Of a stretch of DNA of 35,721 bases, positions 1-35,721 are shown piece by piece. Made by a program: the position numbers and the translations under genes. The notes beneath the pieces were generated by a model, which saw only the letters and a list, made by a program, of their open reading frames with translations, was not told where the DNA came from and searched no databases. Position 1 is the first letter of the stretch. Each line of letters starts with the position of its first letter. The DNA is taken from contig JAGASP010000008.1 in NCBI GenBank assembly GCA_017621695.1, positions 1-35,721 of the forward strand, given 5' to 3'. This DNA is from Clostridia bacterium (GTDB lineage: Bacteria; Bacillota; Clostridia; Oscillospirales; CAG-272).

Positions 1-176
1 AAAATGACTAACCGCTAAAAATAATTTGCGAGGGTTATTGTCGTTCTGTAGGGGCGGATTCCATATCCGCCCGAAAACTTCCTAAAGATCTAAATAAATC
101 AATGATTTTTCATATCGGGCGGATATGGAATCCGCCCCTACAAGTTTCGTTAATCTCCCGTAAACAACCATTTATA
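1..176. repeat. Palindromic MITE-like repeat, copy 1
   Basis: Two 27-base arms (47-73 and 116-142) are perfect reverse complements of each other and begin or end with TGTAGGGGCGG/CCGCCCCTACA. Each arm is itself a small hairpin (GGGCGGAT-TCCAT-ATCCGCCC). The flanks also recur. The left flank (about 15-46) matches the reverse complement of 8066-8098, and the right flank ends in AAACAACCATTTA (162-174), which is found exactly again at 8316-8328 and with one mismatch, inverted, at 7938-7950. The unit is therefore an element of at least 160 bases, not just a hairpin. Its left edge may lie outside the window. Confidence 0.8.
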
Positions 177-196
177 TTCATATCTGCACCTCACTC

Positions 197-224
197 AAAC
201 ACCCCCACGGTTGTGGGGGTGTTT
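197..224 (-). terminator. Terminator hairpin after the DUF1015 gene
   Basis: A perfect 12-base-pair stem (AAACACCCCCAC/GTGGGGGTGTTT) with a GGTT loop begins 5 bases beyond the stop codon of the minus-strand gene. The T-tract is better on the plus strand (TTTTGTATT) than on the minus strand, so it may act in both directions. Confidence 0.7.
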
Positions 225-228
225 TGTA

Positions 229-1497
229 TTATCCGAGACGTCTTGCCTCGGTATAAAAGCGCTTGTCCGCCGCGTGACCCATGGAGAAGGTCTTGCGGGG
301 CAGGGAGCCGTCAAAAATGACGGTGGGGAAGAGCTCTTCCTTTTTCATGCCGTCAAACAGGAAGGCCAGCGCGCCGTCCTTTTGACCCAGCGAGAGCGCG
401 ACATCCTCGCCATGGATGTAGTCCACCTCGGCGTCGCCGTATCTGCCGTCGCGGAGGCAGTCGTTGACAAAATTCTGCACCGTACCCACAGCTAAAGTGG
501 ACACGGGATGGGGAATGGTTACGGTTTCGTCGTAGTCCCCGTGGGAGAGACGGACAGTCTGGGGCGCGCTGTCACCTGCGAGAGATGCGCAATACGCCTT
601 GAAATCTTCGGCTACGCGCATAGGATCTACCCCAAAGAATACGCGGTAGATGGGCTCGAACTCCAGGGAAGCGTCATAGAGATTGACCACCTCGCATAGG
701 GCGTAGCGCATGGGGTGCTGACGGGCGGCATCGCCGAGACGTGCCTTCAGCTCCTCGTAGCAGGTTTTGGCGGCGGCGAGGGAATGGTTGCCGTCACCCA
801 CGGCAAAGAGCAGAGGGGCAAGCCCCGCACGGTGATATTTTGCTTCCATAACCTCGGGGTCGGCCAGCGCGGACAACGCGGAGATCACCGCCTCCTGTTG
901 CTCCTTGGGAAGCAGATAGCCCTTGAGATGACCGCTGTTTTGCATGAGATCGTAGTCATATATCACGGGAAGGCCCGCGGTATTGGCAAACAGGGGCTCG
1001 ATGACCGTCTTTTGCGCGTCGTCAATGAGCATCATGACGTGGGGCAGCTCCATGGGCGCGCCGCGGCGGATGATGGTGCGGGGCGGGATGCGCTCGGGCA
1101 CCGTCTCCTCGGTGGCACGGATGAGCGCGTTCGAGCCGGGACGGTAGTCGTAGTCCTCCAGATCGATCATGCCCACAAGACCCAGACGGTGCTTGCCGTC
1201 GGCCAGCGTGCGATCCACAAGGATCATGCTGTCGGGATGGCATTCCAGTACGTCATCCAGATAATCCACCATGGTCTCACGAATGGCGGGAATGCGACTG
1301 TCGGCCTCCTTGAGATAGACCTCGGGGAGAATGACACGCAATGTCGAGGGTGCGTCACCCACCAAGGCATCGGCCGCCTCCCAGTAGTCGGGCTGGGCGG
1401 TGTATTGGTCGCAGGCAACGGCAGACCATGCTGTGCCGTCGGTGCTCGTGAAGTTGGGCAGAAGAATGTCTGCGGGGAAGAAGCAATGATGTTTCAT
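229..1497 (-). CDS. DUF1015 family protein
   Basis: A 422-residue protein of the DUF1015 family (COG4198), found in many Clostridia and without an established biochemical function. The N-terminal signature is clear: an FPADILLPN-like start followed by WSAVACDQYTAQPDYW (about residues 24-39). A central GDGNHSLAAAKTCYEEL segment matches the family's conserved GNHR/S-A motif. The length is normal for the family and there is no signal peptide or membrane segment, so it is probably cytosolic. The start is supported by a GAAAGGA ribosome site just upstream and a consensus promoter at 1536-1564. It is transcribed alone, convergent to nothing in the window, with a hairpin terminator directly after the stop. 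Family assignment is firm; function is unknown. Confidence 0.9.
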   Translation of the reverse strand: MKHHCFFPADILLPNFTSTDGTAWSAVACDQYTAQPDYWEAADALVGDAPSTLRVILPEVYLKEADSRIPAIRETMVDYLDDVLECHPDSMILVDRTLADGKHRLGLVGMIDLEDYDYRPGSNALIRATEETVPERIPPRTIIRRGAPMELPHVMMLIDDAQKTVIEPLFANTAGLPVIYDYDLMQNSGHLKGYLLPKEQQEAVISALSALADPEVMEAKYHRAGLAPLLFAVGDGNHSLAAAKTCYEELKARLGDAARQHPMRYALCEVVNLYDASLEFEPIYRVFFGVDPMRVAEDFKAYCASLAGDSAPQTVRLSHGDYDETVTIPHPVSTLAVGTVQNFVNDCLRDGRYGDAEVDYIHGEDVALSLGQKDGALAFLFDGMKKEELFPTVIFDGSLPRKTFSMGHAADKRFYTEARRLG

Positions 1498-1535
1498 ATG
1501 GAGATCCTTTCGGGAGATTTCGGTTTCTGCTTTAC

Positions 1536-1564
1536 ATTATAAACGAAATCCTCCGAAATTGCAA
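1536..1564 (-). promoter_or_regulatory. Sigma-A promoter for the DUF1015 gene
   Basis: On the minus strand, TTGCAA (1559-1564), a 17-base spacer and TATAAT (1536-1541) lie about 40 bases upstream of the ATG. Confidence 0.75.
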
Positions 1565-1573
1565 GAGGGTGAA

Positions 1574-1605
1574 TAAAAAAATCCCCACGGCTTCACCGCA
1601 GGGAT
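1574..1605 (-). terminator. Terminator of the sigma-factor gene
   Basis: On the minus strand an ATCCC...GGGAT stem with further CGG/CCG pairing is followed by a run of seven T. It starts 8 bases after the stop codon of the sigma-factor gene. Confidence 0.8.
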
Positions 1606-1612
1606 CATGGGA

Positions 1613-3274
1613 TTATTTGAGATACACCGCGATACCTGCGGCGGAGGTGCTGTAGTCTTTGGGGATCTCGAGATCATGTCCCTCGTTCATGGCGTAATAG
1701 AACAGCTCGGAGATGCAATCGAAGGTCAGGAGCATGACGTAATTGACGTATTCCTCCATGAGGTCGGGGCGCACGTGGGGCAGGAGATTTTCATCGGCGG
1801 TCTTGACAAGATCGGCCACCATCTCGCGGGAGATCTCGTGGAGTGCATCCGCAAAGAGGGCGTCAATCTTATCCACCGCAGGGTCGTTCAACACGGGGAC
1901 GTTGAGGTACAGACCGCCGTCGCGAGACACAAGGAAGCCCTTGCTGACAAGGAATGCTGCCTGTTCCTGCTCGTTGCCGATCAAAGAGAGATGGGGATCT
2001 TCATAGATCCGCATGAACAGGTCGGCGTTGGCCTCGGTGATGATATGATCGCGGTCATCGAAGGGCTCAGCTTCATAGAGATTGGCAACCGTAAAGCTGC
2101 GGCGGGAGGCTTTGAAGTGCCAATGCATATTGCTCCAGGATACGCCATAGTAATCCCCCTTCATGGTCACTTCCTCGTCGGGATAACGCACGCGAACGAC
2201 CAACCGCCAATTTTTGCCGTTGCCTTCGGGAACGTCGTGGGAGCAAGTCGCCTTGTAATGCTTCAGCATGGTTTCGTCCATGGCGCTGACGGCGCGGACG
2301 TAGAGGAACCACAGAAGATAGCCGTCGGAGAAATCCTTTTCGTTGAGGATGTGCTTTCTGGCTTCGGGAAGAAGGGATTTGACGATCTCTGCCACACGGG
2401 GCATTTTTCCGATCAGCACGCGGTTCTGATCTACGCAATAGTCCAGCCACGCCTGCTGGGGAAACACGCAGAAATCGTCAATATAGGTGTTGGGGGCGGT
2501 CTCCTTGATGAACTTGTGCTTCAAGAGGTACTCCAGCTTATCCTCAAAATATACGGGTGCCACGCCGATGGCCTCGGCGATCTCGCGGGGCGTTTTGCCC
2601 TCGCAGGCGCAGACGGCGATGATCTGCTCCACGATGCGGTCGCTCAAAAAATCCCAATGATCGGGGATGTTGTAGCAGCCGCATTTGTCGAGAACGGCGG
2701 GCGCGTAGGAGAGACGCTTATTCTTGCTTTCGGTATTCGTGTTTTCCATGTTGTTTTCCATACCTTTCCTTACGTTCTTTCTCGCGTCAAAGAGGCGGGT
2801 CTTGACCGTCCCTTCGGGGATGTCCAGTATGGCCGCGATCTCCTTGACGCTTTTCTTTTGGAGATAGTACATGACCACGCATTCCCGCTGGATGCGGGAC
2901 AAAAGGGAAATCTGATACGTCAGCGCGCGTCTCTCTTCCTCGGCGATGATGGCCTCGTCGATGTCCGCAAGGTCGAAATAATACGGCTCGCTGTCGCGGA
3001 GGCTGCCTATCGTTTCGCCCAAAAGCACTGCCTGTTTTTGGCGGTTGCGGAAGAAGAGCATCAGGCGGTTCTGTGCCAGACCCCAATACCAGGGATAAAA
3101 GGCAGCGGGAGGTGTCCCTGCTTGCGCCTTCTTGCGGTAGGATAGAATGGCCTCAAGAAGGATCTCCTGGGACAGATCCTCTGCGTCGTGGGTGTTGCCC
3201 AACTTGCGGTAGCACCACAGATAGGTGGACTCCATCAGGTCGGATGTGAATAATTGGCTTTCCTGTGTGTTCAT
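1613..3274 (-). CDS. ECF-type sigma-70 factor with long C-terminal extension
   Basis: A 553-residue protein. Residues about 5-90 look like sigma region 2 (TYLWCYRKLGNTHDAEDLSQE) and about 120-170 like region 4, with the helix-turn-helix VKEIAAILDIPEGTVKTRLFDARK. An ECF sigma factor normally ends there, at about 170-190 residues. This one continues in the same frame for about 380 residues. The first part of the extension (about 210-270) has a winged-helix flavour (GKTPREIAEAIGVAPVYFEDKLEYLLKHKFI); the rest is a mixed domain I do not recognise, without membrane segments. It likely directs RNA polymerase to a small set of promoters, with the extension as a built-in sensor or regulator, since no anti-sigma gene is adjacent. 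An AAGGAGA ribosome site supports the start. Sigma assignment is firm; the role of the extension is inferred. Confidence 0.88.
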   Translation of the reverse strand: MNTQESQLFTSDLMESTYLWCYRKLGNTHDAEDLSQEILLEAILSYRKKAQAGTPPAAFYPWYWGLAQNRLMLFFRNRQKQAVLLGETIGSLRDSEPYYFDLADIDEAIIAEEERRALTYQISLLSRIQRECVVMYYLQKKSVKEIAAILDIPEGTVKTRLFDARKNVRKGMENNMENTNTESKNKRLSYAPAVLDKCGCYNIPDHWDFLSDRIVEQIIAVCACEGKTPREIAEAIGVAPVYFEDKLEYLLKHKFIKETAPNTYIDDFCVFPQQAWLDYCVDQNRVLIGKMPRVAEIVKSLLPEARKHILNEKDFSDGYLLWFLYVRAVSAMDETMLKHYKATCSHDVPEGNGKNWRLVVRVRYPDEEVTMKGDYYGVSWSNMHWHFKASRRSFTVANLYEAEPFDDRDHIITEANADLFMRIYEDPHLSLIGNEQEQAAFLVSKGFLVSRDGGLYLNVPVLNDPAVDKIDALFADALHEISREMVADLVKTADENLLPHVRPDLMEEYVNYVMLLTFDCISELFYYAMNEGHDLEIPKDYSTSAAGIAVYLK

Positions 3275-3485
3275 GTGTTCTCCTTGGTTTGAAGGTACCT
3301 TACACCCTATAAGTAACAGAAAAGGAGGGGCGGTTTGGTGGGGGAGTCAAATTGTCGGTCGTCTCTGAAAAAACTTTTGGCAGAGGATGCACTCGGTCAA
3401 GGCGCATCTCTAAAAGAGCATCCACCGGCTTGACGGCGGGCGGGTGAGGGCGTTTGGGTAGATCGATGCAAGCCCCATATCAAAC

Positions 3486-3517
3486 ACAGGCCGCCGCATT
3501 TTCATGCAACGGCCTGT
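3486..3517 (-). terminator. Terminator after proS
   Basis: ACAGGCCG/CGGCCTGT arms plus inner TGCAT/ATGC pairing around a GAAA loop on the minus strand, about 20 bases after the proS stop. The following T-run is short (GTTTGATAT). Confidence 0.7.
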
Positions 3518-3536
3518 TTGTTTCGTGATCAATGTA

Positions 3537-4976
3537 TCAGTACTGTCTTCCCCAAACCACCATATGCTTGGCGGGCTTGCCGCAGCAAGCGCATACGTCG
3601 GAGAGCTTTTCCTCGTTGAAGGGGATGCAACGGGACTTGACGCCGCCCGTTTCGTCCTTGAGCTGATCCTCGCAGGCGGTATCTCCGCACCACATGGCCT
3701 TGATGTAGCCGGGATGGTTGGCGGCGATGTCCAAAAATTCCTCGTGAGAACGAGCCACGAAGGTCTTTTCGGCCAGGTTCTGCTCTACGCGGGCAGACAG
3801 CTCGCCATGTACCTGATCCAGCATAGCCTGCACCTCAGCCTCGATGTTGTCGAGAGACACGAACTTCTTCTCTCTGGTCACGCGGCTGACCAGCACGCAG
3901 GAGTTGCTGGCGATGTCGCGGGGGCCGATCTCCAGACGGACGGGCACGCCCTTCATCTCGTACTGGCTGAATTTCCAGCCGGCGGAGTTGTCGGAGTCAT
4001 CCAGCTTCACGCGCAGACCTGCATCAAGGAGCTTATCCTTGAGTGCATTGGCGGCCTCAAGCACACCTTCCTTATGCTGGGCGGCGGGGATGATGACCAC
4101 CTGGATGGGTGCCACGCGAGGAGGCAGGATCAGACCGTTGTTGTCGCCGTGCGCCATGATGATGGCGCCAATCATACGGGTGGACACGCCCCAAGAGGTC
4201 TGATGGGGATGCTTGACGGTATTGTCGCGGTCGGTGAAGGTGATGTCAAAGGCCTCGGCAAAGCCCGTGCCGAAGTAGTGGGAGGTGCCGCCCTGGAGCG
4301 CCACGCCGTTGTGCATCATGGGCTCGATGGTATAGGTCTCCACGGCACCCGCGAACTTTTCCTTCTCGGTCTTCTGACCCGTGATCGCGGGGATGGCCAA
4401 GGTCTCGCGGTAGAAATCCTCGTAGACCTTCAGCATCTGCAGGGTCTCCTGTCTTGCCTCCTCCTCGGTGGCGTGCATGGTGTGACCCTCCTGCCAGAGG
4501 AACTCAGAGGTGCGGAGGAAGGGGCGAGTGGTCTTCTCCCAACGAACCACGTTGCACCACTGGTTGTACAGCTTGGGCAGATCGCGGTAGGAGTGGATGA
4601 TGTCCTTGTAATGCTCACAGAACAGGGTCTCGGAGGTGGGACGGACGATGAGTCGCTCCGCAAGCTGGGTCTGACCGCCGATGGTCACCACAGCGCACTC
4701 GGGGGCGAAGCCTGCGACGTGATCCTTCTCCTTCTGGAGCAGGCTCTCGGGGATGAACATGGGCATATACACGTTTTCGTGCCCCAGCTTCTTAAAGCGC
4801 GCGTCCAGATCCTTCTGGATGTTTTCCCAGATAGCGTATCCGTAAGGACGGATGATCATACAGCCCTTAACGCCGGAGTAGTCCACCAGCTCGGCTTTTT
4901 TTACGACGTCAGTATACCACTGACCGAAATCCTCCTCCATGGAGGTGATCTGCTCTACCATTTTTTCTTTTGCCAT
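3537..4976 (-). CDS. proS: Prolyl-tRNA synthetase (short, archaeal/eukaryote-like type)
   Basis: Charges tRNA-Pro with proline in the cytosol. With the start at 4976 it has 479 residues, the size of the short ProRS type that lacks the editing insertion of the roughly 570-residue classical bacterial enzyme. Class II signatures are visible: the RPTSE segment, motif 2 ([25 protein letters not shown]) and motif 3 ([16 protein letters not shown]), then the anticodon-binding domain and a C-terminal zinc-binding-like domain with CGDTACE and CACCG cysteines ending in a terminal Tyr, typical of this type. The reading frame is open 45 codons further upstream to 5111, but that part has no family similarity, and a GGAG site sits directly before the ATG at 4976, so I chose that start. 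It is a single-gene unit. Confidence 0.96.
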
Positions 4977-5100
4977 GATATTCTCCGTTCTGCTGCCATA
5001 TGGCGGCACAAAAATAATCTGAAATTCGCCCATGTTGCTTGCGGCAAAATGGGGCGACCCCATTTCAGGGTAAATCGAGCGTGAAATGATTTTCTCGGGT
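4977..5100 (-). other. proS leader region with palindrome
   Basis: Non-coding stretch between proS and the MITE-like element. It contains a 19-base palindrome (AAATGGGG-CGA-CCCCATTT, 5047-5065). I looked for a T-box consensus (AGGGTGGNACCGCG on the minus strand) here and found none, nor a convincing promoter. Confidence 0.4.
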
Positions 5101-5290
5101 CTATGGGTCACCTCTAAAAACTCTCTTGACGGAGAATCCGTGGTAACTTTTCAGTCATATTTCACGCTTTCGCTTGCGAAAGCGATTTTCCCTTCGCGTA
5201 GCTCCACTACGCGTGCGAAAAATTGTATCATCTGACGAAAAACTTCCTCACGGCTCTCTCGCCAATAGAGTTTTTAGAGGTTCCCTATGG
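5101..5290. repeat. MITE-like element with terminal inverted repeats upstream of proS
   Basis: Perfect 14-base terminal inverted repeats, CCTCTAAAAACTCT (5111-5124) and AGAGTTTTTAGAGG (5267-5280), continue inward as an imperfect match for about 40 bases (TTG-CG-GAGA--CCGTG on both sides). The interior holds two further hairpins: CGCTTTCG/CGAAAGCG (5165-5184) and CGCGTAG/CTACGCG (5195-5213). There is no coding capacity. Size (about 170-190 bases) and structure fit a miniature inverted-repeat transposable element. It sits about 130 bases before proS, so it may carry or displace that gene's promoter. Confidence 0.7.
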
Positions 5291-5438
5291 ATGATGAAAA
5301 TTTTCACAACGTTTCATGGGACAAATCCCCATAGATATTTTATTATACCGCAGCGAGGTGAATTTGTCAAGAGGGACAGGGGATTTTTAGAGAATTTACT
5401 TTGAAACCCCGCAAAGGAACTCCTTCTCATTTTTCCTC

Positions 5439-5467
5439 TTGCATTTCTTTCATATATGTGTTATAAT
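5439..5467 (+). promoter_or_regulatory. Sigma-A promoter for the SEDS-nagA unit
   Basis: TTGCAT (5439-5444), a 17-base spacer and TATAAT (5462-5467), 40 bases before the start codon at 5507. The predicted transcript start lies downstream of the ATG at 5456, which rules that codon out as the start. Confidence 0.8.
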
Positions 5468-5506
5468 AAACTATCTATATTTACTGTGCAAGAAAGGAGC
5501 GCCGCC

Positions 5507-6637
5507 ATGCTGAAAAACCTCAAGGCAAACCTGTCCCTCGGTATTCGCAGGGTGGATCCCGTGCTCCTTATCTGTACCCTCGTGCTCCTCGGTATCAGCC
5601 TGCTCACCATCTGGGGTGCTGTGGACAACTTTGGTATGAGCAAGCTCCGTATGCAGCTCGCCATGGGGATTCTGGGGATTTTTGCGACCCTGGTGGTGGC
5701 TAACCTGGACTACCACATCATTCTTGACCGTCTTTTTTGGTTTATGCTGATCTTTTCAGCCGCAATTCTGGCCGTGACCCTGGTGCTTGGCAGTACGGGT
5801 GCCGCCATGGAGACCACCAACAAAAGCTGGCTCACCATTCCCGGCATCGGGATCGATATCCAGCCCTCGGAGTTTGTCAAGATCACATTTATCTGCACCT
5901 TTTCCAAGCATCTTTGGACGGTGCATGACCGCATCAACCGCCCCAAAACCCTGCTGTTCCTTTTGCTCCACGCGGGGCTGATCGTGGGACTGATCCTCTT
6001 GTCGGGGGATCTTGGCGTGGCGCTCGTCTACATGGCGCTCCTTTTGGTGATGATGTTTTGCGCGGGACTGCACCTGTGGTACTTCGGTGGGGCATTGGCC
6101 GCTGTGGCCTTTGTGTTGCCGTTTCTCTGGGATTATCTGGAGACCTACCAGCAGGACCGTATCCTCGTTGGCTTCAGCCCCGAGCTTGATCCCCTCTACC
6201 GCGGCTGGCAACCCCTGCTCAGCCGTCAGTGTATCGAAAACGGCGGACTGTTTGGCGTGGGACTCTTCGGCGGAGGTGACTACGAGCAGTTGGCCGCGTC
6301 ACATACCGACTTTATCCTTGCTACCGTTGCTGAGAAATTCGGCTTTGTCGGTGTGCTTCTGGTGCTTGCGGCACTTGCGGTGATGATCGTCCGCATTTTG
6401 CAGATCGCGCGGCTTTGCCGCAGGGACTATGGAATGTACCTGTGCGTCGGTGTGGCGGCTGTTATGGTCGCGCAGATCCTTGAAAACGTGGGGATGTGCC
6501 TCGGTATTCTGCCGGTTATCGGTCTGACGCTTCCCTTTGTTTCCTGCGGAGGCTCTTCCTTGCTTGCGACCTTTATGCTGGTCGGTATCGTACATTCGGT
6601 TGCCGCCCACCGCCCGGGACTCCGCGCAGACGGTTGA
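5507..6637 (+). CDS. SEDS-family peptidoglycan glycosyltransferase (FtsW/RodA/SpoVE type)
   Basis: A 376-residue polytopic membrane protein of the SEDS family, which polymerises lipid II into glycan strands during elongation, division or spore cortex synthesis together with a class B PBP. Visible signatures are QPSEFVKI in the middle, the extracytoplasmic loop with SPELDPLYRGWQPLLSRQ (the LDP Asp being the likely catalytic region), ENGGLFGVGLFGG, HTDFILATVAEKFGFVG, and the C-terminal GLTLPFVSCGGSSL. About ten membrane helices are present. The start at 5507 has an AAAGGAG site 8 bases upstream; the open frame back to 5456 overlaps the -10 box and is discarded. nagA follows 25 bases later, suggesting a cell-wall synthesis and recycling operon. 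Whether it is FtsW, RodA or SpoVE cannot be decided from the sequence. Confidence 0.93.
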   Translation: MLKNLKANLSLGIRRVDPVLLICTLVLLGISLLTIWGAVDNFGMSKLRMQLAMGILGIFATLVVANLDYHIILDRLFWFMLIFSAAILAVTLVLGSTGAAMETTNKSWLTIPGIGIDIQPSEFVKITFICTFSKHLWTVHDRINRPKTLLFLLLHAGLIVGLILLSGDLGVALVYMALLLVMMFCAGLHLWYFGGALAAVAFVLPFLWDYLETYQQDRILVGFSPELDPLYRGWQPLLSRQCIENGGLFGVGLFGGGDYEQLAASHTDFILATVAEKFGFVGVLLVLAALAVMIVRILQIARLCRRDYGMYLCVGVAAVMVAQILENVGMCLGILPVIGLTLPFVSCGGSSLLATFMLVGIVHSVAAHRPGLRADG

Positions 6638-6662
6638 TTTATTTCACGGAGGTATATATTTA

Positions 6663-7829
6663 ATGATGTATTTGATTTGTAACGCGCAGGTGTTCTGCGC
6701 CGAAAGCAAAAGCTTTTTTCACGGTGAGGTGCTTGTCTCCGACGGCATCATCCGAGCGGTTGCTCCCTCGATCCCAAAGACAGAGTATGATGCGAGTGCA
6801 ACCGAGATTCTGGATGCGCAGGGTCGGTATCTGATCCCCGGTCTTGTGGACGTGCATACCCACGGCAGAGCAGGGGGGGATTTTTCCACCGCCGATACGG
6901 AACTGATGCGCCGTATGTCTCAAAGCTATCTGCGCTCGGGGGTGACCACTCTGCTGCCCACCTTGGCATCTGCCCCGTTGGAGGATCTGTACGCCGCTGC
7001 CGCACGCATCGAAGCGGTGCGATCCGACACGCAAAATGATCCTTCCTTTGCATCCTTTGCGGGACTGCATCTGGAAGGGCGCTATTTGAATCCATCCAAA
7101 CGCGGTGCCCACGCGCCCCATTTGCTCTATTCCTTGGACGCCGACGAGGCGCTGGATATATTGAACCGTTGCGGCGGCGTCAGACATATATCTGCTGCGC
7201 TTGAGCTGGAGGGCGGACAGGCATTCCTTGCCCGCATGAAAGCGGCGGGCGTGACCGTCGGTCTGGGACATACCGCCGCGACCTATGCGCAGGCCATGAC
7301 TGCGATCGAGGGCGGAGCTGTCTCTTTGACGCACCTTTTCAATGCCATGCCCCCCCTGCACCACAGAGATGGCGGTGCGGTCTGTGCAGGGCTTGTCACC
7401 CCCCACGTCTTCTGCGAGCTCATTTGCGACGGTTTCCATATTGCCCCCGAAATGGTCAAGCTGGCTTACCGTATGAAAGGGGATCACCTGACCCTCATTA
7501 CCGACTCCATGGAGGCGACCGATTGCGCCGACGGCGAATACGCCATTGCGGGTATGCCCGTGATCGTCAAGGACGGCAAAGCGCGCACCATTGACGGTGC
7601 CATTGCCGGCTCGACGCTCTCTCTTTCCGAGGCCGTAAAGAATCTCACGGATTTTGCGGGAATCTCGCTCGGAGAAGCGGTGTACGCCGCCACCATGTCT
7701 CCCGCCCGTCAGGTGGGGCTGGATACCACCGTTGGTTCCATCACGCCGGGCAAGCGGGCTGACCTTGTTTGGCTGGACGAAAACTGCACCGTCCTTTCGG
7801 TGATGCACCAAGGCACCGTGGTGTTTTGA
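6663..7829 (+). CDS. nagA: N-acetylglucosamine-6-phosphate deacetylase
   Basis: Removes the acetyl group from GlcNAc-6-phosphate to give glucosamine-6-phosphate, used in amino-sugar catabolism and cell-wall recycling. The 388-residue protein has the amidohydrolase metal motif VDVHTHG (about residue 60), the family block HLEGRYLNPSKRGAH, GLGHTAATYAQAM, SLTHLFNAMPPLHHRDGG and the catalytic Asp segment ITDSMEATD. I chose the ATG at 6663 because a CACGGAGG ribosome site precedes it and the extra 42 upstream codons overlap the end of the SEDS gene. It is translationally close to that gene (25 bases). No nagB or regulator is adjacent. No terminator was seen after it. Confidence 0.95.
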   Translation: MMYLICNAQVFCAESKSFFHGEVLVSDGIIRAVAPSIPKTEYDASATEILDAQGRYLIPGLVDVHTHGRAGGDFSTADTELMRRMSQSYLRSGVTTLLPTLASAPLEDLYAAAARIEAVRSDTQNDPSFASFAGLHLEGRYLNPSKRGAHAPHLLYSLDADEALDILNRCGGVRHISAALELEGGQAFLARMKAAGVTVGLGHTAATYAQAMTAIEGGAVSLTHLFNAMPPLHHRDGGAVCAGLVTPHVFCELICDGFHIAPEMVKLAYRMKGDHLTLITDSMEATDCADGEYAIAGMPVIVKDGKARTIDGAIAGSTLSLSEAVKNLTDFAGISLGEAVYAATMSPARQVGLDTTVGSITPGKRADLVWLDENCTVLSVMHQGTVVF

Positions 7830-7937
7830 AAGTTTATTTGGTTCGATGTAATTGCTGTTTGGTGGGCAGTGCCGCGGCCATTGCTCGCGTGACATTTCCG
7901 GGGCCTGTGTTCATCACCCGAAAAGATGTTAGTCTTG

Positions 7938-8110
7938 TAAATTGTTGTTTACGGGCGTATGACCAACATGGCCGTAGGGGCGGATTCCATATCCGCCCGA
8001 TATAAAAGCCATTGATAAGCATGGCTCTTTAGATGGAACGGGCGGATATGGAATCCGCCCCTACAGAATGACAATGACCTTTGCAAATGATTCTTGACAG
8101 GTTTGTGATT
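7938..8110. repeat. Palindromic MITE-like repeat, copy 2 (inverted relative to copy 1)
   Basis: The central arms 7974-7999 and 8039-8064 are nearly the same sequence as copy 1. The outer flanks are those of copy 1 in reverse order: 7938-7950 is the inverse of AAACAACNATTTA, and 8066-8098 matches the reverse complement of about 15-46. This shows an element of about 160 bases with two different ends, inserted here in the opposite orientation. Together with copy 3 it fills most of the 523-base gap after nagA. Bases 7830-7937 and 8247-8335 hold no gene that I can see, apart from the exact 13-mer AAACAACCATTTA at 8316-8328. Confidence 0.8.
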
Positions 8111-8111
8111 T

Positions 8112-8246
8112 TTCTGTAGGGGCGACCCTATGTGGTCGCCCGTCGTCCCGACATCGACAAAACCCTTGTGGGTCAACAATCTTTTTGGAGGGAGGCCACA
8201 CAGGGCCTCCCCTACGGCCACGTTGGTTAAAAGCCCATAAACAACA
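8112..8246. repeat. Palindromic MITE-like repeat, copy 3 (diverged stems)
   Basis: Hairpin 1 (8116-8142) has stem GGGCGACC/GGTCGCCC, and hairpin 2 (8190-8215) has stem GGGAGGCC/GGGCCTCCC. The edges GTAGGGG and CCCCTAC are the same as in copies 1 and 2, while the stems differ in sequence yet remain self-complementary. The right flank (CCCCTACGGCCACGTTGGTT and on to AAACAAC at 8239-8245) matches the inverted left flank of copy 2. Confidence 0.7.
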
Positions 8247-8252
8247 TATACT
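8223..8252 (+). promoter_or_regulatory. Possible weak promoter inside repeat copy 3
   Basis: TTGGTT (8223-8228), an 18-base spacer and TATACT (8247-8252), about 100 bases before the membrane-protein gene. The -35 match is poor. Confidence 0.25.
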
Positions 8253-8352
8253 CCCCCTCGGGGATACATCCTCGTTTGGGAGAGTCTACCGCAATATTGG
8301 CCGCCGCTCTGCGGCAAACAACCATTTAATTCTTTGAAAGGAGGTATCTGCC

Positions 8353-9294
8353 GTGAAGCATACGCAACCGACACCCCTTGGCATATCCCGCGTTCCTGTG
8401 TGCAAGGAGCTTTACGACCCTGCGGAAGAGCAGGCAGATCCTGCCTGTATTCCTCCCGTGCTTGCCGCATCGCAGGCAAAGCGCAAGGCCAAGCTTCTAC
8501 TGAATCTTCCGGGGAGGGAACACCGCCTGCAGCTGATCCTTGCAGAGCTGTTGGTGATCTTTTTGAGCCTCGCCGTCCCCATGATGCTGGATTGCCTGTC
8601 GTTTCTCATCTACACGCTGTCGTACTTTACGGACGTGAAAAACATGGCGTGGCTGGTGATTTTGCGCGGCGTACTTTGGGGCGCAAACGCCCTGCTGATC
8701 GCGTTGCCCTTGCTGTGCGGGCTCTACCGTATGGCGGTGCTGATGGTGCGTGACTCCGAAGACACGGCCACTTCAATCGGCGCTTGGGAATGTCTCTATC
8801 CCTTTACCTCGTGGCGCGCCTATACACGCACGCTGTACGTTGGTATCCGTGCGCTGTTTCGCCTGATCCTGATGCTCCTGCCTCCTGTGGGGATTCTGTG
8901 GGGCGCTGTTCGGGGATTGCCCCTCTTGGGGAAATACTGTCCGCTGATCCTGTGCGTTGTACTTTGGATGCTGGCGATCGCCGCGGCTTGCCTTGCATTG
9001 CTGGGGCTGGCGCTGTGGAATGCCCGTGGTGCAGGACTCGCTTATTTGGTATTTGCGCATCCCGAGCAACCGTTGTTCGCGCTTTCGGACGCTTTCAGAT
9101 CTACGCCGAGACGCGCGTCAACACCGCTTTTGATGCGGCTGTCTCTGGCAGGGTGGTTCTTGCTCTCCATGCTTGCCGTTCTGGTGCCGCTGTTGCTCCA
9201 TACGTTTCCGTACATTCTGCTCGCTGAGGCGGTATACGGACAATCGCTTGAAAACGTCTGCCCACTGAAATCACAGGAGGAATCCAAGCTATGA
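8353..9294 (+). CDS. Multi-pass membrane protein of unknown function
   Basis: A 313-residue protein I cannot assign to a named family. A soluble N-terminal stretch of about 60 residues is followed by about six hydrophobic segments (roughly residues 60-90, 98-130, 165-190, 195-222, 260-295). The layout recalls the integral membrane proteins of the DUF975 type, but I see no diagnostic motif. The start is a GTG preceded by AAAGGAGG (8336-8343) at good spacing. Its stop overlaps the start of the next gene (ATGA at 9291-9294), so the two are translationally coupled and probably work together at the cell envelope. Confidence 0.75.
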   Translation: MKHTQPTPLGISRVPVCKELYDPAEEQADPACIPPVLAASQAKRKAKLLLNLPGREHRLQLILAELLVIFLSLAVPMMLDCLSFLIYTLSYFTDVKNMAWLVILRGVLWGANALLIALPLLCGLYRMAVLMVRDSEDTATSIGAWECLYPFTSWRAYTRTLYVGIRALFRLILMLLPPVGILWGAVRGLPLLGKYCPLILCVVLWMLAIAAACLALLGLALWNARGAGLAYLVFAHPEQPLFALSDAFRSTPRRASTPLLMRLSLAGWFLLSMLAVLVPLLLHTFPYILLAEAVYGQSLENVCPLKSQEESKL

Positions 9295-10364
9295 ATTTTC
9301 TGAAGCCCATGCTCAAATGCATTCTGAGCCTTAGCCTTGCGGCACTTGTCCTCGTCGGCTGTTCGGATCAGGTGCTCAATCCCGACGGCAGCATCGGTAC
9401 GCGCGGAGATGGGAAGACCACCCAAGACCCACTTCAAAGCGAAGCATCAACGACGGATGTTTCCCCCGGCCCGGGACATCTGACCCTCGGCACCGAAGCC
9501 GTTACGAGCGGCTCGTCCTTGGAGATCGGCGGCAACGACCCCGAAGAAATGTTTAAGGACGCGCCCCACGTCATGCACGCCGAATTTTTGAAAACGGGTG
9601 AGTCGGATTCTATCCTTCTGCGCATGGACGATACCGTGGTGCTGGTGGATACAGCCGACAGCGATGACTACAGTGCCCTGAAGGCCAAGCTGACAGGTCA
9701 CGGCATCACCACCATCGACTATCTCATCATCACCCACTTCGACAACGACCACATCGGCTCTGCGGCGGGGATCATCAAGGATTTCGCCGTGACGAATATC
9801 TACGTTCCCGACTACGTCCGCGATTCGGGGCTGTACCGCAGTATGATGTCGGCTATTGAGGCGAAAGGGGAGGGAACCACCCTTCTCCGCGTCACCGAGG
9901 ACGTGGAGATCACCCTGGACTACGGCCGCCTGTGGATCAACCCCACCCACCTGTATCCTTCGGGAGAGGTGCTGGGACATGACAGCCCCGATGCGGCGGT
10001 GGAGGAGAATAACTTCTCCCTGATTACGTCTGTTTACTTCGGCGAAACCTCCATGCTCCTTTTGGGAGATGCCGAGGCGGATCGTATGGCAGAGTTCAAC
10101 GCCTTGTTCGCCGAAGGGGAATACCCCACCTATGCCCTTGTCAAGACCCCGCACCACGGCAGCTACGACAAGCATCTGGGCGCAAGCCTTTCGGCTGTTC
10201 GACCCCGCTACTGCGTGGTCTGCACCGATATCGAGGATAAGGTGGAGGCAGGACTCGTGACCTCCATACGGGCATCCGGCGCGGCGGCCTATTACACCTA
10301 CAACGGGGAGATCACCTTCTCCACCGATGGAAGTGCTACCAAGCGGCTGCTGACGCAGAAGTAA
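9291..10364 (+). CDS. Secreted metallo-beta-lactamase-fold lipoprotein (ComEC C-terminal-like)
   Basis: A 357-residue protein with a lipoprotein signal peptide ending in LVLVGC (Cys at about residue 24), so it is anchored on the outer face of the membrane. A Ser/Thr/Gly-rich linker precedes a metallo-beta-lactamase domain from about residue 97. The metal-binding signature THFDNDHIGS is intact, as are the later LLLGDAE and KTPHHGSYD segments. This set is typical of the COG2333/ComEC C-terminal hydrolase group, whose members act on nucleic acids or phosphodiesters; the substrate here is unknown. It is translationally coupled to the preceding membrane protein. No clear terminator follows. Confidence 0.9.
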   Translation: MNFLKPMLKCILSLSLAALVLVGCSDQVLNPDGSIGTRGDGKTTQDPLQSEASTTDVSPGPGHLTLGTEAVTSGSSLEIGGNDPEEMFKDAPHVMHAEFLKTGESDSILLRMDDTVVLVDTADSDDYSALKAKLTGHGITTIDYLIITHFDNDHIGSAAGIIKDFAVTNIYVPDYVRDSGLYRSMMSAIEAKGEGTTLLRVTEDVEITLDYGRLWINPTHLYPSGEVLGHDSPDAAVEENNFSLITSVYFGETSMLLLGDAEADRMAEFNALFAEGEYPTYALVKTPHHGSYDKHLGASLSAVRPRYCVVCTDIEDKVEAGLVTSIRASGAAAYYTYNGEITFSTDGSATKRLLTQK

Positions 10365-10413
10365 AATTCAACCACCCGTTCAAAAAATCAACCCAAACTG
10401 AACAACGCGGTTA

Positions 10414-10442
10414 TTGAAAAAGCGCTTGTCATCTGGTATAAT
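10414..10442 (+). promoter_or_regulatory. Sigma-A promoter of the XRE regulator gene
   Basis: TTGAAA (10414-10419), a 17-base spacer and TATAAT (10437-10442), 45 bases before the ATG. An operator-like site lies inside the spacer and a second just past the predicted transcription start. Confidence 0.85.
10418..10429. promoter_or_regulatory. Operator-like site O1 (11 of 12 match to O2 core)
   Basis: AAAAGCGCTTGT lies between the -35 and -10 boxes and differs by one base from the core of the perfect palindrome at 10451-10464. The two centres are 34 bases apart, about three helical turns. Confidence 0.65.
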
Positions 10443-10450
10443 TATATCAG

Positions 10451-10464
10451 AACAAGCGCTTGTT
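10451..10464. promoter_or_regulatory. Operator-like site O2 (perfect 14-base palindrome)
   Basis: AACAAGCGCTTGTT is a perfect palindrome at about the transcription start of the XRE gene. Together with O1 it suggests negative autoregulation by the encoded regulator. Confidence 0.7.
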
Positions 10465-10486
10465 ACTTTTTTAAGGAAGGTGTCTT

Positions 10487-11554
10487 ATGAACATCACGTT
10501 AAACGAACAACTGAAAAAGCTGAGAAAGAAAAAGGGCAACACCCAGGAGGATCTGGCTAATCATCTGGGGATCACGGTGCAGGCGGTGTCCAAGTGGGAG
10601 CGAGGCGAGGGCTATCCCGACATCACCCTTCTGCCCCACATCAGCGCGTATTATAACGTCAGCATCGACGAGCTTTTGGGCGTGGGGCAAGCGGAGCGAG
10701 AGAAGAAGATCGAGGCATATGAAGAGAAGGATGCTGCCCTGTTCCGCGAGGGCAAGAGTGCCGAGCGAGTCGCGCTGATGCGGGAGGCCTTGGTTGAATT
10801 CCCCAATGAGATGCGTTTGGTGTATGACTTGATGTATGCGCTGAGAGCTGAAAACATGACCGAAAACGCCGACGAGATCATTGCGCTTGGTGAGCGTATT
10901 TTGGATGAGTCTACCGACAACGGATTGCGAGGCGGAGCCATTCAGTGTCTTTCTTTTACTCACCACATGAAAGGGGATAAACAAACCGCGAAGAAATACG
11001 CACATATGGCTGATTCCATGGGCGTCAGTTGTGACATGCTACTGATCAATATTTTGGAAGGAGACGAGGCGGTTGAGCATTGTCAGTATCTCCTTCAAAG
11101 TTTCTTAGATCATATGTATTTGGCGACAAACATCATGACGTGGCAGGGAGGATATGGGCCCGAGGACGCGATCAAATGCCGCCAGTTTATGCTGGACTGC
11201 TTCAAGCTGCTTTATCCGGATGAGAATTACGGCTTTTACCATTGCCGTGTCTCTGACCTCTATCACCGTCTCGGCAACAACTATATGTGGCTGGGGCAAG
11301 TGGATGAGATGTTCGATAGCTTTGAAAAGGCCGCCGAGCACGCGATCAAATACGATACGAGAGTCAATGGTAAGTACACCGCCTTTATGGTCAACCGTTT
11401 GACTTCTTCTGTAGATTCTGCCTACAAGGACTATACCGAAAACGACTCTGCTCTGCTCCTGCGGGATTTTAAGGGCGAGGCTTACGCCGCCTACCACGAT
11501 CATCCCCGCATGAAGGCCATCATGGAGAAGCTCTCCGAGGTGGCGGTGTTTTGA
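10487..11554 (+). CDS. XRE-family transcriptional regulator with helical-repeat C-terminus
   Basis: A 355-residue protein. Residues 5-62 form a classic Cro/C1-type helix-turn-helix (GNTQEDLANHLGITVQAVSKWERGEGYPD). The remaining about 280 residues are alpha-helical and TPR-like (for example YHRLGNNYMWLGQVDEMFDSFEKAAEHA), a layout used by regulators that sense a peptide or small ligand. The start is supported by AAGGAAGG (10473-10480). The paired palindromes around its promoter suggest autoregulation. It is a single-gene unit converging on the methyltransferase gene. The target genes and ligand are unknown. Confidence 0.92.
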   Translation: MNITLNEQLKKLRKKKGNTQEDLANHLGITVQAVSKWERGEGYPDITLLPHISAYYNVSIDELLGVGQAEREKKIEAYEEKDAALFREGKSAERVALMREALVEFPNEMRLVYDLMYALRAENMTENADEIIALGERILDESTDNGLRGGAIQCLSFTHHMKGDKQTAKKYAHMADSMGVSCDMLLINILEGDEAVEHCQYLLQSFLDHMYLATNIMTWQGGYGPEDAIKCRQFMLDCFKLLYPDENYGFYHCRVSDLYHRLGNNYMWLGQVDEMFDSFEKAAEHAIKYDTRVNGKYTAFMVNRLTSSVDSAYKDYTENDSALLLRDFKGEAYAAYHDHPRMKAIMEKLSEVAVF

Positions 11555-11556
11555 TC

Positions 11557-11625
11557 GCAGGGGAGGGGTCTCCCCTCCCGAAACCGGCGTATGAATACAG
11601 GCGGGAGGCGCAACGTCTCCCCTAC
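11557..11625. repeat. Palindromic repeat, copy 4 (diverged)
   Basis: Hairpin 1 is GGGAGGGG-TCT-CCCCTCCC (11561-11579) and hairpin 2 is GGGAGGCG...CGTCTCCC (about 11603-11619), ending CCCCTAC. The two-hairpin layout and the CCCCTAC edge are as in copies 1-3, but the outer flanks differ; the right side runs straight into the terminator of the converging genes. Confidence 0.6.
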
Positions 11626-11632
11626 AAAAAAC

Positions 11633-11675
11633 AAGAACCCGACGCAAGCATCACTGCGAAAGCGTCGGGTTCTTT
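11633..11675. terminator. Bidirectional terminator between the XRE and methyltransferase genes
   Basis: A perfect 13-base-pair stem, AAGAACCCGACGC (11633-11645) and GCGTCGGGTTCTT (11662-11674). On the minus strand it is followed by TGTTTTTTG, a good T-tract; on the plus strand the tail is weak. Confidence 0.85.
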
Positions 11676-11733
11676 GCTCAATTTATATTAACAATGAATT
11701 GAATAATTAACAATACATAGAATATATGTGGCG

Positions 11734-13002
11734 TTATACCACTTGGAAGATGTAAAAAGTCAGATAATCCGTCTCGGGCACGTTCCAAAGGATGGGATGA
11801 TCGGGCCCTTGCTGACGCGCCTCGATCTGTCGGAGAGACACCCCTGCGTCCTCGGCGGCGTTGTGGAGCATCTGCTTGAAATAGGTGTCGGTCATGAAAT
11901 GAGAGCAGGAGCAGGTGGCCAGATACCCGCCGCGAGGCAGCAGCTTCATGGCCAGGGCATTGATCTCCCGATAGCCCTTGATGGCGTTTTTTAGGGTGTC
12001 GCGGCTCTTGGTGAAGGCGGGCGGGTCGAGGATAATGAAATCATAGGGAGCTGCGCCGCGACCCGTGGCAAGGGCACGGAGATAGTCAAAAACGTCAGCC
12101 TTGACATAGGTGATTTTGTCCGAAAGCCCGTTTTGCGCGGCGTTCTCGGCGGCGGTTTTCAAGGCATCCTCGGAGATGTCCACCGAGGTGACGTGAGCGG
12201 CCCCCGCAATGGCGGCGTTGAGGCCAAAAGAGCCTGTGTGGGTAAAGCAATCCAGCACGCGGCGACCCTTGGAAACGGCGTGAATGGCGCGGCGGTTGTA
12301 CTTCTGATCCAGGAAAAAGCCGGTCTTCTGACCGCCCACGTAGTCCACCGTGTAAATAATGCCGTTTTCGTTGATCTTGGTGGTGCCGTCAAGGCCGTCT
12401 GTGTCGGTCTTGAGGGACAGGGACGGGTGGGTGTAGTAGCCCTCGAAGCGGGGCAGACCCTCCAGGGTGCGGATGGCCATGTCGTTGCGGAGGTAGACGG
12501 CGTCGATCTCCGCGCCGTATGTTTCCCTGAGTTGGGTCACCAGGGCAGGGAACACCCAGTCCAAAATCTTTTCCATACCCATGGAAAGTACTTCTGCCAC
12601 AAGGATATTTTCAAATCTGTCCACCGTCAGCCCGGGGAAGGAATCGGCCTCTCCGAAGATGAGGCGACAGCACTTGAAATCCGTCTCGCCCATGACCGAA
12701 TACCGATAGGCGAGCGCATATCCCACGCGTCGTGCCCAAAAGGTCTCATTGGGGACGTCGTTGGCGTTGCGGGTGATCAGGCGGATGCGGATCTTGGAGT
12801 TGGCGTTGAAAAAGCCCAGCCCCAAGAACTTATTCTTCGCGGAGCGAACGGCGACAGTCTCTCCGTTCTCGGGCGTTTGGTCAAGGGAGATGACCTCGTC
12901 GGCGTAGACCCAGACGTGACCTCCTCTGAGGAGCTTCTCGCCCTTTTCGGTGATGATGGCCACGGGGTAGGTGGGCTTGAGGTTTGCGTGTGTATCTTGC
13001 AT
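11734..13002 (-). CDS. rlmI: RlmI-type 23S rRNA (cytosine-5)-methyltransferase
   Basis: A class I SAM-dependent RNA methyltransferase of the RlmI/YwbD family, expected to make m5C in 23S rRNA. With the start at 13002 it has 422 residues. An N-terminal PUA-like domain (about 5-80: GEKLLRGGHVWVYADEV, VAVRSAKNKFLGLGFFN) is followed by the Rossmann methyltransferase domain. This carries GGQKTGFFLDQKYNR, motif I VLDCFTHTGSFGLNAA, motif IV FIILDPPAFTKSR, and the CSCS segment with the expected catalytic Cys. The open frame reaches 13101, but the promoter at 13037-13065 lies inside that extension and the similarity starts after MQDTHANLK, so I chose 13002. The ribosome site is modest (AAAGG). Specificity within the family is inferred. 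Confidence 0.92.
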   Translation of the reverse strand: MQDTHANLKPTYPVAIITEKGEKLLRGGHVWVYADEVISLDQTPENGETVAVRSAKNKFLGLGFFNANSKIRIRLITRNANDVPNETFWARRVGYALAYRYSVMGETDFKCCRLIFGEADSFPGLTVDRFENILVAEVLSMGMEKILDWVFPALVTQLRETYGAEIDAVYLRNDMAIRTLEGLPRFEGYYTHPSLSLKTDTDGLDGTTKINENGIIYTVDYVGGQKTGFFLDQKYNRRAIHAVSKGRRVLDCFTHTGSFGLNAAIAGAAHVTSVDISEDALKTAAENAAQNGLSDKITYVKADVFDYLRALATGRGAAPYDFIILDPPAFTKSRDTLKNAIKGYREINALAMKLLPRGGYLATCSCSHFMTDTYFKQMLHNAAEDAGVSLRQIEARQQGPDHPILWNVPETDYLTFYIFQVV

Positions 13003-13036
13003 GATGTGTACTGCCTTTCGTGTAGCTTGTGCGTAT

Positions 13037-13065
13037 AGTATAACACATTCGGCGACGCATTGCAA
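13037..13065 (-). promoter_or_regulatory. Sigma-A promoter of the methyltransferase gene
   Basis: On the minus strand, TTGCAA (13060-13065), a 17-base spacer and TATACT (13037-13042), 34 bases before the ATG at 13002. Confidence 0.75.
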
Positions 13066-13525
13066 GAGGCGGAACGAGAGAAAGAAAAAAATCAAACACA
13101 TGGCTAAAAGAAATCATTAGAACCGTTTTGTTGACAAAGTTGACACCGCTCTGAAAAGTTTGTGCAGTTTGCCAAGGTGTAGAAAAAAGAGGCCGAAAAT
13201 TGTGCAATTTTCACATAGCGTTCAAGTGACCGTTAACGGCAATTCTGTGTTTTAAGTGGTAGAAAAGTGATTTTTTAATGTGAAAAACGTAAACAAATCA
13301 TCCTGTATTTGTAAACAATTGCGAATAAACGAAAAACAAAAAGTGAACGAACACAAAAAAATAACGAAAACGATACAATGCATTCAAAAAAGCGGATTCA
13401 TCACACGTTCGAGTGAACGCAAGTGGAAAATGCGCGCCTTGGAAAAGACAACCTTGAACAAACTGTGAACGGCTCATAAGGGGTCAAAAACGCCGCTCCT
13501 ATAATGTATAAAAGCATCTCGCCAC
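13066..13525. other. AT-rich non-coding region upstream of the transport operon
   Basis: About 460 bases without a credible gene, clearly more AT-rich than the rest of the window. Bases 13310-13400 carry many A-runs separated by ACGAA/AACGA motifs, which could give bent DNA or regulator sites. A cre-like sequence near 13278 (TGAAAAACGTAAACA) has one base too many to fit the CcpA consensus. A second TATAAT (13500-13505) has no good -35 partner. Confidence 0.45.
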
Positions 13526-13554
13526 TTGACAATTTCGGGTTTTTGTGGTATCAT
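13526..13554 (+). promoter_or_regulatory. Main promoter of the transport operon
   Basis: TTGACA (13526-13531, perfect), a 17-base spacer and TATCAT (13549-13554). Transcription would start near 13561, about 410 bases before the first gene. Confidence 0.75.
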
Positions 13555-13560
13555 GCAAGG

Positions 13561-13970
13561 GTCAAATTAGGGTGTTTTGCAACCGCTTTGAGTGATTTGA
13601 CCGGCCGTAAAGCCTCCCAAAAGAAGATTCTCACGTTTGCGGGAAATGGAGCTCGCAAGCGTCTTTTTCCGCCTTTTCCGGGGGTTGGGACGGTCGATCC
13701 TGCCTCGCCTGCCACACTTATGTCCGCGCTTTCGCCATGCCTTTTTCGGGCATGTCGGAAAGAATTTTCGGCTGAAAACGGTGTAGATTTTCGCACTCCC
13801 TCTGCGGAAATCCGTGCCGTCCGACTGCCGGGAAGCCGGATTTTGGCGGACGCGCAGGAGAGGTTCGAGGCGGATATCGCATCTGTGGTATGCTGACGGC
13901 AGCAACATACCCTGAGGAAGCGGCTCTTTCCCGGGTCGTTTCCCGAAAAATTTACCAGGAGGAAAATTGA
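13561..13970 (+). other. Long structured 5' leader of the transport operon
   Basis: About 410 transcribed but apparently untranslated bases. Local stems include GGTCAAAT/ATTTGACC (13560-13567 with 13595-13602), CATGCC/GGCATG (about 13736-13754), GTCCG/CGGAC (about 13819-13851) and GGTATGCTG/CAG-CATACC (13887-13911). The leader ends in a strong AGGAGG site before the ATG at 13971. A 130-codon open frame (13504-13896) starts upstream of the predicted transcript start and has no protein-like character, so I do not call it a gene. It matches no riboswitch class I can recognise by eye. Confidence 0.5.
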
Positions 13971-16900
13971 ATGTTGGGAACGAAATTTAAAAGACTGATT
14001 GCCGGTTTGCTTGCATTTATCATGCTTTTCGGCGGCAATGCGGTCATTGCGTCTGCTTCGGATAAAGCATCCGACGGTTCGGTTACAGATACATCTCTGG
14101 CCGATCTGAAGGAGCTTTTGAACGCAATTTCGTACGATGAGTATGAAGCAAAAAACAAAGATGTCCCTAAAGCTAAGGAAACATTGACCATCAACGCGCT
14201 GGATTATGCGGAAGTGGTCGTTGTCAACGATGACTTTACGGAAGCTGAGATGAGTGACGGGACCAAGGTCCTGTTTACCCCTCAGGATGGTCAAGTGACC
14301 TGGACGGTTGAGGTTCCCGAGACCGCCAAGTACGCGATCAAGATCGAGTACTATCCCTTTGAGAACAACCGCTCCACCTCCATTGAGCGTATTCTCAAGA
14401 TCGACGATGCCGTGCCTTTTGCTGAGGCAAGATTCCTGACGCTGCCCAAGAACTGGGTCAACCAGTATGCAGCCGCAGTGATCGAGCCCGAGGATGCATC
14501 CGCTGACAGCGTTGCCGAGGCTGCTGATGCTGCCGGCTTTACGGATGCCGGTTCCGAAATCACGACCGAGGGTGGAAAAGTCTACATTACTTTCCCCCAG
14601 TACATGACGGAAGCTATGCGCGAGTTCTGCGATACATACGAGGTTCGCTTCTTTACGCAGGATATCAACCGTAACGAGATCCGTCCTACGGCTGTGAACG
14701 CGCCCAAGAAGATGGATTACTACCTCCGCGATTCTTCGGGTTATTACACCGATGTATTTGAATTCGCTCTGGAAAAGGGAACCCGTAAGCTGACGCTTGA
14801 GGGCCAGAACGAAGCTATGTACATCAAGAGCATCTCTCTGTATCCTGCAGAGGACGTTCCTTCCTATGATGATTATGTAAAGGCGCTCGGTAAGTATGCC
14901 GACACGATCGGTGAGGATTATATCAAGCTCGAGGCAGAGGAATCCTCCGCTACTTCGGGTAAGACCATTTATCCCACCGAGGATCGCTCCTGCGCGATCA
15001 ACTCTCCCTCCGACGTTACCCGTTCCGTCCTGAATACGCTGGGCGGTGAAAAGTGGGCAACTGCGGGTCAGTATGTTGAATACACCTTCGTGGTGAAGAC
15101 TGCGGGTATGTACGATATCGTGTCCCGCTTCAAGCAGGACGTGCTGGACGGTATGTATACCTGCCGTGCCATGTATCTGTACAGTGAGGTCGGCGAGGGC
15201 AAGCCCGCTCCCAATGACCCCGGCTACTACGACGGCGTTCCCTTTGCAGAGGCACAGAAGCTGGTTTACGACTACAGCGCTTCCTGGCAGGTTACCGGCC
15301 TTTCGAGCGGCGTACAGTACGACAGCAACGATGACGGTGAGATCAATAAGAAGGATGACGACGTTACCTACGCTGTCTACTTTGAAAAGGACGTTGTTTA
15401 CACCGTCCGCTTCGAGGTAACGCTCGGTAAGATGGGCGACCTCGTCCGCCGCGCTGAGGATTCTCTGACCGCGATCAACGAGTGCTACCTGAACATCATC
15501 AAGCTGACAGGTACCTCTCCCGACTCCTACCGTGACTACGGCTTTACTCAGGTCATGCCCGACGTTATGAAGGAAATGGTCATCCAGTCCCGTAACCTGT
15601 ATGCTCTGGCTGAAGAGCTCACCGAGCTGGCCGGCGATAAGTCCTCTAACGTGGCAACCCTGGAGAAGATCGCAAGACTTCTCGAAGAGATGGGTACCGA
15701 CGATGACGAGGTTGCTAAGAACCTTGCAAACCTCAAGACCAACATCGGTACGCTGGGTACCTTCCTGTCCGACGCACAGACCCAGCCTCTCCAGCTTGAC
15801 TACATTATGATTCAACCCAAGGGTGCTGAGCATCCCAAGGCTGAGCCTAACTTCTGGCAGAGCCTCGTTCACGAGATCGGCGGCTTCTTCCAGTCCTTCT
15901 TCCGTGACTACGACAGCATGGGCGCTCTGACCGAGACCGGTGAGGGCAGCATTGAGGTCTGGATGGAAACCGCGCGTGACCAGTCTCAGGTGCTTCGTAA
16001 CCTCGTGAACAACGGCTTCACTCCCGATACCGGTATCTCTGTTGACCTTAAGCTGGTCGCAGGCGGTACGCTCCTGCCCTCCATCCTTGCGGGCTCGGGT
16101 CCTGACGTTTCGTTGGGACGCGCGCAAGGCGACGTTATCAACTATGCAATCCGTTCCGCACTTCTGAACGTTGACCGCTTCGAGGACTTCGAGGCAGCCA
16201 AAGAAAACTTCAACGAAGCTGCTATGATGGTGCTTTGTATCGAGGACGCCGACGAGGTACTCCATTACTACGGTCTGCCCGAAGTGCAGAGCTTCCCCAT
16301 GATGTTCCTGAGAACCGACATTCTTGCTGACCTCGGTCTTGAAATTCCCAAGACCTGGGATGACGTCATGGCTGCCATTCCTACCCTGCAGGCAAACAAC
16401 ATGCAGATCGGTCTTTCTACCGACTACAAGATCTTCCTGTACCAGCAGGGCGGTGACCTCTTCGCCGATGAAGGTATGCGCATCAATCTGGACTCCCAGC
16501 TCGCGCTTGCTTCCTTCGAGAAGATGTGTAACCTCTTTACGATGTATTCCTTCCCTTATGTATATAATGCAGCTAACCGTTTCCGTACCGGTGAAATGCC
16601 CATCATCATCGGCGACTACGTCGGTACTTACAACCAGCTGAAGATCTTCGCAACCGAAATTCAGGGTAAGTGGGAGTTCCTGCCCCTGCCCGGTGAAATC
16701 AACGGTTACGACGAAAACGGCGATCCCATCATCAACAACGTGTCCATTTCCGCAGTTTCTGCTTGCGTCATGGTCAACGGCTGTGAAGAAGAGATGCAGC
16801 CCAAGGCTTGGGAATTCATGAAGTGGTATACCGGTGAGCAGTGCCAGATCGACTATGCCAACGAAATGGTTGCGATCCTGGGTCCCTCCGGTAAGCAGGC

Positions 16901-17594
16901 AACTGCAAACAAGGCTGCTCTCAGCAGCTTGCCTTGGACCACCAAGGAAATGACGCAGGTTCAGCTCCAGTTCAACAACCTGGCGTCAATTCCCAACTAC
17001 CCCGGTGCTTACATCATCGACCGTTACACCAACTTCGCATTCCTGAGCGCCTACAACGACGGTGCTGATCCTTCCGACTCCCTGATGACCCACATCAATA
17101 CCATCAACAAGGAGATCGCACGTAAACGTGCTGAGTTCGGTCTGGAGACCCTCAGCGACGGTACGATTGACTATAAGGATCTGTTGACCAAGCGTACCGC
17201 ACAGGTCGAACAGCTGATCGAATCCATGAAGGAAAGCAACGGCTACGACAAGAAGTATGACGCGCTTCTGTCCCAGATCGCCGCAGCCATCACCAGCGAC
17301 GACAAGGCAACCGTCAATGAGGCTGCTGCCGCTGCTTGGACTGAATATATGGCGCTGGACACCGATTACGATCCCACAGCATCCAAGCCCTCCGAGACCG
17401 GCTCCAAGTTCTGGGCAGATAAGGTCAAGGTCATGGGCTATGATATGAGAGATACCACGCTCACCAAGGAAGAAAAGAGAGACATGCGTAAGTGTTACTC
17501 TTATGAGGTTTATAAGAACAGCGACGAGTTCGTGACGCTCCTGCGTATCACGGCAGAGTATCTCGAAGACATCGCTATCTATACCAAGGATTGA
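13971..17594 (+). CDS. Extracellular solute-binding protein with large N-terminal extension
   Basis: A 1207-residue secreted protein. The family 1 solute-binding domain spans about residues 655-1020 (GSIEVWMETARDQSQ; VAGGTLLPSILAGSGPDVSLG; KTWDDVMAAIPTL; FRTGEMPIIIGDY). Ordinary sugar-binding proteins have about 420-450 residues. The first roughly 600 residues contain two beta-rich regions (about 60-310 and 315-540) that look like carbohydrate-binding modules (LEAEESSATSGKTI, GQYVEYTFVVKTAGMYDI), then a helical linker. The signal peptide ends in ASA with no Cys, so it is not a standard lipoprotein. The last about 170 residues are a helical tail. It is the first gene of the operon, 48 bases before the permeases, so it most likely delivers a large glycan ligand to them. 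The substrate is unknown. Confidence 0.9.
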   Translation: MLGTKFKRLIAGLLAFIMLFGGNAVIASASDKASDGSVTDTSLADLKELLNAISYDEYEAKNKDVPKAKETLTINALDYAEVVVVNDDFTEAEMSDGTKVLFTPQDGQVTWTVEVPETAKYAIKIEYYPFENNRSTSIERILKIDDAVPFAEARFLTLPKNWVNQYAAAVIEPEDASADSVAEAADAAGFTDAGSEITTEGGKVYITFPQYMTEAMREFCDTYEVRFFTQDINRNEIRPTAVNAPKKMDYYLRDSSGYYTDVFEFALEKGTRKLTLEGQNEAMYIKSISLYPAEDVPSYDDYVKALGKYADTIGEDYIKLEAEESSATSGKTIYPTEDRSCAINSPSDVTRSVLNTLGGEKWATAGQYVEYTFVVKTAGMYDIVSRFKQDVLDGMYTCRAMYLYSEVGEGKPAPNDPGYYDGVPFAEAQKLVYDYSASWQVTGLSSGVQYDSNDDGEINKKDDDVTYAVYFEKDVVYTVRFEVTLGKMGDLVRRAEDSLTAINECYLNIIKLTGTSPDSYRDYGFTQVMPDVMKEMVIQSRNLYALAEELTELAGDKSSNVATLEKIARLLEEMGTDDDEVAKNLANLKTNIGTLGTFLSDAQTQPLQLDYIMIQPKGAEHPKAEPNFWQSLVHEIGGFFQSFFRDYDSMGALTETGEGSIEVWMETARDQSQVLRNLVNNGFTPDTGISVDLKLVAGGTLLPSILAGSGPDVSLGRAQGDVINYAIRSALLNVDRFEDFEAAKENFNEAAMMVLCIEDADEVLHYYGLPEVQSFPMMFLRTDILADLGLEIPKTWDDVMAAIPTLQANNMQIGLSTDYKIFLYQQGGDLFADEGMRINLDSQLALASFEKMCNLFTMYSFPYVYNAANRFRTGEMPIIIGDYVGTYNQLKIFATEIQGKWEFLPLPGEINGYDENGDPIINNVSISAVSACVMVNGCEEEMQPKAWEFMKWYTGEQCQIDYANEMVAILGPSGKQATANKAALSSLPWTTKEMTQVQLQFNNLASIPNYPGAYIIDRYTNFAFLSAYNDGADPSDSLMTHINTINKEIARKRAEFGLETLSDGTIDYKDLLTKRTAQVEQLIESMKESNGYDKKYDALLSQIAAAITSDDKATVNEAAAAAWTEYMALDTDYDPTASKPSETGSKFWADKVKVMGYDMRDTTLTKEEKRDMRKCYSYEVYKNSDEFVTLLRITAEYLEDIAIYTKD

Positions 17595-17642
17595 TCCGAT
17601 CCCCTGAAAAACCTACATTTCTATAAAGGAGAAAGAGAGTAA

Positions 17643-18590
17643 ATGGCTACTAAAAAAGCTGCAAAACGGGCCAAGAATCATGGCGACATGACGATGCTGC
17701 AGTGGAAGCTTAAGGAAATGCGCCAGAACTGGGTTGCTTACCTCATGGTCGCACCTTATATGATCCTGTTCGCGTTGTTCACCATCGTTCCCGTGGTCCT
17801 GTCTATCTTCATCAGCTTTACAGACTTTAATATGTTGGAAACGCCCAACATCGTCTGGCTGAAAAACTACGTTACTCTGTTCTTTGACGACGACGTATTT
17901 CTCATCGCCTGTAAGAACACCTTCATCTTCGCCGTGATCGTAGGACCTACCTCCTACCTCATGTCCTTCTTGGTCGCGTGGTTCATCAACGAGCTGCCCC
18001 CCAAGATCCGTGCTCTGGTCACCCTGGTCTTCTATGCACCCTCCATTTCCGGTCAGGTGTACTTGATTTGGGGTACCCTGTTCGCCTCCGACTCTCAGGG
18101 TTGGGCGAACGCAATCCTTCTGGAAATGGGCATCATCGAAACCGAAATCGCCTTCTTCCAGAACGAAACATACGTCATGCCCCTTTGTATCATCGTTTCT
18201 CTGTGGACGTCCCTCGGTACCTCCTTCCTTGCGTTTATCGCAGGTTTGCAGGGTATCGACCACTCCCTGTTTGAGGCAGGTGCCGTGGACGGTGTCCGTA
18301 ACCGTTGGCAGGAGCTTTACTACATCACCCTGCCTTCCATGAAGCCCCAGCTTATGTTCGGTGCAATCATGGCAATCACCGGTTCCTTCGGCTTCGGTGG
18401 TATCGTTACGGCGCTGGCCGGCTTCCCCTCGGTCAACTACTGTGCCCACACCATCATGCACCACCTGGAGGACTACGGTGGACAGCGTTACGAGATCGGT
18501 TATTCCTCAACCATCGCCGTTATCCTGTTCCTGATCATGATCGGTGCCAATATGTTGGTCAAGCGGATTATTTCCAAGCTTGGTACTTGA
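17643..18590 (+). CDS. Sugar ABC transporter permease (MalF/UgpA type), pair 1
   Basis: A 315-residue inner-membrane subunit with six predicted helices after a basic N-terminus. The EAA loop that contacts the ATPase is clear near residues 205-225 (GIDHSLFEAGAVDGVRNRWQELYYITLP). It is preceded by an AAAGGAG site and lies between the binding protein and the second permease (12-base gap). No ATPase gene is present in the window, so a shared MsmX/UgpC-type ATPase encoded elsewhere is expected, as is usual in Bacillota. Confidence 0.94.
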   Translation: MATKKAAKRAKNHGDMTMLQWKLKEMRQNWVAYLMVAPYMILFALFTIVPVVLSIFISFTDFNMLETPNIVWLKNYVTLFFDDDVFLIACKNTFIFAVIVGPTSYLMSFLVAWFINELPPKIRALVTLVFYAPSISGQVYLIWGTLFASDSQGWANAILLEMGIIETEIAFFQNETYVMPLCIIVSLWTSLGTSFLAFIAGLQGIDHSLFEAGAVDGVRNRWQELYYITLPSMKPQLMFGAIMAITGSFGFGGIVTALAGFPSVNYCAHTIMHHLEDYGGQRYEIGYSSTIAVILFLIMIGANMLVKRIISKLGT

Positions 18591-18602
18591 TGAGGTGAAG
18601 AT

Positions 18603-19475
18603 ATGGCAAAATTAAGAACAAGAAAACATAAGGTCGTCCTCGCCCGCTCCGCGGGCGGCGACGCGGGTATTTCGATCATCCTGATCCTTCTGGGTGTCTT
18701 CATGTTCCTTCCCATGTATTACGTGGTGATTCAGTCCCTGAAGCCCCTGGATGAGCTTTGGATGTATCCTCCCCGCTTCTACGTTATGGCTCCCACGTTC
18801 AAGAACTACCGTGACCTGTTCACGCTGATGAACATCTCCTGGGTGCCCTTCTCCCGTTACATCTTCAATACCGTGCTGACTTCCATCGCCGGTACCTTCG
18901 GACACCTCCTGCTCGCCTCCATGGCAGCTTACGCACTGGCTAAGATCAAATTCCCCGGTCGCGATCTCATGTTCCAGGCCGTACAGATGTCCCTGATGTT
19001 TAACGCAACCGTTACCGCCATCACCCAGTTCATTCTGATGTCTGCTCTGGGTTGGCTGGATAGCTACCTTGCAATCATCGTCCCCGCATGGTGCTCCTCC
19101 CTTGGTCTGTACCTCATGAAGCAGTTCATGGATACCAACGTCAACGACTCGGTGCTTGAATCCGCCCGACTCGACGGTGCGGGTGAGTTCAAGACCTTCT
19201 GGGTCATCGCCATGCCCATGGTTAAGCCCGCTTGGCTGACCCTGATCATCTACTCTTTCCAGGGTCTGTGGAACGCAGGCGCTTCCATGTATATCTATTC
19301 CGAACAGTTCAAATCGTTCAACTACGCCATCGGTCAGATCCTGGCAGGTGGTATCAAGCGTCAGGGTGCCGCAGGTGCCGCGCAGGTTATCATGATGCTG
19401 GTGCCGATCACGGTATTCGTCATTTCTCAGTCGAACATCATCGAAACCATGGGCTCCAGCGGTATGAAGGATTAA
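18603..19475 (+). CDS. Carbohydrate ABC transporter permease (MalG/UgpE type), pair 1
   Basis: A 290-residue partner of the preceding permease with six predicted helices. The EAA loop is at about residues 188-210 (NDSVLESARLDGAGEFKTFWVIAMPMVKP). The N-terminal FLPMYYVVIQSLKP and NYRDLF segments are typical of the MalG side. A GAGGTG site precedes the ATG. It ends 18 bases before the NHL/Yip1 gene. Confidence 0.94.
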   Translation: MAKLRTRKHKVVLARSAGGDAGISIILILLGVFMFLPMYYVVIQSLKPLDELWMYPPRFYVMAPTFKNYRDLFTLMNISWVPFSRYIFNTVLTSIAGTFGHLLLASMAAYALAKIKFPGRDLMFQAVQMSLMFNATVTAITQFILMSALGWLDSYLAIIVPAWCSSLGLYLMKQFMDTNVNDSVLESARLDGAGEFKTFWVIAMPMVKPAWLTLIIYSFQGLWNAGASMYIYSEQFKSFNYAIGQILAGGIKRQGAAGAAQVIMMLVPITVFVISQSNIIETMGSSGMKD

Positions 19476-19493
19476 CGGAGGTGAGTATATAAT

Positions 19494-21677
19494 ATGAAGA
19501 AAACATCTATGAAAAAAATACTCTGCCTCGCATTTGCTGTGATGATGGTGGCCACCCTTCTGGTGGTCCCCACCGCCGCAGGCTCCGCGTATCAGACCTA
19601 CGTCTATGATATTGACGGCGACCCCCTCTATTCCCCCGATGCGTACACCGCACTCAAGACGGTAGATTCGGATGACATGGGTCTGGATATTCCGATCGAG
19701 ACCCCCGGTGATATGATCACCGACCTGGCACAGAACGTTTATATCGCCGATACCGGTAACAACCGTATCGTGGTTCTGGACCGCTACTACAAGGTGAAGT
19801 TCACCATCGCCGAATTCTCCAACGACCAGGGCGTTCCCGATAGCTTGTCCGCTCCTCAGGGCGTGTTCGTCAGCGAACCCAACGACAAGTACGATAAGCT
19901 CATCTGGGTCTGCGATACCGGCTCTAACCGTATCGTCGTGTTCGACGAAAACGGTAAGTTCGTCAAGATCATCGAAGAACCCGAATCCTCCCTGTTCGAT
20001 ACCGACTCGGTTTATAAGCCCGTTGCTATGGCAGTGGACGCTTACAACAGACTTTACGTCGTTTCTTCTACTACCTATCAGGGTATCATCGTTATGACGG
20101 ATGAAGGCGAGTTCACCGGATTTATCGGTGCTCAGCAGGTTGCTATCTCCGCATGGGATATCATCTGGCGTCGTTTCCAGACTGATGAGCAGAGAGAGCA
20201 GCAGGAGCAGCTCGTTTCTACCGAGTTTAACAACATCGCGATCAACCGCGATAAGGGTCTCGTTTACGTAACCACTTCCACCATTGATGAAGCCAACGTC
20301 AACTCTGCGATCACCAGCGGTGCGAAGGACGGTATCTACTCTCCCGTTAAGCTGCTCAACGCCAACGGTGATGAGATCATGAGACGTAACGGCTTCTGGA
20401 TCCCCGCCGGTGAAATTGACTACACCACCATGGCAGGTACCTCTACGGACGGTGCGCAGATCGCTACGGGCGTTTCCCGTGTCATCGACGCTGCCGTCGG
20501 TCCTCTGGACACCTGGTCCATCATCGACGAAAGCAGAAACCGTATCTACACCTACGACTTCAACGGTAACCTCCTGTTCGCCTTCGGTGACAGCGGTACC
20601 ATGCTGGGTAACCTCGCCAGCATCGAGGCCATTGCATATCAGGATACCAATATGCTGATCCTGGATAAGACCAACGATAACATCACGGTCTACCAGAGAA
20701 CAGAGTACGGTAATATCCTTCTGGATGCTATCGCCGCAGAGGCTTCTCAGGACTTCGACCTCGCCATTGATCTTTGGACCGAGGTTCTGAAGAGAAACTC
20801 CAACTTTGACTCGGCTTACGTCGGTATCGGTCAGGCAATGTACCGTAACAAGGACTACGCCAACTCCCTGACTTACTTCGAGTCTGCTTACGACACGGCC
20901 AACTGGTCCAACTCCTACAAGGAAATCCGTAAGGAATGGATGTCTACTTACTTCCTCCTTCTGATCGCGATCATCGTTGGTTTGATCCTTGCCGTGCTGT
21001 TCTTCTTCCGCTGGATGGCTAAGATCAACAAGAAGGTTGCCACCTCGGGTAAGAAGAGAACCTTCGGTCAGGAGCTTGCATACGCATTCCACCTGATCTT
21101 CCACCCGTTCGACGGTTTCTGGGATCTGAAGCATGAAAAGAGAGGCTCCATCAGAGGCGCAATCTTCTACATCCTCCTTGCCATTGTCACGTTCTACTAT
21201 CAGGCCATCGGTCAGGGCTACCTCCTGGATCCCTACGGCGGCTTTGCAAGCGTTTGGGCACAGGTGCTGGGCGTTCTCGTTCCTCTGTTCCTGTTCGTGC
21301 TGGCAAACTGGTGTCTGACCACCCTGTTTGAGGGCGAAGGCTCCTTCAAGGATATCTTTATCGCAACCTCTTACAGCTTGGCTCCCCTGCCTTTGCTCAT
21401 TATCCCCGCAACCATTTATTCCAATTTCTGTATTACCACCGAGGTCGATATCATCGGCTTCATTGGCACGCTGGCCTTCATCTGGCTGGGTCTGCTCGTA
21501 TTCTTCGGCACCATGGTCACGCACGACTACTCTATGGGTAAGAACGTGATTACCTTCCTCGGTACCATTGTTGCCATGGTATTCATCATGTTCGTAGCAG
21601 TCCTGTTTACCACTCTGATCGGAAAGATCGTCAGCTTGATCACCAACATCGTCACAGAAATTCAGTACAGACTATAA
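19494..21677 (+). CDS. NHL-repeat and Yip1-domain membrane protein
   Basis: A 727-residue protein with four parts. A signal peptide (about 1-27, ending TAAGSA) leads to an extracytoplasmic beta-propeller-like region (about 50-400) with NHL-type repeats: ITDLAQNVYIADTGNNRIVVLD, LIWVCDTGSNRIVVFDENGKFVK and SIIDESRNRIYTYDFNGNLLFAFG. A short TPR-like segment (about 425-480, DLAIDLWTEVLKRNSNFDSAYVGIGQAMYRNKDYANSLTYFE) is followed by a membrane helix (about 483-505) and a C-terminal Yip1-family domain with about five helices (about 525-725). It lies inside the transport operon, so it probably assists or senses transport at the membrane. The mechanism is unknown. Domain calls are by eye. Confidence 0.87.
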   Translation: MKKTSMKKILCLAFAVMMVATLLVVPTAAGSAYQTYVYDIDGDPLYSPDAYTALKTVDSDDMGLDIPIETPGDMITDLAQNVYIADTGNNRIVVLDRYYKVKFTIAEFSNDQGVPDSLSAPQGVFVSEPNDKYDKLIWVCDTGSNRIVVFDENGKFVKIIEEPESSLFDTDSVYKPVAMAVDAYNRLYVVSSTTYQGIIVMTDEGEFTGFIGAQQVAISAWDIIWRRFQTDEQREQQEQLVSTEFNNIAINRDKGLVYVTTSTIDEANVNSAITSGAKDGIYSPVKLLNANGDEIMRRNGFWIPAGEIDYTTMAGTSTDGAQIATGVSRVIDAAVGPLDTWSIIDESRNRIYTYDFNGNLLFAFGDSGTMLGNLASIEAIAYQDTNMLILDKTNDNITVYQRTEYGNILLDAIAAEASQDFDLAIDLWTEVLKRNSNFDSAYVGIGQAMYRNKDYANSLTYFESAYDTANWSNSYKEIRKEWMSTYFLLLIAIIVGLILAVLFFFRWMAKINKKVATSGKKRTFGQELAYAFHLIFHPFDGFWDLKHEKRGSIRGAIFYILLAIVTFYYQAIGQGYLLDPYGGFASVWAQVLGVLVPLFLFVLANWCLTTLFEGEGSFKDIFIATSYSLAPLPLLIIPATIYSNFCITTEVDIIGFIGTLAFIWLGLLVFFGTMVTHDYSMGKNVITFLGTIVAMVFIMFVAVLFTTLIGKIVSLITNIVTEIQYRL

Positions 21678-21698
21678 CGCAGATAGGAGAAAGATATA

Positions 21699-24600
21699 AT
21701 GAAATTTACGAAAAAGTTCATATCCCTGCTCTTAGCTGTTCTCATGTTGTGCGGCACGCTGACTTGCTTCTCCTTCCTCACGGTTTCTGCGGCTGAGTCT
21801 GAGAGCTCTACCGAAACCGGCACGGGTGTTGACGAGGTGAAGACCGATTACCTCAATCAGGTTTTTGCCACCCCCGAAGAGAAGCTGGCTACCATGAAGC
21901 TGATGACCACCAAGGGCAATTACCAGCTCTATGCGGATCAGAACTCCGGTGAGGTAGCCGTAAAGGATTTGACTTCCGGTCAGATCCTGTTCACCAACCC
22001 CTATGACATTGGCGCTACCACCGCTGTGGAAAGCGTTAAGATGGAGTTGATGTCTCAGATCATCGTCCGCTATACCGAAAACGGCCGTCCTAAGGAGTAT
22101 TTCAGCTACGAATACGCTGCTGCTCGTGACCAGATCAAGGTCAAGAACATCAAGAACGGTATCCGTGTGGAGTACACCATTGGTCGTGAGGAAGCAAGAC
22201 GCCTCGTTCCCCGTATGATCGAGCAGTCCCGTTTCGAGACGCTCATCCGCGCCCCCTTGCTTGAGTACTACGATAATAACGAAGAGAACTTCTACTTCAA
22301 GCAGTTCATGTCCTACTACCAGCTCAAGGGTCTGGAGTTCTGCTCCTCTGACCGTCTGAAGGATGACCTTCTGTCGGTTTACCCCGTGGTTTCCGATATG
22401 AACATCTACGTCTTCGACCCCACGGCTACCACCGTCGAGCTTGAGAAGCGCGAGGAGGACATCAAGACCGCTTGTCCTAACTACTCCTACGAGGAAATGG
22501 ACGTTGACCACCAGATGACCGAGTATGAGAGTGAAGATGAGAATCCTCCCCTCTTTAAGCTGGCTCTGGAGTATACCCTCGGCGAGGACGGCTTCTCTGT
22601 CCGTCTCCCCGCAAACGGTATCCGCTTCAACGAGTCCAAGTTCCAGCTCGAAAGCATTTGCGTCCTGCCTTACATGGGCGCAGGTAACATTGCTTACGAC
22701 GGTTACACCTTCTTCCCCGATGGTTCGGGCGCGCTGTTTGCCTTTGAGGACCTCGTGGACGTAACCAGCAACTCTGTTGCCAGCAAGGTCTACGGTACCG
22801 ACTACGCGTACCACAAGATCTCCGGTACTTACCAGCAGACTGTTCGTTATCCTGTCTTCGGTATCGTCGAAAAGACCAGATACTATGACTTTAACGAATT
22901 CAATGAGTCTTCGGGTGAAACCGAAACCACGACCATCAACGGTATGGTCTATGACATCCTGAAGAAGTACCAGAACGGCGAGCTCACCGCGCTGCCCACT
23001 TCTCTGACCCAGTATAATAAGCTGATCGCAGGCTTGGTCGATGCAGAAGAGAACATCGTCAATCGCGGTTATGTCGCTATCATCGAAGAAGGCGACGCAA
23101 TGGCCGAGATCGCAACCAAGCACGAGGGTGTAAAGCATCCTTACGACTCGATCCAGATGAGCTTCTACCCCAGACCTCAGGATACGTACAACATGGCAGA
23201 CGCAATCTCGGTTGGTACCGCTACCGACTGGACGGTCGTTTCTACCCGTAAGTACGTCGGTAACTACAAGATCCACTACGTCATGCTGACCGACTCCGGC
23301 ATTGCCGAGCAGAAGGAGCTGCCTGCGGATTCTTGGTATGATGCTACCTGGCTGGGTATGGCAATGGCTTACCGTGACTACCTCGTGGACAAGGGCGTCC
23401 TGACTCCCCTGACCGAGGAGCAGACCTCCGGTGATATTCCTCTGTACATCGAGGCATTCGGTACCATTGAGACCGTAGAAAAGATCATGTCCATCCCTGT
23501 GGAGGTCATGAAGCCGCTGACAACCTTCCAAGACGTTCAGACCATGTATGCTGAGCTCGCGGCTAAGGGTGTCAACAACATCAACTTCAAGCTGACAGGT
23601 CACGCCAACGGCGGTTTCTTCTCCGATGTGCCCTATAAGCTGAAGTGGGAAAAGTCTGTCAGCAAGGAAACCAAGTTCCAGGAGCTGATTGACTTCGCAA
23701 GCTCCATCAACGACGGCAACTATGACGTTTTGAAGGATTATGCAAAAGAGAATGAGATTTTCGAAACCGACGAAGAATATGCCGCGTTCGAAAAGCAGGT
23801 TGACGAGATGAGCCAGAACGCAAACCTCGGCATTTACCCTGATTTTGATTTCTCTTACGTTTACCGCTTTACCGACGGTCTCTTCGACGGTCTGAACCTC
23901 CGCAAGCACGCAGTCAGAACCATCGACGACCGTTACACCAGTAAGCGTCTCTACCTGGCTACCCGCCAGAGACACACGGGCTACTTCCAGTTGGCGATCT
24001 CTCCCGCATACTTCAGCCACTTCTATGAGAAGCTCGTGGATAACTACCTCACGTATGATAACGTTTCGGGTATCTCGGTTGCATCCCTCGGTGATTCCTT
24101 GAACTCCGACTTTGATGAGGACGAACCTTACAACCGTGAGGACTCCAAGAGCTTCGTACAGCAGGCTCTCGAGTACTTCACCTCCGAAAAGGGCGCTAAC
24201 CTCGAAGTCATGGTCAACGGCGGTAACGCTTACACCTGGCAGTTCGTCGATCACATTCTGGGCGCTCCCCTGGATTCCAGCCGTTACATCCGCGCAAGCT
24301 ACAGCGTTCCTTTCCTGGGCGTCGTTCTGCACGGCTATGCCAACTTTGCAGGTTCTCCCCTGAACATGGAGGGTGACCTCAACTACGCAAAGCTGAAGGC
24401 AATCGAAAACGGTGCTGCTGTTTACTTCACGCTTTCCTATCAGAACACGCAGGTTCTGAAGGAAGACTTCCTGACCAGCCAGTATTACTCCATTCGTTAT
24501 GATATCTGGTTCGATGACGTTGTCGAGATCTATAACGACCTCAACACCGTTACCAAGGATCTGCAGGATAAGCTGATCGTTGGCCATGAGTTCCTGTCCG

Positions 24601-27600
24601 GTATGCGTGTACCTGACGTTGATGAGCTCTACAAGGATATCATGGACGATTACAACGCCGTTCTGGACTACCAGAACAACAAGGCCGAGTATGAAGAGAA
24701 GCTTAGAAACGAAGCCGTTGCCGATGCCCGCGACAAGATCGCCAGCACCGAGGAGCAGGCTAAGGCCTTCATCCAGCTCTGCCTTGACAACTACACGGGT
24801 ATGAGCGGTGCTGCTTACCTGTACGTTACCGGTGAAAGAAGCTTCGAGCGCCGCTATGCAACCTTCGTTGAGGCTGATGCCGTTCTGAAGGACGTCACGG
24901 CTCGCTATGAGAGTGCTTCCGAGGAAGAGAAGGCTGAACTGGAAGCTCAGCTGAAGTCCGCCGAGACCTCCCGTAAGCAGGCAAGAGCTCAGCTGCTCAC
25001 CTACATCCGTAACATTTCCCGTGTCATTGCTGTGACCGAGAATGCATACGAAAACCTCAGCAAGCTGCTGGTTGATGCCGAGGAAGGTCAGCTTCTGATC
25101 AACTCTACCGACGGCATTCCCCAGAGCATCATCGACGAGATCGCTGTTCAGCTTGCTTCCACCAAGAGCATGATGGAGCAGAAGCTGGGTATCACCTTCG
25201 ATATGACTGTAGAGAAGGCTGAACTCGATACCTTCCTGCATACCCACATCACGCAGCTCATTCTCAATACTTACGGCGACGGTCAGGATACGACCGTTGG
25301 TAAGATGGAGAACATCTACGACATGATCAAGGATCAGACCTACGGTCTCACCATGAATGATCTGGAGCTCCTCCGTTATCTGGAGGCAAACAAGGATCTG
25401 TCTGATACCGATCTGGTTGAAAAGTACGGTCTGGATGATCCCAAGTCCTCTGTCAAGGGTCTCGTGACCTACATGAGAGAGCTTTTGAGCGACATTTACA
25501 CCTTCGATCCTTCGATGTCTGATGAAGCCGCTGACGGCGAATTCAGCGAAGTCGATGAACACCTGATCGATTACTACCTGACCATGCTCATGGCTCGTCT
25601 GTCCGCTCTCCCGGACAACAGCGTTATTCCCACGCTGAAGTTCAATCCCAAGCGCTTCCAGGATGGTAAGGAAACTTCCAATACCAACAATATCTCCGCT
25701 GTAACCAAGAAGATTCAGGATGCCGTGAACAAGGCTCTGCTCAATGCCACCGGCGCGATCGGTAAGGTTGAGGACGGCAACTATGATCTCGAGGCAGTCT
25801 ACAGCGAAGAGAATATGTCCAAGCTGATTGATGAGTGCGTTAAGATCGTCAACGATCGTGTGACATCTTCTACGCTGACTGAAAGAGTTGAGTACCTCGG
25901 TGACGAGGCAATGCTCAGAGCTGACCTCCGCGATTACATCGAGGCTCTCTACTATCAGAAGGCTCTGGATAAGATTTCTCCTGCAACTACAACCACCACG
26001 CTGAAGGTGATGAAGGTTTCCTCCATGACCAAGGATAGCCTGACGCTGATCGTTGAGCGCTTCATGAACAGCTACACCAATGATAAGGCTACCGCATACG
26101 AAACTTACGTTGCTCTGATGAGCGATGCTAAGGTGCTGGCTTCTGTTGATAAGATCGCTGCTGCACTCAAGACCGGTTACGGTGATGTCAAGGCAGAGAT
26201 CCTGGAGGGTCTGTCTGTTGTGGCCGCTCAGAAGATCGTTGGCACCAAGGCTCCCGGCCTCAGCTTTGAAACTGAAGCAAAGGCTCCCGTTCTGCATCTG
26301 GATCTTCCCGAAACTTCCGAGGAAGAGGGTGCTGTAACTCTGTCGGCTGCAATGAAGGAAGTCGATAAGATCCTCAAGGCGGCTCTTGCTAAGGATCCCG
26401 CTGATACCGAGGAAACCGCCATTGCCGCTGTAAAGACATACCTTGAGGCTTATGATTTCACCGATGGCGCAAACCGCGATGAAGAAATTGCCGCTTATGT
26501 CAACTATGCTTACACCAAGGATGCCGTTGAAGCAGAAATGGCTGCCGCTATCGAAAAGGCAACCAAGGAAATTGATGAGATCATCGCTGCCGCAGTTCCT
26601 ACTGCAACCGATGAAACCATCGCCAAGGTCGTTGCTGACGTAACTGCAGTTCTCGCTCCTCTGGCATTTGTCGAGGGCGTTGACCGCGACGTAGAAATCG
26701 CTGATTACGTCTACTTCGTCTACCTCACCGACTGCACCACCCGTATTTATGATAACTTCTACTACGATGTAGCACTCGGTACCGCAGATGCTCAGATCCG
26801 CGAGGAAGTGAAGGTTCTGCAGAATGCCGTTGCGGCTGAACTGCCCGAAAACGCCGACGTTTATGACGTTTACAATGCGGTTCTTGCAGCACTGGCCAAC
26901 AAGGACAACAACGTGGTTGGCCTGACCACTGCTATCGCAGCTGCTATTCCTCATCGAGCAACCGATAAGAACAAGATCTCCGATGACGTTCTGGACTACT
27001 ACTGCTACCTGCTGCTCAATGGCTTTGAGGGTTATTCCCTGGGCGAAGAGGCTCCCGAGATCGGTAGCCTGAGCGTTCTGAATGATTCTCAGAAGAAGAA
27101 CGCACTTGACCAGATCAAGAGCCGCTTCAACACAACCATTGCAGATCTCATCAACAAGGCTAAGATCGATACCGAGAGAGGCGCAATCGCAGCTCTGGCA
27201 CTTTCGGACACCTTGAAGGGCGCTGAAATTGACTTGGATGAAACCGTCAATAGCGTCGTCGAGTATCTGCAGGATAGTAAGTTCCTGATCCAGCAGAAGG
27301 ATGAGTCCGACGCGGATTTCGCCGCTCGTTGTGAGGCAATCGTTCCTGAGCTTAAGGCTTACTTCCAGTACTTGTATTACACCGCAGTGATTTCTGAGTT
27401 GGGTGCTAACAAGCTGCCCACCTTCAGCGTATCTGAAATTTACGGTGCCGACCTGTTCACCGCAGGTCAGGGTCTGAAGTCCCTGCTCCGTTGGTACGTG
27501 ACTCAGTACGCAGGCATGATGACCGAGGAGGAAATCGATAGCTTGATCGGCTCCATCGTTTCCGGTGACGACGAGGAAGAGAACGATCCTTCCAAGTATC

Positions 27601-27773
27601 TGTCCGATGACGGTCGCATTGTTGCCGTTACTTACGGTACCCCCAACAATGAAGGCAGCTATGATGCTTACAGAACCTTCGTTCTGAACTACAACAACTT
27701 CTCTGTCAGCGTGGTTTACGATGGCGTCCAGTACACCATCCCCGCTTTCAGCTACGTTGTTGTGGATTATTGA
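21699..27773 (+). CDS. Giant secreted DUF5696-type protein with helical-repeat insertion
   Basis: A 2024-residue protein with a signal peptide (about 1-33, ending VSAAES) and no lipobox, LPXTG motif or membrane segment. Residues about 35-960 resemble DUF5696 proteins, which sit next to this kind of transporter in other Bacillota. An N-terminal beta-rich part (YQLYADQNSGEVAVKDLTSG, PYMGAGNIAYDGYTFFPDGSGALF) precedes a barrel-like part (about 575-960: IPLYIEAFGTIE, IYPDFDFSYVYRF, SVASLGDSLNSDFDEDE) that looks like a glycoside hydrolase fold. Residues about 970-1970 are a long acidic, Ala-rich helical region with internal repeats. The last 50 residues return to a beta-type ending (TYGTPNNEGSYDAYRTFVLNYNNFSVSVV). 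Glycan binding or cleavage is inferred from context; no activity is shown. Confidence 0.82.
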   Translation: MKFTKKFISLLLAVLMLCGTLTCFSFLTVSAAESESSTETGTGVDEVKTDYLNQVFATPEEKLATMKLMTTKGNYQLYADQNSGEVAVKDLTSGQILFTNPYDIGATTAVESVKMELMSQIIVRYTENGRPKEYFSYEYAAARDQIKVKNIKNGIRVEYTIGREEARRLVPRMIEQSRFETLIRAPLLEYYDNNEENFYFKQFMSYYQLKGLEFCSSDRLKDDLLSVYPVVSDMNIYVFDPTATTVELEKREEDIKTACPNYSYEEMDVDHQMTEYESEDENPPLFKLALEYTLGEDGFSVRLPANGIRFNESKFQLESICVLPYMGAGNIAYDGYTFFPDGSGALFAFEDLVDVTSNSVASKVYGTDYAYHKISGTYQQTVRYPVFGIVEKTRYYDFNEFNESSGETETTTINGMVYDILKKYQNGELTALPTSLTQYNKLIAGLVDAEENIVNRGYVAIIEEGDAMAEIATKHEGVKHPYDSIQMSFYPRPQDTYNMADAISVGTATDWTVVSTRKYVGNYKIHYVMLTDSGIAEQKELPADSWYDATWLGMAMAYRDYLVDKGVLTPLTEEQTSGDIPLYIEAFGTIETVEKIMSIPVEVMKPLTTFQDVQTMYAELAAKGVNNINFKLTGHANGGFFSDVPYKLKWEKSVSKETKFQELIDFASSINDGNYDVLKDYAKENEIFETDEEYAAFEKQVDEMSQNANLGIYPDFDFSYVYRFTDGLFDGLNLRKHAVRTIDDRYTSKRLYLATRQRHTGYFQLAISPAYFSHFYEKLVDNYLTYDNVSGISVASLGDSLNSDFDEDEPYNREDSKSFVQQALEYFTSEKGANLEVMVNGGNAYTWQFVDHILGAPLDSSRYIRASYSVPFLGVVLHGYANFAGSPLNMEGDLNYAKLKAIENGAAVYFTLSYQNTQVLKEDFLTSQYYSIRYDIWFDDVVEIYNDLNTVTKDLQDKLIVGHEFLSGMRVPDVDELYKDIMDDYNAVLDYQNNKAEYEEKLRNEAVADARDKIASTEEQAKAFIQLCLDNYTGMSGAAYLYVTGERSFERRYATFVEADAVLKDVTARYESASEEEKAELEAQLKSAETSRKQARAQLLTYIRNISRVIAVTENAYENLSKLLVDAEEGQLLINSTDGIPQSIIDEIAVQLASTKSMMEQKLGITFDMTVEKAELDTFLHTHITQLILNTYGDGQDTTVGKMENIYDMIKDQTYGLTMNDLELLRYLEANKDLSDTDLVEKYGLDDPKSSVKGLVTYMRELLSDIYTFDPSMSDEAADGEFSEVDEHLIDYYLTMLMARLSALPDNSVIPTLKFNPKRFQDGKETSNTNNISAVTKKIQDAVNKALLNATGAIGKVEDGNYDLEAVYSEENMSKLIDECVKIVNDRVTSSTLTERVEYLGDEAMLRADLRDYIEALYYQKALDKISPATTTTTLKVMKVSSMTKDSLTLIVERFMNSYTNDKATAYETYVALMSDAKVLASVDKIAAALKTGYGDVKAEILEGLSVVAAQKIVGTKAPGLSFETEAKAPVLHLDLPETSEEEGAVTLSAAMKEVDKILKAALAKDPADTEETAIAAVKTYLEAYDFTDGANRDEEIAAYVNYAYTKDAVEAEMAAAIEKATKEIDEIIAAAVPTATDETIAKVVADVTAVLAPLAFVEGVDRDVEIADYVYFVYLTDCTTRIYDNFYYDVALGTADAQIREEVKVLQNAVAAELPENADVYDVYNAVLAALANKDNNVVGLTTAIAAAIPHRATDKNKISDDVLDYYCYLLLNGFEGYSLGEEAPEIGSLSVLNDSQKKNALDQIKSRFNTTIADLINKAKIDTERGAIAALALSDTLKGAEIDLDETVNSVVEYLQDSKFLIQQKDESDADFAARCEAIVPELKAYFQYLYYTAVISELGANKLPTFSVSEIYGADLFTAGQGLKSLLRWYVTQYAGMMTEEEIDSLIGSIVSGDDEEENDPSKYLSDDGRIVAVTYGTPNNEGSYDAYRTFVLNYNNFSVSVVYDGVQYTIPAFSYVVVDY
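26352..26747 (+). repeat. Tandem protein repeat inside the DUF5696-type gene
   Basis: Two consecutive units of about 69 codons, residues about 1552-1614 and 1621-1683. They share the pattern KE-D-I--AA, a DET/EET segment, F-(T/E)G--RD-EIA-YV and a final Y-D. Weaker relatives appear on both sides (for example the DYYCYLLL, EHLIDYYLTMLM and ELKAYFQYLYYTA segments). Confidence 0.65.
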
Positions 27774-27800
27774 TCAAGAAAGGAAAGAGAGGTAATATAT

Positions 27801-28775
27801 ATGACCAATGAAGCTAATCTTCAGGGAACGGTCAGCGCGCCCAAGGCCAAGAAACGTAAAGTCGCGTCTCTTGACCGCAAAAAGGCTCGGGCGGGTTGGG
27901 TATTCGTTCTGCCTTTCGTGATCGGTTTTGCATTCGTTTATCTGCCTATCATCTGGAACTCCATCTGGATGAGTTTCCATGAGTTGAAAATTATCACCGG
28001 TGGTGGTTACGAGCTCATTTGGTGTGGTTTTGATAACTACAAATGGGCACTCACTGAGGATCCCAGCTTCGTTCAGACCCTGATTACGGGTCTGGGCGAG
28101 CTCCTCTTCGACATTCCCGCAATCCTGATTTTCTCCCTGTTCATGGCCATTCTTCTGAACCAGAAGATGGCAGGCCGTGCCGCATTCCGTGCGATCTTCT
28201 TTATCCCCGTTATTCTGTCTACCGGTATCATGGAGTCCATCGAGGGTCAGAACATTCTGGGTACGATGATGGAATCCGGTATCAACGACGGTTCGGGCGG
28301 TAGCGCTTCTACCGAGATCGTATCCGCTATGGATATCGGCCGTCTGTTCTCCTCTATGAAGATCGGTACCGATCTTGTGGAATACGTTGTTGATATGATT
28401 AACAACATCTACGGTATCGTTAACCGTTCCGGTGTACAGATGCTGATCTTCCTGGCCGGCTTGCAGTCGATCTCGCCCGCCATTTATGAGGCTTGCCGTA
28501 TCGACGGTGCAACCTCTTGGGAGACCTTCTGGAAGATCACCTTCCCCATGATCAGCCCTATGATCCTGGTGAACGGTGTCTATACCATCATCGACTCCTT
28601 TACCACCGATGCCAATACGGTTATGACCTACATCTCTACGGTGTATCGTTCGACCGATGGTCAGGTGCGTTCCTCCGCGATGGCTTGGATGTACTTCTTG
28701 ATCGTTGTGCTGATCATCCTCGTCGTTGTCGGTATCTTCTCTGCTTTTGTCTTCTATCAAAAGCGTGACGCGTAA
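27801..28775 (+). CDS. Sugar ABC transporter permease (LplB/UgpA type), pair 2
   Basis: A 324-residue permease with a basic, Lys-rich N-terminus and six predicted helices. The EAA loop is near residues 222-245 (SISPAIYEACRIDGATSWETFWKITFP). Between helices it carries an unusual external stretch of about 50 residues (NILGTMMESGINDGSGGSAS onward). It follows the DUF5696-type gene by 27 bases and is preceded by GAGAGG. It forms a second pair with the next gene; neither has a binding protein of its own nearby. Confidence 0.93.
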   Translation: MTNEANLQGTVSAPKAKKRKVASLDRKKARAGWVFVLPFVIGFAFVYLPIIWNSIWMSFHELKIITGGGYELIWCGFDNYKWALTEDPSFVQTLITGLGELLFDIPAILIFSLFMAILLNQKMAGRAAFRAIFFIPVILSTGIMESIEGQNILGTMMESGINDGSGGSASTEIVSAMDIGRLFSSMKIGTDLVEYVVDMINNIYGIVNRSGVQMLIFLAGLQSISPAIYEACRIDGATSWETFWKITFPMISPMILVNGVYTIIDSFTTDANTVMTYISTVYRSTDGQVRSSAMAWMYFLIVVLIILVVVGIFSAFVFYQKRDA

Positions 28776-28787
28776 GGAGGTGGCACA

Positions 28788-29888
28788 ATGGATGTAAATA
28801 TGCAACAACCCAAGATCAAAAAGGAATCCAAGAACAAGATCAAGGTTGAATTCGAAAGAACACCTCTGAAGGAGAGACTGAAGGCGAAATTTCTGAATCT
28901 CTACTTCTTCCAGCAGGTCGGGTGGTACATTTTCCGCCTCGTGCTGCTGATCGGTATCTCTTACGTCGTGCTGTATCCCTTCTTTACCAAGATCGCCGGT
29001 TCCTTCATGTCTCCCGAGGATTTCGTGGACGTGACGGTACGTTTGATCCCTAAGAACTTTACACTCGACACCTACAAAGCCGTGCTGACGGAATTGGATT
29101 ATTTCCAGGCTTTCCGCAATACCTTCATCATTTCTTTGATCTGTGGTATCCTCCAGACCTTCGTCTGCTGTGTTATCGCATACGGTCTTGCAAAGTTCAG
29201 ATTCCGCGGCAACAAGCTCATCATGGCTTTGGTTATCCTGACCATGATCGTGCCTCACCAAACGCTCCAGCTCTCCATGTTCATGGGCTTCCGTTACTTC
29301 GACATTTGGGGTATTCTCTCCCTCTTGAGCGGCGGTGCGTCTATTGATATTGAAGGCTTTGAGGCAATCAACGAGGTGCTGGCCGGTATCAAGATCCTGA
29401 ATCTTGAGGACCACGCGCTGGGTCTCACCAACACCTACGCACCTTTGATCATTCTGTCTGCTACGGGTCTTGCCTTCAAGAACGGTCTGTATATCTTCAT
29501 GCTGCGCCAGTTCTTCAACGGTGTGCCTGATGCATTGGAAGAGTCCGCGTACATCGACGGTTCGGGCGTGTTCCGCACCTTCATTACCATTATCCTGCCT
29601 CTGTCTATCCCCATGATGGTGACGGTATTCCTGTTCGCCTTCTGCTGGCAGTGGATGGATGACTTCTACACGAACCTGTTCTTTACCACCAACAAGATCG
29701 TACTGATGCCTGACATCGTAGAGATCCCCAGCTCGCTGAAAATGGATTATGCAGGTCAAAACCTGTATTACGCAGCGATCCGAAACACCTGTGGTATTTG
29801 TATTATCTTGCCTCTGGTTGTTCTCTACTGCTTCTGCCAGAACTTCTTGGTACAAGGTATCGAGCGCTCCGGTTTGACCGCAGAATAA
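28788..29888 (+). CDS. Carbohydrate ABC transporter permease (MalG/YtcP type), pair 2
   Basis: A 366-residue partner of the preceding permease, longer than the usual 280-300 residues. Extra length comes from a charged N-terminal tail (about 45 residues) and a loop near residues 180-215 (GGASIDIEGFEAINEVLAG). The EAA loop is near 250-275 (GVPDALEESAYIDGSGVFRTFITIILP). The AAGGAGG site is strong. It is the last gene of the operon, with a strong terminator 15 bases after the stop. Confidence 0.93.
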   Translation: MDVNMQQPKIKKESKNKIKVEFERTPLKERLKAKFLNLYFFQQVGWYIFRLVLLIGISYVVLYPFFTKIAGSFMSPEDFVDVTVRLIPKNFTLDTYKAVLTELDYFQAFRNTFIISLICGILQTFVCCVIAYGLAKFRFRGNKLIMALVILTMIVPHQTLQLSMFMGFRYFDIWGILSLLSGGASIDIEGFEAINEVLAGIKILNLEDHALGLTNTYAPLIILSATGLAFKNGLYIFMLRQFFNGVPDALEESAYIDGSGVFRTFITIILPLSIPMMVTVFLFAFCWQWMDDFYTNLFFTTNKIVLMPDIVEIPSSLKMDYAGQNLYYAAIRNTCGICIILPLVVLYCFCQNFLVQGIERSGLTAE

Positions 29889-29902
29889 TCAATCAAAACC
29901 AA

Positions 29903-29936
29903 AGGGCCGACTGTTTCAGTCGGCCCTGTTTTGGTT
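29903..29936. terminator. Bidirectional terminator between the transport operon and spoVT
   Basis: A perfect 11-base-pair stem, AGGGCCGACTG and CAGTCGGCCCT, with a three-base loop. T-rich tails are present on both strands (GTTTTGGTT on plus, TTGGTTTTG on minus). It serves the converging transport operon and the recombinase/spoVT gene. Confidence 0.92.
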
Positions 29937-29977
29937 CAATGTGGCAGAGGTTTGGGTATTTGGCTTACTTGATAAGA

Positions 29978-30439
29978 TCAGCTTTCGAGTTGCCGCCCCA
30001 AAAAGCTCGCGGCGGTTTGAATGAGCTTGGATTCTGCATCGGGCAGCATGGTGTTTGCGGAGGATTGATCTCCCCTGACCGAAACGACGCACCCAACCAG
30101 ATCACCCTCAGAAAGAATGGGCATGGCGCAGTGTATAAAATGCGTGCCGCCATCCTTCAGAAGGGACTTTCTGTCTTCGTTGGGCGCCGCCACGTAAAGG
30201 GAACGACCTTCCATGATGCGCTCCATCTCCTCGGAAAGAGACTTGTCGTTGTATTCCTTTTTGGAAATGCCTGCGCAAGCGATAACGCTGTCGCGGTCGC
30301 AAATGGCGACCTCCAGTCCACAGGTCTTGTGCAGGGTCTCAGCGTACTGACTTGCAAAGGCGGCAAGCTCGCCGATGGGAGAATACTTCTTGAAAATGAC
30401 CTCGCCTTCGCGGTCGGTGTAAATTTCAAGGGGGTCGCC
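29978..30439 (-). pseudogene. spoVT: spoVT, 3' part (codons from GDPLEI to the stop), split by the element
   Basis: SpoVT is an AbrB-type regulator of forespore genes late in sporulation. The 153 codons here correspond to residue 31 onward of the 178-residue B. subtilis protein as I remember it: GDPLEIYTDREGEVIFKKYS, then AICDRDSVIACAGISKKEYN and the final AASFLGRQLES. The first about 30 residues, half of the AbrB DNA-binding domain, are missing and replaced by recombinase sequence. No frameshift or stop is seen in the remaining part, so it could become functional again after exact excision. The 5' part should lie beyond 35721 at the other end of the element. Confidence 0.9.
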
Positions 30440-32200
30440 GCCACTGATAACATTGACACGAAAAACCTTATCGCGCTGATTTCTTGCGCGTTGGGCTGCC
30501 ACTATGGAAAAATCCTCTGTGGCTCTTTCGATATTTTCCGTGTCTGAATTAAAATTTACGGGTACTTCGCTTTCTTCGTTATGCTTCATATGCTCAATCG
30601 TTCCCGTGCGCAAAAGCTCGTCAACGTCTGCTTGAAGCTTGATTTCGATGTTATCCTCGTATATTATAATTCGATCAATGATAAGGTGTAGCGTGTGTTT
30701 GTCAAGTTTATCCTTTTCGATGATATCGTCGAATATCTCGATAACCGACCGTGCTACACGGTTAACCTTTACAATCGTATTTGTGGTATCGGCTACCAAG
30801 GCGAGCTGATTGGTCAAGCCTTCGATACGGTTATTTGCTTCTTCAATCAGAGCATCGTAGGTTTCTTCCATCACCTGTGCGTTATCCTTGTGCCTTGCCA
30901 TATCACGAATTTTTTGACGGGCGAGCAATTTCAATTCTTCGCGTTCCGCTTCGATCTGCGCCCTTAATTCGTCGGCTGCAAGCATACCACTATCGGTTGC
31001 TCTCTGTTCGTGGCTGAGCATTTCTTCAAGGATGCGAAGCATAGCCGCCGAGTTATCCCGTACTCTTTTTACATACCGCTTTAGCATTTTATCAAGGAAG
31101 TCGGCTCTCACGTGATGCGAGGTGCATCCTGCAAGTCCTCTTACGTGATATGTTCCGCAAGTATATGCTTCTGCAAGGTCTTTACGGCTCATAGCGAACA
31201 TCGGACTTCCGCAATCACCGCAGAACATAAATCCCGAGTAGGTATTATCGTATTTTTTAACACCTCGGTAGTGGTTGGTGGAGCGTTGCTTGAGCATTTC
31301 CTGTGCCGTAGCAAATACTCTGTAATCCACAATCGGTTCGTGATGATTTTCAAATACGATATGTTCACTCTCGTCAAGGGCTACGTCAGCTCCGTTGATC
31401 TTCTTTCTGCGGAACTTTCTCTCTCGCAATGTGCCGATATAAAAATCGTTACAGAGGATTTCGGACACGGTAACGATACTCCATTGCTCTCTGACCTTGC
31501 CTTTGTATTCATCTCCCGCCGCTTCTTTACGCGCCTTTTCTCTCATTCTCGGTGTGGGAATGCTTTGGTCGGTCAGATGGTTTGCAATCCTTTTATATCC
31601 GTATCCGTCAATATAGAGCTTGAATATCGTTCTTACGACCTCTGCCGCCGCTTCATCCACCTCGAAGGTCATTTTCTTTGAGTTGGTGATAACGTATCCA
31701 TACGGCACGGAGCATATCCATTCTCCTTTTGCCTGTCTGCTTGCGATAACATCGGATACCTTACGGCTTGCATCGGTTACGGGCATTTCATTGACGAAGA
31801 AGTATAGCTTGATCTTCATCCAATCGTCCGTGTGGTCTTGGTAGTAGTCAACTCCGTCACCGATGGCAATGATACGAATATCGTGTTCGGAGAGATCCTC
31901 AAACTCTGCAAGACCTTTACCCGTTCTTCTTGAAAAACGGCTCAAGTCTTTAACGATAAGTATATCGTATTCTCCCCTTAACAGCTTGGGGCGAAGGCGC
32001 AACCAATAATCGGGACGCTGTTCAAAGGTATAACCCGAATGATCTCGATCCTCATAGTAATCTACCGTACTTGTCGGAAAATGAAGCCTACAATAATCAT
32101 CAATGATTGCCTTTTGGTTCTCAATACTCGTATTGTCCTTGTCAAGCTCTGTATCAACGGAGATACGAGTGTAGGCTGCAATCTTATATTTTGGTATCAA
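29978..32200 (-). CDS. Large serine recombinase fused in frame to the 3' part of spoVT
   Basis: A 740-residue reading frame. Residues 1-about 150 are the resolvase domain with the catalytic Ser at about 14 (AYTRISVD) and LIVKDLSRFSR. About 155-270 is the recombinase domain, and about 322-375 a zinc ribbon (CGDCG, TCGTYH, GC). A coiled coil and a C-terminal recombinase tail end near residue 587 (NQRDKVFRVNVISGG). From residue 588 the sequence is SpoVT from GDPLEI to the natural end, including its GAF-like domain. The enzyme would integrate and excise the element. I chose TTG at 32200: an AAAGGAG site precedes it, and the promoter at 32236-32264 shows that the ATG at 32245 lies upstream of the transcript. 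The fused product may be only a by-product of integration. Confidence 0.93.
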   Translation of the reverse strand: MIPKYKIAAYTRISVDTELDKDNTSIENQKAIIDDYCRLHFPTSTVDYYEDRDHSGYTFEQRPDYWLRLRPKLLRGEYDILIVKDLSRFSRRTGKGLAEFEDLSEHDIRIIAIGDGVDYYQDHTDDWMKIKLYFFVNEMPVTDASRKVSDVIASRQAKGEWICSVPYGYVITNSKKMTFEVDEAAAEVVRTIFKLYIDGYGYKRIANHLTDQSIPTPRMREKARKEAAGDEYKGKVREQWSIVTVSEILCNDFYIGTLRERKFRRKKINGADVALDESEHIVFENHHEPIVDYRVFATAQEMLKQRSTNHYRGVKKYDNTYSGFMFCGDCGSPMFAMSRKDLAEAYTCGTYHVRGLAGCTSHHVRADFLDKMLKRYVKRVRDNSAAMLRILEEMLSHEQRATDSGMLAADELRAQIEAEREELKLLARQKIRDMARHKDNAQVMEETYDALIEEANNRIEGLTNQLALVADTTNTIVKVNRVARSVIEIFDDIIEKDKLDKHTLHLIIDRIIIYEDNIEIKLQADVDELLRTGTIEHMKHNEESEVPVNFNSDTENIERATEDFSIVAAQRARNQRDKVFRVNVISGGDPLEIYTDREGEVIFKKYSPIGELAAFASQYAETLHKTCGLEVAICDRDSVIACAGISKKEYNDKSLSEEMERIMEGRSLYVAAPNEDRKSLLKDGGTHFIHCAMPILSEGDLVGCVVSVRGDQSSANTMLPDAESKLIQTAASFLGRQLES
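30425..30450 (-). other. Attachment-site junction between spoVT and the element
   Basis: The minus-strand sequence changes from recombinase-specific codons (AATGTTATCAGT) to spoVT codons (GGCGACCCCCTTGAAATT) around 30439-30442. Intact spoVT genes read R-E-G-D-P-L here, so the crossover is probably within the GGC GAC region. The exact core cannot be fixed without the other end. Confidence 0.7.
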
Positions 32201-32235
32201 TATCAAATTCTCCTTTCGGTTTATTTGGTAACAAC

Positions 32236-32264
32236 ATTGTACCATATATTTAGAGTAATGTCAA
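32236..32264 (-). promoter_or_regulatory. Sigma-A promoter of the recombinase gene
   Basis: On the minus strand, perfect TTGACA (32259-32264), a 17-base spacer and TACAAT (32236-32241). The -10 box overlaps the ATG at 32245, which therefore cannot be the start of translation. Confidence 0.88.
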
Positions 32265-32304
32265 TGACTTTTTCTCAAAACATAAAAAATTAACATAATC
32301 TGTC

Positions 32305-32337
32305 GAAAAATCGCCCCGAGGTTTCCCCCGAGGCGAT
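32305..32337 (-). terminator. Terminator of the mobilization and cargo genes
   Basis: A 12-base-pair stem on the minus strand, from ATCGCC to GGCGAT, closed by a GAAA loop and followed by five T. It begins 8 bases after the stop of the small gene at 32345 and separates it from the recombinase promoter. Confidence 0.92.
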
Positions 32338-32344
32338 ATTATCA

Positions 32345-32587
32345 TCAGCGGCATTTTTCCGCTTCAACTTCTTTTCTTGCGTTCACCTCCAAGGTGTGCT
32401 TTAGCAAATCCTTGGTAAGTGTCAGCAAATCTCCCCTTCCGGAACTGAAAATCACTACGCGATATTTCCTTTGTTTATATTCCTTAAACAAAGGCTTCAA
32501 TCCTTCGCGTAGGACTGTGTCCTGAGATTCAGCGTTGGTGAGCCATATCTCAACATATTTCTCATCATCGTGAACAATCTTTAGCAT
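32345..32587 (-). CDS. Small conserved-looking protein of unknown function (element cargo)
   Basis: An 80-residue soluble protein that I do not recognise. It starts MLKIVHDDEKYVEIWLTNAE and has an alternating beta/alpha pattern with a central strand (YRVVIFSSGRGD) and a Lys/Glu-rich helix at the end. I chose the ATG at 32587 because AGGAGG lies 9 bases before it; the GTG three codons upstream touches that site. It is followed at once by a strong terminator. It could be a small regulator or a transfer accessory protein. Confidence 0.75.
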   Translation of the reverse strand: MLKIVHDDEKYVEIWLTNAESQDTVLREGLKPLFKEYKQRKYRVVIFSSGRGDLLTLTKDLLKHTLEVNARKEVEAEKCR

Positions 32588-32604
32588 ACAACTCACCCTC
32601 CTGT

Positions 32605-32632
32605 CCTATAATTTTTGACTTTGCGTTGGCAA
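32605..32632 (-). promoter_or_regulatory. Possible promoter of the small cargo gene
   Basis: On the minus strand, TTGCCA (32627-32632), a 16-base spacer and TATAGG (32605-32610), just upstream of the ribosome site. The intergenic stretch 32600-32718 is AT-rich and otherwise empty. Confidence 0.35.
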
Positions 32633-32718
32633 AATATTCAATTTTCAATGAGCATATTATTCTAATTATCAACTATAAAAGTACCTCCTAAATGGTATAA
32701 TGAAGATTTTTATAAAGG

Positions 32719-34884
32719 TTATAATGTGTGTTCCCACTCACGATCTTTCTTACGCTCCTTTCTTGGTCTGTGCTGTGGAATGGTGGTACAATCCTGCGGC
32801 TGACGGTAGCTTTCGATATTAGAAAGATTTCCGACAATGTTAAGGATGTCCGTTGTGATGGTGAGGAAGGTGTTTTGCGCCATCCTCGTCAGAGCAACGG
32901 CTGCCGACTCGTTGCCTGCCTGCGCCGACCTATTCAGATACTCGATTGCTTTCTCCATATCGAACATATCCGACTCAAAGAGGTAGATCTGCGCGAGTCG
33001 ATAATCGGCAAACATATTTCCGCGCGCCGAAGCCTTCTCCAAGTGTTCAATCGCTTTGGCAATATCCTTCTTTACGACCTTGCCCTCCATATAATACTTG
33101 CCGAGGGTGTAGGCGGCAAATTCGTTGCCGTCTTGCTCCGCTTGGAATAGCATACGGAAACCGTCGTTGCGGTTCGCTCCAAAGAAGCTATCCTCAACAT
33201 ATATCTTGCCGAGCAAGGTCGCGCCGTATAGGTTGCCACCTACGGCAGAACGGTAGAGCCACTCTGCCGCATTTTCGATGTCTTGGTCGTAGCGGATGCC
33301 GTAATAAAGCATCTTACCGATGCGATATTGCGCCACGTGATAACCGCCCTCTGCCGAGCGTTCAAGGAAATGATCTCCCCACGCTTCGTGATAATACTTG
33401 CTGCTCTCGTCAAAATAAATCCGAGATAGGCGGTACATCGCATAGACGTTTCCGTTCCGCGCTTGATACTGAAGGTCACGAAAGCTCTTTATCAGCTCAT
33501 CGTCCTCGTCATCAAACGGAAGCTCATCACGCATAATTTCGTCGCCCTCAAAGAAAGCGTTTAGGTCGTCAGCAGACAAATGATCGCGGATACGAGTGCG
33601 GAGAGAAGAACCGACGAGAACATCGTCCCGATGATCCACCACTTCATATCCGAGATCAGCTTCGTCAGAGCCGATACCTTCTCGTCCGTGGTCGCGCTGA
33701 GCTTCTTCAAAAATTCTTCGCGCTTCTTCCCATCCTGTGACAAGGTTTCCTTGTTTTCCGTGAGAAGATATTGCAGATGGGGGCTTATCGAGTCCACCGA
33801 GTTCTTCATATCCCTGCCGAGCGTTTTCGTCCATTCCTCCATCCACTCTTGATGGCTGACGTAATTCATATACATCATTTGGTGCATCTGATCGAGTGTC
33901 GCCATCTTGGAAAGCTCCGCGTACAGCTCCGGCTGAAACATCATCACCGCCTGCATATACTCTTGGAACGCTTCCCATTGCTCCTTCGGTATCGGGTACG
34001 CCATCGTCGCCCTTTGAGGTGTGTCCATTGTTTGAAGCACCGACTTCGATGCGGCTTTCAGCTTGTTGAATGCCGAGTTGGTCTGTGCCTGATTGTTGTT
34101 GTCTGATTGCAAATTCATACTGCATATACTCCTTTAGAAATTTAGATTCGTGAAGTTTGTTATCCCTTACCTTCATCCCATTCGGGCAGGTGTAGGTGAT
34201 ATATTTACGGCTATCCGTCCACTTAACCGTATAGCCTGCCGACTCCATAAGAGCTATAAACTCGTCCTTAGAGCCGACCATTGTCATCGCTTGCTCAATG
34301 TCATTGATACATTGGAATTTCCAACTGTCGCCCTTGAGCGCGGCGCGATATTCTCTTGTGCCGATAGATTTCAAACCGAAGGTCTGCTTATATTCGGGCA
34401 GCACCGAGAGATTATGAGCCTCGCATATCTCATCACTCAGCCTGCGCATCTGCTCGATAGAGCGTGGGCCGAGCTGGATTTTTTTGCCGTTCTCGTAGCT
34501 AACGCTGTTGATAACAAAATGATTATGCACGCGCTGAACACCGTCGCTCTCGGCATCAAGATGTGTGCCGACGAGTACCTCGTAGCCGGGAAACATCTTC
34601 TCGGCAAGCTCGATGCCGATACGGTGCGCTTCATCGTAAGAAGTGATCTCGCCGGGGCGGAAGGATTGCTCGTAATGATAAAAGTACGTTCCTTTCCGCT
34701 TGCCGAAAAGATTTTTCGTCGCCATAAATTCCTCATAGGCTGACTCTCCGATACAATTCACGCCCGACAGATACCGTCTGCCGTTCTCGTCAAGTGTCTT
34801 GGCATCCTGCGAAACATAATCAATGACCGCCTTCATAGAGCTTGGATTTTGCTTTGACTCTTGGATATAATTACACGTTGCCAT
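32719..34884 (-). CDS. MobA-type relaxase with C-terminal Sel1 repeats
   Basis: A 721-residue protein with the relaxase domain in residues 1-about 240. The three-His signature is visible as THLDAE (H108) and RVHNHFVINS (H120 and H122), and the N-terminal part has candidate catalytic Tyr residues (CNYIQESKQN, VIDYVSQD). It would nick the element's oriT and lead the strand into the recipient. Residues about 255-441 are hydrophilic and low-complexity, exactly where another gene overlaps in a different frame. Residues about 460-675 are Sel1-type repeats (AEWLYRSAVGGNLYGATLLGKIYVE and similar), unusual for a relaxase. The start could be the ATG at 34884 or a TTG two codons before; the 5' end overlaps mobC. 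Confidence 0.9.
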   Translation of the reverse strand: MATCNYIQESKQNPSSMKAVIDYVSQDAKTLDENGRRYLSGVNCIGESAYEEFMATKNLFGKRKGTYFYHYEQSFRPGEITSYDEAHRIGIELAEKMFPGYEVLVGTHLDAESDGVQRVHNHFVINSVSYENGKKIQLGPRSIEQMRRLSDEICEAHNLSVLPEYKQTFGLKSIGTREYRAALKGDSWKFQCINDIEQAMTMVGSKDEFIALMESAGYTVKWTDSRKYITYTCPNGMKVRDNKLHESKFLKEYMQYEFAIRQQQSGTDQLGIQQAESRIEVGASNNGHTSKGDDGVPDTEGAMGSVPRVYAGGDDVSAGAVRGAFQDGDTRSDAPNDVYELRQPSRVDGGMDENARQGYEELGGLDKPPSAISSHGKQGNLVTGWEEARRIFEEAQRDHGREGIGSDEADLGYEVVDHRDDVLVGSSLRTRIRDHLSADDLNAFFEGDEIMRDELPFDDEDDELIKSFRDLQYQARNGNVYAMYRLSRIYFDESSKYYHEAWGDHFLERSAEGGYHVAQYRIGKMLYYGIRYDQDIENAAEWLYRSAVGGNLYGATLLGKIYVEDSFFGANRNDGFRMLFQAEQDGNEFAAYTLGKYYMEGKVVKKDIAKAIEHLEKASARGNMFADYRLAQIYLFESDMFDMEKAIEYLNRSAQAGNESAAVALTRMAQNTFLTITTDILNIVGNLSNIESYRQPQDCTTIPQHRPRKERKKDREWEHTL
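33561..34118 (-). CDS. MobB-like membrane protein nested inside the relaxase gene
   Basis: A 185-residue reading frame wholly inside the relaxase gene, in another frame on the same strand. Its ATG is preceded by a perfect AAAGGAG (34135-34129) at 10-base spacing. The product looks like a real protein: a Gln/Asn-rich start, helical middle parts (KEQWEAFQEYMQAVMMF, HQEWMEEWTKTLGRDMKNSV), a coiled-coil-like stretch and a C-terminal membrane helix (WWIIGTMFSSVLLSALVSAI) close to the stop. In the host frame the same DNA encodes a disordered, low-complexity linker, which suits overprinting. In ColE1- and RSF1010-type plasmids mobB is likewise nested in mobA. The name is by analogy; I see no firm homology. 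Confidence 0.8.
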   Translation of the reverse strand: MNLQSDNNNQAQTNSAFNKLKAASKSVLQTMDTPQRATMAYPIPKEQWEAFQEYMQAVMMFQPELYAELSKMATLDQMHQMMYMNYVSHQEWMEEWTKTLGRDMKNSVDSISPHLQYLLTENKETLSQDGKKREEFLKKLSATTDEKVSALTKLISDMKWWIIGTMFSSVLLSALVSAIICLLTT

Positions 34885-35278
34885 CGTCAATCACATCCTC
34901 TCTCGGTGGCATATTACCGCTTGCTACCGCGCCGTTTGCTTCTTCAAACAGACCGTTGATTGCGACATAATTTCGTGTCAACGCCTCGGTCGCGGCGGTA
35001 AGATTGACGGTCGTGATGCGCCCTTGGTGAGCGAGCATTGTTAGCTGATTGAGATTTCTTCCGATGGCTTTCAGCTCGTGAAGCGTTGGCTTCAGCTCGT
35101 CGATCTGATAGATCGTCTTGCCTTGAGCCGCCATTAAGAGATACTCACGCTGTGTCATTCCCGTGCGCTTAATCGCTTTGAGAATTTTGTTTCGCTCGGA
35201 TTCACTTGCCCAAAAGGATATTTTTTTATCGCGCAGGCGACCGTTTTGCTTTGTGTTGTTGTCTTGATTTTCTATAAT
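34871..35278 (-). CDS. mobC: MobC-type relaxosome protein, probable non-standard start codon
   Basis: A small relaxosome accessory protein that helps open oriT for the relaxase. The standard frame begins at the ATG at 35158 (95 residues: MTQREYLLMAAQGKTI, LKAIGRNLNQLTMLAHQGRI), but the frame is open and MobC-like for 40 more codons upstream: RLRDKKISFWASESERNKIL and KAIKRTG are the typical MobC N-terminus. No ATG, GTG or TTG exists there before the stop. A GAGG site lies 6 bases before an ATT codon at 35278, giving 135 residues, the family's usual length. I therefore propose ATT (or the ATA after it) as start. It overlaps the relaxase start by 14 bases, indicating coupling. Confidence 0.82.
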   Translation of the reverse strand: MIENQDNNTKQNGRLRDKKISFWASESERNKILKAIKRTGMTQREYLLMAAQGKTIYQIDELKPTLHELKAIGRNLNQLTMLAHQGRITTVNLTAATEALTRNYVAINGLFEEANGAVASGNMPPREDVIDDGNV

Positions 35279-35310
35279 TGCTTACCTCATTTCTTTAAGA
35301 TTTTTGTTAA

Positions 35311-35413
35311 GCGAAAGTGGGGGCTTGGGGGCTTTGCCCCCGACAAGCTGTGTTTGGGTGAAGCGCCGCCGATGGCGGTGGGAGTCCAAACACTCTGCTT
35401 GCCCCGCTTTCGC
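35311..35413. other. Highly structured region, candidate oriT
   Basis: A nested set of inverted repeats just upstream of mobC. The outer stem is GCGAAAG-GGGG (35311-35324) with CCCC-CTTTCGC (35400-35413). Inside lie the hairpin GGGGGC-TTT-GCCCCC (35327-35341), a stem CAAGC..TGTTTGG (35344-35357) with its imperfect complement (35386-35401), and an inner GCGCCGCC/GGCGGTG hairpin. Origins of transfer often lie here and carry such repeats. No nick-site consensus is recognised, so an RNA leader element is an alternative. Confidence 0.45.
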
Positions 35414-35428
35414 GGGTGTCCTGTGCGA

Positions 35429-35581
35429 TTATCTGCGCTTATCAAATAGCTCACAGCGGACGATAACCACACGGTAGCTCTGCTTACACTTACGTTTGCA
35501 ATGCAGGCATTTTTTGTTGTAGGCAATGTGTCCCGAAGGCTTTCGGAAGAACTGCCATTCGTCTTGTTTTTTCTTCGTCAT
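35429..35581 (-). CDS. Small Cys-rich, zinc-ribbon-like protein
   Basis: A 50-residue basic protein starting MTKKKQDEWQFFRKPSGHIA, with KKCLHCKRKCKQSYR and a further Cys (RCELFD) that could bind zinc. Small proteins with a similar FRKPSGHIAYN and Cys-pair pattern are familiar to me next to mobC in Clostridial mobile elements, but their function is not known. The start has AAAGGA 7 bases before it. A 79-codon frame overlapping it (35287-35526) is a shadow. Confidence 0.75.
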   Translation of the reverse strand: MTKKKQDEWQFFRKPSGHIAYNKKCLHCKRKCKQSYRVVIVRCELFDKRR

Positions 35582-35646
35582 TCCTTTTTCCTTTCATCAA
35601 ATTTTACTTACAGGGGAGGAGTAAAAAGGCGTAACATCCGATACAA

Positions 35647-35717
35647 GCAAGGTCGCAAAAGTACATCTGTGCCGTTTGTTTTGTTTCGACCTTGCCCGAG
35701 TTTGCGGTGCAAACTCG
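35647..35717. other. Paired hairpins at the window end
   Basis: GCAAGGTCG (35647-35655) pairs perfectly with CGACCTTGC (35687-35695), followed by the hairpin CGAGTTTGC-GGT-GCAAACTCG (35697-35717). They could be a terminator or attenuator in front of the mobilization genes; no clear T-tract is visible. Confidence 0.4.
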
Positions 35718-35721
35718 CAAA

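Follow-up and report, generated by a model that had tools for sequence, protein, structure and literature searches.

Several mobile elements are known to reside within sporulation genes; SPbeta interrupts spsM and yin interrupts yabG. These gene-intervening elements, like skin in sigK and gin in gerE, carry a serine recombinase and interrupt their target gene at a short att core; excision restores the gene (PMC5595907). Tn4451-type elements (TnpX, TnpV) carry a large serine recombinase near one end together with mobilization genes. Whether a serine integrase integrates or excises is usually attributed to a separate directionality factor. A protein fused to the C-terminus of a serine integrase can also alter directionality, as reported for engineered integrase-RDF fusions, which can favour attL x attR (PMC5737554); an extra C-terminal protein is likewise present in the SPbeta YokA-YotN chain (PDB 9dxd), and both are man-made.

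A recombination site in the integrase's own gene, which is changed by integration, is characteristic of the archaeal "suicidal" integrases of SSV1, pTN3 and pT26-2. According to a review, these belong to the tyrosine recombinases and their gene is split into inactive parts, and recombinases disrupting their own gene are described there as exclusively archaeal (PMC8371274). In mycobacteriophage BPs, attP is located in the reading frame of the repressor gene; integration shortens the protein with loss of a degradation tag, and this change of the C-terminus has a regulatory effect known as integration-dependent immunity (PMC4557955).

Here we analysed a DNA stretch of 35,721 nt from a Clostridia bacterium (referred to as the window), in which a mobile element interrupts spoVT. 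Like the gene-intervening elements it divides a sporulation gene, with a short att core at the point of insertion, and excision is predicted to restore the gene, but its recombinase is fused in frame to the target, the target is a forespore regulator, and the element recurs across many genera. With the spoVT family, bacteria have a counterpart, though of a different kind, to the self-disrupting archaeal integrases: in contrast to these, the recombinase is of the serine type, keeps its catalytic and DNA-binding domains whole and would trade its tail for a host domain. Unlike in BPs, attP sits in the recombinase gene and the protein acquires a host domain, and while the extra domain of the engineered fusions was added by design, here it is a part of a host protein gained by integration. 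From the Tn4451 type the element differs by the absence of DUF4368, by one fixed target in most copies and by an att site inside the recombinase ORF; the PDB structure of TnpX (2mhc) aligns only to residues 23-133 of the fusion. The recombinase also falls outside the multi-targeting DUF4368 clade, since this domain was absent in Pfam and the spoVT site is used in 73 of the 84 closest loci (the best 80 of 479 recombinase relatives from a GTDB scan and the four closest viral contigs). Presumably, the GA core described below and the TnpV-like ORF found at the opposite end of the element are further points of likeness to Tn4451. We know of no bacterial or serine-type integrase with an att site in its own gene from earlier work; if the domain-exchange reading given below is true, the recombinase would be the first of either kind, as far as we know. 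Titles and abstract openings in the open-access literature revealed nothing on a spoVT element or on a serine recombinase fused to its own target, and in the main text of a large serine recombinase survey the words SpoVT and AbrB are absent (PMC10083194).

The fusion gene and the interrupted spoVT locus

The region 29978-32245(-) is a single open reading frame of 755 aa without internal stops; the true start of the recombinase is probably near 32200. Pfam revealed the domain set of a large serine recombinase, namely a catalytic Resolvase domain (residues 22-175), a Recombinase domain (199-321) and a zinc beta-ribbon (Zn_ribbon_recom, 336-392). At the junction the recombinase has no stop codon, and the frame continues into SpoVT. 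The Pfam domain SpoVT_C corresponds to residues 626-754 (for the E value see Table 1), the NCBIfam model spore_V_T (stage V sporulation protein T) covers residues 596-754 with its positions 23-180, and the SpoVT structure 2w1t aligns to the same residues. The original prediction of an in-frame fusion, undamaged up to the SpoVT end and recognizable by a SpoVT C-terminal domain, is thus confirmed, but its fusion point at about residue 31 has to be corrected to codon 32.

Table 1. Features of the window at the spoVT locus.
Feature	Position	Strand	Basis or remark
GA, predicted crossover dinucleotide at the right junction	30435..30436	-	symmetry centre in 34 elements
Element-side att arm, GTCAATGTT plus 12 bases before GA; doubles as VNVIS.G codons of the recombinase	30437..30457	-	
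Large serine recombinase, element-encoded part	30437..32245	-	Pfam Resolvase, Recombinase, Zn_ribbon_recom; alignments
spoVT 3' part, SpoVT codon 32 to natural stop, in frame with the recombinase	29978..30436	-	comparison with intact spoVT of G117/G160
SpoVT_C (GAF-type) domain	29984..30370	-	Pfam PF15714, E 4.4e-37; profile search of genome contigs, 4.6e-38
Conserved ORF of 83 aa preceding the recombinase gene; candidate directionality factor	32345..32596	-	tblastn
MobA/VirD2-type relaxase with Sel1 repeats	32719..34890	-	Pfam PF03432, E 9.5e-31
NikA/MobC-like mobilization protein	34871..35158	-	Pfam PF21983, E 9.5e-6, slightly below the family cut-off
Host flank, two ABC transporter permeases	27801..29888	+	syntenic beside intact spoVT in G160, G117

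With its own recombinase, relaxase and MobC-like genes, the window has the gene content of an integrative and mobilizable element. The GC content is 0.41-0.47 across about 30.5-33.5 kb and about 0.5 on the neighbouring host side. A prophage was considered and rejected, since no phage structural family was found in the seven window proteins scanned with Pfam. The contig stops at 35721, and therefore the far end of the element lies outside the window.

Upstream of the recombinase, a protein of 83 aa is encoded, for which a convincing family was not found in Pfam, NCBIfam and a further search. Homologues were detected by tblastn (E 1e-3) in 50 of the 84 closest loci, at 77 of which at least 700 bp of upstream sequence is present. 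In 43 loci the gene is located at most 450 bp upstream of the recombinase, in six it is farther away (1.2-3.1 kb) and in one it is on the opposite strand. The residues W15, S49, G50, L54 and L61 are invariant across 21 sequences. Because of its position, we suggest that this protein is a candidate directionality factor.

The missing 5' half of spoVT had been predicted at the other end of the element. Indeed, an AbrB-type search detected it in the same genome as a truncated match on another contig (C62:1508-1741(-)), where 33 SpoVT residues are followed in frame by 44 element codons and a stop. Past this tail are located an ORF which we take to be TnpV-like (it has no match in NCBIfam) and genes for a Phd-type antitoxin and a RelE-type toxin, both assigned with NCBIfam. 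The sequence GACCC is common to both junctions and represents the matching att core that was expected at the far end. In the genome G160 of the same genus, spoVT is intact and is bordered on one side by the flank of the window (82% identity, 2.4 kb) and on the other by the flank of C62 (75%, 1.0 kb). Since both flanks border the intact gene, the two contigs are the two sides of one interrupted gene. Thus, with the mobilization genes, both spoVT halves and an intact locus at hand, the claim that a mobilizable element splits spoVT holds, and as in gene-intervening elements it is the coding sequence of a sporulation gene that is split. The genome of the window (90.6% complete) has a single SpoVT_C match, in line with the expectation that the host lacks a second spoVT. 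Neither a circle nor an empty site was seen in the genome of the window.

Recurrence and horizontal spread

SpoVT_C is present in 156 of 196 genomes of the window's family. Among the matches listed for these 196 genomes, at least 12 genomes from 10 genera have the recombinase-SpoVT fusion; one of these fusions ends at a contig edge on the recombinase side. The fusion point is identical in the 11 other family genomes, the loci of which were read, and the severed 5' half was found in 10 of the 12 fused family genomes listed. Class-wide, seven of 391 genomes harbour close relatives of the recombinase at E 1e-120 or better, six of them fused (the exception is L250).

In-frame read-through to the SpoVT stop is found in 73 of the 84 closest loci. 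Of the remaining 11, eight are stopped by contig ends, two are elsewhere and one is a reverse insertion. The recombinases located elsewhere (L120 and L166) have unrelated tails, and spoVT is intact in those genomes. In the remaining case (L167 in G242), the recombinase end lies directly against the spoVT 5' half, in antisense orientation to it; the 3' half is found about 12.7 kb from the 5' half on the same strand. This arrangement corresponds to a reverse insertion without fusion, which shows that the fused state is not obligatory.

Among 50 relative-bearing genomes tested, taken from the best 80 GTDB matches, 46 have SpoVT_C only as a fusion. The other four are G212 and G241 with intact spoVT, G242 with the reverse insertion, and G218, in which the match is cut by a contig end. 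Fusions in genomes with an additional complete spoVT, which according to the original prediction would speak against an interrupted gene, were looked for, and none of the 46 genomes has a separate unfused SpoVT_C. The severed 5' half was detected in 39 of the 50 genomes, and all 39 were read; of the other 11, spoVT is intact in two and neither form was found at the same threshold in nine. The loci thus reveal a recurrent element family rather than a single case, which goes beyond what was initially reported.

Six elements were delimited on single contigs, with lengths of 8,046, 14,050, 20,180, 20,336, 20,520 and 33,626 bp; they include those in the completely sequenced chromosome II of R. bicirculans 80/3 and in A. 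massiliensis AT3. In further genomes, considered by coordinates only, both halves are on one contig, up to 85 kb apart (G204). The six delimited elements have the recombinase in common and differ in their cargo. In the 8 kb element of G038 (L044), a relaxase homologue was absent by tblastn, which suggests that some family members are not integrative-mobilizable. In a phage collection, one record of 9.2 kb has the same fusion and one of 4.2 kb ends near the junction; in a plasmid collection, all 265 matching records have less than 60% identity and none has 80% query coverage.

At the DNA level, the right end of the window's element is 92-94% identical to elements of G085 and G176, which belong to two other genera of the family. 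For the pair L147/L150, dS is 0.015 in the recombinase and 0.99 in SpoVT, and comparisons of L130, L134 and L149 gave 0.05-0.09 for the recombinase versus 0.57-1.77 for the host SpoVT part. SpoVT dS exceeds recombinase dS in most pairs, but not in L145/L151, L113/L115, L115/L119 and L115/L116. That the recombinase is often far less diverged than the SpoVT part shows that the elements moved recently between species into the same base of spoVT. In computable pairs dN/dS of the fused SpoVT_C is low (0.01-0.18). We considered purifying selection on this domain as a proof for a function of the fusion and rejected it, because much of the divergence predates the insertions; since the elements move often, an intact fused SpoVT_C is weak evidence in this respect.

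The att site within the recombinase gene

The ends of the element are the inverted arms GTCAATGTT and AACATTGAC, and in the window's element the outer edge of each arm is 21 bases from a central GA. Of 35 end pairs, 34 were used for the analysis of symmetry; G219 was dropped, as the sequence examined for it is without a right end. In these 34 elements with both ends, arm complementarity reaches 0.77 when GA is taken as centre; other centres tried gave no more than 0.39, and 500 shuffles gave 0.26 (SD 0.016). Large serine recombinases are expected to use short att sites that are symmetric about a central dinucleotide, as seen here. The symmetry makes it likely that GA, located in SpoVT codon 32, is the crossover dinucleotide; base counts at the junctions (51 left, 89 right and 34 intact contexts) were by themselves insufficient to fix the crossover base.

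The foreign codons following the severed spoVT 5' half keep the frame which would continue the recombinase in the circle. In 47 of 49 distinct ends no stop interrupts this frame for at least 18 codons, and in 39 of the 49 the stop is located at 25-30 codons. The two exceptions are L069, a frameshifted second copy, and L167, the reverse insertion. The window's element has a longer tail of 44 codons, and the left ends L239 and L240, which are outside the 49, are likewise severed and have tails of about 70 codons. At least 18 stop-free codons are also present in a second frame in 32 of the 49 ends. Openness by itself is therefore weak proof, and it is the conservation test that carries the claim of a coding tail. 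After exclusion of L069 and L167 (47 ends) and of near-identical tails, 41 non-redundant tails were compared. In the circle frame, the mean BLOSUM62 score per column is +0.74, while the other sense frames reached -0.67 and -0.48, the antisense frames at most +0.09, and shuffled stop-free sequence -1.02 (SD 0.035). The commonest residues are P-x-x-T-T-L-T, four variable residues, F-C-x-A-M and then x-x-L-A-K-R. The tail is thus conserved as protein past the att arm, which demonstrates its coding nature.

Further, in G218 (L127) a natural contig exists in which the recombinase reads on into a tail of the circle type. Over the 18 residues seen, this tail differs in one residue from the left-end tail of its own element, as in a tandem array or a circle. 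The attP-type pattern, corresponding to an assembled circle junction, was found in none of the 196 family genomes. It matched 15 viral contigs; we consider these matches to be due to chance, because the Gly-Asp-Pro core is present in none of them and the recombinase was absent by tblastn in the stretches examined.

Together, the symmetry around GA and the conserved tail in the recombinase frame indicate that attP is located inside the recombinase ORF, and thus that integration in the usual orientation exchanges the C-terminus of the recombinase. This more unusual point was absent from the original prediction. The att site lies within the integrase gene, as in SSV-type suicidal integrases. By this placement the C-terminus of the enzyme differs between the two states, which makes its role directly testable.

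Explanations of the C-terminal exchange

We propose the following model. The large serine recombinase would integrate the element at one site, the GA of SpoVT codon 32. The attP lies inside the recombinase gene, at its 3' end, and is in frame with spoVT. The enzyme made from the circle would carry the conserved tail of usually 25-30 residues at its C-terminus, and this tail-bearing form would perform integration. Integration would split spoVT, joining the tail to its first 33 codons, and would give the recombinase in exchange all of SpoVT from codon 32 onwards, with the GAF-type domain as part of it. On excision both swaps would be undone and an intact spoVT regained; until then the host would be without SpoVT. 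The swapped enzyme may behave differently: it could be latent, or could need a partner, such as the small protein encoded upstream, for excision. The sequences firmly establish the anatomy, the site and its symmetry, the recurrence and horizontal spread of the elements and the coding nature of the tail. From this arrangement we infer that recombination runs both ways and that the fusion protein is made, and a state-dependent behaviour of the recombinase is our best guess for the functional sense of the exchange. As a whole, the model, with the window's element as an integrative and mobilizable member of a recurrent family and with a C-terminal swap that alters the enzyme, seems fairly probable to us.

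The main rival to a state-dependent change is a neutral by-product: integration in spoVT would be real, but the shared frame would merely result from the att core, and the C-terminal exchange would have no role. We regard this as a possibility to be taken seriously, although it is not the one we favour. The core codes for Gly-Asp-Pro on both sides and, being shared, sets the frame once for the whole family, and the linker past the last recombinase domain may tolerate any tail. The last 21 residues of phiC31 integrase were reported to be non-essential (PMC5737554), and thus a tail swap may be neutral. The unrelated tails of L120 and L166, in genomes with intact spoVT, and the unfused reverse insertion in G242 are also in line with a dispensable C-terminus. 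On the other hand, protein-level conservation of the circle tail extends far past the att arm, and a dispensable tail would not need its stop at 25-30 codons in most of the ends. The joining of unrelated fragments by assembly or binning has a negligible probability, and for the element family it is already refuted. It could be considered because the two spoVT halves of the window's genome are on two contigs of a draft, but the symmetry of the ends is satisfied even across these two contigs, and the same fusion point in 11 other family genomes together with the six elements having both halves on one contig, including R. bicirculans 80/3 and A. massiliensis AT3, excludes chance or a chimera.

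A sporulation-timed element like skin, gin and SPbeta, which would leave spoVT during sporulation and possibly use the fused GAF domain for sensing, was also weighed, and we consider it rather unlikely. It would fit that another spoVT is absent from the fusion-bearing genomes, that among 20 hosts with interrupted spoVT SpoIVA is kept in 19 and SASP in 19, and that the target is a regulator whose C. difficile mutant forms no heat-resistant spores (PMC3789822). If the hosts sporulate like C. difficile, they would have to excise or lose the element. However, C. difficile spoVT is expressed in the forespore under sigma F and possibly sigma G (PMC3789822), while gerE, which is interrupted by a comparable element, acts in the mother cell (PMC5595907). 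Excision from a forespore target would fall in the germ line, which would lose the element unless the circle is kept. The parallel to skin that was drawn originally is therefore a partial one. Moreover, Borkfalkia (G243), in which hits for SpoIVA and SASP are absent, also has the fusion, showing that sporulation genes are not needed for the presence of the element.

Returning to the C-terminal exchange of our model, it is tempting to speculate that integration is a reversible domain exchange, in which the SpoVT GAF part is borrowed as a built-in controller of the recombinase, a host-derived sensor timing excision; this version is tentative, and we hold it to be improbable rather than expected. 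If true, there would be two gene-encoded forms of the recombinase, an integrating one with the native tail in the circle and one with a host-derived sensor domain in the integrated state.

The recurrent insertion site in gut Clostridia, including Ruminococcus and Anaerotruncus, is thus a gene needed for heat-resistant spores in C. difficile. This may bear on the question why some gut Clostridia with sporulation genes are not known to form spores. Each of the markers SpoIVA and SASP was found in 21 of the 22 genomes tested, that of the window among them; this set comprises the 20 genomes with interrupted spoVT and G117 and G160, in which the gene is intact.

Doubled 5' halves of spoVT and the attP-type junction

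The attP-type junction, in which the recombinase is joined to its native tail as expected in the circular form of the element, was seen at a single locus, L127 (G218:C12). There the right end of one element meets a left-end tail at the end of a contig, an arrangement such as a tandem array or a circle would give. In three further contigs (G228:C16, locus L233; G219:C12, locus L241; and G056:C51) the severed 5' half of spoVT is present twice in the same orientation, the two copies being about 7.5-15 kb apart. This suggests tandem insertions which brought a copy of the spoVT 5' part along. One of the two left-end tails in G056:C51 (L069) contains a frameshift.

A reverse insertion, a possible inversion, long tails and a missing or unassembled 3' half

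At L167 (G242:C11) the element that lies between the spoVT halves is in reverse orientation, and the fusion is absent. Such a reverse insertion was unexpected, since the GA core is non-palindromic. In G245:C2 (L230/L231) the spoVT halves lie on opposite strands, separated by approximately 24 kb, and the recombinase is fused to the 3' half; either an inversion or a misassembly could account for this.

The left-end tails of L239 (G243) and L240 (G237) comprise about 70 codons versus the usual 25-30, and still terminate in the F..A...LA.R pattern common to the shorter tails. In G002, a genome of the same genus as the window, a severed spoVT 5' half is located close to the end of a 7,487 bp contig (C46, L088). 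Despite this, a search of the genome for a SpoVT_C match found none, and the 3' half is either missing or unassembled.

Cargo, a large ORF and records labelled as phage

Relaxases were found by homology in the Anaerotruncus massiliensis AT3 element (L224) and in the 33.6 kb element of G128 (L042 and L085). By eye, the cargo of the former includes a type I restriction-modification-like system, and much of that of the latter resembles a surface polysaccharide cluster, with a Fic-like gene.

Further features in the window and on contig C62
Feature	Location	Strand	Remark
ORF of 2,024 residues with three DUF5696 stretches	window 21699-27773	+	upstream of two ABC permeases
Phd/RelE-type toxin-antitoxin pair	L003:256-829		on C62, another contig of the same genome, close to where the window's element has its left end

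The family's recombinase is also borne by two records labelled 'Bacteriophage sp.', of which MT836658.1 (L267) contains the SpoVT fusion and MT839487.1 (L266) stops close to the recombinase-SpoVT junction.
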